A stretch of DNA of 64,000 nucleotides from Chondrosia reniformis (Eukaryota > Porifera > Demospongiae > Chondrillida > Chondrillidae): contig OX359200.1 of assembly GCA_947172415.1 (NCBI GenBank), positions 250,501-314,500 on the forward strand, read 5' to 3'. Under the pieces are notes generated by a model, which made no database searches, was not told the DNA's origin, and saw nothing but the letters and a program-made list of their open reading frames with translations. A program made the translations under genes and the position numbers. This document shows positions 1-64,000 of this stretch, one piece after another. Each line of letters opens with the position of its first letter. The stretch's first letter is position 1.

Positions 1-908
1 AACAGCAAGGATGTATGTATATACCATAGAATGGAGTAACAACAAGGATGTATGTATATACCATAGAATGGAGTAACAGCAAGGATGTATGTATATACCA
101 TAGAATGGAGTAACAGCAAGGATGTATGTATATACCATAGAATGGAGTAACAGCAAGGATGTATGTATATACCATAGAATGGAGTAACAACAAGGATGTA
201 TGTATATACCATAGAATGGAGTAACAGCAAGGATGTATGTATATACCATAGAATGGAGTAACAGCAAGGATGTATGTATATACCATAGAATGGAGTAACA
301 ACAAGGATGTATGTATATACCATAGAATGGAGTAACAACAAGGATGTATGTATATACCATAGAATGGAGTAACAGCAAGGATGTATGTATATACCATAGA
401 ATGGAGTAACAGCAAGGATGTATGTATATACCATAGAATGGAGTAACAGCAAGGATGTATGTATATACCATAGAATGGAGTAACAGCAAGGATGTATGTA
501 TATACCATAGAATGGAGTAACAGCAAGGATGTATGTATATACCATAGAATGGAGTAACAGCAAGGATGTATGTATATACCATAGAATGGAGTAACAGCAA
601 GGATGTATGTATATACCATAGAATGGAGTAACAGCAAGGATGTATGTATATACCATAGAATGGAGTAACAACAAGGATGTATGTATATACCATAGAATGG
701 AGTAACAACAAGGATGTATGTATATACCATAGAATGGAGTAACAGCAAGGATGTATGTATATATCATAGAATGGAGTAACAACAAGGATGTATGTATATA
801 CCATAGAATGGAGTAACAACAAGGATGTATGTATATACCATAGAATGGAGTAACAACAAGGATGTATGTATATACCATAGAATGGAGTAACAGCAATGAT
901 GTATGTAC
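1..908. repeat. 37-bp tandem array, about 24 copies
   Basis: A unit beginning AACAGCAAGGATGTATGTAT repeats every 37 bp from the window edge to about 890, then decays. The main variation is AACAGC versus AACAAC at the unit start, plus one C-to-T change near 763. The array continues past the left edge. It lies downstream of GAR1 exon 3, so it is probably inside a GAR1 intron or its 3' flank. No coding function is apparent. Confidence 0.95.
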
Positions 909-1205
909 CACATGAGACATTTTATTTTCAAGGCACCTCAATTTGGAGCTCACTCCCTACTATAAAATCTATCAAATCTAAAGAACTAATTCCTCAAGTC
1001 TGTGAATCATTTTTATTCCCCATCCAATTGAACCTGTTTATTCCCCATCCAAGTACATTCTTATCCTTATTCTATTTTATATATACATTGGGTGCTTTAG
1101 TAGTAGCTATATTCAGCCACCCAATTAAAAGAAGGAAAATTCAATTCAATTCAACATAAGCACTCAATCAGACATATAGCAGTGTATGGTACATGAAAGT
1201 GACAC

Positions 1206-1760
1206 CTTTTGATTCTCCTTGAAGGACGTGGCTTGCATGTCAGACTGTACCTTTACTGAAAAGTACTGCAGCATACAGTTAAGGGCATACACAATGCTTA
1301 TGCACTATAGCCTATTGAGGCAGCGAAAGCAGTCACAAGGCGACCTTCCTCCGCTCCCCAGAACACTAGGATGATACATAATTGAAAGTGTACCATATCT
1401 TATGTACAGCTGAAGTGGAAGGATACAAAATCATGAATAGGCCCAAATATATCGTCCACCTTTCCAATTTGCGATTTGTTCTCAAGATAGACTGGCGCGT
1501 TGAAATACGGTATCTTCTCGTTAGTGCACTTGCACACGAGATCTCCTTCGCAAGGATGCAGAAAGTGACCTAGCTCTGCGAAGCACGTGTACAAAGGTGT
1601 GAAATGAGCAGTTTATTGATCTGCACTTACCATATTACTAACCAATCACTGTTTCTGGCGGTCCAGTGTCTTGCGGATAGAACGATCTACCTCCTCTCCC
1701 GCGTCCTCTTGGTGTACCTCCACCTCGTCCGAAACCACGACCGCGACCTCTGAACGCCAT
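1206..1760 (-). CDS. GAR1: H/ACA snoRNP subunit GAR1 (5' exons, partial)
   Basis: GAR1 is a core protein of H/ACA ribonucleoproteins, which pseudouridylate rRNA and snRNA in the nucleolus and Cajal bodies. Exon 1 (1643-1760) encodes an RGG-rich tail beginning [15 protein letters not shown] and ends GPPETVI. Exon 2 (1427-1575) gives [17 protein letters not shown], then [20 protein letters not shown], the family signature. Exon 3 (1206-1265) gives [20 protein letters not shown]. Splice phases fit: exon 1 leaves one base, and exons 2 to 3 join in phase 0. The last part of the family domain (FYIDPYKLLP-like) and the C-terminal RGG tail are not seen, so the 3' exons lie beyond the 37-bp array, off the left edge. 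The ATGGCG start context recurs at other genes here. Identification is firm; the gene is incomplete. Confidence 0.9.
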
Positions 1761-1937
1761 TTATGAGTTACGCAATCGCCAAAAGTTACGTAATAATTGT
1801 AAAAATACAGGTACTGTACATATATACAAATATGCTCACAATATACAAAAATGAATAAGAAATAACATTTATACAATATAAAAGCTTTTTTGGCAGCATT
1901 TGATGCAAATAAGCAAATAAGTGCAAATACTCAGCAA

Positions 1938-4726
1938 CTAGTTTATAGGGTCATATTCTCTTCTATTCTGGGTCTTCCGGGCCTTCCAGGCCTTCCAGGA
2001 CATCCAGACTATAGCTACTGATGCAATGACACATAGAGCTACAACTCCAACTCCAATTCCAACTCCAATTTTGACGTTAATATCTACTCCTGTAGGATTG
2101 GAATGAGGGTTTGGATTTTTGTGAAACAGGTCCGGTGAAAACGCTAGTAATTCCTGTGTGGTGGGGAGATATATAATAAATAAGTAAGAATAAGCATTCA
2201 GCAACATCTACACATTCGACTTACATCATCAGGTTCTGAGCAAAGTATGTCGAAATTACCACTTTTGACTAAAACGCTAGGGAAATAGAAAAGATAGAAT
2301 AAAGTGGACTACCACATACAGTCACATACACAGTCACATACACAGTCACATACACAGTCACATACACAGTCACATACACAGTCTCACACACACAGTCACA
2401 TACACAGTCACATACACAGTCTCATACACAGTCTCATACACAGTCTCACACACAGTCTCACACACAGTCTCACACACAGTCTCACACACAGTCTCACACA
2501 CAGTCTCACACACAGTCTCACACACAGTCTCACACACAGTCTCACACACAGTCTCACACACAGTCTCACACACAGTCTCATACACAGTCTCACACACAGT
2601 CTCACACACAGTCTCACACACAGTCTCATACACAGTCTCACACACAGTCTCACACACAGTCTCACACACAGTCTCACACACAGTCTCACACACAGTCTCA
2701 CACACAGTCTCACACACAGTCTCATACACAGTCACATACACAGTCTCATACACAGTCACACACACAGTCTCACACACAGTCACATACACAGTCACATACA
2801 CAGTCTCACACACAGTCTCATACACAGTCTCACACACAGTCACACACACAGTCTCACACACAGTCTCATACACAGTCTCACACACAGTCACATACACAGT
2901 CTCATACACAGTCTCACACACAGTCTCACACACAGTCTCACACACAGTCTCATACACAGTCTCACACACAGTCTCACACACAGTCTCATACACAGTCTCA
3001 TACACAGTCACATACACAGTCTCACACACAGTCTCATACACAGTCTCATACACAGTCACACACACAGTCTCATACACAGTCTCACACACAGTCTCACACA
3101 CAGTCTCACACACAGTCTCATACACAGTCACACACACAGTCTCATACACAGTCTCATACACAGTCACATACACAGTCTCATACACAGTCACATACACAGT
3201 CTCACACACAGTCTCATACACAGTCTCATACACAGTCACACACACAGTCTCATACACAGTCTCACACACAGTCTCACACACAGTCTCACACACAGTCTCA
3301 TACACAGTCACACACACAGTCTCATACACAGTCTCATACACAGTCTCACACACAGTCACACACACAGTCTCACACACAGTCTCATACACAGTCTCACACA
3401 CAGTCACACACACAGTCTCACACACAGTCTCACACACAGTCTCACACACAGTCTCACACACAGTCTCACACACAGTCTCACACACAGTCTCACACACAGT
3501 CTCACACACAGTCTCACACACAGTCTCACACACAGTCTCATACACAGTCTCATACACAGTCTCATACACAGTCACATACACAGTCACATACACAGTCTCA
3601 TACACAACAATATGTACTGTGTAACAATAGAATAGTACAAAGAATTGTTATACTAAAATGGATGACTGGGAGGCAATCAATGGCTGCCACTTTTAATAGG
3701 ACTTTGGTCCCCCAGCTGAGATGAGACCTTGGTCCCTTTGGCTGGTTTGGTGTAATGTGATTTTCCATAGTACATAGAATTGCTACACTTTAGACAGATT
3801 ATCTGTTGACTTTTTTAATTTTTTTCTCTTTTTTTACTTTTATCAGTGCAGTGGGCCCTAGTATGTATTTTACACTCAAACAGCACTGTACCTCCAAGAA
3901 AGTGAGTCATTCACCATTACAAACTCTCTTGCTGGTGTCAGATAGAGACCAACTGACATCTTATCTGTTAGGACTGGCTCATCACCATTTCGACAAACCT
4001 TGGAAGAGAAACAGAAGGAAGAATTGGTAATTAACCACTCGTATGTAATTGCTCAACACTAGCTCGTAATCGCTCAACACTATCTGTGGATAAATACATG
4101 GGGTGTATGTATAATATATAGAATAAGTGCCAATTAAATGCCAAAGACCTTAGAGATAAGGTGAGTAGAAGTCAAAAGGAGAAAGACTCCATTGGTCACT
4201 GATAAAGGATGGAATTTCCAGAAACAGCTGTCTGGCCCAGTGGAAAAAAGAAGTAAGGTTTGTACGAACTGTATCCTCATCCGAAAATCCTAAACTCTAC
4301 AGTTTTTCCCTAAATAGCAAGTTTAGCAAGACAGATAAAGATTATCTTTCCTTATCCTCATATTAATGTCAACAATGACAATAGGAAAATGGTGTTTTTG
4401 ATTGTTCGTGTGATATTATATGACGGTGCATCACTCACTTTTACACCTTTAAACTTGCTGCATTCAACCTCAGAGCATAAACTGAGAGTGTAATTTTTGC
4501 CAGAATCACAAAATATGCTATAGAAAAGTAAAACACACATTTCGATTGCTATCAGATAAACACATCATCGGAAATCATACGTTTTCGTGCCGTCAAATGG
4601 AGCAAGGTTAATGTATTCATCCTTCAGTCCCTCGCAGGTCCACTTACAACGACCATTAGAATGACAGGGCGACAATTCGTCTCCCATTGTAACTAAAATC
4701 GAAGAAAGATATAAGATCCCTTTCAT
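1938..4726 (-). CDS. MRH/Atg27-like single-pass membrane protein
   Basis: Five exons join in phase: 4581-4726, 4439-4517, 3892-3998, 2225-2276 and 1938-2153, giving 199 residues. The protein starts with a short hydrophobic leader (MKGILYLSSILVTMG). A cysteine-rich luminal part follows, with the segments YINLAPFDGTK, FCDSGKNYTLSLCSEVEC, VCRNGDEPVLTDKMSVGLY and SGNFDILCSEPDD. Then come a transmembrane helix (VGIGVGVVALCVIASVAIVW) and a basic cytosolic tail ending YDPIN. The cysteine spacing and the INLAPF and VCRNG elements resemble mannose-6-phosphate-receptor homology and Atg27 proteins. YDPI fits the YXX-hydrophobic sorting signal of endosome/TGN receptors. A 1.3-kb decanucleotide array fills the intron between exons 3 and 4. 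Family assignment is by pattern only, and an extra exon cannot be excluded. It starts divergently from the RMDN gene 350 bp away. Confidence 0.6.
2318..3606. repeat. 10-bp minisatellite (CACACAGTCT-type), about 128 copies
   Basis: A perfectly phased decanucleotide alternates between CACACAGTCT, CATACAGTCT-like and ...GTCA variants for about 1.29 kb. Because 10 is not a multiple of 3 and no variant makes a stop, all frames stay open for long stretches and create spurious Thr-His-Ser-Leu or Glu-Thr-Val polymers. It occupies intron 3 of the MRH-like gene on the opposite strand. Confidence 0.95.
4140..4235 (+). repeat. Dispersed repeat with CTGATRA...GAAAC motif (copy 1)
   Basis: The stretch GTCACTGATAAAGGATGGAA followed by TTTCCAGAAACAGCTG matches copies near 7258 and 31092. 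The upstream AGAAAGACTCC block is shared with the 7258 copy. It lies in an intron of the MRH-like gene. Function unknown; see findings for the hammerhead-like core. Confidence 0.6.
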
Positions 4727-5076
4727 CTCGTAAATAATGCTGCGAAAGGGATTTTCCCACAGGGCGTGGCTACAAAATGGCTACTCTCACTCTACCCCGT
4801 GGGTCTATTGTTTCCGTCGCATTAGCTCGACTATTTCGTTTAAAGAGACCACTGCAGCTATTTATACGGGTACGTGTATTTGTAAAACGACCTTTATGTT
4901 TTCCTCCATGCAAACATCTTTCTTCATAATGGAAGGTTTTTAGATTTGTTTCAAGAAGATCTTGTCGCGTTACTCTAAGCGCTCTCTTCATACCCATTGG
5001 AATTTTAAAGGCAACGTCAACTTCGTCTTCGAAAAGTCTCATTGAAGAAGCTGATTTATTATTTGCTGAAGACAAA
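4727..5076. promoter_or_regulatory. Divergent intergenic region, MRH-like gene / RMDN
   Basis: This 350-bp stretch separates two divergent start codons and so should hold both promoters. It is richer in GC than the flanking introns. I see no TATA box and no further gene. Confidence 0.5.
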
Positions 5077-6476
5077 ATGGAGGCGCTGTTGGAACGCCTA
5101 GCCCCTTACGGCGACTCCAAGGACGCTGATATTTTATGGCGACTGGCTAGGGCGTGTTACAAAGTAGCAAAGTTACCAAAGACTCAAAGTAAAGATTCAA
5201 AGAAGCTAGCGGAAGATGCTCTCTTATTTATTAATAAAGCTCTAGAATTGGACGACAGTAACTTCGCATGTTTTGAAGTAGGTCGTATGGCGTGGCTTGT
5301 TATCATAACTATACCGGAGCGTCTCCTCCCCCTTGTAGTGGGCGGAGATTAGTCTCCTCCCCCTTGTAGTGGGCGGGGATTAGTCTCCTCCCCCTTGTAG
5401 TGGGCGGGGATTATTGATCTCCTCCCCCTTGTAGTGGACGGGATTATTGATCTCCTCCCCCTTGTAGTGGGCGGGGATTATCATTGGTCTGGTCAGCGAC
5501 TTTGAAGGTCCAAAAGTGAAGATCAAGAATGCTTACATCATGAGGGACTACTTCCAGGTGACACTTGCACCTAATAAGCATTTCCTGTCAGATTATATCA
5601 GTATGACATCAATGTAAGTTCTGAAATGAAACTTGTGTGATATCCGTTTCCTATTATAGACGGCCATAGAACTGAATCCAAAGAATGCAACTTGCCGACA
5701 CCTGATGGGGCAGTGGTTGGTGATAGATGCAAATGTTGTTCATAATCAGAAGGTGATAGTCCATATCAGTGAACTCCGCCCTTCTCTCCTACAGGTGCTA
5801 CAGTGTGGCCACTATGCCTTGGTACATTCGTCAAGTCTCCTCTGCTCTTTTTGCCACGCCCCCTCAGTCCTCTCTTGAAGAGGCTCTGAACCACTTTCAG
5901 AAGGCAGAGAAGTGTATGAGCTGCATACACAACACTTAATACACACAATACATTATTACAATGTACACTGTACTTTATGAGCACAAGCTACAATGTCTAA
6001 ATAATCTTTCTTAATTATGTTGTGTTCCACAAGTCAATATATATTGTTCCAATTGAGAATTCCTACTATACTATACTATACTATACTATACTATACTATA
6101 CTATACTATACAATACTATACAATACAATACAATACAATACAATACAATACTATACAATACTATACTATACTATACTATACTATACTATACAATACTATA
6201 CAATAATGTCCCTTCTACAGTGGATCCGGGATTCTACAGTACGAATCTTCTGTACTTGGGGAAGACACATTTGGGAATGGGCCAGAGGGAGGAGGCCCGA
6301 AAATGGCTGACAAAGACGGTGCAGTTTGATGGTCCTTGTGCAGGGGATGTAGAGGATAAGATTGTACATGTTATAGATACTGCGAATAAGAGCAATCTGT
6401 CAGTAGCTAGCTCTGTATATGTACGTATGTTTTGTAGGCTAAATCAGAGGCCAGCGAACTGCTCAAGAACTTGTGA
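5077..6476 (+). CDS. RMDN-family TPR protein (regulator of microtubule dynamics)
   Basis: Six exons join in phase (5077-5277, 5468-5557, 5660-5715, 5795-5913, 6221-6363, 6438-6476), giving 215 residues. Family landmarks in order are DILWRLARACYKVAK, FINKALELDDSNFACFE, DFEGPKVKIKNAYIMRDYFQ, AIELNPKNATCRHLMGQWCY, MPWYIRQVSSALFATPP, FYSTNLLYLGKTHLG and a C-terminal ASELLKNL. Vertebrate RMDN1-3 and nematode RMD-1 are TPR-like proteins tied to microtubules, spindle behaviour and, for RMDN3, ER-mitochondria contacts. This protein has no N-terminal membrane anchor and is close to the short form in length. The exon 2 acceptor is the last of five TTGTAG|TGG sites made by an intronic minisatellite. Intron 4 holds a TATAC microsatellite. 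Which RMDN paralogue it matches is not decided. Confidence 0.88.
5321..5480 (+). repeat. 31-36-bp minisatellite carrying the exon 2 acceptor of RMDN, 5 copies
   Basis: Five units each contain CTCCTCCCCCTTGTAGTGG: a pyrimidine tract, TAG and the first codon of RMDN exon 2 (TGG, Trp). The fifth copy (TAG ends at 5467) joins to the conserved WAGIIIGLVSDFEG segment. Upstream copies are near-identical decoy or alternative acceptors, so the unit spans the intron-exon border. Confidence 0.85.
6062..6207. repeat. (TATAC)n/(AATAC)n microsatellite
   Basis: A pentanucleotide run of TATAC with interspersed AATAC fills about 145 bp of RMDN intron 4, just before the exon 5 acceptor at 6220. Confidence 0.9.
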
Positions 6477-6819
6477 AGCGGCAGTCAACTTGTTACACAA
6501 TCAAATCTCCAATCTCCATTCAACTGTTTGTTATTTATATCTAGTCAACTCAATTCATTAAATTATTACATTACAGGTTTCTATAAATTAAGAACAAAAA
6601 CATTGCAAATTGTTTTAATAGTTTAATATAGGTAGATTAAAAATATGTACATTGTCCAGCAATAACCTCTTTAAAAAATAAGTGTGCACATACACTATGT
6701 ACATATGTACTTGGTGGGTGAGCATTAATTAGGAAAGTAACTGTACAGCACTGAGTTAGTTATTGAATAAAAATAAAACATTAAAGCAATGTGAACACGT
6801 TTAACTTACTGTTCAGAAC
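6477..6819. other. Convergent 3' flank of RMDN and ZC3H3-like genes
   Basis: These 343 bp are AT-rich and hold only the 3' untranslated ends of the two convergent genes. AATAAA-like strings are present near 6766. No further gene is visible. Confidence 0.5.
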
Positions 6820-9800
6820 TTACAGAGGAATGAAATCTGGCATGTCACAAAAGTCTAGTGGCCGACTGCCAACCACTGTAGTCGTCTCTCTGTCTGGATC
6901 CATCTGTTTAGCGTCATCTTCTGATTTGGAGGAGTGCCTCCGGTGGAAACTATCATATTTCCTGAAAGCTCGTGGTATTTTAGTCAGAGTAGAACTGTCC
7001 TTCTTCTCTGTGTTGCTTTCCTTTTTCCTAACATGCTTCAGAGGACAACCAGGCTGCCGAGGACACTCTCCAGTTATGAGGTAGTCTGGACAGAAGTAGG
7101 CGTGCAGCTTCAGGCACTAACATGAAGAGAAACTCAACTTGACATGAAGAAGACTCTAACACAGAGGAACATGCACATTATGTTAATATATGTAATTTGT
7201 ACATGAGCCAAGGATTCACAGAAGATCAAGATAAAGAAAAAGACAAAGACTCCCAGGATCACTGATGAAGGGTGGAATTCCCAGAAACGGCTGGTTTAGT
7301 TCCCTATAGGCTCTTTTACAGAATAGGTATATAGCATGTAGGAAAATGGTATCGTAGATTTTTCATGTAATCAAAGTAATACATTAACATGCATATGTCC
7401 AGACTAGATTGATCCAACTGGAGCAAATATCCTAACTTCTGATCCGTTTTGACAGTATCCCTTTAGAAAATCTGTGCAAACTTCTGCATCAGGGCCAAGG
7501 TTCACATGAAGATAGAGACAATGTTCCTTGGAGCAGATTCCCCTCAAGAAAAACATGCACACTGGCATCTGTAGGTACGTAAATCAGTGATTGAAATTGA
7601 CACACACACAATTCAGATAACCTGACCTTATTTCTATCAGTTATGTGGGACAGAAGACAGCGATCGCCTTGCTCACAAAGCCCTTTTAAAAACCTATACC
7701 AAATATGTGAGTGCCCATGCATATAATGCTAGATACACAAGACATTAACAAAGTGTTTACTCACTTGGTACAGACGGCAATCTTAGAAGGATCATGGACA
7801 TAGGGACAAGATGAACGTAGACACTTTCCTAAATTTGACAGAAAGGCTTCCTCATTCACTTAGACTTGCGTACATTCCAACACTAAACCAACACACTCAC
7901 CAAACTTGCAAAAGTAGAGACAATTCAGCTTGTGTTTGGCTGACCAGAAGTATACCTTGCTTCTCTGAACAGCTTGACTGTGGGAAGACAATAGATATAC
8001 CTCATATTGGATAGAAGAGACACCAACCCTGACACATGCAAATACTTCATGACTCCTCCTCTGTATTCAGTACTTGATAGTGAAAGTTTAGAAATTCTAT
8101 CAGTGTCACAGTTCAATAGACAAATATTAAAAATGTTTGGCAGTCAAATCTGATAACATGACTCAATTTCCAAAAAAATATATTGAAAATGAAAAGTAAA
8201 TATCTTTAAGATAACAATGATTACTTCTATGGAAACTGTTTTCCTATGAACAATAGTTCTCATAGCTCCGTAACCAGTTTATACAAGTACATTGGAGGAG
8301 TGGAGTGTAATGCCAGCAAGAGACATCGTAACCCTAACCCTAAGTGTACACTGAATACACTAGCTATTGCAATAGTAGCCAGGTGTGTGGGGATGGGATG
8401 CCAATAAAGACAACTTTATGTTAATTGCATAATTTGATTACTGAAAGGATTTGGTATCACTATATTGTACACACGCACACGCGCACGCATACACACACGC
8501 GCACGCATACACAATCCTTACTTGGCTAGTATTTGGGTGAGCGTTGGCTTCCTCTTGTTCAGCATGGACTGCACACTCGGGGACTGAGCCGTCTTATTAG
8601 AGGTCCAATTAATGGATGGGTTCCTGTAGGTCCTTGACAAGTTGGATATCCAAACCTTGTTGCACAGCTTAGCTTTACCAGAGTGTTGCCTAGCAACCAT
8701 CTTGTCAGCTGACAAGCAACTTGTTGAGACTTTTAGACAACTGTTAATGAAGTTCCTCTTGTAACTTTCAGATTTCCAAGAGAAGAGTGATTTAGAAAGT
8801 CTTTGTCTTCTTAGCTTAGACACCACTGTGAGATGCCCTTTTGTGAGGCTCCTGGCATTGCTAGTCTGAGAGGAGGCGTGACTGGAGGCGTGACCAGGAG
8901 ACCACACACGATACCTCTTGGGAACAACTCTGTTACTGGAGGACAAAGGGAGAGACATACCTCTCATTTAAACATATAGTGAGATAGAGTACAATGGAAA
9001 ACTGACTGTTTACTACTATTCTTCCTCCATTTTCTACTACAGTAGGAAAAGGGTCTGGATGGTGGAGAACATTTGGCTGGGTGGAGAAGCAATTCAGAAG
9101 CAAAATTGGACATCCACACACAACGTATCTATTACCTGAACTAGAATACTCACTTGCAGCCTGCCCGCGAGTCCAACTGTATTTGCTACTACTGGACACT
9201 ACCACTGCTTGCGGTATCCTCTTTGCTTTGCTCGCAGGAGAAGAGGAAACTGCTCTCTTGGACAACCAAACTAAATTTCTATTTGTCTTTTTTTTATTTG
9301 AATACCTCGTCTTCTTTAGAGATGTCCTCCCTTCATTTTCAGTTGCCATGGTAACTGTCCTTACACCAGGATCAGCTGACTTTGGCTGCCACACTCTATT
9401 CGAGTGTTTTACCACTTTCAGGTGACTAGTTGAACTTTTAGCACCAGATTGTCTCCTAGCAACAGCGGGTCCTCGGGATTGTGGTCCCCCTAGAGTGGTG
9501 GAGGTGGGGGCCCGGGATTGTGGTCCCCCTAGAGTGGTGGAGGTGGGGGCCCGGGATTGTGGTCCCCCTAGAGTGGTGGAGGTGGGGGCCCGGGATTGTG
9601 GTCCCCCTAGAGTGGTGGAGGTGGGGGCCCGGGATTGTGGTCCCCCTAGAGTGGTGGAGGTGGGGGCCCGGGATTGTGGTCCCCCTAGAGTGGTGGAGGT
9701 GGGTCCCCGGGATTGTGGTCCCCCTAGAGTGGTGGAGGTGGGTCCCCGGGATTGTGAAATTTCAGAGGTTGTCTCTCGAGTTGTAGTCTGTTCATTGAGT

Positions 9801-10228
9801 TTTGACTCTCTTTGAGTTGTACTGTTTGAGGCCCCGGGTGTCCAGACTCGGTTGTGATGGAGCTTCGCCATTTTACCCTTTGATCTGCTGGATACACTTT
9901 CAGAGGATGCTACACAGGAGTACTTGTTACGTGTACTTACAGACGATTGAACTGATTGTCTAATGTTGGTTGAAACAACTATTGTATCGCTTTTCCCATG
10001 TTCTACATTATGTGTGTGTTTCAAAACTGCGGCGTTCCTCTCTTTTGATATCCATACCCGGTTCTTATGCTTCAGCTTCCTTCTATCAGAACTTCCGACT
10101 TTCAAGTTTGGCATATTAGTAGTTAAGGAATTCGTTTTCTTGTTGACTACATTGGCATCAGCTGTTACAACTTTCTGTGAAGGAGTGCTACTCCACTTAT
10201 ATTTGTCTCGCACAAAAAACCTCGACAT
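6820..10228 (-). CDS. ZC3H3: ZC3H3-like CCCH zinc-finger protein
   Basis: Seven exons join in phase (9154-10228, 8522-8960, 7901-7977, 7765-7828, 7627-7693, 7437-7568, 6820-7116), giving 716 residues. The long N-terminal half is basic and disordered, with a recurring NRVW/YRVW/KYSW tryptophan motif about every 40-100 residues and a 13-residue tandem repeat. The C-terminal half has five consecutive CCCH fingers: CLYFCKFGKCLRSSCPYVH, CTKFLKGLCEQGDRCLLSH, CMFFLRGICSKEHCLYLH, CTDFLKGYCQNGSECLKLH and CPDYLITGECPRQPGCPLKH. Five fingers after a tryptophan-motif region is the ZC3H3/Smicl architecture, linked in animals to mRNA 3'-end processing and polyA+ RNA export. The exon 1-2 join uses an AG|GT acceptor at 8961/8960, the only one I found that keeps frame. 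A three-residue upstream ORF stops 2 nt before the start. Confidence 0.88.
7200..7305 (+). repeat. Dispersed repeat with CTGATGA...GAAAC motif (copy 2)
   Basis: GATCACTGATGAAGGGTGGA followed by ATTCCCAGAAACGGCTG is a near match to the copy at about 4198. The shared block starts upstream at AGACAAAGACTCC. It lies in the last intron of the ZC3H3-like gene, on the opposite strand. Confidence 0.6.
8329..8345 (+). repeat. Two telomere-type CCCTAA units
   Basis: The string TAACCCTAACCCTAAG is two units of the common metazoan telomere repeat complement, isolated in an intron of the ZC3H3-like gene. It is too short to be called an interstitial telomere. Confidence 0.4.
8470..8512. repeat. CACACGCGCACGCATA-type simple repeat
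   Basis: A short alternating purine-pyrimidine run of about 43 bp lies just downstream of the exon 2 donor of the ZC3H3-like gene. Confidence 0.8.
9466..9762 (-). repeat. In-frame 39-bp coding minisatellite in the ZC3H3-like gene, about 7.5 copies
   Basis: Each 39-bp unit encodes 13 residues of the type QSRGPTSTTLGGP (or QSRAPTSTTLGGP). The unit is a multiple of three and the copies are near-identical, so recent unequal exchange within the disordered N-terminal half is likely. The opposite strand stays open by chance. Confidence 0.92.
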
Positions 10229-10230
10229 TT

Positions 10231-10242
10231 TCAAGCAGCCAT
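10231..10242 (-). other. Minimal upstream ORF (Met-Ala-Ala-stop) of the ZC3H3-like gene
   Basis: ATGGCTGCTTGA on the minus strand ends 2 nt before the main ATG at 10228. Its ATGGC context is at least as good as the main start, so ribosomes would have to scan past or reinitiate. Confidence 0.5.
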
Positions 10243-10318
10243 TTTAATCATGTGACATGAAACGCAACTATATACCAGTGGTTGCGCAATCATCGTTAAG
10301 CGCATACAGTTTGTACCC

Positions 10319-10366
10319 CTAGTCTCACATAGCCAGACTATAGACATATATCTACGTATGTGAGAC
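10319..10366. mobile_element. Short palindromic element (MITE-like) sharing ends with the IMPACT intron repeat
   Basis: TAGTCTCACATAGCCAGACT is followed 10-20 nt later by TACGTATGTGAGAC, so the ends are inverted copies. The AGTCTCACATAGCCAGA end recurs as AGTCCCACATAGCCAGA in the 72-bp units at 38763-39122, which suggests one element family. Confidence 0.5.
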
Positions 10367-12025
10367 TTCATTATAAATATGTCACGTGCATGTACTTGGA
10401 GTAATTATAAAATCATATGGTTATCACTTAACAATTACTGTTTTCAGACTCCGTTTCATGTGGTAGATTTAATTTAAGGGGGTGTTCTGGGAGTTGAAGC
10501 ACTCCCTCTAAGTTTTAGCCATATTTTGAGCCAAGTTGCCTCATACTAACACCCCTCTAACAAATTTCTAGATCCTCCTCTGTACTCAGTACACACAAGT
10601 AATGCTCCAAATAATTAGCTAAAACAATCAATTTATGAATACAATGGTTGCAGGAGCTCAATACACCTAGAATACCACAACCAGCTTGTATATATGTTCT
10701 CATCTATATGACAAGCAATTTGGGAGTACTTTTGTATTCCAACAAGAGTTTTATAAGGCTTTAACTATGTCAAACATACAACTTGTAGTGTGAGAGAATT
10801 ATGGTTAATTAGTGGGGTTCAGTTGGTAAAGGCACAAACTGCATACATTGAAGCAGAAATTGATGCCACTATTACATAAGGTTAATTAACTGCTTGTTAA
10901 GTAGTTTTGGCAGAATGTAACGAACCTAATCGATACCATGCACAAATGAATTCAATTAGTGCCAAAGTTTGACAATATTGTTATTGATTGCAAGACAGCA
11001 TAGAGACAGGAGGACAGTAGTCTCCAATTAGCATATTTAAGATCATAACAGTTGAAATTGAAAGTGAGTACCTGTATGAGCTGCTTGTAGGTGTTGTGAG
11101 AATGGAAATAAGTTGAATATTTGAAAACCACATGTACTGCAGGTCTTAGTGTGTTGAATGTTAATTGTAATGAAGCCATGAAATTTAATGTATATATGCA
11201 CTCATTATTATCACTCTAGAGGTCTGATGGAAGGGTCCTCCTACAGACATCACTAAATGCTATGCATACCTGAGTTATTGCATCTTGTGTGATAAGGTTA
11301 TATATGTATGAAGGGAAAGATAAACTGATCTACAATTATCAATCAAAATTCTTCATATTTAATCAGATATGAGGAATGCCCATTTAACTTTGACCTCTCA
11401 GGCACCAAGAGAATATTGTATGATCTGTTGTGGATTTCAGAGTGCAAATACCTATATTAACAGCCAATTATATTAAATATATAAATTTAATTAGAGAGCT
11501 TTGGATGAGGATACAAGTCTAGCTTGTCCTTGTTCTAGTTTTGTTGGGTAAAGCATTCTGAATTGGTCGGTTGTTTACTTTAGGGAGAGCCTAGGTATTT
11601 CCCAGTAGCAGATTTAGGGTTAGTCTAAAAGCACCCCTCTTTAATATTGAGTATGTACTTCTCATATTCCTTCTGGGGGAGTTTTTGCCTCTGTGTTATC
11701 ATTTCTGGTACTACACTTTGCAAATCTCTAATTCCTCTCATCTGATTTAGATGTGAGAAATTTAAGAATCATAAACATTTCTTGAAATAGAGTTAAAACT
11801 ATTCCATCCCCCTCTCATGAAAATGCTTTTCTTGACTAGGTAATAATAGAATCTGAAAATATCTGGGTGTAATAAAATAGTTGCTGTGGCTACTTTAAGT
11901 ATTTTTGTAATAAATAAAGGAATAATTTGTAAACTAGAAACTGCTATATGTAATATTTAAATATAGTGTACTGTCTGCTCCTACATATCTACATATACAC
12001 AGTTTCAATAAAGTAATAATAATTG

Positions 12026-12375
12026 TCAGACCTTCTGACTGCCTATACCACTGAATGGCTGTCAACCCTTCTGACTGCCTATACCACTGAATGGCTGTCA
12101 ACCCTTCTGACTGCCTATACCACTGAATGGCTGTCAGACCTTCTGACTGCCTATACCACTGAATGGCTGTCAACCCTTCTGACTGCCTATACCACTGAAT
12201 GGCTGTCAGACCTTCTGACTGCCTATACCACTGAATGGTTGTCAACCCTTCTGACTGCCTATACCACTGAATGGCTGTCAGACCTTCTGACTGCCTATAC
12301 CACTGAATGGTTGTCAACCCTTCTGACTGCCTATACCACTGAATGGTTGTCAACCCTTCTGACTGCCTATACCAT
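12026..12375. repeat. 36-bp minisatellite, about 9.7 copies
   Basis: The unit GACCTTCTGACTGCCTATAC plus CACTGAATGGCTGTCA repeats with period 36. Variation is limited to GTCAGACC versus GTCAACCC and GGCTG versus GGTTG. Because 36 is a multiple of three, both strands stay open without coding meaning. Confidence 0.93.
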
Positions 12376-13615
12376 TATTACCAATCCATAAAAATAAAAT
12401 TGCTCAACATAATCCTGCAGCCTTCTAAGGTTAGAAGTTTGGGAGGATATTCTTTTTGCTATGTACTGTTTGTGTTGGGGTAGCTCACTCAAATTACCCC
12501 TAAATCTGCCTCTATTGGTGCACCCCTCTATTTATCTTCCAGACCCACATCTATGTGGTCACATTATTGAGTCTCAGGTAACATCTCATCTGGTTTGGTA
12601 ACATTTGGTTTACATGACATCTTGTGTCAGAAATAGCTATAATAGTTCTTCGCTCTACTCTTTCCTATGTACCAAAGTGCTGGACCCTCAATATTTGGCA
12701 ATTTTTCAAGCCTTCAAATTAAGAGAGTGCTAAATACACACATGTTTCCATGAATGGAGTGATAAGATCATGGATACCATATATTATATAGGAGAATTGA
12801 AAGAGCATTTTACTTCCTCATAGATCAAAGTTTACATAATAGGATCCACTCGCTGTATATAGATAGCAAATTGGCATTCCAATGGGAACAGATTGTGCCC
12901 CTGAAATCATCGTGCAACCTCTAAATTTTGTTTTGAATTAGACATTATCAAAGGATGAACTAAAGGTAGCCCAAATCTTACTATCCTTTTAGAAGCAGTG
13001 ATGACCTTATCGTAAAAGCTCTAGAATAAGTGATATCTATCCTAAAGAAATTGTATTAAGAAAATAGATTTTTAATAGCCCAATAAACCTACAGTGGGTT
13101 TACAAAATCACTGCATATATACATTAACATACCCTTCCTCCCCATTTTGCTCCTTTATTGGGCAATTATTTAAGAATTTCTCCACCTTTGTTATCAAAGT
13201 ATAGCCAATTTTCAGAGAATAACAACTTAAATCAAACTGTAATGCAAATTAAAAGTAGACGTGGTGCCGTGAAGCTAAACTATATGGAAGGGTAGGCGGG
13301 TTAGCTATTTCATGAACATCACTCCCCAGGATCCAGAGTCCTCTGGATCCTTTTGTATTTCAAACTTCTGTCATGATAATATTATTATACCTATAAAACT
13401 CTCTGTGCCTGTATATGTGTTCTATAGGTGTTAACATACAGAGAGTGACCTGTATAAACTTGTGTTTATAACCATTAAAATATTACAGCATAAGGAATGC
13501 TGCATTTTATACAGTGACTTATGGGTCCTCCCACATATAAGGCTTTGGATATAAAAGTCATATCAAGCAAGAAATAGTAATAATTCAACTCTTTGATTAC
13601 TAAAGGAAAATAGAC

Positions 13616-16600
13616 ATGCAGTACCAACTCTTAATAGCAGTTTTATTTTATCTCTGTGAGCAGCTCCAAGGAGTACCACTTGATAATCTCTTAGACTTTG
13701 GAGACAACTTGGATGAAAGCTTCCCAAAAGAAGATGGCTTTCTCTCTGACGTGAGAATCATTGAAGTTGAGGGCAACGAATTTCCCTATTTCTGTGAAAC
13801 ATACCGTTTCATAAATGTAAGTTTATGTTTGTAAATATATTTGGGGATTCTGATTAGTTGGATGGTACCAAAGGAGCTGCATGCTCCCAGTCAGCTATCT
13901 AAGTAGGCTACCAGCATGGTGGCACTGCAGGCCGTGATACCTTATATTTAATATGTAAGGTATAGAGTCCTGCCAGTTAACTATTTGGTATTTTATGTCT
14001 CTATTCTGGTAGTCACAGGTACCTTTAATATAATAAATATCATATATAGAAAAAGTACTAGTTATGCAGTCCAAATACTTTCTACATGCAGTGCTCCATA
14101 CTTTACTGGTATGTATATTTTTGCATTTAGATCAACAGTAACGGCTATATTTCCTTCGTAAAAGCAAAATCACCATTTACTCCAACTGGAGCAATATATA
14201 CAGACTATAGTGCCTTCTCTTTCCCTATGTCAACTGCCAATTTCCAGTGGGCGGCCGTCATAGCTGCATTTTGGGCAGATGTGGACATTCGAGGCAGTGG
14301 GGATGTATTCTATCGAACTATGGACACCACAGACGCAGCTCTGGGAAGACTAGGGATGATTGCAAATGCAGAGCTTGTGAATTTTCAGGATTTCTCTCCT
14401 ACGTGGGGCTTAGTAGTTACATGGAATTCTGTAGGGTACTATTCAAATGAGACGGACAAGGTAAACCTAAGCTGCTTTGATAATGACACACGCACAAATT
14501 TATAGAAATAACTTCAAACTTCAAATAAATGGCGCTACTTACCGTTTTCAACCAAGCCATACATACAGACGAAGAATAGGAGATTAATTCTTAACTACTA
14601 ATATGTTCTTTTAGCGTTGCGCCTTGATCCGTAACCTTTGTTGTTTTGTTATTTCTGGTACATATTGTGTTAAGATAATTCTTGGGTGTTGAATGTTTAT
14701 CATACAAGATGACTTATGCATACCTATTATATACGGAGTTGAGTATCAAAGGAAGGTAATTGCGATGTTCACAAATCATGATAAAGTACAATTCACGCAT
14801 AGCTGTTGTATTCAAGGTGTTTTACGGAAAATAATTAGGCAAAAATTTTAGGAGGGGGGTAATCCCTGATGCCTAGAACACTATAAATGTCTGTAATACC
14901 TCATCTTCACAGATTGCTAAATAGTCTATCTTGATGGACTAAATTTCATCTTCCTGGACTCATTCCCTACAATATATGTTCATCATATTGAGACACTTTG
15001 ATCTTTCAAATGTTTTTACAAGGCATCCTTGTCAATGAGTTTAAATACTAATGGATTATAAAAGATACATTAGATGCCAAATAGGTAGATTTTGGGTTCT
15101 AATAAAGTCTAAAGTGCGATTAGTTAATTATGAGGGCAAATTTTATTGGTATTCATTGATAGCAACCATTCCCCTATTATATGATGGCTACCGAAGGAGA
15201 TATAAGAATAGATTATCTTTTATAAGTATGCTAACAGAAGTGTAGATAATCTCCACCCAACTTTGTACTCCAGCTTCTTATCAGTGGATATTCTTGTAAC
15301 AGGCCTTTTAAGAACATTTGATTATGATACTTATACATATATTATCATTATTATTATTCATAATTACTTTAAGTGCTTCATGTACTTTGCACACTAGGGC
15401 TATTTTTCCCCATGTAGCACTGTACAAAGATACATAGATAATTGCCACATGCATATGTTTTGAACTGCATAATACATTTACCATAAACAGTTTTTCTCCT
15501 TTCCCTCTCTTAACGGCTACCTTTGTACATAGTATGTGTGTTATTTGTTGCATTCATTGTAAGATTAGTGGATTTTATATGAGCATCAGCAACAGTATTT
15601 TTATACAAGTTATTGAATGTTTCAGCCACAAAGGTCTTCATCAGCCTTTTTCGGAGTACTGATCATACAATGTAACTGCTTATAAATTAATTGTTGATGT
15701 AATATTTTAACAAATTATGGTAACTGCTCCTTTGTTATTCAGTTAAACACGTTCCAGCTTGCTGTTGCAACAGATGGAATTACATCAGTGGCTATTCTTA
15801 ACTATGCCAATATTAGCTGGTACACTACTGATAGTGATTTTGAGGTGCCAGCTACTGCAGGTTACAATGTTGGTGATGGAGAAAGGGCCTTCCTAATTCC
15901 TGAGTCAAGGCTACCAGACATCGGAAACGTAGAGGATATTCCAGGAAACACTTTATCAGGAACTCCAGGACAGTGGATATTTAGAATAGATGAGACAAAT
16001 GTGATGAACTGCCCTGACGATGGTGAGTTATTTCAATCAGCACCAGTAATCCTGCCAGGAGCTATACAGTCACTCCTTTTAACACTCTCCAAAGCATGTG
16101 CATACCAACACATGTACACAAGAACCAAGAATGCTAATCCGAGATGATCGTTGTGCAATCTTAAACTTTAGAAACTAGTTTATAATTAAGGACTGTCTTT
16201 AGTTAGCACTCTGAATTCACTTGATCATTCCAGTCCAGTATATTCCAAGGGACCTCAATCTCTCCCGTATTGTCTGTGGGTGGCTTCCACATTTTAGATC
16301 TACTAACTGTTTTGAAAAATTATGGAGTAATATTGTGTTATTTATTAATACTATTAATATAGCAGTATGACTGTCAACATTTCTATATACACTTGTCTGT
16401 GTCACTAAAAAGTGCTTAAAAAGTTATATACTCCACAGGACGTGAATAGAAAAATGCTTTAATGATCAAAAGAAGAGTCTTATGAATCTCTATACTTACT
16501 TGCAAAACAAAAACATACCTGTTATTCTGTAATGAGCTATAACTACATACCTAAGTTAACTAGAGACGTAGAGTGCAGACTTTGTATGTGATGCTGACAT

Positions 16601-19600
16601 ATGATAAACATTTGTTGACTCTAAGTTACCCCATAAATAGTGATTATACACATTTAGGAATTCTATTAATAGAATCTACAGGTATTAATACAATGTGACT
16701 TTCCTATTGCCGATGTAGGTTCTACACAGGAGTGTATGGTTAATCCATGTAAGCATGGAGGAACGTGTTCCTTTCGTTTGGGAAAAACTCTTTGCTTTTG
16801 CACACCTTGCAGAGGAGGAGATCTTTGTGATCTAGGTACAGTGCACTAATATATAGTACTTGACCAAAATTACACAACAACTGCTATATTTCACTGTTAT
16901 CATTATGAGCACTCCAATTTATGAAATTAATATTATTATTCATTATTCATTGTATACATCCACATTAAATTAATTGCATTGCAAAGAAGTTTGCACCAAT
17001 GTTTCTCTGAAGCCAGTCCCTGTAAATCCTTTCACACATCAGTATACCTTCCACACATCAGTCTCCCTTCCACACATCAGTCTCCCTTCCACACATCAGT
17101 CTCCCTTCCACACATCAGTATCCCTTCCACACATCAGTATACCTTCCACACATCAGTCTCCCTTCCACACATCAGTCTCCCTTCCACACATCAGTATCCC
17201 CATCCACACATCAGTCTCCCTTCCACACATCAGTCTCCCTTCCACACATCAGTATCCCTTCCACACATCAGTCTCCCTTCCACACATCAGTATCCCTTTC
17301 ACACATCAGTCTCCCTTCCACACATCAGTATACCTTCCACACATCAGTCTCCCTTCCACACATCAGTCTCCCTTCCACACATCAGTATCCCCTCCACACA
17401 TCAGTCCCCCATCCATGCACACATCAGTATCCCTTCCACACATCAGTCTCCCTTCCACACATCAGTCTCCCTTCCACACATCAGTATACCTTCCACACAT
17501 CAGTCTCCCTTCCACACATCAGTCTCCCTTCCACACATCAGTCTCCCTTCCACACATCAGTCTCCCTTCCACACATCAGTCTCCCTTCCACACATCAGTA
17601 TACCTTCCACACATCAGTCTCCCTTCCACACATCAGTCTCCCTTCCACACATCAGTCTCCCTTCCACACATCAGTCTCCCTTCCACACATCAGTATCCCC
17701 TCCACACATCAGTCCCCCATCCATGCACACATCAGTATCCCTTCCACACATCAGTCTTCTGTGGGCAGCACATTATTCAACAAATTGGACACAGTCTTGG
17801 CCATTTTCTTTTCTTTTAGGATCACATAATATAGTAGCACATGCAGGATATTAGTTTATATACAATAGTGTGCATACCTTCATTATTATAATTATCAAAT
17901 ATGTATATAGGTATATGTACAGTATGTATACAAGTATGCTTAGGTATATTAAAGGTTGAATATTTTGAATAATTTGTAGCTAATATTGCTCTGAAGCCAT
18001 CTTCTGGGAGCCAGTTGGGAGGGACAGCAATTTTAGTGACTTTAGACTCGACTCCCTGTTTAGAGAACAGTTATGAAGTGAAGTGTATCTTCAACAATGT
18101 TTCAGTTGATGGAGAGATACCTGAGGATGCTGGAAATCAAGTTCTTTGCTCTTCACCTTTCTCTACTGAAACAGGATATATACCATTTTTTCTACAAATT
18201 CTAAAGAATGGACAAGTGATATATGAGGCTACCAACCAATTCTATTACAGTAGGTCAAACTACTCATTTGTTACAGTGCAATTTTGCCATAACCTGTACT
18301 GAAACTTACATTTTAAGACTGAGGGGTCAATGCTAAAGGTATCTGTACACAGATACATATATTGGAACTAGCCATTTTAATAGTGACAATTCCACTACCA
18401 AAATGTTAGATTCTTTATGAAACCACTTCCTCTTTTCGTGACTAGTCATGCCTTTGGAATTGCTCTAAATTTACACCAAATGTGAAAGACCTTAAAATTC
18501 TTTTATCTTATACAGATCCCATGGAGGAAGCCATAACTGTGGATATCTTTGGAGATGATGTTGATTTGTTATTAGCACCAACAGAGCAGCTGCAAATCCG
18601 ATGGAATAGTGCCATTCTTCCTACGGCATTCTATCCATCACATTCCTATACTGTGTCAATTGATATGTACCCAATCAAACTCTCCAGTGGATGGCCTGAT
18701 GTCAATGGCAACCCCATTGCTCTGGAGAGGAGTTCACTGAACATTGGAACAGCCATAATAGAGATCCCTTTGGTAGAGGTGAATCTTGACAAGCCCATAT
18801 TACCAGTTATCATGGAGATATCTGTCAGGAGAGGAGGAGCAGGAAGGTACTCCCTATGGAGCGGCACTCTCTATCTCTATCTTGGCCCCAAGTTTGATCT
18901 TTCCTTGAACTTGAGGGATGTCTGTTCTGAATGGTGGAACAGGGAGATGCTTGACAGGGAACAGCAAACCGAAAAGCTTACTGCTGTAGCATGTCCACCG
19001 ACTGTCAAAAGAGCTGAATTGATTGGAAATGACCTTTTTCTGACAGAGAAGCGAATTGATACTCTGGATAAAACTTATTCTAACCAAGTCCTGGAATTCC
19101 TACACCCAGGAGCTTACAAGTGCTATAGATCACTGACAATCATGAGGTATGCCTGTACACTTGTATGTATGTAACTGGTACATGAATGTGTCAGTAGTTT
19201 GTTTACAGTATCACATGTCTCCCCACACTTAGTGGTATTCAGGAGGAATGCTGTTATGACGAGAACGGTGACGTTATAGTAGGACCATCAGGAGGAGGAC
19301 GTTTGATTACAAGACCTTTACTAAGTTTCCATACAGCAACTGGCATTGAAAGATCTCTTCACTTTTCTGAAGATATTCTTCCCTACATCTACTGCTGCAA
19401 AGGGGGTTCCCCAATTTGTGAGGCCTTCTATCGTATACGTTCACCTGACCCAGAGAATATTTTTCCATACATTACTCCCACAAAACCAGGTGAGACATTA
19501 CACTAGCAACCACCCTAATTAGGTTCATGTGTACATAGATACATGGATGTGCATATATGTAATTGAAGTGATAATCAAACCACAAATAATCATCCTGAAA

Positions 19601-22466
19601 TATCATGAAGAGGGAAAACATGAAAGAACCAATTGCTGAGAATTGAACTCAGGACAGCTGGTTATGACCACCAGTGCTCTGCCACTGAGCTACAATTGCC
19701 ACAGCAATGCTCCATTTATGCTGGTTATGACCACCAGTGCTCTGCCACTGAGCTACAATTGCCACAGCAATGCTCCATTCATGCCTCTCTACAAACTAAG
19801 TAATTACTTCATTCATTTCTAACTACATATAAAGGTGTGGTTTATTTAAGGTTCTATTCATCAGCAAAAGTGCAAAATTAGAGACCCAAATATGTGTTAC
19901 TTGTTGATTAGTGTAGGCCGAAACATATACACCAAGCTATTGGCTAGCTTGATGATGAATTGCATCTGGAACTAACTTTATACAAAGTAATCACTTTGTC
20001 TCATTTCACTCTAATTGTTGATGGTTACATACTTCTATTCAGCAGATGAGGTAACCATCAGCGACAATCACGTACTGAATTAGTTGTGTACTATATATAG
20101 AATTTTTCATGCAACATTATATTAGTTAATGGTATGCAACTATATATTCTTGCATGCAGCTGCCGGTTATGGTGATCCTCACCTTTTGACATTGGATGGG
20201 TATAGCTACACCTTTAACGGGAAAGGAGAATTCATTCTGCTACATTCAGAAAACTTCAGAATACAAGGCCAGATGGTTCAGATGAGAGATGACAGAGGTG
20301 ATGAAGTAGGAGAGGCTACTGTTTTTGCATCCATTGCAGTGTATTCATCTGCAAGCAGTGTTGTTGAGTTAATTGCCACAAGATTAACGAAAACAATGAG
20401 TAATGGAGAAGAGGGTATTGTTGAAGAAATCCATGTCAAGCATAGGAAATCTCTAATTAACTTTGTCAACACTCCAGAAATTCAAATAAGTGATGTCCTG
20501 ATCCGTCAAATTAGTCTCACAAGAGTGGAACTCTATTACAACAGTAGAGCCTATGTGGAAGTGCGCCAGGAATATGATTATATTTCTACAGTACTAGTGG
20601 CACTGCCAGAAAGCTTTCAAGGAAAAGTGGAAGGATTACTTGGAAATTACAATGGAGATCTTAGTGATGACCTTCGTCCAAGAGATGTAAATTATTCAAT
20701 GCCAATCAACTCTTCAATTGAGACAATTCACAAATCATTTGGAATGACATGTGAGTTTAAATTTATTATTTTTATATACATGGAGAAAAACACATTGTTT
20801 ATTAATAGGATGAGCTATGAGTCTATATATATATAGCTGCTTATATATGAACAAAGGGTTACATTGAATAATAATATACATGTGTTTAGTAAACCACTGT
20901 CATTTCCCCTGTCACACTTGCATAGGGCTTGTGGAGACCATCCATGAAAGTCTATTTGGACATATCAATCCAGTCGAGTTGGAGAGTGTTAATTTTCCTA
21001 ATTTTGTTCCCTTCTTCAATATCTCACTCCTTGAGGATACAGCTATGACATACCCTGAGTGCGAGAACAGCACAGCATGCTTGTATGATACCATGGTAAC
21101 CAGCAATCTTGATATTGGTCTAAGTGCATTAGCTCTGGAAAAGGAATTGTTGATATTTGACACCCTTGACCCAAGTGAGGCTAATTCACACACAAAGGCA
21201 GTTTATTGGTAGCCTACGTATAGTCCAGGGGTTCACCTACTGATTGTGTGTTTGTTAAGGTCAACTGCCTGCATTATGTGTTAACTACCATGAAGGTGTG
21301 ACACTAATACAAGTGACCTAAATTTGATGGCAATTCGTGGTTCATTGGTTTAGTGGAATGAAGTATATTTAGATAATGTAAACATTGTCTCTCATTAGTT
21401 CTGTCAGTAAAACGTTTTTTCCTCTAGGGTCAAAGTCTAACACCAAACATCTACATAAAATAAATTTCTGTTTAATATATAAATTTTCTTTTCTACCTTT
21501 GTATGAATATAGTTAAATGTACACCATCCTGTGTCCATGGATTGTGCATAGAGCAGAATGTCTGTAAGTGTGAGCAGGGATACACTGGGAGTAACTGCAG
21601 TGTGAGGCGATGTAAGTGGACTCATAATTGGCATATACAGAGAAATACATTGTTAATCTTTCTCTTTTCATTCTATAATTATATAGTAAATGAAGATTGC
21701 AGTTTTAATCTTTGTAATAATAATGGAACTTGTAAGAAGGTCGGAGATTCCTATCTCTGCATATGTCCACTGACACACACTGGATTGAAATGTGATATTG
21801 ACAGTTAGTTTTTCTTACATACTACAAGCTAGTAATCATAGACCCAGCCCATTTCCGGTGGGAGGGGCCATCTATATCTTATTATATATTTATACATTTA
21901 TCATATTTTGTAGGTGATATTGACTGTGGCTGTATCAATAACGGTATTTGCACTATTATGAACAATCAACTAAAATGCATATGTCCAGAGGGCTTCACAG
22001 GAGCCAAATGTGAAATAAACGAAAATCCCACGGAAACCCCCGACACCTTGGAATCTACCGGGCTACCAGTAGCAATGACAGCTGGAATAGCAGTTGGAGT
22101 ATTAGTTTTCATATTTTTAGTTTTAATAGTAGCTGTCATACTGGCCTGCGTCTTCTACAGGAAATATCACAACGATAAGAAGAGTAACAAACCGTAAGTT
22201 AGCCATTGACACACAAAAAGTTTTTATACACACACTTAAAATAATACAGGACCAAATGTTGTTTGTATTGTACACGTACATGCAATGCTATGTACATTGT
22301 AGGCATCTTGAAGACCTAGTTGGCCCTCCGCAATCAAGATCCAGATCATTGTCAAATGTCATACAAAATTATTATGAATATCCGGAAAGTCATGATGGGA
22401 TAGATGATGGAGAGGATGGAAGTGGGGGTAATGGGGAGAGTATAGAGCTTAAACCCTTACATCCTC

Positions 22467-22516
<50 letters not shown>

Positions 22517-22642
22517 GATGCACCGGAAAAAGAGCACGAGTCTGATCATGACTCAGAGCTTGATGATGAGGCTGCCGAACCAGAACAACAACATGTTGAA
22601 GTTACCATTCATGATCCTGACAGCTGTGAAACTACAGCTTAG
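13616..22642 (+). CDS. NIDO-EGF-IPT-AMOP-VWD-EGF3 transmembrane adhesion protein (MUC4-like)
   Basis: Thirteen exons, all in phase, give 1253 residues: 13616-13816, 14131-14460, 15743-16022, 16719-16835, 17980-18249, 18516-19146, 19233-19489, 20160-20750, 20926-21174, 21513-21611, 21687-21803, 21914-22193, 22303-22642. Domain order: signal peptide (1-20), NIDO (about 65-270), EGF (CMVNPCKHGGTCSFRLGKTL), IPT/TIG-like (about 310-400), AMOP (about 530-690, with DVCSEWWNRE and EECCYDENG), VWD (about 700-890, with GYGDPHLLTLDGYSYTFNG and GLLGNYNGD), three EGF repeats (about 975-1065), one TM helix (about 1080-1110), and a cytosolic tail with polyQ and acidic stretches. NIDO-AMOP-VWD-EGF-TM is the core of MUC4 and related animal surface proteins. 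Each module sits in its own phase-1-bounded exon set, typical of exon shuffling. Intron 4 carries a 19-bp minisatellite and intron 7 a SINE. Likely role: cell-surface adhesion or epithelial coat. Confidence 0.9.
17027..17762. repeat. 19-bp minisatellite, about 38 copies
   Basis: The unit TTCCACACATCAGTCTCCC (variants CAGTATCCC and CAGTATACC) repeats through intron 4 of the MUC4-like gene. Open frames across it are a by-product. Confidence 0.93.
19570..19716 (-). mobile_element. tRNA-derived SINE, copy 1 (intron 7 of the MUC4-like gene)
   Basis: On the minus strand, 19703 to 19629 reads as a tRNA-like head: GTAGCTCAGTGGCAGAGC (A box and D arm), CTGGT..ACCAG anticodon stem, and CTGAGTTCAATTCTCAG (T arm with B box). 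Acceptor-like CAATTG arms also pair. Position 33 is not U, so it is a pseudo-tRNA. The tail down to 19570 contains TTGTGGTTTGATTATCA, shared with the 43151 copy. Confidence 0.72.
19658..19783. repeat. 63-bp tandem duplication of the SINE head
   Basis: The segment starting CTGGTTATGACCACCAGTGC occurs at 19658 and again at 19721, differing by about one base. It covers the anticodon arm through the 5' side of the tRNA-like head, so the element was partly duplicated after insertion or arose as a dimer. Confidence 0.85.
22470..22516 (+). repeat. CAA-repeat encoding polyglutamine
   Basis: About 16 consecutive CAA codons encode a Gln tract in the cytosolic tail of the MUC4-like protein. The run is pure, so length variation between individuals is expected. 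Confidence 0.9.
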
Positions 22643-23015
22643 CTGTAACAAAACTTGCATTGTTACAATGTAGGTGTGTATATATACCTAGTTAATCAAG
22701 TTGCAATAACTAGTAACACTGCATTCTTTTGCTGTGAATAATAAGTAACATTTAATCCTGCTGTTGTATTTATTTCTGTAAGCATTCAATCAAATAGACA
22801 GTAGATGATCAGACATATATATATATGTATATACACAAGGCGACCTTATGAGTAGAAAGAAAAGCTTGTTGCATGAGACTGCATTCATACACACTTATAC
22901 GCGTCCTATGTACTGTATTACAAAACATCCCTAATAGTAATAGCTATATATGACTTGGCATCGCCTAATTGCAACTGCCAATATATAATTATAATCTTAT
23001 CAATTTTATGTAAAA
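22643..23015. other. Intergenic region between MUC4-like and SSAT-like genes
   Basis: These 373 bp hold the 3' end of one gene and the presumed promoter of the next on the same strand. They are AT-rich, with a TATATATATG run near 22820. No gene is seen. Confidence 0.5.
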
Positions 23016-24152
23016 ATGGCTACACAAGTGAACATGCCGGTTATTCGACCGGCTACAAAGTTGGACATTCCTTGGATTATTCAACTAATTAAGGTATGGA
23101 TGGCTATATAAATCATCGCGAAGGCTCTCTGTGCGTATATATTTCCTAAACTCCTCAGAATTTAGCAGAGGATCAAAATGAAACGGATGCAGTTAAACTT
23201 GGAGAGAAAGGTTTTGTTGCACCACATAAACTGAGTTCTGTAGCTACTGAAATAATATGCCACTTGTGTCAACTCTAGAAATGTTGAGAGATGGATTTGG
23301 GGAGAATCCCATGTTTTGGTGTTTAGTCATGGAGAAGAACAGAAGTAGTGAAACTTCAAATGAGCACTTCAACCCGTTAGTTTGGTGTACATTCTCTGTA
23401 CTCAACCAGTCGTATCAAGTCATACTCGTTTATCAGTCTTATAGGCTACGCCCTCTACTACTTTATCTACTCTACCTGGGAGGGGCCGGTGATGCACTTG
23501 GAGGACCTGTTTGTAGAAAAGGATTATAGAAGTACGTATATATGGAGATGAATCTAAACGATGACAGTGCAATTTAGTGAGAGGATTTCCTAATTTGTGC
23601 TCACTATATTAATATTCATACTTCTCAAAGTAATGGTTTTTGAGGCCTTTTGAGGCAACTCTTATAAAAAAGTATACACTCCATTGCTGGGGAAACCAAG
23701 GCAAATTATATTCCACAACTGGTGTATAATAAGAGGCACTTTGGCCTCTTATTATAGTTATACAATGTGATATCCCGTCAATAACTCAGTAAACATCTAT
23801 AAGCTTGCAAAATGCAAGAAAAGCCTGGGGGCGGAGTGTATAACTATTACATAAACCCCTTTTCATATACAGATCAGGGCTTTGGTACTGAACTAATGAG
23901 AAGGGTTGCCCAGGTAACAAGTGATCAAGCCATGTGATCTTTATATTTATCAACCACAGTATGTTTACTCTATAGGTAGCTTTAGAGAAGGGCTGTGCTC
24001 GGATGGACTGGCAAGTTTTAGATTGGAACTCCAGAGCTATCCACTTGTACAATAAGGTCAGGGGAGTCCACTTGAAGGAGTGGATGAATTATAGATTGAG
24101 GAAGACAGAAATGGTAGCATTTGCTGAAGGTTCTATTCCTAAGAAGTGCTGA
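23016..24152 (+). CDS. SSAT-like GNAT acetyltransferase (diamine/thialysine N-acetyltransferase)
   Basis: Six exons join in phase (23016-23093, 23159-23210, 23279-23375, 23437-23531, 23873-23913, 23976-24152), giving 179 residues. SSAT landmarks in order are VIRPATKLDIPWIIQLIKNLAE, MLRDGFGENPMFWCLV, IGYALYYFIYSTWEG, MHLEDLFVEKDYRS, then the acetyl-CoA pyrophosphate loop NQGFGTELMRRVAQ, VALEKGCARMDWQVLDWN and AIHLYNKV. The family transfers acetyl groups from acetyl-CoA to spermidine/spermine (SAT1) or to thialysine and similar lysine analogues (SAT2). Length (about 170) and order match, and no key element is missing. Substrate choice between SAT1 and SAT2 types cannot be read from the sequence. 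The 3' end is convergent with the Rab gene 132 bp away. Confidence 0.88.
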
Positions 24153-24284
24153 GTATATACGAACTGATACTTAATGTCTAATAATAATTTATTACTCTAT
24201 TTAAACTCATTGTTTTCAGAAAATGTTTATAAAAACTAAAAATGAAAATTATTTACAAAGCTCATATAATAAAGAGTTCCTTTG

Positions 24285-25452
24285 TTAACAGTGACATTTT
24301 CTTGCTCTATGAGTAATAGTGGGAGATTTGGAGTTACTGGTCAAACAAAAACTCGACTCTAAGTTGCTATCCACTTTAACAACAATGCGATCAGCTATCG
24401 ATTGAAACAGTTGATTTATATTGAGACCCGTCTTGGCACTTGTCTCAAAGAAGAGAGCATTGTGATCCTCAGCCACAGCCCGACCCTCAGCGGTGTCCAC
24501 CGTTCTCTCCTCCTCTCTGTCCACCTTGTTGCCTACAATGGCCACAACTGTGTCACTTGTACACTTCTCACTCACTAAGGCCAACCAGCTGGGTGTAACC
24601 TTGTCATGACCACGGAGGATGTGCTGAAATGAAGTCTATAAAGGTGACACAAAAGTGACTGATTTACAGTTCTCAAAGCATGTCAGATGGACGATTGAGA
24701 AAACTTACGTTTGAAGTAATATCATACACTACGATTACGGCCGATGCTCCATTGAAATAATTTCCAATTAGTGAACGAAACTATACATAAAGTACGTATA
24801 CACAAACTGAAGCTAAAAAGATCCAACACTCACTAAAGGCATTTGCATATGTTAAGAAGAAGCAACAGTTTCAAATGTCTCAATGAAACAGCAGAAACGC
24901 CCACCTAGCTAATCACTGCGAGGAGGCGATAATGTGGAACGTACCCTTTCCTGACCAGCTGTGTCCCAAACCACGCACCTAATTGTATCCCCTCCGCTTC
25001 TGGGGATTGTGGTCACATAGTTTTCTCTATTGAGAACGAGAAGACATATTTTAAGGGAGGGGAAGGATAACATTTCAACAAATGAAAGATATGATGAAAT
25101 AGAAAATTGTTAAAATGTAGAACAATTTTCTCTGTAGATAACTTGCTAAAATAGAGACACAATTTTAAGATTTCATGATATAGACTTCAGTTCATTTACT
25201 CTAGACTACATTTCAGATACTCTAACGCCTACTATGTAGGCCTATATACTCCCCTTACCATTAGCTATATACTCACAAAATGGTCGCTTTCGTACTGTCC
25301 GAAAAACGCATCTCGTTGTACCGCGTGAAAAGACAAGTTTTGCCTACTCCTGAATCCTGGAAACACAAGTAAGCAACAAGCTTAAGACACATAATGAGTT
25401 ATACTTCACTTACTCCTATTAAAACTATCTTTGCGCGACCTCCCGAGGCCAT
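24285..25452 (-). CDS. Rab-family small GTPase
   Basis: Five exons join in phase (25414-25452, 25277-25356, 24945-25026, 24709-24780, 24285-24623), giving 203 residues. All G motifs are intact: P-loop GDSGVGKT split across exons 1 and 2, switch II [8 protein letters not shown], guanine-specificity NKVD, and ETSAKTG. The C-terminus is KCHC, a CXC-type double geranylgeranylation site. The effector region (RFSDSTKATILENYVTTIP) is divergent: the usual PT(I/V)G of switch I is not clear, which makes subfamily assignment uncertain. Exon 3 carries an odd insertion (RSGGDTIRC) before WDTAG. It probably acts in membrane traffic. It shares a 42-bp start-to-start region with the Rab22-like gene. Confidence 0.87.
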
Positions 25453-25494
25453 AGCCAAACGCCTACTCTGGGAGTTTCCGAGAAAGCTATTAAG
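25453..25494. promoter_or_regulatory. 42-bp bidirectional start region between two Rab genes
   Basis: Only 42 bp separate the divergent ATG codons. The plus-side start reads AAGATGGCGGAAG, a match to the YY1 motif that marks initiation-proximal sites in many animal genes. The two 5' untranslated regions must overlap or be extremely short. Confidence 0.55.
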
Positions 25495-26874
25495 ATGGCG
25501 GAAGGATTAAATGTTGTGGAAGCTAAAATTTGTTTATTGGGTGTAAGTAATCTGTTATTTGCGCATGTCATTTTTAATATTGTTTTAATTTTCCAAGTAT
25601 TGCTATACGAATTAGTCACCGTATGCGTTGCATCGGCCAATCGCCGTCGACAAAGATCCTTTAAATATGTTACGAACTGTACCACGAACGTCTGGCAATA
25701 GCTTTGTATTTCGTGGAATACCTGCTCCACTCATAGTATATCTTGTGTATGCAATAGTTGAGCTGGCGTGAGGCTGTATATTCTGTCCTTTCTCCCTCCA
25801 GGACCAAGGGGTGGGCAAGAGTAGCTTGGTTGGGAGGTTTATCAACGGAACGTTTAATCCTCATTTGACAACAACACTTGGGTACGTGTCTCCTTGTTGA
25901 TGTATCGTAAGCCTATCAAATCACGTGGTCTCGATATTACTTTCTGCATAACGCTTCTTTAATAATATTTACATTAATTGCATTTATTATTTATTATTAT
26001 TATAATGGCTTATTAATTGGTTAATTCATATTGATTACCCGCAGTCCATACAACCTCTGACAATGACTTTTATGCTCACATTCCTTATATGTGAATACTT
26101 TACTATACATGATACTTTTGTCATGTAAATGTACTACTTTGCAAAATAGAGCATCTTTTATGTCTAAAACTATTGTTGTGAAGGAAGTTACGTATCGCTT
26201 CCAAATTTGGGACACAGCTGGACAAGAGAGAGTAAGTGTTGTTCTAATAGACATCAAAGAGAAGTCATTAAATGTATTGTTTCTCTTGCCCATAGTATCG
26301 ATCCCTGCTTCCAATGTACTACAGAAATGCTGCAGCTGCTATTGTTGTATATGACATCACTGACCTTGTAAGTATCTCTATTTTATATGAATATGATCAC
26401 TGTTTATTCTGTTAGCTAACTTTTGTTTTTAGAAAACATTTAAAGTTCTAAAGAGCTGGATTAGGGAGTTACATAACTATGGTCCCAATGGGATAGTCTT
26501 GGCTGTCGCAGGAAATAAGTCCGACCTTGAGGACAAGCGAGAAGTTTGCAATTGAAACAGGTTCATATTTGCATTATTTGAAAGGATCTCTCTTGCTTAG
26601 GTATCAACAAAAGATGGAGAAATAGTGTCAGAGGAGAATGACGCTATTTTTGTTGAAACAAGTGCACTCACAGCTGAGAATGTGGAAGAATTATTTGTTG
26701 AAATTAGTAAGTTTAGCTTCAAATTATTATCCCTTGCTCATATCTGCATGGCTACACATATACACAGGTCAAAGACTACCACGATACAAACCAGATATGG
26801 TGGACACCATACTAGTAGAGAGCCAGGAGGATGTAAAGAGAGGTCCCTCAAGTGGTTGCTGCGGAAAGAAGTAG
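25495..26874 (+). CDS. Rab22/Rab31-like small GTPase (Rab5 subfamily)
   Basis: Seven exons join in phase (25495-25542, 25802-25881, 26150-26231, 26296-26367, 26433-26543, 26601-26706, 26768-26874), giving 201 residues. Motifs: KICLLGDQGVGKSSLVGRF (P-loop), TTTLGASFMSKTI (switch I), [20 protein letters not shown] (switch II), AGNKSDL, and VETSALTAENVEELF. It ends GCCGKK with paired cysteines for geranylgeranylation. GASFM(S/T)KT and the MYYR.AAAAI stretch are typical of Rab22A/Rab31, which act on early endosomes and endosome-TGN transport. The P-loop has Gln where Rab22A has Thr; a hydrolysis effect is possible but not established. ETSAK is replaced by ETSAL, a mild deviation in G5. Confidence 0.88.
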
Positions 26875-27172
26875 TTACTCCTCTCTATTTGTATGTTCCT
26901 AATTCCAAGACATTGTTAATGTGTTTTGCATGGACTAGTCCTACTCTGCACAAATAGCTAGTGTTGTAACCTCATTAATTGAGAGACTACTTTTTAGATA
27001 ACGAAGAGACAGTCTTAGCATTTGAATAGGAGAAGGAGTGGTAAATTTAGCGGGAGGCCTAGGGGGACCATGCAACTCTTAGCCTGGCTTTTTTCTGGGG
27101 ACTTACCCCGAATCTATAACACCCCCATAATTGATCCGTCCATGGGCCGGTGATAGCACGTGCGTGTTAACA
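26875..27172. other. Intergenic region upstream of the deaminase-LOG gene
   Basis: Nearly 300 bp between two plus-strand genes. There is a CACGTG E-box near 27157, 16 nt before the downstream start codon. No further gene is seen. Confidence 0.5.
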
Positions 27173-28756
27173 ATGGCGAACAACCGTGACCTAATTCGTG
27201 CACTGCCTAAAGCCGAGCTCCATCTCCACATCGAGGGAACCCTAGAACCAGATCTCATGTTTAGAATAGCAAACAGGAATGGCATTAGACTGGAAGGGAC
27301 AGTAGAAGACGAAAAGACGAAGAGAAATTTCAAAGATTTGCGCGATTTCCTAAACCTGTACTATAAAGCATGCGATGTGCTTAAGCGGGAAGAGGATTTT
27401 TATGATCTTATGTACGACTATTTGAAGAGAGCTGCAATAGACGGAGTTGAATATGTTGAAATCTTTTTTGACCCACAGACTCATACTAAGAGGGGAATCC
27501 CCTTTAAAACTGTTCTAGACGGTCTCTTTAAAGGTATAGTGGAAGGTCAAAGGACACTCAGCATCAAAGCTCGTCTTATCATGTGCTTCTTACGTGACCT
27601 GACAGAGAAGGAGGCAGAGGAGACGTTGAATCAATCACTACCATATTTGGACAAGATTATTGCAATAGGATTAGATTCAAATGAAGTAGACAATCCCCCA
27701 AGCAAGTTTAAATCGGTCTACCATCAAGCAAGCCAGCTTGGCCTTAAGCTGGTAGCCCATGCTGGCGAGGAATGTGGTCCTGTCTACATCAGGGAGGCAC
27801 TGGATGTTCTCCATGTGTCTCGTGTGGATCACGGAGTTCAGTGTCTGAAGGACCCTAATCTAGTTTCAACACTAGTAGAGAGGAGAGTTCCTCTCACCGC
27901 CTGCCCCTTGTCCAACAAGAAACTGAAAGTTATAGATCGCTTTTTTGGGGGACAGAATCCAGTTAAGGAAATGCTCCAGAAAGGGTTAATGGTGACAATC
28001 AATTCCGATGACCCCGCCTACTTTGGAAGTTATGTACTAGAGAACTACATGACCTTGGTGGAGGAGTGTGGAGTGACTTTGGAGGAGGTCCTTCAGCTCT
28101 GCAGGAACTCCTTTGATGCCTCCTTCATGCCTCCTCAAGATAAGGAACTGTACAAGCAGAGGCTGGACCACTGCGCACGCCAGTTTAACTTGCTTCCTAT
28201 TCCGAAGAGTGTAGCTATCTATGGATCACGATCTCCTGAAGAAGGAACAGAACAGTTTGAGTTTGCAAGAGAGATTGGAAAGATATTTGGTGCAAATGGG
28301 TATGAAGTGATCAATGGTGGTTACTCAGGGACAATGGAGGGAAGTGCTGTTGGTTGCAAGGAAGGAGGCGGAGTCTCAACTGGAGTAATCACACCAACAC
28401 TCTTTCCTCACAGGCAACCAATGGGGAATCCCCATCTATCCCAAATCCACATGACTTGTTCCCCAGTAGATAGGACTGGCAAGATGTTGGAGTCTACTTT
28501 TAATGTGATCGTTTTACCCGGTGGAGTTGGAACTCTTGGAGAATTCTTTCACACATGGTATTACTGCACTGCAGTGTGCCAGAGGGGGTCTTGCGTTCCC
28601 AAGATATATTTGAAGCGTGATCCGTGGGAATCAGTTGTGAAGAATATCTCTTCAATATTGGATATCAGTACCATTCAAGGAGTTGATCCATACTCTTATT
28701 TAGTGTACTTTGACACACCTGATGAAGTCTACAAACTGATTGAACAAAACCGCTGA
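27173..28756 (+). CDS. Adenine-deaminase-type enzyme fused to a LOG-family phosphoribohydrolase
   Basis: One uninterrupted exon encodes 527 residues from the ATGGCG at 27173; an in-frame ATG at 27131 is less likely. Residues 7-340 are an adenosine/adenine deaminase-fold amidohydrolase: LPKAELHLHIEGTLEP (zinc ligands H17, H19), HAGEE (H196, E199), RVDHGVQ (H220), TACPLSN and NSDDPAYF (D279, D280). The ELHLHIEGTLEP and DHGVQ forms resemble bacterial and fungal Aah1-type adenine deaminases rather than animal ADA. Residues 343-527 are LOG/SLOG-like: VAIYGSRSP, GGYSGTMEG and PGGVGTLGE (449-457), the signature of enzymes that split N6-modified AMP (or AMP) into free base and ribose 5-phosphate. Both active sites look intact. 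In sequence the two steps would be nucleotide to adenine-type base to hypoxanthine. Every immediate neighbour has introns; this gene has none, which suggests transfer from a microbe. Cytosolic, no targeting signal seen. Confidence 0.93.
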   Translation: MANNRDLIRALPKAELHLHIEGTLEPDLMFRIANRNGIRLEGTVEDEKTKRNFKDLRDFLNLYYKACDVLKREEDFYDLMYDYLKRAAIDGVEYVEIFFDPQTHTKRGIPFKTVLDGLFKGIVEGQRTLSIKARLIMCFLRDLTEKEAEETLNQSLPYLDKIIAIGLDSNEVDNPPSKFKSVYHQASQLGLKLVAHAGEECGPVYIREALDVLHVSRVDHGVQCLKDPNLVSTLVERRVPLTACPLSNKKLKVIDRFFGGQNPVKEMLQKGLMVTINSDDPAYFGSYVLENYMTLVEECGVTLEEVLQLCRNSFDASFMPPQDKELYKQRLDHCARQFNLLPIPKSVAIYGSRSPEEGTEQFEFAREIGKIFGANGYEVINGGYSGTMEGSAVGCKEGGGVSTGVITPTLFPHRQPMGNPHLSQIHMTCSPVDRTGKMLESTFNVIVLPGGVGTLGEFFHTWYYCTAVCQRGSCVPKIYLKRDPWESVVKNISSILDISTIQGVDPYSYLVYFDTPDEVYKLIEQNR

Positions 28757-28929
28757 AAGACTACCTGTGTAGTTGCCCAGTCTTTTGACTATGAACATAA
28801 GTTTTAAAGTTAGTTATTATTAAATTTATTATATTATTATGTAGCATTTAAAATTTAAAATTCTAAATAAAGCATTCAGCAATTATAATTATGCAATCAC
28901 GCGAAGCGGCACGTGAATTTTACAAAAAG

Positions 28930-29957
28930 ATGGCCGACGCTAACAAAGATATAGTGGTTACTAGTATTAATACATATCCACTGAAATCAGCTAAAGTTGC
29001 CAAAGTACAAGAAGCTCTAGTTACAAATCATGGATTGGAAGGCGACAGAACGTTTATGTTAATTGACGGGACCAAAGATCGCTTCTTGACCCAGAGAAAA
29101 ATTCCAGATATGGTCAAGGTCAGCGCTACGTATGTTGATATTGCAGGAAGGAAAGGTTTAAAGCTGTCAGCCCCAGGCGCGGCCGATTTACAGTTCGTAC
29201 CAAGACTAGATGGGAAGACGTTGGACGTTGCAGTTTGGAATCACACTGTTCCGGCGATCGACCAGGGAGATGAGGTTGCCGAATGGTTTAGTAAACTGCT
29301 TGGACCTGCTGCCAACTACACGAGGCTAGTTCATGTGGACGCGGCTAGCAGTAAAGTGCCTGTTCGACATCTTCCAACCAATCTACAAGAAGCACTTTCA
29401 TCAGTCTACCTTCTGTCCCATGACGATGCTCCAATCACTTTAGCTTCACAAGAGTCACTGGATGAATTAAATGGGCGCTTGCAGGAAAGGATTGGAAGTT
29501 CTGTTCCAATGAACCGATTTCGTATGAATATTGAAGTGAGTGGTTGCACCAAACCTTTTGATGAAGACGAATGGCTGGCATTTCGGATTGGAGATGTACC
29601 CTTCCTGGGTTATTATGACAAAGAAGTAAGTCAATATTCTGAAATTCTCACTTTACAGTGCAGTTAGCACTCACAGGTGGGGACGACAGTCTATTACGTA
29701 TATAGTCTATGAAACTGCCTATTTGCATGTCATTAACTTGTTCTGTGGTTTCTCCATTTTAGAGATGTAAGGTGACATGTATTGATCAAGAGACGGGCGA
29801 GCAAGACAAGTTTGGTCCTCTTGACATGTTGCGTACATTCAGGGCTCCCGATGGACCAGCTCATGCCAAATTTGGCCGAGGCATTGCACCACTTCATTAC
29901 CCAGCTACAATACATGTTGGAGACAAAGTGACTGTTCTCGAACGGGTCAAGAAATAA
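28930..29957 (+). CDS. mARC-like MOSC molybdenum protein
   Basis: Two exons (28930-29625, 29763-29957) give 296 residues from ATGGCC at 28930. An in-frame ATG at 28891 would add 13. The N-terminal MOSC_N beta-barrel (INTYPLKSAKVAKVQEA, GLEGDRTFMLIDG, FLTQRKIPDMV) is followed by the MOSC domain (APITLASQESLDELN, NRFRMNIEVSG, EDEWLAFRIGDV, YYDKERCKVTCIDQETGE). The Cys in ERCKVTCIDQETG matches the molybdenum-coordinating cysteine of mARC1/2. mARC reduces N-hydroxylated compounds, including N-hydroxylated nucleobases, with cytochrome b5 and its reductase, normally at the outer mitochondrial membrane. No clear N-terminal anchor is present here, so location is open. It follows the deaminase-LOG gene by 173 bp on the same strand and is convergent with RABGGTA. 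Confidence 0.88.
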
Positions 29958-30068
29958 CAATATTTGAAAATTCTATCATATTAAGTATTTTTAGTATATA
30001 TTATCATTATTTCTGTCTCATTGATTGATTAAATTAATACAAATATACAAGAATGCTAATGAATACAA

Positions 30069-33000
30069 TTAAAGTACTAGTTTGAGATTGGGATTTAGTG
30101 TCTTTAGGTGTTTAGCTACCTCTTCCTCTGTCAGGGTCACAAAAAGGGGGTTCCCCTTCAGGGCTACTTCTAAATTGCTGGAACCTTGCAGTCCATTTAA
30201 ACTATTGAGAGTTGATATTTCTGAGATTTTGTCAAGAAAATTACACATTGCATCAACATACACATGCTTGCAAAACATAATGTACAACAAATTACGCTCT
30301 AATATTCAGTACACTTCACTCAACTGTAGAGAAGGCATAGATGAACCTACGAGAACCTACTTATTTGGCCATAAGACTACAGTTACTGCTACAGTGATAG
30401 ACTATTCATAGTCAAATTTGTCTCGTAGGTTCACCTATGTCTTCTCTATTGCCAAATAAGGCAACAAAATGTCTGTCCATTCAATGCTCTAGGGAGTGAC
30501 TCCTTTTACAAGAGTGTGTGTGTTTAATGATAGGAACTATCTCGGGATACTGTTGTTATTCAAGCTCAAATTGGTTAGGTGCTTCAGGTTTCCTACTCCT
30601 TTTGGAATAGCACTCAGCAGGTTACCATCTAGAACCATCTCCAACACGTTTGACATGACATTCACATCTATAGATTCAATTCTGTTTTCTGATAAATCTA
30701 CCTTGTTCACAAATACCAAGAATTCTGGGTGATACAGACGAGTAAGACCCTGTTATTAACAAAATATGATAAAAGGGTCAATACATGTAATGCAAGTGGA
30801 TCTAAAAGACTCACTTTGTTTGAAAGGTCCAGCTCCCGAGGGCATGGTTGAAGTGACAGCTGCTGAAACAAGGCCACACTTGTGATAAACTTTGATCTTT
30901 TGTCTAAATAGTAGCCCTTACGACAAGAGTCTACCTGAACAAGTCTGTCAAATAGCTCTACTATCTCTTCTCTCTTCTCACAAGGAGCCACACCCTGGTA
31001 CAGCATCAGTGTGGACAAGAGGCACCCTGAACACAAGTAGTGCTTGTCACAAAGAGGTGACATGCTATTGTGTGTGCATCAGATTATTACAGTCACTGAT
31101 GAAGGGTGCTTTGTCCAGAAACAGCTACTGTAATTCAGGAAATATTCCTGTGATAAATTTTCATCTTGAAATATTTTTGTGGTTGGCCATATATAGACAT
31201 ACATATGGCTGGGCCAGTGGAGCAGAAGGTCAAAAAGAAAAGCTTGCATACTCACTCAAAGCTCTCTAGGGTATACTTCCTTATATAGTCAGTCTTATAA
31301 GCAATTAATCATAGATTTACTCATCAGAAGGCAACATAAACACTATCTAGCAACTCAAATGACATGTACGTACTCTACCTAAAATAGTTGGCACTTCAGA
31401 GCCATGCAAAGGAGAACTTACATTTGTTTTCTGGTTCCAGTTCTAACAACTGGAGACACATCTCTAATTCCCTCTCCAAAACATCCTTCGGAGAGGTGGT
31501 GTGTTCAAAAAGGGTTTTCCTCAAAATGGCTACATCAATGACGCCATTCCGTCCTATGAAGTAGTATATTAGAGGTTAGAGACATACATGTTCATCTAAT
31601 ATATATAGCTATTAACCTTGTGAAATTGATATTTCCTTCTGTATAGTGCCAAACTGTACTGAAATGTTCAAAATGGTGTCCTCGTTGACTTCAGAGAGGT
31701 GACACACCCACAGTGGGCTGGGCCAGACAGGAGGATCAAAGGCATTGTAGCACTGGTCAACTGCTACTGTTTTACCATTCACACTTAGGACTAACTCAGA
31801 TTTCTGTTTTATCTGAACATAATGTACACATGATTAAAAGGCCATGAATCTCATTACAGTTGAAGACACATGATAAAGTGGGCTATGAATCTCATATTAA
31901 ATCTTTTATTGATTTGTTCCCATACCAAAACAGGTTGGTTGAACACTATAAAGACCTCTCTCCTTCCTCTGCTAGTTGACACACCAACAATCTTCATTTC
32001 ATGGTTAGCTACAAGGAGTACACCTGGTAGACACATCTCCATATAAGGAATGCTGGGCTCACCTTTGCCTAGCAACCACTGATGGTAGAACCAGGCACTC
32101 TGGTCTGCAGGATCAGTGAAGAACGCATTCTGCACTAGTTCAAACTCTAAAGAACACCAACATTACCACAACTAAAGTACAAACAGTAGTGCATGCAATG
32201 ATATTGTTACATACCTCTGTCAAGGGCATCTCGCAGGGCCCTGCCTGGATCTGTTGGACCAGCTGGGTGAACTAGGGGGAGGAGCTTACTGCGATAATGC
32301 CAAGCTGAATAGTTTGAAAAATTATCTGCAATTTTCTTGAAAGTAAAGTCAAACTCTTCAGTTGTGTCCAACTGACAGTGTCGTATGACAAACCTACGAT
32401 AGTCCCAGCAGTGAACTGAGAAGGATAGGGAGATCTGGTACTGCAGTAGCTTCAAAACAACTTTACTATCTTAACTAGTTGCTTGACTACAAATTTTAAA
32501 TCAAAACAACACTTACAATTCCGCTCATCATATTTCAAAAATAAATCACAGAGATTTCGTTCTCGTTTCCAATCTGGATTTGGAATGTGAAGCATGACCC
32601 ATTCTCTATGAAGCCAAACACCATATGCTTTTGGATTAACTTTCAAGCAAGCCTCTAGGAAGTCGAGTTCTGATGACAGGGTTTTCCTCCCTTCCTCCTT
32701 GCTTCTACATAACAAAATGGGTCAAATGTAGCAATTCCTAATACACAAGTTACAATTTGGTAGATGTAAGTTTTAAATTTAGAAGCAGTAACGGTTGTAC
32801 ATCAGTGCTTGGTACCCCATATCTCACATTTCAGGTAACAAGTTTTGAAACACTTCTCTTCTATAGTTCCAAAGGGTCAGGATTTCTGGATTTGGCCTCA
32901 GAACCTCTTCTGTGAGCGCCAACACTTCTGTATCACACTCCCCAGCCGATCGCTATAATCCATCACCAAACAAGACCAAATTAATGCTCAAACTGTGTAG

Positions 33001-33217
33001 ACTAATTATAGTTACCTTTTGGTAAATTTTAGCGGTCACTTCTCGATATTCCTTTACTTTCTTATCTCTCTCTTTACGCTTCGTCTCGTCTTGTTCAGCT
33101 GTGGTCGGTACCTTTGTACGTCCGTGCTACGAACCAGGAGAGAGTGAAGGTCGGAAGAGGAGTAATTAATACTTGGTAGAAGAAGAACACAGAGAACATC
33201 GTGGAGCGACTCACCAT
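30069..33217 (-). CDS. RABGGTA: Rab geranylgeranyltransferase alpha subunit
   Basis: Eleven coding exons, all in phase, give 579 residues (human about 567): 33215-33217, 33016-33126, 32828-32952, 32517-32704, 32215-32415, 31926-32146, 31617-31812, 31422-31553, 30815-31026, 30551-30749, 30069-30220. The N-terminus [20 protein letters not shown] is followed by PFTA repeats ([40 protein letters not shown]-like, [22 protein letters not shown]). Then come the Ig-like insert (about 240-350) and a C-terminal leucine-rich repeat region ([31 protein letters not shown]). With the beta subunit and REP it attaches geranylgeranyl groups to the two C-terminal cysteines of Rabs. The start codon forms a complete three-base coding exon: ATG|GTGAGT, then ..GTAG|CACGGACG. 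A MITE-like element lies in intron 10. Confidence 0.94.
30326..30449. mobile_element. MITE-like element with 29-bp terminal inverted repeats
   Basis: The arms 30326-30354 (GTAGAGAAGGCATAGATGAA...) and 30421-30449 are inverted copies with about three mismatches, around a roughly 66-bp core. The element is about 124 bp, in intron 10 of RABGGTA. No coding capacity. Confidence 0.75.
31082..31135 (+). repeat. Dispersed repeat with CTGATGA...GAAAC motif (copy 3)
   Basis: GTCACTGATGAAGGGTGCTT followed by TGTCCAGAAACAGCTACTGT matches the copies near 4198 and 7258. It lies just upstream of exon 9 of RABGGTA, in intron 8 (31027-31421), on the opposite strand. Confidence 0.55.
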
Positions 33218-33269
33218 TTTTGTTAGGCTCCGGGAATCCCCCTTTAGGTAGCCACAATTATTGCGACAA
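33218..33269. promoter_or_regulatory. 52-bp bidirectional start region, RABGGTA / SLC66A2-like
   Basis: The divergent start codons are 52 bp apart, so one compact promoter must serve both genes. No TATA box is visible in the interval. Confidence 0.5.
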
Positions 33270-34493
33270 ATGGAGTTTTTCGTCTCGCTCTTGACGCTGG
33301 GGTCCCAACAAGCTATGATATTCGGCGGAGCAGTACCATACATTCCGCAATATCTACAAATCCGAAAAACGAAAGATGCGGAAGGATTTTCCACATTTGT
33401 CTGTTTCGTTCTGTCCTTGGCCAATATTTTGAGGATCCTATTCTGGTATGGCAAGAGATTCGAGTTGACCCTTCTGTTTCAGAGCATCGTAATGATCGCA
33501 ACAATGTTAGTCATGTTACAGCTTTGTGTAACAACGAAAAGAAGAAAGGATACATCAGAAAGAAGGCTTTGGCGTATGCATTAATTATCAATATGTTGTA
33601 ACCGCATTTTTAATTAACTGCTGACATGCTTTATATGTCTCATTTTTTAGATTTCAAATTTCGATACTTTTGGAATTGGAGTCATTTCTCAGATTATGTA
33701 ATGTGTCTATTGTTAGTATCAGTCTTGGGTGCTGCAGCTACTTGGTTACTGGTGAGGGTGCCAGCGTACCTGGAGGTGCTGGGATTTTGTTCTCTCTTCA
33801 CTGAAGCCATGCTGGGAACTCCACAGTTGGCAAGAAACTTCAGACACAAGTCAACAAAAGGCATGAGGTGAGATTACAGCTGCATAGATTTTCCTAGAGA
33901 TGCAACTTGAAAACAATGTGTGACCACCAGACAATTTTGATTAATTTTATTGTGATGACCACACACATATAGGTATACATAATAGGCAAGCCCAATAAAA
34001 AATGACTAATTGACTGCTTTGCATTACAATCATTCAAGAGTATGTAGTTATCTTGTGATACCTCACTGTGACAAGAACTTCCTGGCAACCAGCCTTAAAT
34101 AGAAATAGCCAATCAAAATTAAGAGTGCTAAGCAATTTTAAGATAGTCCTTAGTCTATAGTAACTGAGTCCTTAATGGCCAGTTTTCCCTCTATATATGT
34201 GATATTGACTGCTGAACATATACATGTAACTGTACTTGTGTAATATGCTTAAAATTGAACTGCCATTTCTCTCTCTTAGTGTTGGTATGGTGTGTTGTTG
34301 GCTCAGTGGTGACTCCTTCAAAACAGTCTTCTTTATAGTCCGTTCTTCTCCTGTCCAGTTTGCCATTTGTGGAATTATTCAAATAGGTGTTGATATATTA
34401 ATCCTCCTTCAAGTATTTGTCTACAGAGAACGTTCTTTTACAACATTAGTTACTAAATCAAAGGAACAAAACATTTCAAACAATTATGCATGA
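33270..34493 (+). CDS. SLC66A2: PQ-loop protein, SLC66A2 (PQLC1)-like
   Basis: Three exons join in phase (33270-33573, 33651-33867, 34280-34493), giving 244 residues. The first PQ-loop repeat reads GGAVPYIPQYLQIRKTKDAEG and the second LFTEAMLGTPQLARNFRHKS; both have the Pro-Gln pair. The middle segment FKFRYFWNWSHFSDYV and the C-terminal WLSGDSFKTVFFIV are characteristic of SLC66A2. About seven hydrophobic helices are expected. PQ-loop carriers in animals include lysosomal exporters such as cystinosin and PQLC2; SLC66A2 is associated with endosome-Golgi lipid asymmetry, but its transported substrate is unclear. It shares its start region with RABGGTA. Confidence 0.9.
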
Positions 34494-35342
34494 GTGATAT
34501 TAAATTTCTTTTTAAATGGAATATTTATATAAGCCCTGTGCACCATAAACATAGTATTGTCATCTTTTACTTTGCTCTTTGTATGCCATGGGTACATTAA
34601 TAATTATGATACATTAAGTTATATAATTTGCAAAATGTTATTTCCCCAGGATAACTGCAATCAAGATTAAATATTGCAGAGCTGCACTGTATTAGGGGAC
34701 AGTATAAAATGTATTCTTCTACCAGCAAACTTGACAAGTGAGACATTGAGATCAGATGGCCAATTGGCCAAATAATTGATTTGTTTCCATGACAATTACT
34801 TTGCTATTATTTAGGGAAATTGTTATTGAACTGTAGCTATTGTATTCTCTGTCATTGGACAGCAAGTGAGTTGGTTGGACATGACCCTGCTCTATTGTTC
34901 CTTGTTATTGCTCCATTACACAATCTCAGCTAGAACATTCTAACAAAGTTCTCTAATTAATAGGCAATCCTAACTGAACTGAAATGGTTATCACACAAAG
35001 AATACAAACTGACATGGTATACATAAAAATAACAGTGGGGGAACTTCTTAAAGGCAAGGATCACATATATAATGAGAAGATGTTTATGCAATACAATCAG
35101 TAACCCTTTTATTTTATTCTAGAGTAGCTCATGACTTACTTATAGCAAGAATGAGTACTAGACACATCATATAAAAGTGTGATTATACAGAATGTGTGCC
35201 TTAACTTGGGATCACTTAATACTACTTGTTTTGCATGGACTGTTATTTCTAACTTTCTAGTACAGTCATGCATTGTTAACTAAAATCCTTTACAACTTAT
35301 ATAGGCCAAGTCATATATGGCAGCAAAGTTATACAACAAACT

Positions 35343-35465
35343 GTAAGTTTGGGGTTCCCTTGGTTACAAGTTTATATATGTCCAACTCTTTGAAATAACA
35401 AGGGAAGACTACACTATACAGGTTATAACCAAGGGAATCCTAACTTGTAAGGAACCCCAAAACCT
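35343..35465. mobile_element. Imperfect inverted-repeat element (MITE-like)
   Basis: GTTTGGGGTTCCCTTGGTTAC at the left is mirrored on the right by ATAACCAAGGGAATCC...GGAACCCCAAAAC, with about 15 extra bases in the right arm. Total length is about 120 bp; no ORF. Confidence 0.5.
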
Positions 35466-36702
35466 TATTAAGCTATAGCTAGTTGTATACAAACAAAAAA
35501 ACCCCAGAAAACCAAAACCTATATAGGAATCATTTAATGTGGCTGAAAATGTACTTTTCATTGGCCAGGTCTGCATAGACTTCTGTAAGAACAATTCATA
35601 TGATTCTAGTATAACTTGCTTGAAGGAAAATTGTCTGACCATTAAGAACAATAAGTACTATCTAACAATTCCAGATTACCATGGTAACTAATGACATTGC
35701 CATAGCAACAACTGCAACCCATGTTATCAATTCAAGGCAACAACTGAATTATTAGAGCATTTACCTAGCTGGTCAAATTTATAAACTTGATGCATGAAAG
35801 TGTACAATTACTTTCACTGCTAGTCCATACACAACACATGTAGGCACTTGGAAATTCAAATTAAACTGTGTTTGTCTATTTAGTATACACAAAGTCTTGT
35901 TATATATAAAGTTATATCTACAGTATATACAGATAGAGTAACTTTATAAAGTACTTACTGAATTAAGATATTGTTGCCATTTCCATGTACCAAAGTCTCA
36001 CAGAGCTGTGCATGTAGCATCTTGTCCATGCAAGTCTTATCAATTTCTTAGTCAAATTTGTCATATGCAGTGCATTCTGATAAGTGCTATGAGTTCATAA
36101 AGATAACAATCAAGTTGTCAACATTTAGGCAAGACAAACAAACACAGACTATAGGAGTGTGTGGGACTGACCTTAAGTGAATAAGAATGGAACTAAACAA
36201 CTATAATCTTAAAGCCAACAATGTATAATGAAGTTTGCATTCAATAAGAAATAACTTTACTTTACACAATCACCATTTTAATCAGCCATCTTGTTGTCTC
36301 ATCTGATCATGTTTTCTCTTCCCCAGTTGTGGTGTCAATTTACAATATAGATGTTATCTTGAGCATTGAGTTTGCAATACTTAAACTAAATAAATTGTAA
36401 ATAAGTTAAAATTGAAACTGCATGATTCAATGTCAAACTAGATTTAGTTTGGCAATGTGAAGATGTATAGCTGCATGCCTTCACTGTGCAAGTTAGAGCA
36501 AGATTATTTCATTATTTCATTATTTCCTGTATACGTACGAAAAGACTACTAGTCAATAATCCAGCTATAGTTAGTTACATCATTAGTATATACAAGATCA
36601 ACTAACCCCTATTACGTATATATGAACGCAACAGATACTCCTCGTACATACTACTTAAACGAGCTGACGAGTTTGAGGTCTCCACAGGCTAAGACAAAAA
36701 TA

Positions 36703-36766
36703 TGACGTCACTTTAGAACAAAACTACAACAGGGTCCGTCTCTCGCGCCAAATGTTTCTATAAAAG
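36703..36766 (+). promoter_or_regulatory. CRE (TGACGTCA) plus TATA box (TATAAAAG)
   Basis: A perfect palindromic CREB/ATF site at 36703-36710 precedes a consensus TATA box at 36759-36766. A CTCGCGCC (E2F-like) string lies between. This is the clearest TATA-type promoter I noticed here, and it faces the unassigned island on its right. Confidence 0.6.
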
Positions 36767-36784
36767 ACCAAGAAAAGTTTCAGT

Positions 36785-37530
36785 TGTACGGCTCACGAGC
36801 CATCAACTCTGGAGGTCTATGCTTGCGTAGATCGACGCGAAAACCGTGGTAGGAGCACGACCATGGTACACGTCTATCCGAAGGGTCATCGGTGTTCGTA
36901 TAGTGGGGTGGTCTCTCTACCTATGGGTTAGTGCCTGGAGATGTATCTCACTATTAATCTTGCTTGTGTGTTAAATTGGCACTTGCGGATTCTTGCTATA
37001 CGACCCGTACCTGGAGGTTGCGTGGATCCAGTGCCACTACGTAGTCGGTCAGGAAGCTATTGTAGGCTGCCACATCAGGTTGGTTGGAAGACATTTGCAA
37101 TTGGAATTTTCCTCAATGTTTATATCCGTGTTATTATTTATGTATTCTCTACTTCTTTTCTTGTAGTTCATCGATGGGTCCCTACTCTAAAGCAACCTGG
37201 CCGATCCCAATGAGCTAAAGTCTGTGTACAGTGCTCCCAAGCTGCGTTGTGTGCACATGATGATTCTCATTGGTGGGAGTTTGTGGTCCGCCAGGGTCGG
37301 GCTTGTTCTGTCCGTAGCGTGAGGCAGAGCAAGACTAGTAACTGGTCACAGGACGGTCAGGTACGCCGGATCGCTCCCGAGCAGCTTCTCTTACGACGCC
37401 AGTAGTGGAAGTGTCAAACAGAGTTGAAAACAGTTTTTGGGGCACGAAGTACTTCCACCTCCTCGTGGTGTGCCCTGGGGTCATCTTTACACTCAGTAAA
37501 GTGATGCGAAGAGAAGTACTGTAGCAGTAA
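36785..37530 (+). other. Unassigned GC-rich transcription-unit candidate
   Basis: The sequence changes abruptly from AT-rich to balanced composition after the TATA box. One frame is open from about 36771 through an ATG at 36863 (MVHVYPKGHRCSYSGVVSLP) to a GTTAGT donor-like site near 36927. A second block (about 36988-37100) is open in all or part of two frames. A third ends with HDDSHWWEFVVRQGRACSVR and RRIAPEQLLLRRQ then TAG at about 37407, after an in-frame TGA at 37211. I recognise no family. It could be a spliced gene, a decayed gene or a structured noncoding RNA: GTGGAAGT/ACTTCCAC and GGGGCAC/GTGCCCT pairs exist near 37407-37475. Confidence 0.35.
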
Positions 37531-37929
37531 TCCAGTAACCACTCAAAGGAAAAGAAACAAAGCTAAGAACATGGATTTCAGAACTATTTTTTATTGAAAC
37601 ATTTTTCTTTTTTATAATTTTTGGAAGTATGTATATTTCAGAATTGTCAAACAAAAAATAACCATTGTGCAATGATATAATGAAATTGGTATAATCATCA
37701 GTAAAGTCTTGTCAATCACAGATGCATCAGCATTCAGTATACTCTTGTAAATTATTGCATAACAAGTATACTTGTATAAAAAATAATATTCCATTATATA
37801 TTTAACACATTAAACTTGAGTTAAATAAGTTACTTAAAGCTGCACTTCTTAATAATGCACATAGTTATGCTAGGAGTCAGCATTGCATTGGACTATGTAA
37901 TGAACCAGTAATTACATGTCTATCAAAGA

Positions 37930-38128
37930 GAATTACATAAGAGAAAAAAGGAAAAAGGAAAAAAAGAAAACAAAACATGAAGGAAAAAGAAAAAAAGAAA
38001 AAAAGATGAAGGAAAAAAGAAAACAAAACATGAAGGAAAAAGAAAAAAAGAAAAAAAGATGAAGGAAAAAAGAAAAAGTAAACAAAGAATGAAGAAAAAA
38101 ACGAAAAAGAAAAAAGAAAAAGAAATAA
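37930..38128. repeat. Polypurine low-complexity tract
   Basis: About 200 bp of almost pure A/G on the plus strand, with an internal duplicate of AAAACAAAACATGAAGGAAA. The Phe-rich reading frame on the minus strand is an artefact. Confidence 0.9.
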
Positions 38129-38410
38129 CTTAGTTCTAATTCATGTTTTGTTTCCACATGCATACTCCGGGTTTTTTCTTCCTGCATACTCTCCCTTTAT
38201 TCTGGATATATACACTTCACGGGTATCTGTACATGTGAGTATTGACACCAAGTTTTAGTTTCATTTGCATCACTAAATGTACATTAGTTAGTCTAAAACA
38301 CATTGGAAATGCTAGAGTTGCTGGTTATTTTCTTTGTTTTTGGAACTTGTGTTTCTGTTTTTTTATCTGCAGCCAGCTCATTTTGGTGCTATAATATAGA
38401 GGAAAGATTG

Positions 38411-40499
38411 CTAGGTAATTTGACATACAATGGCAGAAGAATTGACTGTGACAATCACCTCAACTCCAACATATCTGTTTTGGAGTAATATTTTTGTGAC
38501 ATTTTTAATGTGCTTAAATCTATCAGGGCCAAGTTTAATCCCTCCATACCACCTTGATACGACCACAAGTATATTCTTGATATCCATTAACTATAGACGA
38601 CAAGGAACAAATAATTTAATTCAAAAAGTATTTAACAATTTAATTGAACTCTAAGTACATCAATAGATTATCTGGCCAAAGAGAACATGAAGCTTCACCT
38701 GTCAACGTTTTTCACGAGAAACTAAAATGGTTCTGGCAGGTGATTATAAAGCTACAGTTTTACCTCTAGTAGTCCTGTGTAGCCAGATCCTTTCTCTAAT
38801 GGTTAGGTATGTAATCTGGCTATGTGGGACTATACCTCTAGTAGTCCTGTGTAGCCAGACCCTTTCTCTAATGGTTAGGTATGTAATCTGGCTATGTGGG
38901 ACTATACCTCTAGTAGTCCTGTGTAGCCAGACCCTTTCTCTAATGGTTAGGTATGTAATCTGGCTATGTGGGACTATACCTCTAGTAGTCCTGTGTAGCC
39001 AGACCCTTTCTCTAATGGTTAGGTATGTAATCTGGCTATGTGGGACTATACCTCTAGTAGTCCTGTGTAGCCAGACCCTTTCTCTAATGGTTAGGTATGT
39101 AATCTGGCTATGTGGGACTATACCTCTAGTAGGTGGCCGAGCTGTCCACCAGCAGAAGACTCTCCATCATCGTCACAGTCATGCATTAATACCTTCTTCT
39201 CCGCATCATATATCCTATAGGCTAAAATATTATGTGTTGCCATGGCAATCTTTCTATTTTCCTTTAGTTTATCCATGGCTGGTGTTACCTACATTAAAGA
39301 TATAAAATGGCTACATCAGTATAATGTGTAACAGTACGGGTGTGGCTGGCTAAGATGAGACTATACTTGATCCTTTGAGAACACTTCCACAAAGTGAGCT
39401 TGAAAGGTGCTCTTTCTATCAGTAATTGGTTCTCCATGATGCCATACCAGAGTTGTACCAGCTTGACAACCAAGTCCTTCACCATGCTTAGAACTTAGAG
39501 TGGAACATGAGACATCCTTTTTCTCTTCATCAGGTCCTTCTAGATAATTGTATATCCCAAATCATAATGAAGCAATCTTAATTTTCAAGAACTGCATGCA
39601 TGTTATGATTTGATCATGTATATTTATCCAGCCCAACCCACTTATGTCTCATGGGGCCTATAATAAGCTTATAGGCAGATATACAGAACACTGGTTGGGT
39701 GAATTGTGTAACCATAGACAACCATTCTCTCTATTTTATACATTTAATTAAAGAGTGAAACCCTACCATTATTCTGCTGCCCATTCTCATTCTTGGCTTC
39801 TACCCTGCTCCTTATAAATTCCTTCAGCAGATCCACCCACTGATACACCACAACCTCAGAAGGACTACAATAAGACAATGAATAATGTAAAATGATGAAA
39901 GGAGAGTAGTAATATTTACGTGCTTAAAACTGCTAATCATTTCATCAGCAACTTTAAAAACATCTTCTTGTGAAAGGTGTGGACTTCTGCAAGTTAAGGA
40001 AACATAAAGAGATCTGCTAGAATGAGCAAAATGTTCAAATTTCTGAAGATTATCAAATCCACTTCCTTTCATGGACTATACAGTTATGAGAAGGTTGACT
40101 GCATATGATCACTTACACTACTTCAGGGATGGGACCAATTTCACTAGGATAGGTTGAAGGAATTCTCACCTAAACACATTGAAAGACCTCACAAGTCCAG
40201 TATACTCAAATAATTCGATCAGTTGTTAAGTACATTATCAGACAATAAAGTCAAGAATGTCTCTCTTTATACTAGACCTACCTTTAGAGTACCAAAGTAA
40301 TTCTGAGAATGTTCATCAAACAGTTCGATAGAGTAGGCAAGCGAGAACGAATCTAGCTTTCGTACGGCGTCCCCAAAAATGGCCTTTAACATCTCCAGTT
40401 CCTCCAGCTTCAAATATTGTAAAAATCGTAAAAGAGCATTAAAGTTGGTGATCACGAGAAATATAAGCACTTCCTAACTTGAGCGATTTGATTAGTCAT
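38411..40499 (-). CDS. IMPACT: IMPACT-like protein (RWD + UPF0029)
   Basis: Eight exons: 40479-40499, 40282-40407, 40117-40169, about 39920-39986, 39767-39864, 39367-39539, 39124-39288, 38411-38590; about 293 residues (human 320). The N-terminal RWD domain (LEELEMLKAIFGD, VRIPSTYPSEIGPIPEV) is followed by the UPF0029 domain: HHGEPITDRKSTFQAHFVEV, KENRKIAMATHNILAYRI, DDDGESSAGGQLGHLLE and KNILVVVSRWYGGIKLGPDR. IMPACT binds GCN1 and restrains GCN2, keeping eIF2-alpha phosphorylation low under amino-acid stress. The join between exons 4 and 5 is one base out with the obvious GT donor; a GC donor (AA|GCACGT) restores frame. The exon 7 donor (GAG|GTATAG) sits at the edge of a 72-bp tandem repeat whose units copy it. 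Confidence 0.88.
38763..39122. repeat. 72-bp tandem repeat copying the IMPACT exon 7 donor, 5 units
   Basis: Five units of 72 bp run to the border of IMPACT exon 7. Read on the minus strand, each unit includes CTACTAGAGGTATAGTCCCA, identical to the last codons of exon 7 plus its 5' splice site. Each unit also contains a short inverted repeat (CACATAGCCAGA / TCTGGCTACACAG) resembling the element at 10319. Confidence 0.88.
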
Positions 40500-40770
40500 A
40501 GCTATGGTGAATCGACTCGCGGTGAACTAGTGACCCAAGGAGGGATCGACTTGGATCCACAGCGATAGGTCAGTGACGCCACAAAGTTCCAGTCTCGGTC
40601 TTGGAGCTGATTAACCTGATCGGCGAATCGGTCAAACGAGCACAGCCATTTTTAAAGCAGTGTCGGCACGCCAGACCAGACCAAGTACGAACCGTGGCCG
40701 TCCAACGTTGCAATAATTGACAAAAAGAGCTAAGAAAACATTCTCCATAAAAGATGGATTAATTATGCAG

Positions 40771-42609
40771 TTAATGCGTGGGCAGCTTGAGGTACACTTT
40801 AGCTAACAAACTCAGGGTGTACGGATCAACAAACTCAAACTGTTTTGCCTGCAGCTTAACTTCATTAGCAACTGTGTAATGGTAGGTGGCATTCTGCAAC
40901 ACACTACGAAACACATAAAACTTGGTATATTCTGATGCAAAAGATAGAATAGTCTTCACTGCTCCATCCACATCTCCTCCAATATCACTAATATGCTTGA
41001 AAATTGGCATATCCTTGTATGCATGCAAGTTACCGCTAACTGGATCTACATCGGGACTAAGAACAATGCCATCAGGACTAAAGTGAGTATACATATCTTC
41101 GGCAGCTTCAGTCATTTGACCTGACCTGCCTTGGATGATAAAGCCAGTGAAAGTCATGTTAAATTTTTGATAAAGAGGAATGTTCCAATTCCTCCATACT
41201 GGAGCAGCTGATAGGCTGATATTGGAGACCTGACGAGGGGGGATCAGCTGAGTAGGGTTGAGATAACCACCTCCGGAATCACCAGACACAAAATAGTCCA
41301 ATGGTGATTTGGTGTCATAAATATAGGGGAATATTACTGGAAATCGTTCTGCCAGTTCTGGGTCAATGGCCCACCCAAGAGGCACCTTCCCTCTGTTGGG
41401 GTCATCCCACTTGCCCTTAAACTGAGAGTACAGCCAGGCCGCAGAGTCGTAGTCTCCTACATAGAACATGGCATAGTTTTTTGGTACAACTTGACCGTTG
41501 TTATCGATATAACCCTTTGCTTTCAGCTCTGCAACTGTAGGTTTGGGATTTTGAATCAGTTGCTGAGGCAACGGAAAGTGCTGATAGAAGGCGGCATTTC
41601 CCATCACTCCGATACAACATGCATCAGCATCAACAAATGCATTAAAGGAAGTAAACACTCGAACACTTTCCCATTCAGTGTCAACTCCACCATGGTTGTG
41701 CTGGGAGTGTGTCCCCACATACTTAAAGGCCCAGGGGGTAAAACCCCCAATATGTATCATTGATTGGCCATTGGTTTGTTGGTAAGCAGATTGTAACATA
41801 TTTATCATTGTGTTTCTGTCTGTTCCGACAGGCTGTGAGGGATCATCATTTGGGGCCTCGTCATCCCATACATCAAGATCAAAGAAGAAGGCTTTCTTTG
41901 AAACGAAGAAGTCATGATTAGGGGCAGTGCTAAGCGTATAGTCTGATGTCGCAACTTTGGTCCAGAAATAGTCAATGTAAAACCCTAGATACGATGCATC
42001 ACTCATGTGACTGGCAATGTATTCCTTAATTCCATATATGTAAACATCACATTTGGATGATCCAGATATTGAACCATTAAACACATTAACAAAATTACGC
42101 AACACCTTGAGCTTTGGACCAGAGGCGACCAGTCTGTTGTATAAAGAGGATGGATCTGCTGGTCGGTAGCAGACAGGTAACAGAGATTCTGCCCCAGCAG
42201 CTGTGCTAGCTAAATTGGAGGTGGCAGGCACTCCAGGGTCATACAATACCACACCCTGGAACACCGATGTGTAAAAGTCTACAGCTTCTGCAATGTCTGT
42301 GAATGTGTGCAGTGTCGCTGTGTGGAGCCATTGGTCGGGTTGTCGCAAGTACTCCAGCCACTCCTCATCTGCCGAGGTCAGAATGGTGTAGAACGTGGGG
42401 CTCTGCCTGTTGGCCAGACCCGATATGGCGGCAGCAAGTTGCATGTGCTCGAATGCGTTTTGGGCACTCAGTTTAGCAGTGTAAGTTAGATTCAGCAGAT
42501 AAACATTTTTAACCGCATAGGGTGCATAGTCACGTGCTGAACTGGTCCTTATTAGCGAGCAAAGGCCAAGGACGATCGAGAATACAAGCAACTGGAGGAA
42601 GGTAGCCAT
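40771..42609 (-). CDS. Secreted GxGYxYP-domain protein, intronless
   Basis: One exon encodes 612 residues. A signal peptide (FLQLLVFSIVLGLCSLIRTSSA) is followed by a long extracellular region. The motif GDSGGGYLNPTQLIPPRQ (about residues 441-455) matches the GxGYxYP domain family, whose Pfam entries describe a putative glycoside hydrolase known mainly from bacteria. Other features are many aromatic and Asp-rich loops (FFFDLDVWDDEAPNDDP, IHIGGFTPWAFKYVG) and several N-glycosylation sequons. Catalytic residues of this family are not defined well enough for me to mark them. It is intronless among intron-bearing genes and shares a 32-bp start region with TEFM. A bacterial origin by transfer is plausible; an old animal retrocopy is the alternative. 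Role inferred: secreted polysaccharide processing. Confidence 0.82.
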   Translation of the reverse strand: MATFLQLLVFSIVLGLCSLIRTSSARDYAPYAVKNVYLLNLTYTAKLSAQNAFEHMQLAAAISGLANRQSPTFYTILTSADEEWLEYLRQPDQWLHTATLHTFTDIAEAVDFYTSVFQGVVLYDPGVPATSNLASTAAGAESLLPVCYRPADPSSLYNRLVASGPKLKVLRNFVNVFNGSISGSSKCDVYIYGIKEYIASHMSDASYLGFYIDYFWTKVATSDYTLSTAPNHDFFVSKKAFFFDLDVWDDEAPNDDPSQPVGTDRNTMINMLQSAYQQTNGQSMIHIGGFTPWAFKYVGTHSQHNHGGVDTEWESVRVFTSFNAFVDADACCIGVMGNAAFYQHFPLPQQLIQNPKPTVAELKAKGYIDNNGQVVPKNYAMFYVGDYDSAAWLYSQFKGKWDDPNRGKVPLGWAIDPELAERFPVIFPYIYDTKSPLDYFVSGDSGGGYLNPTQLIPPRQVSNISLSAAPVWRNWNIPLYQKFNMTFTGFIIQGRSGQMTEAAEDMYTHFSPDGIVLSPDVDPVSGNLHAYKDMPIFKHISDIGGDVDGAVKTILSFASEYTKFYVFRSVLQNATYHYTVANEVKLQAKQFEFVDPYTLSLLAKVYLKLPTH

Positions 42610-42641
42610 TCCGCAGATGGGATTTCCCCCTAATACTCAAA
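42610..42641. promoter_or_regulatory. 32-bp bidirectional start region, GxGYxYP gene / TEFM
   Basis: The shortest divergent interval in the window: 32 bp between start codons. The plus-side start AAAATGGCCGCC is YY1-like. Transcription probably starts inside or beyond the opposite coding sequence. Confidence 0.5.
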
Positions 42642-43757
42642 ATGGCCGCCTGCAAATGCTTAGCTGCTTTAAACAAGCGATCGTTTGATTCCCTCAAGCC
42701 CATAAGTTCTGCTCTCGACTTTATTAACGATTGTGATCTGATGCAGCTTCGTAGATTAGAGGGCGTCGGGATGGTAACTGCCGATAGACTGTTTGAGGCC
42801 AGACAAGCGGTAGGAGGAAGATTCCAAGCGGTGCATCAAGTGTTATCCATTCCAAGAGTTGGAAAAAGATTGATAACGTCTCAGGTTGACCACAAGTGTT
42901 TTGAGGAATACGAAATGCTAGCGGACCGAGCCAATGTTGTGCAGAAATACCTCAACAGTGCACAAACTTGTACTTCGAGTGTTGTTTCGATCGATTTAGG
43001 TCCCAAGAACACGGCATGGGCCCACGTGAGCTGCAATATGGAGGTCTTGGACATGAAACGGGAAGAGCTAGTATATCCCAGTCCGTATTCTCCGCAGAAG
43101 GTCACCATATTGGTTTGTAACAAGTAGTACTGCAGCTGTACATGTAGATTGTTGTGGTAGTTGTAGTTCAGTGGCAGAGCACTGGTGGTCATAACCAGCT
43201 GTCCTGGGTCCAATTTCTTTCTTTTGTTTGAGGCTGATTATATTTACTTGTGGTTTGATTATCAATTTGATTATTCATGTTTATTCATTTTGCAGATAAA
43301 GGAGTTTCTGTCTACCCTTCCTGATGTCCAAGTCTACGTATTGGAAGCCCAGAGTCATCGAGCAGCCTTTGTAAAGGGAATGCCAGCAGGATTCCTCCAA
43401 ATTAGTCTTCAGTTAAGAATAATGGAAGTGTTGATGTACTCCCTTTTGGAGCAACTCGGAAAGACAGTAGTTTTACTTCAACCAAAGCTGACATCTGACC
43501 TTTTTGCATTGCAATCAAAAGGGTACTCGAGGAAGAAGAAAGTGGGCGTGGTCAGAGTTGATGAATTACTTGGAAACTCTTCTTTAGACACTTATTGTCC
43601 TTCACTTAGTGGAGAATATTTAAGATTACCTAAACACATTCATGAAGCCTTTCTAACGGAAATTAAAAAGGATGATTTGTGCGATTCTATTCTTCAGGCA
43701 TTAACATTTTATGAATGTTATAAATCACTCTTAATACTTCAAAATTCAGGAATATAA
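42642..43757 (+). CDS. TEFM: Mitochondrial transcription elongation factor TEFM
   Basis: Two exons (42642-43112, 43296-43757) join in phase 0, giving 310 residues (human about 360). The N-terminal half has a helix-hairpin-helix module (LMQLRRLEGVGMVTADRLFE, VLSIPRVGKRL). The C-terminal half is an RNase H/RuvC-like fold: VVSIDLGPKNTAWAHV, LPDVQVYVLEAQSH, LRIMEVLMYSLLEQ and DSILQALTFYECYKSLL. This pairing is characteristic of TEFM, a processivity factor for mitochondrial RNA polymerase. A resolvase of the Cce1 type is the main alternative, but the C-terminal YDSLLQAI-like segment favours TEFM. A basic N-terminus (CKCLAALNKRSF) could serve as a mitochondrial presequence. The single intron is almost wholly a SINE copy. 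Confidence 0.8.
43145..43275 (+). mobile_element. tRNA-derived SINE, copy 2 (TEFM intron)
   Basis: GTAGTTCAGTGGCAGAGCAC, CTGGTGGTCATAACCAGCTG and TCCTGGGTCCAATTTC correspond to the D arm, anticodon arm and T arm of copy 1. The tail ACTTGTGGTTTGATTATCAA is shared as well. The element fills most of the TEFM intron. Confidence 0.72.
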
Positions 43758-43846
43758 CAATTATTCAAAATATACCTTTAAATATATATAATATATATTG
43801 ACTGTATATATACTAGATCAGAGAGAATGAAGTTAAAATTAACATG

Positions 43847-45211
43847 TTAACGTTTAAAAAATGCTACAATTATAGTAATATCATCTCTAAAGTTTCTACT
43901 CATGGGAGCTGGTATTGATAAGAGTTTATGAACATTATCATCACTTTCACCCAAAGCTTTTCTAATGAGAGCAGTAGCTGCATTAGCATCTAGAGGTGCT
44001 TGGGAAGATTTGCTCCAAAACCAGGTAGAGGTGTCTCTCTCAAGCTCCTTGTCCAAGTGCTTCCCCACAAGGTCAACAACTTGCTGGTTACCCAACCTCT
44101 CCCACAACCCATCTGAAGCAATAACCACAAATCTGTCATCACTGGAGAGGTGCAGGTGGGTCACCACCGGCTCAGCAGTCAGATAAGGAGGAGTGTAGTA
44201 AAAGGGTGAGGTCATCAGGTTAACAGCAGACAAGTCCTTCTTCTTCCACTTTAAGGGGACATCCCCGAAGGACCTCAGAGGCATTAAGGAGCCCAGTAGC
44301 CTTCCATTGGAGACTATAGTGTCTCTCTCATTAGGATGGTCGGCATAAAGGCGCTTCATCTCCTCAAGGTTGTTCACCTGTTGATCCTCAGAAAGCTGCA
44401 TTGCCTGCCACTCTCTTCCATTTCTTCGCCCAACCACAGCTCTACAGTCACCAGTACTGGACACAAAGAGGTCGGCTCCTCTCACATAGCTGAGGAGAGC
44501 ACATGCACCATTCACCGCTTGCATGATACGCACTCTCATATCGGCTGACAGACTGTGTCCCTGTGCAATCGCTCTTACGTCTGCTAGAGCCCTGTCAGAG
44601 ATTGCATCATCCAGGATGACAAAGCCAGCCTTGAGCTTGCTTTTAATGCTACTGATGTTACCATCACTGAGAGGAGGTGGCGCTGGCAGGTCTGTCTTCT
44701 CTAGGATACCAAAATCTTCCAACTGGTCTGGATCCACTACTTTGAGTTGAAAATCTCCTAATTTTTTGGCAACATGTTGTATGAGATTGTGCTTGACTGC
44801 CTCTGCACAGTTCACGCCTCCATGTCCGTCAACGACTGCAAAAAAGCTCGAATCGGAACTTAGATCGTAGCCCAGAACGTGCCTATCTTCTCCGGGGCTA
44901 TTAGAGTCCAGTGAGTTGCAGTGAACAATTGATACCTTATGCTGAGGTGAAGCATACTTCACTGCTCTCTCATTTAAACGGGAGGAAACTAAATCCTTAA
45001 TCGACTCATTCTCAGGGTCGTCCCGACTGGTACTGCAGTATATTTGTCCGTAGACAGAGCGCACAATCCACGAGGATGTAGAAAATTTGCAGAGATCTAC
45101 GAAATGGAACACACTAAATATAGCACCCAATCCTACACCGTAAAACAGCACTTTACTACGTTTTGTAGGACGAATGCATTTTCGGATAAAGGTAACTAGT
45201 CTGTACGCCAT
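43847..45211 (-). CDS. Pyruvate dehydrogenase phosphatase, PDP1-like PP2C
   Basis: A single exon encodes 454 residues. PP2C motifs in order: EDRH (GEDRHVLGYDL), FFAVVDGHGGVNCAE, STGDCRAVVGRRNG, LMPLRSFGDVPLKWKK, FVVIASDGLWERLGNQQVVD and NFRDDITIIVAFF. The aspartates of EDRH, VVDGHGG, SDGLW and RDD that hold the Mg/Mn ions are present. FGDVPLKW and the long spacing between metal motifs are typical of PDP1/PDP2, which dephosphorylate and activate the pyruvate dehydrogenase E1 subunit in the mitochondrial matrix. The N-terminus is basic and followed by a hydrophobic stretch (VLFYGVGLGAIFSVFHFVDL), so import and possible membrane attachment are expected. Vertebrate PDP1 also has an uninterrupted coding exon, so absence of introns is not unusual. 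Confidence 0.9.
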   Translation of the reverse strand: MAYRLVTFIRKCIRPTKRSKVLFYGVGLGAIFSVFHFVDLCKFSTSSWIVRSVYGQIYCSTSRDDPENESIKDLVSSRLNERAVKYASPQHKVSIVHCNSLDSNSPGEDRHVLGYDLSSDSSFFAVVDGHGGVNCAEAVKHNLIQHVAKKLGDFQLKVVDPDQLEDFGILEKTDLPAPPPLSDGNISSIKSKLKAGFVILDDAISDRALADVRAIAQGHSLSADMRVRIMQAVNGACALLSYVRGADLFVSSTGDCRAVVGRRNGREWQAMQLSEDQQVNNLEEMKRLYADHPNERDTIVSNGRLLGSLMPLRSFGDVPLKWKKKDLSAVNLMTSPFYYTPPYLTAEPVVTHLHLSSDDRFVVIASDGLWERLGNQQVVDLVGKHLDKELERDTSTWFWSKSSQAPLDANAATALIRKALGESDDNVHKLLSIPAPMSRNFRDDITIIVAFFKR

Positions 45212-45261
45212 TTAATTTTTCCATCAAAATACAGGGTTTTCCTCTTGCACGCGATCATGTG
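45212..45261. promoter_or_regulatory. 50-bp bidirectional start region, PDP1-like / PIP4P
   Basis: Fifty base pairs separate the divergent start codons. No TATA box; an out-of-frame ATGTGA two-codon upstream ORF begins at 45257 on the plus strand. Confidence 0.5.
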
Positions 45262-48200
45262 ATGTCGGATGGAAGTGATGCAAGTATAGAAATGGCTTAT
45301 GAACAAGAAAGTACTCCACTTTTAAAGGGAGACGCTAACGTAGGGGACTCGCAAGGCACCGAAGAGGTACCCCCGCCTTACACAGCCCCATCCGCGCCTC
45401 CTCCTGGTCAGATTGATGGTAAGTTGATTTGACATTTGGGCGGAAATGGCATTGTTTTTATATGTAAATGAGTCCATTTGAGTATTGGACCGACTGTAAG
45501 TCATTCCTAAATGATTTTAAAGCTTCTTAAAATGTTTTTAGATGATTTTAAAGCTTCTTAAAATGTTTTTATTGTAAAGAAGCCAAGGTCGCTTCGCAGC
45601 GCTGTGTTAAAGTTTTCTTCAAAGTTGTCGTTTTATATCTTGTGACGTACGTCAAGAATGTATTTGTTCAATGTCCATCTAATTTATCTCGTATTGATGC
45701 TTTACCTGGTTATTGACATTTAATACTGTCTAGTCATCGGATGTTCACTAATACAGCAAAACTTGTAATTTCATTTAGTACAATATCATGAGAAATGTCT
45801 TATTAAATTTGTTAGTTACTAACCTGGTATCTGAAAATAGTCATAAATTGTTTTTTGGTACCTTTGTTTCAAGGTCTCAGTTACAATGTCTAGTCATGAA
45901 TGAACTCTTTGCCTTTCTCTTTCATCCTGACCTGTTTACCAGTAAATATTATTTCTTGTCACTAAATGTGTTTTTTTAAGTCTAAATTATAAGTGGTATA
46001 TCTGGGTATCTCCTGCAAGCCGAGATGGATCCATTAAACATTGTCTTGGCAATGTAGGAAGATCACATGTGGCTCACTCAATATATACGTATGTACATAT
46101 ATACTTTAGTCTATATGAGTGGGTGGTATAAAATTCCACAGTCAGTTGATGACATTGCTTAGTCAAAGCTGTAAAATTTTCTTTATAGATCTTAAAGTCC
46201 CCTACATTCAATATGATTAATATACATTCACGCCCACATACCCTCTTCAAGATATTTGAGATGCTTATAATTACTTGTGGTTTGATTATCTCCGTGATTA
46301 GTCAGACATAATTAATTATGAATCACGACCAAGTGACTTAGTCCATGCACTGATGCTATAGGATTATGTCTAAGTGAACAAAATGACGTACGTAAGTAGT
46401 AATTGCCATAGTAGTTTAATTTTCATAGTTGTAATTGTAATTTGTAAGCCAATTAAAGTACCCATTCAGGTTACAGTTAATCCAGTTTCATTACCACACA
46501 CAGATATAGAGAAGGGGAAACAATGAAAACAATACATAATATTGAAGGGGAAACAATAGTTAAATTCCTTGAAATAAATAATGGTAGATTTTATTTCCTA
46601 TAGTGTACATATCACATACACGCCCACTATTATATCACATACACGTCCACCTTCATATTGCATACGGTATATAGTTGATTATCTTCAAATCTCTTCTTTC
46701 AAACCAGATTTAGGAAAGTACCATTTCCCTTTGTGTCTGTTTGATAGTGATTAGTTTCTTTGCAAGCTCCTTTCCTGTAGACTGAGGTACAAGGACAGAC
46801 AAGGAAATAGCTGAGGAGGAGAGGGGTATTAATTACCTCTCCACCACTAGTTCCATTTCCACTAATAAGCATATGCTATCTACAGCAATATATTTTTGAC
46901 TCTGTAACGAACAGCTGTCACTACATAGCCAACCAAATCTGGCACCTGAGCAAATTAATGAGCTGATATGTTTAAAAGAACTAATGAAATGATCCAGTGT
47001 TGAAAACATTTTTACTGTTTGTACTATAACCATATTTGGTTAATAATCCCAATGGAGTTGTTTTAGATAAATATTTTCTTGAAGAGGCTGGTTTCTATGT
47101 CAACTGATATACGTCTATCTCTGTATCTCTGCAGGACAAGCCCCGCCACCCTATACCCTAGGGGGAGGGATCCAGCCGGGAGTGGCAATGCAGGGAGGGC
47201 AGTGCGTCCAATGCAGAGTCTGCAATAACACTATTAACTTTCCTGCGGGCTCCAGATCTAGAGTTGTGAAATGCTCTACTTGTAACGAGGCTACAGTAAG
47301 TGAACCGTACCTTTACACAGAGAAATACATCTTTGTCATTGTGGACCATTTGACATTTCAGGTGTACTTTTTGTCCAAAGCCTTCACTAGGTTTAGTTCC
47401 CTTTAAGCCTTTTGTCTAAAGTACATGCAGCATATATACGTATCTTTTGAAAGGATCATCTTTAGACACTCTAAAGTCAAAAGATGATCCTTTCAAAAGA
47501 TAAGTTGGACGCATTTAGAAGGAATCCTTACTCTATTACATGTAGCATGTAAGAAAAATGAGTATTTATGTATCATGAAACTGCTTTCTGTCTTACAATA
47601 AGCAAGTATCAACTCTTCCTGGTCTAAACCTTACTAGATCTGTCCTGCCTCTAGGTGTTAACACTAATAATTTGTTAGAGATCCTCCAAACACAAAGTAG
47701 CACAAATTTGTGTGTACACTTGAGTTTTGATTTAACGGTGCTTTAATTTCCTGAAGTGATCATTTTGTAGTATTGTCACTCTGTCAACCAACCTCATGTA
47801 GCGAGAGATTACTTTACAAAATATTTTGAAAATCAAAAGACGTGTCAAATGTTCACCATCATACTAATGGACTCTCTGTGTCCTTTATGGTCTCATTGCC
47901 CCTCCCCTCCCCACAGCCTGTAGCCCCGCCTCCTCCTGGAAAGAAGTATGTGAGGTGCCCTTGTAACTGTCTCCTTACCTGTTCAGCCACTGCAACGAGG
48001 GTCATCTGCCCAAGGGAGAACTGGTGAGTGGTGTATCTATAGTTGTGTGTGTCTCAATTATAAACCTACAATGCTGTAGTGTACATATACGTATGGCTGC
48101 ATGGCTGATTGGTAGGTACACTTTATAGCAGAGAATTATGTACTTGATGACTTTTACCATTTGATAGTCTAGTGACCTTGTTTGATGCAATGTAATTATT

Positions 48201-51200
48201 TGAATGTGAAATAGTAAGAATGAGAGAATTGTCAAAAACACAGTTACCGATGTCTCAATAGCTGTCATGTCAGAGTGCACTTCGTAAAGTATCACTCTTA
48301 ATGTCCAGCGTTAACAAAAGTGTCTGCGAAGTGTACATCAGTTGGTAAGCCAGTTGGTATTGATTGAACTACCACCGCAAACCAGAGACTGCCCACCAGT
48401 AGACCCACTACAAAGTGAGGCCTCGTAACATACAAAGTGACTCTGACGTTAGAGAAACAATAACATTAGCATTGCCTGACATTTCATAACATAACATTAA
48501 AGTTTGAATAAATGGTTTGTTGTGATTTTTACTTTTGATATCTTATAATATGAGATGAGATTATCAAGCATGTGAGGAATTTTGCAAGGAATGTACGTAT
48601 ATACAGAAGTCCAACTTGCAACCAAAACTAAGTCAATATATTATACAAAAATGACTATAATAGTCAAAATTATCAATCCATCTATCTCTTTATCTTCTAC
48701 ATTTTAATTCTCCTTTCTCTCCATCATTCTGTCCAATCCGTTGCCTCCCAGCTCCTTACCTGAGATATTATGTTGTAATTTCAAACAGACGTAAATCTCT
48801 TGTTTCAATTTTTTAAAACAACTACTGTATATGGAATCCAAAGTCCACTGATGATAGCAACTATTATGAATTAGGCTTCTATGTGATAGAGTGTCTGAAT
48901 GTATTATTTATATATGTGATGTTTACAACATCTTGTTTCCATAGCAACCGAGTGATTGGAGTTGGTGCTGTAAATGTCCGACCTTCATTGGTTGCTGATC
49001 GTATAAGGGTGAGGTGTGGATCTTGCAATCGATCAATCCTGGTAAGCAGAAACAGCATCTGTTCTCTTCTTCTCTGCCTGTCACCAAAGGAATTTCCTGT
49101 CTTGTATCATCTACATGACTACATTGAAGGAAATATTGAGGGATAGTACATAGTGCACCAGGAGAGCTGACGTAGATTCATCAACTGCTTCAAATAGTTC
49201 ATTTTAATGAGTGACTGTTGCTTATGAATGTATGTCGCTCTTGTATCATAAACATGCATCTTTGTAGCTGCTAGACACAGCTACTGTCTCTACTGTACTT
49301 GTGTTATACTGAATCAATTTCTGTTGTGTGTAAACTACATTCCTACAGTCTGTTGTGCCTCTGTCTTGTGTCTTAGGTAGATATGTTTATGATATTTCAG
49401 ATACATTCTGTTGCCATGGTAACCACTTGGATATGGAATGTGTACTTTAGTGATGTTATGCATGTTCTCAGTTGACAAACATTTCTGATTAATGATTCGA
49501 ATAAACTATTTTACTAATTTGGAGACGTACACTTTTCTGCCAGGTGCCAAACTGTAGTGACTTTGAAGTAGTAGTTTCTGTACTTCTCTAGATGTGTTTG
49601 TGTATTGTAATGGAATTCCTTAAGCATTGAGAGTCTTGTTATAAAGGAAGTGTGGTATGGTTGGTATGGCCTAGCTTGGGAGAAATGGTTCTGTCTCGAG
49701 TAGCAGTACAAACAACACCTTTCACGGCAATAGGGAGGTATTTCCTTTGTAGAAGTTTCACTTCCTGCCTCAGTAACTCAAAAGTAACTGGATGCTTCAG
49801 AATATTGATGTGAACATTCCACTTTCCCATTCCGCCTATCAAGTGTAGATTAGGCATACAAATCGGGTTCTATGTACGTACATAGCTGTATTCCACTTGC
49901 ATTTTCTTACAAATGTCCATCTCTTCGAAGTTCTTTTTCAGACATTTTATTGTATCCATAGTAACCATGCTTTCTTGTATTATAGTGGCCAAGGAATGCT
50001 TCAGTGGCAAGATGTCCTCACTGTCGCAGGACGTAAGTAGAGTGCAAGTGTATGAGTGTGAGAGGAAGTAAGAGTGTGTGTGTGAGAGGGAGAGAGTGTG
50101 AGTGTGTGAGAGAGGGAGTGAGAGTGTGTGTGTGTGAGAGGGAGAGTGTGTGTGTGAGAGGGAGAGAGTCTGAGTGTGTGAGAGAGGGAGAGAGTCTGAG
50201 TGTGTGAGAGAGGGAGTGAGAGTGTGTGTGTGAGAGGGAGTACTTTTCCCTTCTTTCTGTAGGACGTACACTGACAGGAATTGGATGCGTTCAAGAGCGA
50301 TTATCTGCTTGGTTATTGGCCTTATTCTTATGGGCATTGGTGTTGGTGTTACTGTAAGTTGAAATGTAGACAACTTACCATTTAGTTTTCCATCTCTTGG
50401 GTAACAGGTCTAGTTAGATGTTAACATTTTAACTTTCTCCTCTGGTTTACTGTGTTTGTATGAAAAGTCTTTAAATAGACATTTTTAACCATCAGCGGTG
50501 CTTGTGGTGAACCAGTTAGTTTTAGTCAGGTCTGCTCTTGCGAGCTGAATCCCAGGTGTGATCTTAGCCCAGTCATTTGTTAGAGGTGCAGATAACCAGA
50601 TGGTTCTAGATGGATTTACCCTCTTGACCTGAATGCCTACTAAATTACTCTTTTATGAAAACAGAACGCTTAATAATGTGCCATTTCTGAGGTTTTCCAA
50701 TACTGTCCTTTAGATTGGGGGAGGGGAAGGTAAGGAATATGTAGATCGGGAAGGGGGAGAGGAAGGTAAGGAATAGATCGGAGAGGGGGAGGGGAAAGTA
50801 AGGAATAGGTCGGAGAGGGGGAGGGGAAAGTAAGGAATAGGTCGGAGAAGGGGAGGGGAAAGGGAGGAATAGGTTTATCGAGGATATTTCTAGGCTGAAC
50901 TGATATATATATTATGAGTCTGATGTATCTTCTGTAGGCTGGAACTGCTGCCTTTGTCAGTCGCTTTGGAGGAATAGTCGTTGTATACGTTGGTGAGTTG
51001 TAACATGACCTCTTCTTTGTGAATATTTTAGTTGTAATATATTGATTTCTTGAGTTTCTGTCGCTAAGCCCCTAAACTGATTGTTCATTTCATATACTTT
51101 CAGTCTCTGTCACACTCTGCCTCTTCAACACACCCTTAGCCACGCCCACACCCTTAGCCACGCCCACACCCTTAGCCACGCCCACACCCTTAGCCACGCC

Positions 51201-51382
51201 CACATCCCTCTTTTCCACTTGACTGTCACAAACTAGAATCATTCTTCCATTGATAAACCTCCTGGAGCTAGATTGCAGATAATCTCATTCCTATGTATGT
51301 AGGTGCTTTTATAAGTGGAATCGGCTTTTTGATCAGAAGTGCCTTTTACTGTGCAATGTCTCAAAGCCAGAGAGAGACTTAA
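45262..51382 (+). CDS. PIP4P/TMEM55 type 1 phosphatidylinositol-4,5-bisphosphate 4-phosphatase
   Basis: Eight exons join in phase (45262-45418, 47135-47295, 47917-48023, 48945-49041, 49986-50032, 50263-50353, 50938-50992, 51303-51382), giving 264 residues. Landmarks: an acidic-dileucine-like N-terminus ([10 protein letters not shown]), proline-rich PPPYT boxes, [41 protein letters not shown], the CX5R phosphatase motif [28 protein letters not shown], and two C-terminal TM helices (about 200-218 and 220-250). TMEM55A/B sit in late endosomal/lysosomal membranes; TMEM55B recruits JIP4 for lysosome positioning, while the original PI(4,5)P2 4-phosphatase assignment rests on the CX5R motif. The gene is the longest by intron content in its region. 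Intron 2 has a near-perfect hairpin; introns 5-7 hold minisatellites. Confidence 0.92.
45507..45572. repeat. Two-copy tandem duplication of about 31 bp
   Basis: ATGATTTTAAAGCTTCTTAA plus AATGTTTTTA is repeated immediately, in intron 1 of PIP4P. Confidence 0.85.
46262..46302 (+). mobile_element. SINE tail fragment (copy 3, 5'-truncated)
   Basis: ATTACTTGTGGTTTGATTAT is shared with the 3' tails of the SINE copies at 19570 and 43145. No tRNA-like head precedes it, so it is a truncated copy or an older remnant in PIP4P intron 1. Confidence 0.5.
47441..47502. ncRNA. Near-perfect 27-bp hairpin in PIP4P intron 2
   Basis: The arms 47441-47467 and 47476-47502 are inverted copies with a single mismatch, around an 8-nt loop (ACTCTAAA). 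The shape would suit a small-RNA precursor. It may equally be a minimal inverted-repeat transposon remnant. No expression evidence is available. Confidence 0.4.
50041..50243. repeat. GTGTGAGAGGGA-type minisatellite
   Basis: About 200 bp of irregular GTGTGTGAGAGGGAGAGAGT units in PIP4P intron 5, just upstream of the exon 6 acceptor. Confidence 0.88.
50714..50880. repeat. Purine-rich minisatellite of about 37 bp, 4-5 copies
   Basis: GGAATAGGTCGGAGAGGGGG plus AGGGGAAAGTAA repeats with small changes in PIP4P intron 6. Confidence 0.85.
51126..51206. repeat. 19-bp minisatellite, 4 copies
   Basis: CACACCCTTAGCCACGCCCA repeats in PIP4P intron 7. Confidence 0.88.
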
Positions 51383-54300
51383 TGTTATATATTATCACCA
51401 TACTATCTATGTATGTACGTAGTTAGGTATTGCATGCATTTAAACAATATTTTCTACTGCAGAAAGACACTTTAAATGCTCTATACTTGCACATACGCAT
51501 TAGCTGTATAATGCTTTGTTTGTTTGTCAGAAATATTTAATTCTATTTTATTATTTACATCAGTGATGCTTTTCTGAAATATTTGTCAATTCTGAAAGGT
51601 GTATATGTATAGCATGTGAACCAGTGTCATTGCTGACACTGCAGTTAGAATGTTAGTAAACAGATATAGTTGTAATTTAACAAGGTTTTACACTGGGATA
51701 CAAGTGCTTTTGCTGAGAAGATGGTGTGGTATGGTTATAGGTATATTGTTTTAGCTTCCTCCATCAGCGAGCCAATTAAGTTGGGCTATCATCTCTTTCA
51801 GACAATGACACATTTGTAGACAGCTTTGTAAGTATTAATTAAAGGAGAACCATTCAATGAAAAGTAGCTGAACAATATTCACCAGCAAGCTCCAGATCAA
51901 CTCAATTGGAGAATCTGTTTTTCATTGTCCACCTGTGTATTTTGGATATTCGTTGAAATGTTATGGACCTAGGTACAGAGAGGTAATTCACATTGGCGAT
52001 GCAAAGGTTAACAAGACCGCAACTCGTATTCTATTTGATGAGAGGTATTTAGTGGGAACATCTTTATCGGTTCAAAGATAAACTGACTACCTCCATATAT
52101 ATAACATAATGGCTTCACATCTTAATTACATCTGAGCCTATAAGACAATTAAGGTCTATATTGCATATATACTGTATGTATAAGAAATGTACCTCATACA
52201 ACTTTATACTGTTGTAATGCACATGTACATGTACAATGGAAGCTTAATTATATATATATACGTATATAATATGTTAATATTCTTATTATGATATATGGTA
52301 CAGACTTTTGTTTTATATATACTTGCTGCATGATTAGCATGGAATTAGCCATGTATAAGTGAACATAAAATGAGAGTGATTCTTAGAATTTTTATCTTTG
52401 AGATGTTTCATCTTCAGTCAATTTGTTTCTTGAGAAGCTCTTAATTCTTGATAATTCCTTCAAAAGAAGTCACACGTAGACAGCTCATATATGCTTGACA
52501 TCACAGCATCAATAAATACAATCACTTTGATACACTGTTTCCTATTTTAAGGAATAGATCTATATACGTAGATCTGCTATCTATACAGTTCATCTGTAAT
52601 TTGGTATGTGTGCATTGTTATTGTGTGTACTGCAATGTCTCAGATGTGAGTTCAGGAAATGGGAAAAGTAAAAATTAAATGATTTATTTTGATAAGACCG
52701 TCCTACACATTACTTGGGTAATGGCTAATGATTTCGGGACTCCCAATGGACTCACACAACAGTACACTATTCAGAAAATGTAAAGTTTCTCATTAATTTT
52801 AAGCCCACAAAAATGTGAAGGAACTAGAGGAGTAAACAATTAATTATCACAAGACTGTTTGTCAAGGCCCCATTCACTGTACGTGTACATGTATTGTTGA
52901 AGTGTAGGGATATATACATATATAAAATGTAGGTGAAACATTACAACTGGGAATGTACTAATGTAATTAAGAACAGCCATTGGCTTTGAACATGTGTGTA
53001 TGTTTAATAGCTTTAATTTAATCCAGAGGTATTATTTAGCAACAGCAACATAAATTATTGATAATAGGACGTATCAACCCGTAGGTCTTCATCAGCAAAC
53101 ATGATAAATGAGGAATGGTCGTTTTACTAGCTGCAGACTATTACCGCCAATATTATGTATCAGAGAATACGGTAGTACTATAAAGAGTTTGTGTATTTTG
53201 GTGACCATTTAAACATTGGACAGTTGCTCAATCATATTACTGTTGGGATAAAACTGAGTAAACTCTATGAACACTGCAACTAAAAGTTAAGGATGATGAA
53301 TGAAGTAAAAAGTATCATTTGTGAATACAAAAAAAGATTGTTGACCTCATAAATATATGCATCGTTTTACTATTGTACAAATGAAACGAATGGTCACATA
53401 AAACGGTTCAGTAAGAGGTTGTGGTTTTGTCTGGAAATGTTTCTTATAACAGAACTATCAGGAATTCATTAATTTGTTCAAATACAAAAGCTAAGCTGAA
53501 TAAAGTTGCAATTCTACACAGAAAAAGAAATACATATTATGTAATTTAATATGTATACGCATACATGCATTAAATACAATATATCAGCTATGGTCAGGCA
53601 TTTAAATTAAACATCTTTCAAATGAAAGCATTTCACAAAACAACTGTAACTGCAAATTGATTGCATAATTACAGTTAAAGTGTTGCAATACCTTGACTGT
53701 CTCTAAACTAATGACTTGTGTACAAATTTACACTTGTTAAATGAGGCAGGCAGTTAGTGACCTATTGAAGGAAATCAGTTACATAGATAATGCAACTCAC
53801 TTGCAATTAGTGAGTTGAATAGTGTCATCCATTAATTAGCTGTCACTTGCCACTGATGTGAGACCTGCTGATGGTATTTGACTGGAGTAGAGATTGGAAC
53901 CTACACACAACAGTATAAAGGTCTAATGGTTACATCATACACAAGAAGATTAGTAAAGGCTTGAAGTCACTACTTTAAGGAGTATTTAATTCATGGGTCA
54001 GTGTACACTTGAAATTTTAGCTTAGATAGCTATGCAGTGGTATATTATGTCATCAAGGGTTTACCTCAAAGTTGGGTTTTACAGTTAACCCAACTCATGT
54101 GGGCAGAAAATGGTCAGCCTACTCTGTAAGTCTAACTTAGGAATGACTTGTCTCTACTCCGGTTGCACACCTTGTAGCTTAATAACCATTAATTGTCATA
54201 ACAGCAACCCTACTGTAAACTACAGACATGCCCCAAAATTCTTCTGTAGCTTCAATTGTTAATTTCATTCCAACAAAAGATTTGGTTGATAAGTGTTGTG

Positions 54301-54903
54301 TTGAACAGGTTACGGTGTACTAATACACAGACTTATGTAGTACTCTCTGGATTTTCATGGATATGTTAAGACATGTACTTAAATATTACAAGGTGTAACA
54401 TTGGAATATGGCATACAATTATCTTCTATTAGAAAGTTAACTACATATTTTGTATCTGTGTAAATAAATACAGACAATGCCTTGTAAAAGTCCTGTTCTC
54501 ACTCTAAATACAAGAAGTACAACAAGGCTGTAGACAAACAAGCAGAGGCAACTCCCTTAGTTGTAAGGGAAGCTGAAATGAGAAGCCAAGGGGTTTCACC
54601 TGTGGCAGACCATCTCATGTCTGAGTGTGTACGCCACAACATTGTAAATGGTATCCCTCAGAATTGTGGTTTCTATTGAGTACTTACACTTGTGGTCATT
54701 GCTTGAACCACAAGTGTTTAGAGGATATATACCAGCACATGATTTTGGGATATCTCCTCTCCAGTTAATGATATTCATTGGTGAGTGTCTGACCACAAGC
54801 CAACCATACACTTGTCATTTCAGTATACGCTATAAAAGTGTGCTATATATGCATGGCTAATAAAACAGTTGTGGTTTACCACAGACTAATAAATGTGTTT
54901 ATC
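51383..54903. other. Gene-free interval 3' of PIP4P and 3' of the TALE homeobox gene
   Basis: About 3.5 kb of AT-rich sequence with no supported exon on either strand and no long tandem repeat. It lies downstream of both flanking genes and may hold their long 3' untranslated regions and distal elements. The string GCTGATGAAGACCTACGGGT occurs on the minus strand near 53080. Confidence 0.6.
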
Positions 54904-56082
54904 TTAATATGGCCAACCTGGTAAGAAGTGAAGTGGTTTAGCTGCCATGTCCTCCTTCCTCTGGTCTCCTTGCATTATACTTGGTACAGCGGAATGAGGC
55001 ATTGAAGGCAGGGTTGCACTCTGTGGACTGTTCATCGGCCACTGGGGGAGCATGGCTGACTGGGGTCTTGGTGAGAGAAGTGATAGAGGGGTGAAGGGTG
55101 TGAAAGGGGGTGCCTGCTGTAGTTTGTGGAGAGGCTGTTCGGTGGCTCCGTCCAGTGGTGTACCTGGTAGGTGCATGCCTCCCGACATGAGCATTGCCTT
55201 GTGATAAGTGCTGCCGGCTTGAGTGGGTGGGAGGGCCGTGTAGGGAGGGGAGGGCATTGTACCGCCACTGGAACTCATGGGGTAGGTGCCAGGGAATGTG
55301 GGGAAGGCGACACTCTGGGGAGTTGGGGGATTTTCATACATGGGAGGTTGGGGACTGGTACCGCATAAAGGGAAACCTGTGTGTAGGAAGTGTACAAGTA
55401 TTTCTCAAAAACACTAGAAGCATATTCTGGTAATGAAGTAATTAAAAGGCAAAACATTGATTACAAATAAACAAAGTTGTATACATGTCAGAAAGGTGTC
55501 TACTTTGAATTGAAGATCAAGTTTCATTAATATTATATATGGTGGGGGATGGCCTTACATGATATCGATAGACATAACACTATTACACCAAGTGCTACAT
55601 TGACAAAACTTACTTCCAACACTCGAGTACCCCGAAACTGGCGGAAAGTTGACGTTTATGCCAATTGGGTAGCGAAACGGCTGTAGCGGGCGATCGCTAA
55701 GCGCGCCAGCGTGGACTTCTAGCCATTCTTCCATTCCTATTTTCTTGATACGTCTTCTGGCGTTTGCAAACCAGTTGGATACTTGCGTTAGCGTCATTCC
55801 TGCTTGTACTGCTAGCATCTGTTTATCGCCCTTGCTGGGATAAGGACTATTTCGATGCTCCTTTATCCAGCGAACCAAAACGGAGGAATTGCGCAAGGAA
55901 GGCGGACGGTAGAGACTCATTTTGCGATCGCAGTATGGCGAAGAATCATCGCTATCAATCGGCGATAGTGACTGCTTCATGGTGGGACTGCTGTCTTTAT
56001 CTTGCACGGACACCAATCTAATCGGGTCTACCACTTCTTGTGTGGAACAGTTCATACTGTCGTCCAATGATGCAACTGGCAT
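54904..56082 (-). CDS. TALE-class homeodomain transcription factor, Irx/Mkx-like
   Basis: Two exons (55614-56082, 54904-55376) join in phase, giving 313 residues. The homeodomain spans about residues 55-117: [20 protein letters not shown] has the TALE three-residue loop extension ending in PYP, and [19 protein letters not shown] is helix 3. [15 protein letters not shown] is shared by Iroquois and Mohawk proteins; the PYP(S/T)KG(D/E)K stretch and A at position 50 favour Irx. The rest of the protein is Ser/Pro-rich and disordered, with no recognisable Iro box. It should bind ACA-type sites and act in patterning or cell-type control. Unlike the other genes it is flanked on both sides by kilobases of gene-free DNA, typical of a developmental regulator. 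Confidence 0.87.
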
Positions 56083-59000
56083 GGAGCAAACTGGAGCGGT
56101 TCAGGGTCAGCAAAGATAATGTGTATACGACCAGTAGAGGTGTGCCTGTAATATACAGCAATTTTTTGCTTTGCGGAGTGCTCGTTTACAGCTCTAGCTA
56201 GCTTAGCCTATTTGTACACACTTTGCGACACCGCAGCGCGTGGGTGGCTATGAATCAAATTACACGTATACAATCTGTATATAACCACGATAGTACAGTA
56301 TTTTGACGTCTCCGTCAACTCTTTTCTGTATCTCTTTCTCAAACATTCACACCCAAACTAACATACAATTGTCTCTCCAACATGAAGAATTGACATTTTC
56401 TGCAACTAATTTGCCATCTGTCATAAGTACATTAACAAAAGTCAAGTACACTACATTAAGTCTTGTTGCTCAAAGTCAAAAAGTGTTGATTTTAATACAG
56501 TATTAGGACCCCCTAATGCATTTGATTGTTTAACAAACGTGATGCTGTGTAGTTGAACATGACTAGATCAGTCACAGCCCCTAAACTACAGGACTAATTG
56601 GTCTGTAGGCATATGCAGATGACAAGCTTGTAACAAATCCACCCAGCTCATGCAAAGGTACAAAGGGGAGCATTGTTTCATCAAAACTTTTGCTCTCTTT
56701 ATTCTGAGGAACACCCTGAAACTGTGAGAATTTGAGGATTATCATTAAATTGGTTACATGAATGAAAGCAACTGTTAATATCTGGGAGTTCCTTTCAGTG
56801 TGCATGTATACAATAGCAAAGATGAATAATGGAAGATTTAATTAGTGGTTGCTCATAGCAACAGTCCAACCGACCTGACCCTGTAGGCTTTGAATACAAG
56901 TTCTGCTGTGTAATAATAAAATTGGATTTTGTTTAAAGAATTCTCTATAAATGATCAAACTCTAATAGATTACTAACATGCAATAGTTTAAAAATCTGAT
57001 TTTAAAGATTAAAATTTGTAGTTTTAGTTCTCTAATAAAATACAGGCTATTTGATACATGTTATGTAAGTTGTAAAGAATGCCATTATTGGAATATTGTA
57101 CACATCCTTCTAGTACACCATCAAGCGATCGCCTCATCACAATAAGACAGCTTGTTTACTGTCTCTTAGCCCACAAGGTTAAGGATAGTTAGTCTGTAAC
57201 ATCACATCATAAAAATGTTATTCATTAGCAAGTAAAATTTGAATATTGGTATCAGAATATGTAAACATATGCGAGTTTCACATAAACATGCCGTGGAGTG
57301 TACATATAGTCCAAATTCATATATTCAAACAGATGCTTCTTTTCAAGTCAATCCTCTCCTCCATTAATGATATGTGTGACTACTATTATATATACAATAT
57401 GTGCAAGGTTTCTTAAGAAAGGTATGATATAAATGCATGCAACTTTTTGTTGTAGTGTATATCAAAAAATCACACAGATGAAGACATTTCATTCAATTGA
57501 AAATGATTACCCAAAAAACAAGTACCCTGCTAAAATAGCAATGTCTAAAAGTGTCTATTTCGGGAAGCCTTTTCAGTGTTCCATCTTTCATAGTTATAGC
57601 TCTGTGACATGTACAAAGAACTTTCAGATTCCCTTGCATTATTGAAAGGTATGAGTTGAGGCTTCAAAGAAACAACATGGCACCTCTAAAACTCTCTCTG
57701 CATGAAGACACATCCTGTAAAAAATTTTAACACTTTTACATAAAAAATTTAACAAACCAAATATTTTTGAAAACGACTGGCCAACATAGTGGCTATACAG
57801 TTTCATGATCAACCCAACCATTCACTTAGCAATATTTCAATGTCAAAACAGCCATGGTCCAGTTCATTGAAGCTGTGTATGAGAATACAATATGGACATA
57901 TGTAATTTTTGGCATATAGAAACATTCTAAATATGGATAAAATGGTATTGCTATTATCATATAGTGTCATGCTGCATGAAATACAACAAATATATAAAAT
58001 GACAACCAGTATATTGGTCAAGAGGTTAAGGGTCACCGGTTTATACATTACCAATATATGATCTGACACATTATAGATTTTGACCAAAATATCACTTTAA
58101 AACACTATTTTCATCATCTGTAATACCCAATACCATCTTAACTTCTTTCTTATGACAATTGATTAGATAATATACAGTTCCCAGTAACTTTTCCTATAAT
58201 TGTTATTTAAGAGGTCGCACTACCTAGACTAGCTAGCTGACGGTGCATACAAGTATTGCCCCAATATATATTAAATTGCATCCAATAGTTGGTGAAAGAG
58301 GCATGCAGGGTGTGGAGATAAATGGAAATGTTAGAGTCGCTAATGAAAAATAAGCTCCTGTCACATCTTAAAGTTAACACCCAAAATATGCAGCTCGTTA
58401 GCATAAACAAAACTATATAATCACTTGTCATAAAAGTAGGTGGTGTTTTCTAATGCTCCAGCCTACAGACAGACCATCGTATATTTAACACATGTGGAAT
58501 AACAGATGCATGTATTATAGCTCATATATAGGGAGGTATAGCATTTCATAGTAATCTATTGCACTGCCATTAACCCTATACGTAGTGAATACAAAACATT
58601 TATTGTTAAAATTCTTTAGAAAAATTGGTAAGACTAGTATTCAATGAATGCATATAGAGCCAAAATGTACACAAACAAACAAGCTACATTTCACATCCTC
58701 CAAATGATAAATTCCATAATATATTGAGGTCGAATTTGCATAAATTATTAAGGCATTTTAATATACACATACAGTACGTATATATACAGAAAGGGAAAAC
58801 CTATATTATATATCCATCTTCTTCTGAAGTATTGTATTGATTGTCTAGAAACTTGTAAAATGCTACAATATGGTCTACTCTTAAATTTCAGAGCAGCAAA
58901 CTTTTACCAAACTCAACTATATAGATCATTTCTTGTGCCCAGTAAATTTATAGTTGAAGTGACATTGTTCCAAGTTACTCTATGTGCACAAACAGGTAAG

Positions 59001-62000
59001 AAAACTGAATTTGATGTTTCTTCAAACAGATTGCCAATCAAGAAAGCTTCGTTTCATGTAGGCATACAAAATATCTAACACCGACCAATCACATTAAATC
59101 AATTAAGGAAAATGTATTAAAATATTACAGTTCTACACAAGCATCGGCAGGTGCACAGCGAAGCACAGAGGAACAACTGGCAGAACACCTGTCTACAGAA
59201 TAAGATGCACTTCTACACACCAACACTGTTTGAACATTAAAATTAAATTAGGTTAGTTCAGAAAACCTTGTTTGTGTGACATGATTTAGTACATAAAGTA
59301 TGGTTAACAATTACATTGATCCATTATTCTGCAGTGTAGCACTGGTAGTAATAGTTAAAAGAGTGGTTAGTACCTCCCAATTCACCAGATAACCCATCTT
59401 CAATTCATAAGAGCACAGACCTATGGGGGGATGCCAAACAATGATAATTAATATTTGGCCAGAAATTCTTCAGAATAAGGAAACTTGGCAACCACATCTA
59501 CCTGTTAGGATGGACCCAGTAGACACCTACAATACAGGAAACAGCAAAAACATCCATACAATAATCTCCTTCCTATTGTTTAGTGCTGGATTGAGTTACC
59601 AATCAGAAATTGCTTTTAGAGATGGCTGTGAGAGATTATCAATCCAGAGCACTATGTGAACATTATCAAGGTACAGGAGAAATTTGATTTCTTCTGAATG
59701 ATGTTTTTGGTCAACGATAGATACGCAGACAAGTGTAAAAACAGGTTCTAAATTAGTAAAAACAATTGGGTACGACAGCTGGTAGAATTGAAACACTTGA
59801 ATTTCTGTGAACAATACACCAAATACACAGTTGAAATGATGGGGGTATTTGATGGCTTCTGGCACTTTTCCAACATCTTAACATTGTAACCTCTCTACCA
59901 ATACAACAATGTCTCCTTCATGGGTATATATAGAAAGTATATATGACTATATTCCTATTGGCAGAATATCAATATTAATTCTATACAAACTCATAATTAG
60001 CACAATAAGATACAAATAGTACAATTAGTTGTTTTAATGCATGCACATTCATGCTTTGCATAGTGCCTTAGGACAACTAGTTGATGCATGTGTACACTGA
60101 ACAGTCAGTATTAAATAAACACCACCACACCACCAAGTGTATTGTAACAAAAATGAGTGTATTTGAGGGGTAGTTAGGGAACAATTTGGCAGGTGGTCAC
60201 ACCATCGACAAGTATCACCTTGTACTGGTGTGTGTTCGGAGTGTGCCGTATATACTATCGCAGAACACCCGACTCGTGTACCAACAAATTTATTTGTTAT
60301 AAAAAACCAGTATTAACAGAATCAAGTGATTATGGTTAAGTAAGTTGCCGTAGTAGGCGGGCAGTATAAACTTGATTGTATGTGGACAACATCTCCATAT
60401 CCACCATAATTACAATGAAAGTGCTCATTGAAATGAATAACCTGGTACTTGTGGATTTGCTTAAAGTATTTCAAAATATTTTCACTTGTGTCAATATTCA
60501 AATGAAGATTCTATTCAACTAAGCATAGAGAAAACCTTTAAAACAAATATTATATATTCATATACATTATACAGTATGTATAAGGCAAAGAAATATTTAT
60601 TGCAATATATATTCACACTTTGATATGTATTACAGGAAGTGAGATATAAATAAATCAACCTATATACTGCAAAACTATAAGAATTGTTTATCTTTACCAA
60701 TAACCTCATCTAATACACTAACATGGCTTCTACAGTGTCTATATCAACTTGTAACATAAATACATGCAATATTTCCATCCTCTCAATGCCATTAGTCCTA
60801 TTATGTCTATATACGGTATATATATATACATAGGATTAGACTTTCATAAGCTGCCTTTGTGAGATATCTCTGCCTTTCTATGTCAGTAAAGCCTGTTCTT
60901 TAAGACAAAGACTATGCAGGGGAGAAGCTGGGTGATTCAAATGCTCTCAAATGGACAGTGAATGTCAAATAGTATGTTCATGCAGCTGAAAACATCCCTT
61001 AAACTGCTCTCCTATTCAGAGCTACAGTGCTTTCTGTATTCTGTGAGTAGGTAGGCATATACAACTTTGACAGTTTGCAAGGTTATGTGCGAGCTGGGGC
61101 CAACAGAAACTGAAAGTCATTAAAGTTGCTGAGTTGTGCCATACTACATGGAAAGTATCCATTTTCTGCTACAACTGCAATCGACTGTACAGGCCATATA
61201 TGAACCAAGAGAGCACTAGACAGAAAGAACCAAAGGATATTAGATATGTGATCTTATATTTCCTCCAGACTTGATTTACAGTATTGGTTAAGTCATTGTG
61301 CCATATTAGTAGTGAAGGAATATCTGTTTAGCTACATCAAAAAAGCCTTTGGTACATTCCTCATTCTAGTACAGACATCCTTGAACCACCAGATTAAAGA
61401 AAGGAAAAATTGAAGTTCAACTCTGAAATCATGAAAGTCCTTGTATATTGTACTTATCATGCATTGAAATATATTCAGTTGGTACTATGAAATAATCAGT
61501 GTTAGTTAGTTGTCATGGCAACATGACATAATCAATGTGGCGGTCTATGACCAGCACAAGGACAAGAAAAATAGACAAGTCCTCCTCTTGTTCTAGGAAG
61601 AGAATACCACATCACGTTTGGTCAGGCTAACTCTAGGATAAGGAAGTTATGAGATCCACCCCACTTAACCTCATCATTTCCCTATCAACACTCTGCAATT
61701 TAGGATAATTAACAAGCTAGCTTACAAGACAAGGCTACACCTTAAAAGTTCCAATTAACTTCCGATCCTTCTAACCACTTTGTTCACACTTGCCCATCTA
61801 TGGATTGGTTGGGACTAATATGGCATTTCCAACTTGACAATGGACCAATGCATCCTTCTCTAGCTAGCCACCAAACTGAATCACAACCTTACCTTAAAAT
61901 GCACTCATCTGCAGATTAAGAGATTCTCCATTGAACATAAGTAAATATTCTCATACTTTACAAACCAACATTTAACTCTTATTAAATTATGATAATTTCG

Positions 62001-62805
62001 ATCATTATTTTTACTATCTTCACTTAGACATGCACTGTGCAAATCTATTTATTTTCCACATTTTTTGAATTCACCTTATTCGCGCCCTTTTCATATAATT
62101 CACTTGTAAGCAATCAGTGGGGACCTCTATAAAGTAGCCAGTAGCCGACCCAGTTTAATAGTACCTATTTAATTGAATTGATACACTCACAAAAATTATG
62201 TATACCTCATAGTACTTTCTGGCTGTACAAAGTTAACAATCCATCCCCATCTTCACATCAGTCAACCATGCTGAGAATACTGCAATATGGAGTGTTGAAG
62301 CCTCACTCAGAACAGACTATATATCACAGGTCCTCATGAAATGTTGCCACATATGGTACAGCTACCAAACACTTCATCACAAAGTTAATCAGCATTCCTG
62401 TAAAATAAAGAGGAAAATCTTTAGTTGCATCATACAGTGTCACAGATTCTGACATATTCTTGTAGTTTAAAAGTTTATTTCTTGATTAGTGAACACTCAA
62501 AGGAAGTTAATACTTTATGACTCTTGAAATTGGAAAAGTTTTCAGAAAACAATAAAAAGTTGGAATGGAATAAAGTGATTCATCGTATTTGCACGCTTCA
62601 GTTGCAATACCACAACTCACTAAAGCATACGATGCACTCGACTTGCGTTCCATATATTGAGTTAGCCATTGAGCGGTCGATCGCAAGTTGTTGGAAATTC
62701 TTTTCAGCTCGCATATCACTGCAGCTAATACGGGGAATATCCCAAACAAGTGTCAAAATGGCGGCCTACTGTTACTCCTTCAGCTATAGTTGATTTGACT
62801 TTTTT
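56083..62805. other. Large gene-free interval 5' of the TALE homeobox gene
   Basis: This 6.7-kb stretch is the longest gene-free interval in the window. It is AT-rich, lacks long tandem arrays, and shows no ORF with family resemblance or consistent splice-linked exons. It contains the promoter of the homeobox gene at its left end and that of the sulfotransferase at its right end. Distal regulatory content is likely but not visible by eye. Confidence 0.6.
62758..62793 (+). other. Upstream ORF (11 residues) of the sulfotransferase gene
   Basis: ATGGCGGCCTACTGTTACTC begins an 11-codon ORF that stops 12 nt before the main ATG at 62806. Its AAAATGGCGGCC context is a YY1-like start and stronger than the main one (TTTTTATGGCT). 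Confidence 0.45.
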
Positions 62806-63994
62806 ATGGCTTTCATTAATGTCAGATTCCGCTACCATACCATTACCATCATAATTCTATTGCTACTCGTATTTTTGTACATCAACTTGTTTCGCGACGG
62901 GGACGTCCTACCTTACCAAGAGCATCTTCAGCAAGTCTGGAAGCAGGACCTCGAGCAGGACACTCGCTCATCCAGCCCGCCTCTGGTTCTCCCGCCCGTT
63001 CCCGTGGAAGGTATTGAACTGCTTTCCAATGCTGCCCAACAAAGTCTTCACAACTGCGTTCCTCTGGCGTTGTCCAAGAGTGCGACGGACAAGAACGTTA
63101 ACATAAGCCCTTGTCAGGCAGTGCTGAGGTTTCGCAACTCCTCTGGCCCGGTAGTGGCGCTAGTGAGCTACCCCGGGTCTGGAAACACGTGGCTTCGCTA
63201 CTTGCTGGAACAGGTGACAGGAATCTTGACCGGCTCAGCGTACTGCGATAATGAGCTGAAGTCATTTTTCTTTGGTGAGCATGTAGCGTCAGGCAACGTT
63301 TTGCTGGTGAAGACTCACACAGGTCGGTTTGGACTGGAGGATCCAGTCCAGGCGCTGGGATCGGGATCCAAAGTGGAGAAGGCAATCATCCTTGTGCGTA
63401 ATCCATTCAATGCTATTGTCAGTGAAGCTCACAGAAGATATGGAAAGTCAAGCAATCAGTTAAATCATCACTTGCATACAGCGGGTATCAAATTCTTCAC
63501 AGGTAGGGCCACCAGATAAAGTCTTTACTAATACATGCTTGGTAGCATCTTAGGCATGTAATCAGCATTGATGTTGGTATATATACATATTATGTAGTGT
63601 ATGTATATTGCTATATACATGTATACTCCATTTTGTTGTCATAGCAACTGAGTGGTTTGAATTTGCACAAAAGTCAGCATATGAATGGGCCAACTTGTAC
63701 CAGCACTGGCTGGATCCATCGGTGACCATTCCAACACTGGTGGTTCAGTATGAGAGACTTGCAGGAGACCAAAGTTTGGAGCTAAAACGTATACTGGCCT
63801 TTCTTGACCAGCCTTACTCGGAGGACGACCTAAAGTGTACCATTCTTCGCAGTAGGGGTTACTTTAAGAGACGCTACCATATTAACTATAACCCTTATAA
63901 CTTGGAACTTTCTAGAATTGTTCTTAACTATTTGGACCAACTTAGAACTATCCTTTCCTCGCATGACATCCTTTATACAGAATTCCAGCAATAA
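62806..63994 (+). CDS. WSCD-like Golgi sulfotransferase
   Basis: Two exons (62806-63502, 63645-63994) join in phase 1, giving 348 residues. A short cytosolic tail precedes a signal-anchor helix (about 11-29, ITIIILLLLVFLYINLF), so it is a type II membrane protein. The catalytic domain starts VVALVSYPGSGNTWLRYLLE, where PGSGNTW (123-129) is the 5'-phosphosulfate-binding loop for PAPS. KAIILVRNPFNAIVSEAHRR is the 3'-phosphate-binding motif, with the Arg and Ser residues present. ALVSYPGSGNTWLRYLLEQ.TGI.TGS matches the sulfotransferase-like domain of WSCD1/2 rather than classical carbohydrate sulfotransferases. WSC domains are absent. In vertebrates WSCD1 is reported to sulfate sialic acid; the acceptor here is unknown. 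It ends 6 bp before the window edge. Confidence 0.86.
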
Positions 63995-64000
63995 TTATTT

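Follow-up and report, generated by a model that had tools for sequence, protein, structure and literature searches.

A deaminase and a LOG-like domain fused in a single-copy gene on a chromosome of the sponge Chondrosia reniformis

RESULTS

A single-exon fusion gene next to an intron-bearing animal gene

The window (the whole stretch of DNA analysed, i.e. 64,000 nucleotides of C. reniformis contig OX359200.1) contains the features listed in Table 1. The gene under study, P0001, occupies positions 27173-28756 of the plus strand as one intronless frame of 527 codons, from the ATG at 27173 to the stop codon at 28754-28756, with no internal stop, which confirms the single uninterrupted ORF announced by an earlier, sequence-only reading of this DNA. 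In each of the five remaining reading frames this segment is interrupted by 22 to 36 stops, and the chance of finding 527 open codons at the local base composition is ~1e-13. The product begins with a deaminase (residues 12-327), directly followed by a LOG/SLOG domain (residues 346-521), and the frame remains open through both. The gene gave one DNA match in the C. reniformis assembly searched (117,379,552 bases, 15 contigs) and is therefore single copy; it was also the sole match of the PF03641 profile in the whole sponge genome (E up to 1).

Table 1. Features of the fusion locus (positions of the window)
Feature	Position	Strand	Basis
Single-exon fusion gene P0001, 527 aa	27173..28756, stop codon included	+	ORF reading
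Adenine/adenosine deaminase domain, residues 12-327	27206..28153	+	PF00962, NF006850, TIGR01430, 3ou8
AELHLHIEGTL, metal-binding H17/H19	27212..27244	+	residue reading; Glu at the place of the Asp of ADA
HAGEE, H196 and catalytic E199	27758..27772	+	residue reading, aligned to 3ou8
DHG, H220	27827..27835	+	residue reading
NSDDPAYF, D279/D280	28001..28024	+	residue reading
LOG-like (SLOG cluster 4) domain, residues 346-521	28208..28735	+	PF18306, PF03641, 1weh
GGYSGTME, GGY subfamily motif, residues 382-389	28316..28339	+	alignment, residue reading
Catalytic Arg434, then Thr435 (Lys in AMP-cleaving LOGs)	28472..28477	+	alignment to CgLOGII Arg155/Lys156 (PMC5379747)
PGGVGTLGE, residues 449-457: Thr454, Gly456 (Asp/Glu in AMP-cleaving LOGs), catalytic Glu457	28517..28543	+	alignment
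Candidate poly(A) signal AATAAA	28866..28871	+	sequence reading
mARC/YcbX-like MOSC gene, exons 28930-29625 and 29763-29957	28930..29957	+	MOSC_N 1.1e-25, MOSC 6e-10 (Pfam)

The start of the MOSC gene is ~135-175 bases downstream of the stop codon of the fusion gene, on the same strand (a further in-frame ATG is present upstream, at 28891), and its two exons are separated by a GT-AG intron (29626-29762). Two more MOSC_N matches were seen on another contig of the sponge, C4, away from the fusion locus. Upstream of the fusion gene, a Rab-like small GTPase gene starts at 25495 (+); its introns were read by eye only. By eye, two such genes lie there back to back, one at 24285-24584 (-) and the other from 25495 (+).

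The GC content is 0.45 in the deaminase half, 0.44 in the LOG half and 0.472 in the MOSC stretch 29000-29499; the corresponding GC3 values are 0.49, 0.39 and 0.39 (first MOSC exon). Since these values resemble those of the adjoining MOSC gene, the base composition of the fusion gene is not alien. No near DNA match to the gene and its flanks was found among plasmids. The contig that carries the gene, C12, is chromosome-scale, and with the intron of the MOSC neighbour and the upstream introns seen by eye it bears out the claim that this is not a contaminant contig. The claim of a deaminase and LOG fusion in an animal genome holds as well.

The deaminase half

The N-terminal half scored above the cut-offs of three profiles: PF00962 (A_deaminase; residues 12-327, 1e-82, 278.3 bits for a cut-off of 27), NF006850 (449.2 bits for a cut-off of 419, 6.6e-135), a model with the broad name 'adenosine deaminase', and TIGR01430 (360.1 bits for a cut-off of 216.55, 9.1e-108). 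The best solved relative was 3ou8 (residues 7-319, E 4.6e-100), together with 3pan, 3pao and 3pbm. The PDB titles of these four and of 3rys say adenosine deaminase; we take 3ou8 to be the adenine deaminase Pa0148, and 3rys to be the adenine-active AAur1117. The whole HxH, H, E, H, DD metal and catalytic set of the ADA superfamily is present, H17, H19, H196, E199, H220, D279 and D280 all being in place, so that the site is complete, as first described. After the HxH and one further residue, the sponge protein and 21 close bacterial sequences have a Glu where ADA has an Asp.

Some match to P0001 was obtained in 252 of 296 genomes from the phylum of an Acidimicrobiia bacterium (L011), and 23 of the 296 contained, among the matches listed, a close deaminase (45-53% identity); plasmid homologues reached 51.6% among the best 40 of 111 records. 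In a tree from which L013 and L014 were left out, being the genes already represented by L011 and L012, the sponge and the 21 close sequences were split with 100/99 support from L015 and L017, which are 25-29% identical; these two are the only outgroup sequences, and the groups are named by identity, not by assay. Trees of each half had been called for. In the one, the deaminase does group with ADE-type sequences; in both, the sponge sequence forms a long branch, and a donor cannot be named. In a Lactobacillus reuteri plasmid, the deaminase homologue adjoins an NCS2 permease gene, which is in keeping with free-base substrates. The attribution of this half to the bacterial adenine-deaminase type holds, with 3ou8 as best relative and the catalytic residues present: it looks, from its sequence, like a fully equipped bacterial-type adenine deaminase.

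The LOG-like half

The C-terminal half was recognized by PF18306 (LDcluster4; residues 346-469, 1.5e-12, 47.8 bits for a cut-off of 26.3) and PF03641 (Lysine_decarbox; residues 388-521, 9.8e-9, 35.9 bits for a cut-off of 27). It fell below the cut-offs of TIGR00730 (3e-14, 53.2 bits for 96.35) and CtkRMPhLog (42.2 bits for 300). Among solved structures, the hierarchy was [TT1887 (1weh), 1.9e-13 > TT1465, 1.9e-11 > 3qua, 1.3e-10], and those titled LOG enzymes were at 5.9e-10 or weaker.

Thirty LOG loci were fetched (L016 and L037-L065) and 28 of them aligned, L047 and L061 giving no tblastn hit at 1e-3. The sponge half is 26-37% identical to these 28 relatives. By motif, 23 are GGG, four are GGY (28-33% identical to the sponge half) and one (L058) is GGT; the latter retains the Lys and has a Glu at the Asp position, and is seemingly a type I LOG. 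In CgLOGII, alanine mutants of Arg155, Lys156, Thr175 and Glu178 abolish AMP cleavage and that of Asp177 almost does (PMC5379747, partial text). All five residues are kept in 23 out of 23 GGG sequences. The GGY sequences, that of the sponge among them, retain Arg, Thr and Glu in five out of five, while Lys is replaced by Thr, Ile or Val and Asp by Gly, Thr or Ala; all five match both LDcluster4 and PF03641. They come together in the LOG tree, with a branch support of only 75/48, the sponge branch having a length of 7.2-7.7. L016, L037, L039, L049 and 1weh belong to the GGY subfamily, lack the Lys and the Asp/Glu and possess the Arg and the Glu.

The 'complete LOG signature' of the sequence-only reading is thus only partly right: PGGVGTLGE stands exactly at 449-457, but the active site tested in LOGs is not whole, with Thr435 and Gly456 in place of Lys and Asp. 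Judged by these residues, the sponge half departs from ordinary LOGs in keeping the LOG catalytic pair without the LOG adenine grip. Because the Lys and the Asp are missing, cleavage of AMP or of cytokinin nucleotides cannot be assumed, and AMP looks doubtful as a substrate. Substrates vary among LOGs, B. pertussis BP1253 cleaving GMP better than AMP (PMC6864091, partial text). No assay of a GGY-type protein was found in the LOG literature read. Moco carrier proteins lack the LOG Arg and PGGxGTxxE, according to the part of PMC5379747 available; this identity was rejected, the sponge half retaining both and matching 2iz5 only weakly (E 0.003).

A search of viral contigs with the GGY alignment gave eight relatives; one score is common to five of them and a second score to two. 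Four of the contigs (L066, L067, L068 and L073, position 1501 onward) carry GGY-type LOG-like proteins where PGG is changed to KGA, RGG or IGG and the later Glu is kept. The genes around four GGY LOG genes displayed no common theme by eye, the ORF picks being unreliable in this GC-rich DNA.

Search for the fusion in other genomes

The search for a deaminase plus LOG architecture was run on bacterial sequences. No single place covered 80% of the query in 111 plasmid records (best 40 of 111 listed) or in nine phage records, and among the matches listed from the 296 bacterial genomes none spanned both halves. The plasmid match H35 (76%) was rejected as a fusion: it is made of two genes, one coding for an adenosine deaminase and the other for an ABC substrate-binding protein. 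When the LOG half was used by itself, 75 plasmid records matched, none of them reaching 60% identity. A whole-protein scan of genome contigs, suited to close relatives only, gave two loci, both with the deaminase only, and viral contigs yielded no relative of the whole protein.

A LOG-half match (E 1e-7) was present in 20 of the 23 genomes that have a close deaminase; this was on the same contig as the deaminase in five, at least ~450 kb away, and on other contigs in 15. The separation is somewhat uncertain, given weaker LOG matches and the ends of contigs. At the 23 close-deaminase loci themselves (21 genes, flanks mostly 1.5 kb), the LOG half found no match with E up to 1. A bacterial fusion already known was, then, not found in the plasmids, the phages or the matches listed from the 296 genomes.

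Nor was such a fusion found in the literature on adenine deaminases, LOG/phosphoribohydrolases, sponges and metazoa, as judged by titles and the starts of abstracts. LOG-like proteins misannotated as lysine decarboxylases, Animalia included, are mentioned in passing in the available part of PMC6864091, so that a LOG domain in an animal is perhaps not new in itself. The two domain families are known ones; their arrangement and host are apparently undescribed.

Purine genes of the host

Seven other PF00962 matches are present in the sponge genome, as short pieces on contigs C7, C1 and C4. The C4 piece resembles the solved ADAL-type protein 8qch (4.8e-21), one C7 piece resembles ADA (3iar, 2e-12), and one C1 piece is ADA-like by eye. 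The gene for the fused deaminase thus comes in addition to these and belongs to another subfamily. The genome also holds pieces of tRNA isopentenyltransferase (PF01715) and of PF02738, presumably the molybdopterin-binding domain of xanthine/aldehyde oxidases.

At E 0.001 the sponge genome gave no match to APRT (TIGR01090), in a search whose control was positive in 13 of 14 named genomes. Below E 10 there were two matches of 15.8 and 15.6 bits, limited to profile positions 105-145; one of them (L083) has a phosphoribosyltransferase-like PRPP loop and is not APRT-like by eye. The published assembly is 71.1% complete by BUSCO with 16.8% missing (PMC12181767, partial text). This absence is weak evidence, because the search goes exon by exon and 16.8% of the BUSCOs are missing; at most, it hints weakly at deamination as the way in which adenine is used.

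DISCUSSION

A deaminase-LOG fusion sits on an animal chromosome, in single copy, with both domains and their catalytic residues. As to what it does, we favour a two-domain tandem enzyme in which the LOG half would split a nucleotide to free its purine-type base, which the deaminase half would then deaminate; we give this reading a probability of about 45%. The C-terminal GGY-type half would most likely cut the base from a nucleoside 5'-monophosphate by means of the Arg434/Glu457 pair, holding it in a manner different from that of the LOGs that cleave AMP or cytokinin nucleotides. The N-terminal half, with one metal bound, would substitute oxygen for the 6-amino group of the free purine base or for a small group on N6. 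The product would be hypoxanthine which, like the ribose 5-phosphate, would go to salvage or breakdown. Base release first and deamination second is the simplest use of the two kept sites.

Several observations speak for the tandem enzyme: the deaminase site is complete, with homologues at 45-53% identity in 23 of the 296 genomes (listed matches); the LOG half keeps the Arg, Thr and Glu essential in CgLOGII as well as PGGxGTxxE, in an open frame; and other bifunctional LOG enzymes exist, e.g. IPT-LOG (PMC8234997, partial text). Against it stand the Thr435 and Gly456 that replace the Lys and Asp on which full AMP cleavage depends in CgLOGII, the distance of the LOG half from its 28 relatives (26-37% identity) with scores under the curated NCBIfam LOG cut-offs, and the long branches of the sponge sequences in both trees. 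We infer activity of the two halves, the identity of the freed base with the deaminase substrate, and a physiological role. The sequence-only reading had proposed that the protein could turn an adenine-type nucleotide into ribose 5-phosphate and hypoxanthine; the catalytic residues of both halves agree with this, but the missing Lys and Asp make AMP doubtful as the starting nucleotide.

Among the alternatives, the best placed, still unlikely, is sanitation. There, the LOG half would remove adenine-type nucleotides that are damaged or carry an N6 modification (N6-hydroxylamino-, N6-methyl- or isopentenyl-), the deaminase would convert the bases to hypoxanthine and the neighbouring MOSC protein would reduce N-hydroxylated bases. 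Yeast LOG1 guards against 6-N-hydroxylaminopurine, for which monophosphate cleavage has been proposed, along with a possible loss of the hydroxylamine group through adenine deaminases (PMC5940212, partial text); YcbX and YiiM reduce 6-N-hydroxylaminopurine to adenine, and mARC reduces N-hydroxylated substrates (PMC3831636, partial text). The same available part of PMC5940212 reports, on the other hand, that a yeast aah1 knockout brings no significant change in sensitivity to 6-N-hydroxylaminopurine. The altered base pocket (Thr435, Gly456) and the MOSC_N and MOSC neighbour on the strand of the fusion gene would suit sanitation, but adjacent genes in animal genomes are often unrelated and the two further MOSC_N matches lie away from the locus, on C4. 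Besides, the sponge also has the ADAL-type exon on C4, and ADAL acts on N6-methyl-AMP. An N6-substituted base has its appeal, since such bases may be substrates of the deaminase, because of the role of yeast LOG1 and because the neighbour is of the mARC/YcbX kind. Taken to its end, this line leads to a purine clean-up by one protein, in which a GGY-LOG with an unusual pocket and a fused deaminase would work with the mARC-like reductase next door, possibly in replacement of APRT; we regard this as speculative and improbable.

The LOG-like half could also be a SLOG-type nucleotide-binding regulator of the deaminase, which we consider doubtful. SLOG domains serve as nucleotide sensors, and in CARF-ADA a nucleotide sensor is coupled to a deaminase. 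This precedent, the replaced base-contacting residues, and a top Pfam match to SLOG cluster 4 rather than to the classical LOG model would all fit, as would the weak PADLOC match of PsyrA to residues 345-410 (E 0.00099). However, a pure sensor would need neither the catalytic Arg nor the Glu, and both are kept in five out of five GGY sequences. The CARF_ADA model does match (8.7e-33), but over residues 3-332, i.e. the deaminase only; a CARF domain was not found by the Pfam scan (E 0.001), and far better matches to the deaminase half come from models of metabolic adenosine/adenine deaminases.

It is quite unlikely that the LOG half is a degenerate, inactive passenger and the protein simply an adenine deaminase. 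The divergence is strong (sponge branch 7.2-7.7) and the Lys and Asp are absent, as decay would have it, but the Arg, the Thr and the Glu are retained, the motif is entire and no stop interrupts the frame. Because the same two absences are common to the four bacterial GGY sequences, in which the domain is otherwise intact, they mark a subfamily, not decay.

Lastly, bacterial contamination or an assembly error can be dismissed as extremely improbable: the gene is intronless, its relatives found here are bacterial and 53 bacterial genomes were binned from C. reniformis (PMC12181767, partial text), but the position inside chromosome-scale C12 beside the intron-bearing MOSC gene, the GC of both halves (0.45 and 0.44, near the 0.472 of the MOSC stretch), the plasmids without a near DNA match to the gene plus flanks and the absence of a fusion-spanning match among those listed in the bacterial sets searched led us to reject it.

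If active, the tandem enzyme would define a purine route that is not drawn in animal metabolism. Literature on adenine deaminase in sponges and metazoa, by its titles and the starts of its abstracts, gave no case of animal use of free adenine via deamination, and we know of no animal described as using it so. An active protein would also provide a first handle on GGY/LDcluster4 cleavage, the fusion to a deaminase suggesting that the product is an amino-purine, and work on purine analogues would gain a natural tandem enzyme.

Comparison with known systems shows what the sponge protein shares and what it adds. The bacterial PRK09358/ADE adenine deaminases are like it in their metal and catalytic residues, in the Glu after HxHI and by 45-53% identity, but they stand alone whereas P0001 carries a LOG half. 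With TT1887 (1weh) and the LDcluster4 proteins it has in common GGYxGxME, the Arg 15 residues before the Pro and PGGVGTL-E, and, for 1weh from the alignment, the lack of Lys and of Asp/Glu at the adenine-binding places; 1weh has 171 residues and no deaminase domain is seen in it, while the four bacterial GGY sequences were compared over the LOG domain alone. PGGxGTxxE, the Arg, the Glu and the Thr are shared with the LOG phosphoribohydrolases (CgLOGII, TtLOGII/TT1465, yeast Log1 and plant LOGs). CgLOGII has, for full AMP cleavage, a Lys after the Arg and an Asp before the Glu; the sponge has Thr and Gly. Cad1, the CARF-ADA of type III CRISPR systems, likewise joins an ADA-superfamily deaminase to a nucleotide-binding domain, but its deaminase part is C-terminal where that of the sponge is N-terminal, and the CARF domain was not found in the sponge protein. 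Finally, in the IPT-LOG proteins of Rhodococcus fascians A21d2 and Claviceps purpurea, a LOG is fused, as here, to an enzyme of adenine-type nucleotides; these make cytokinin bases (PMC8234997, partial text), whereas the partner in the sponge would destroy the base by deamination.
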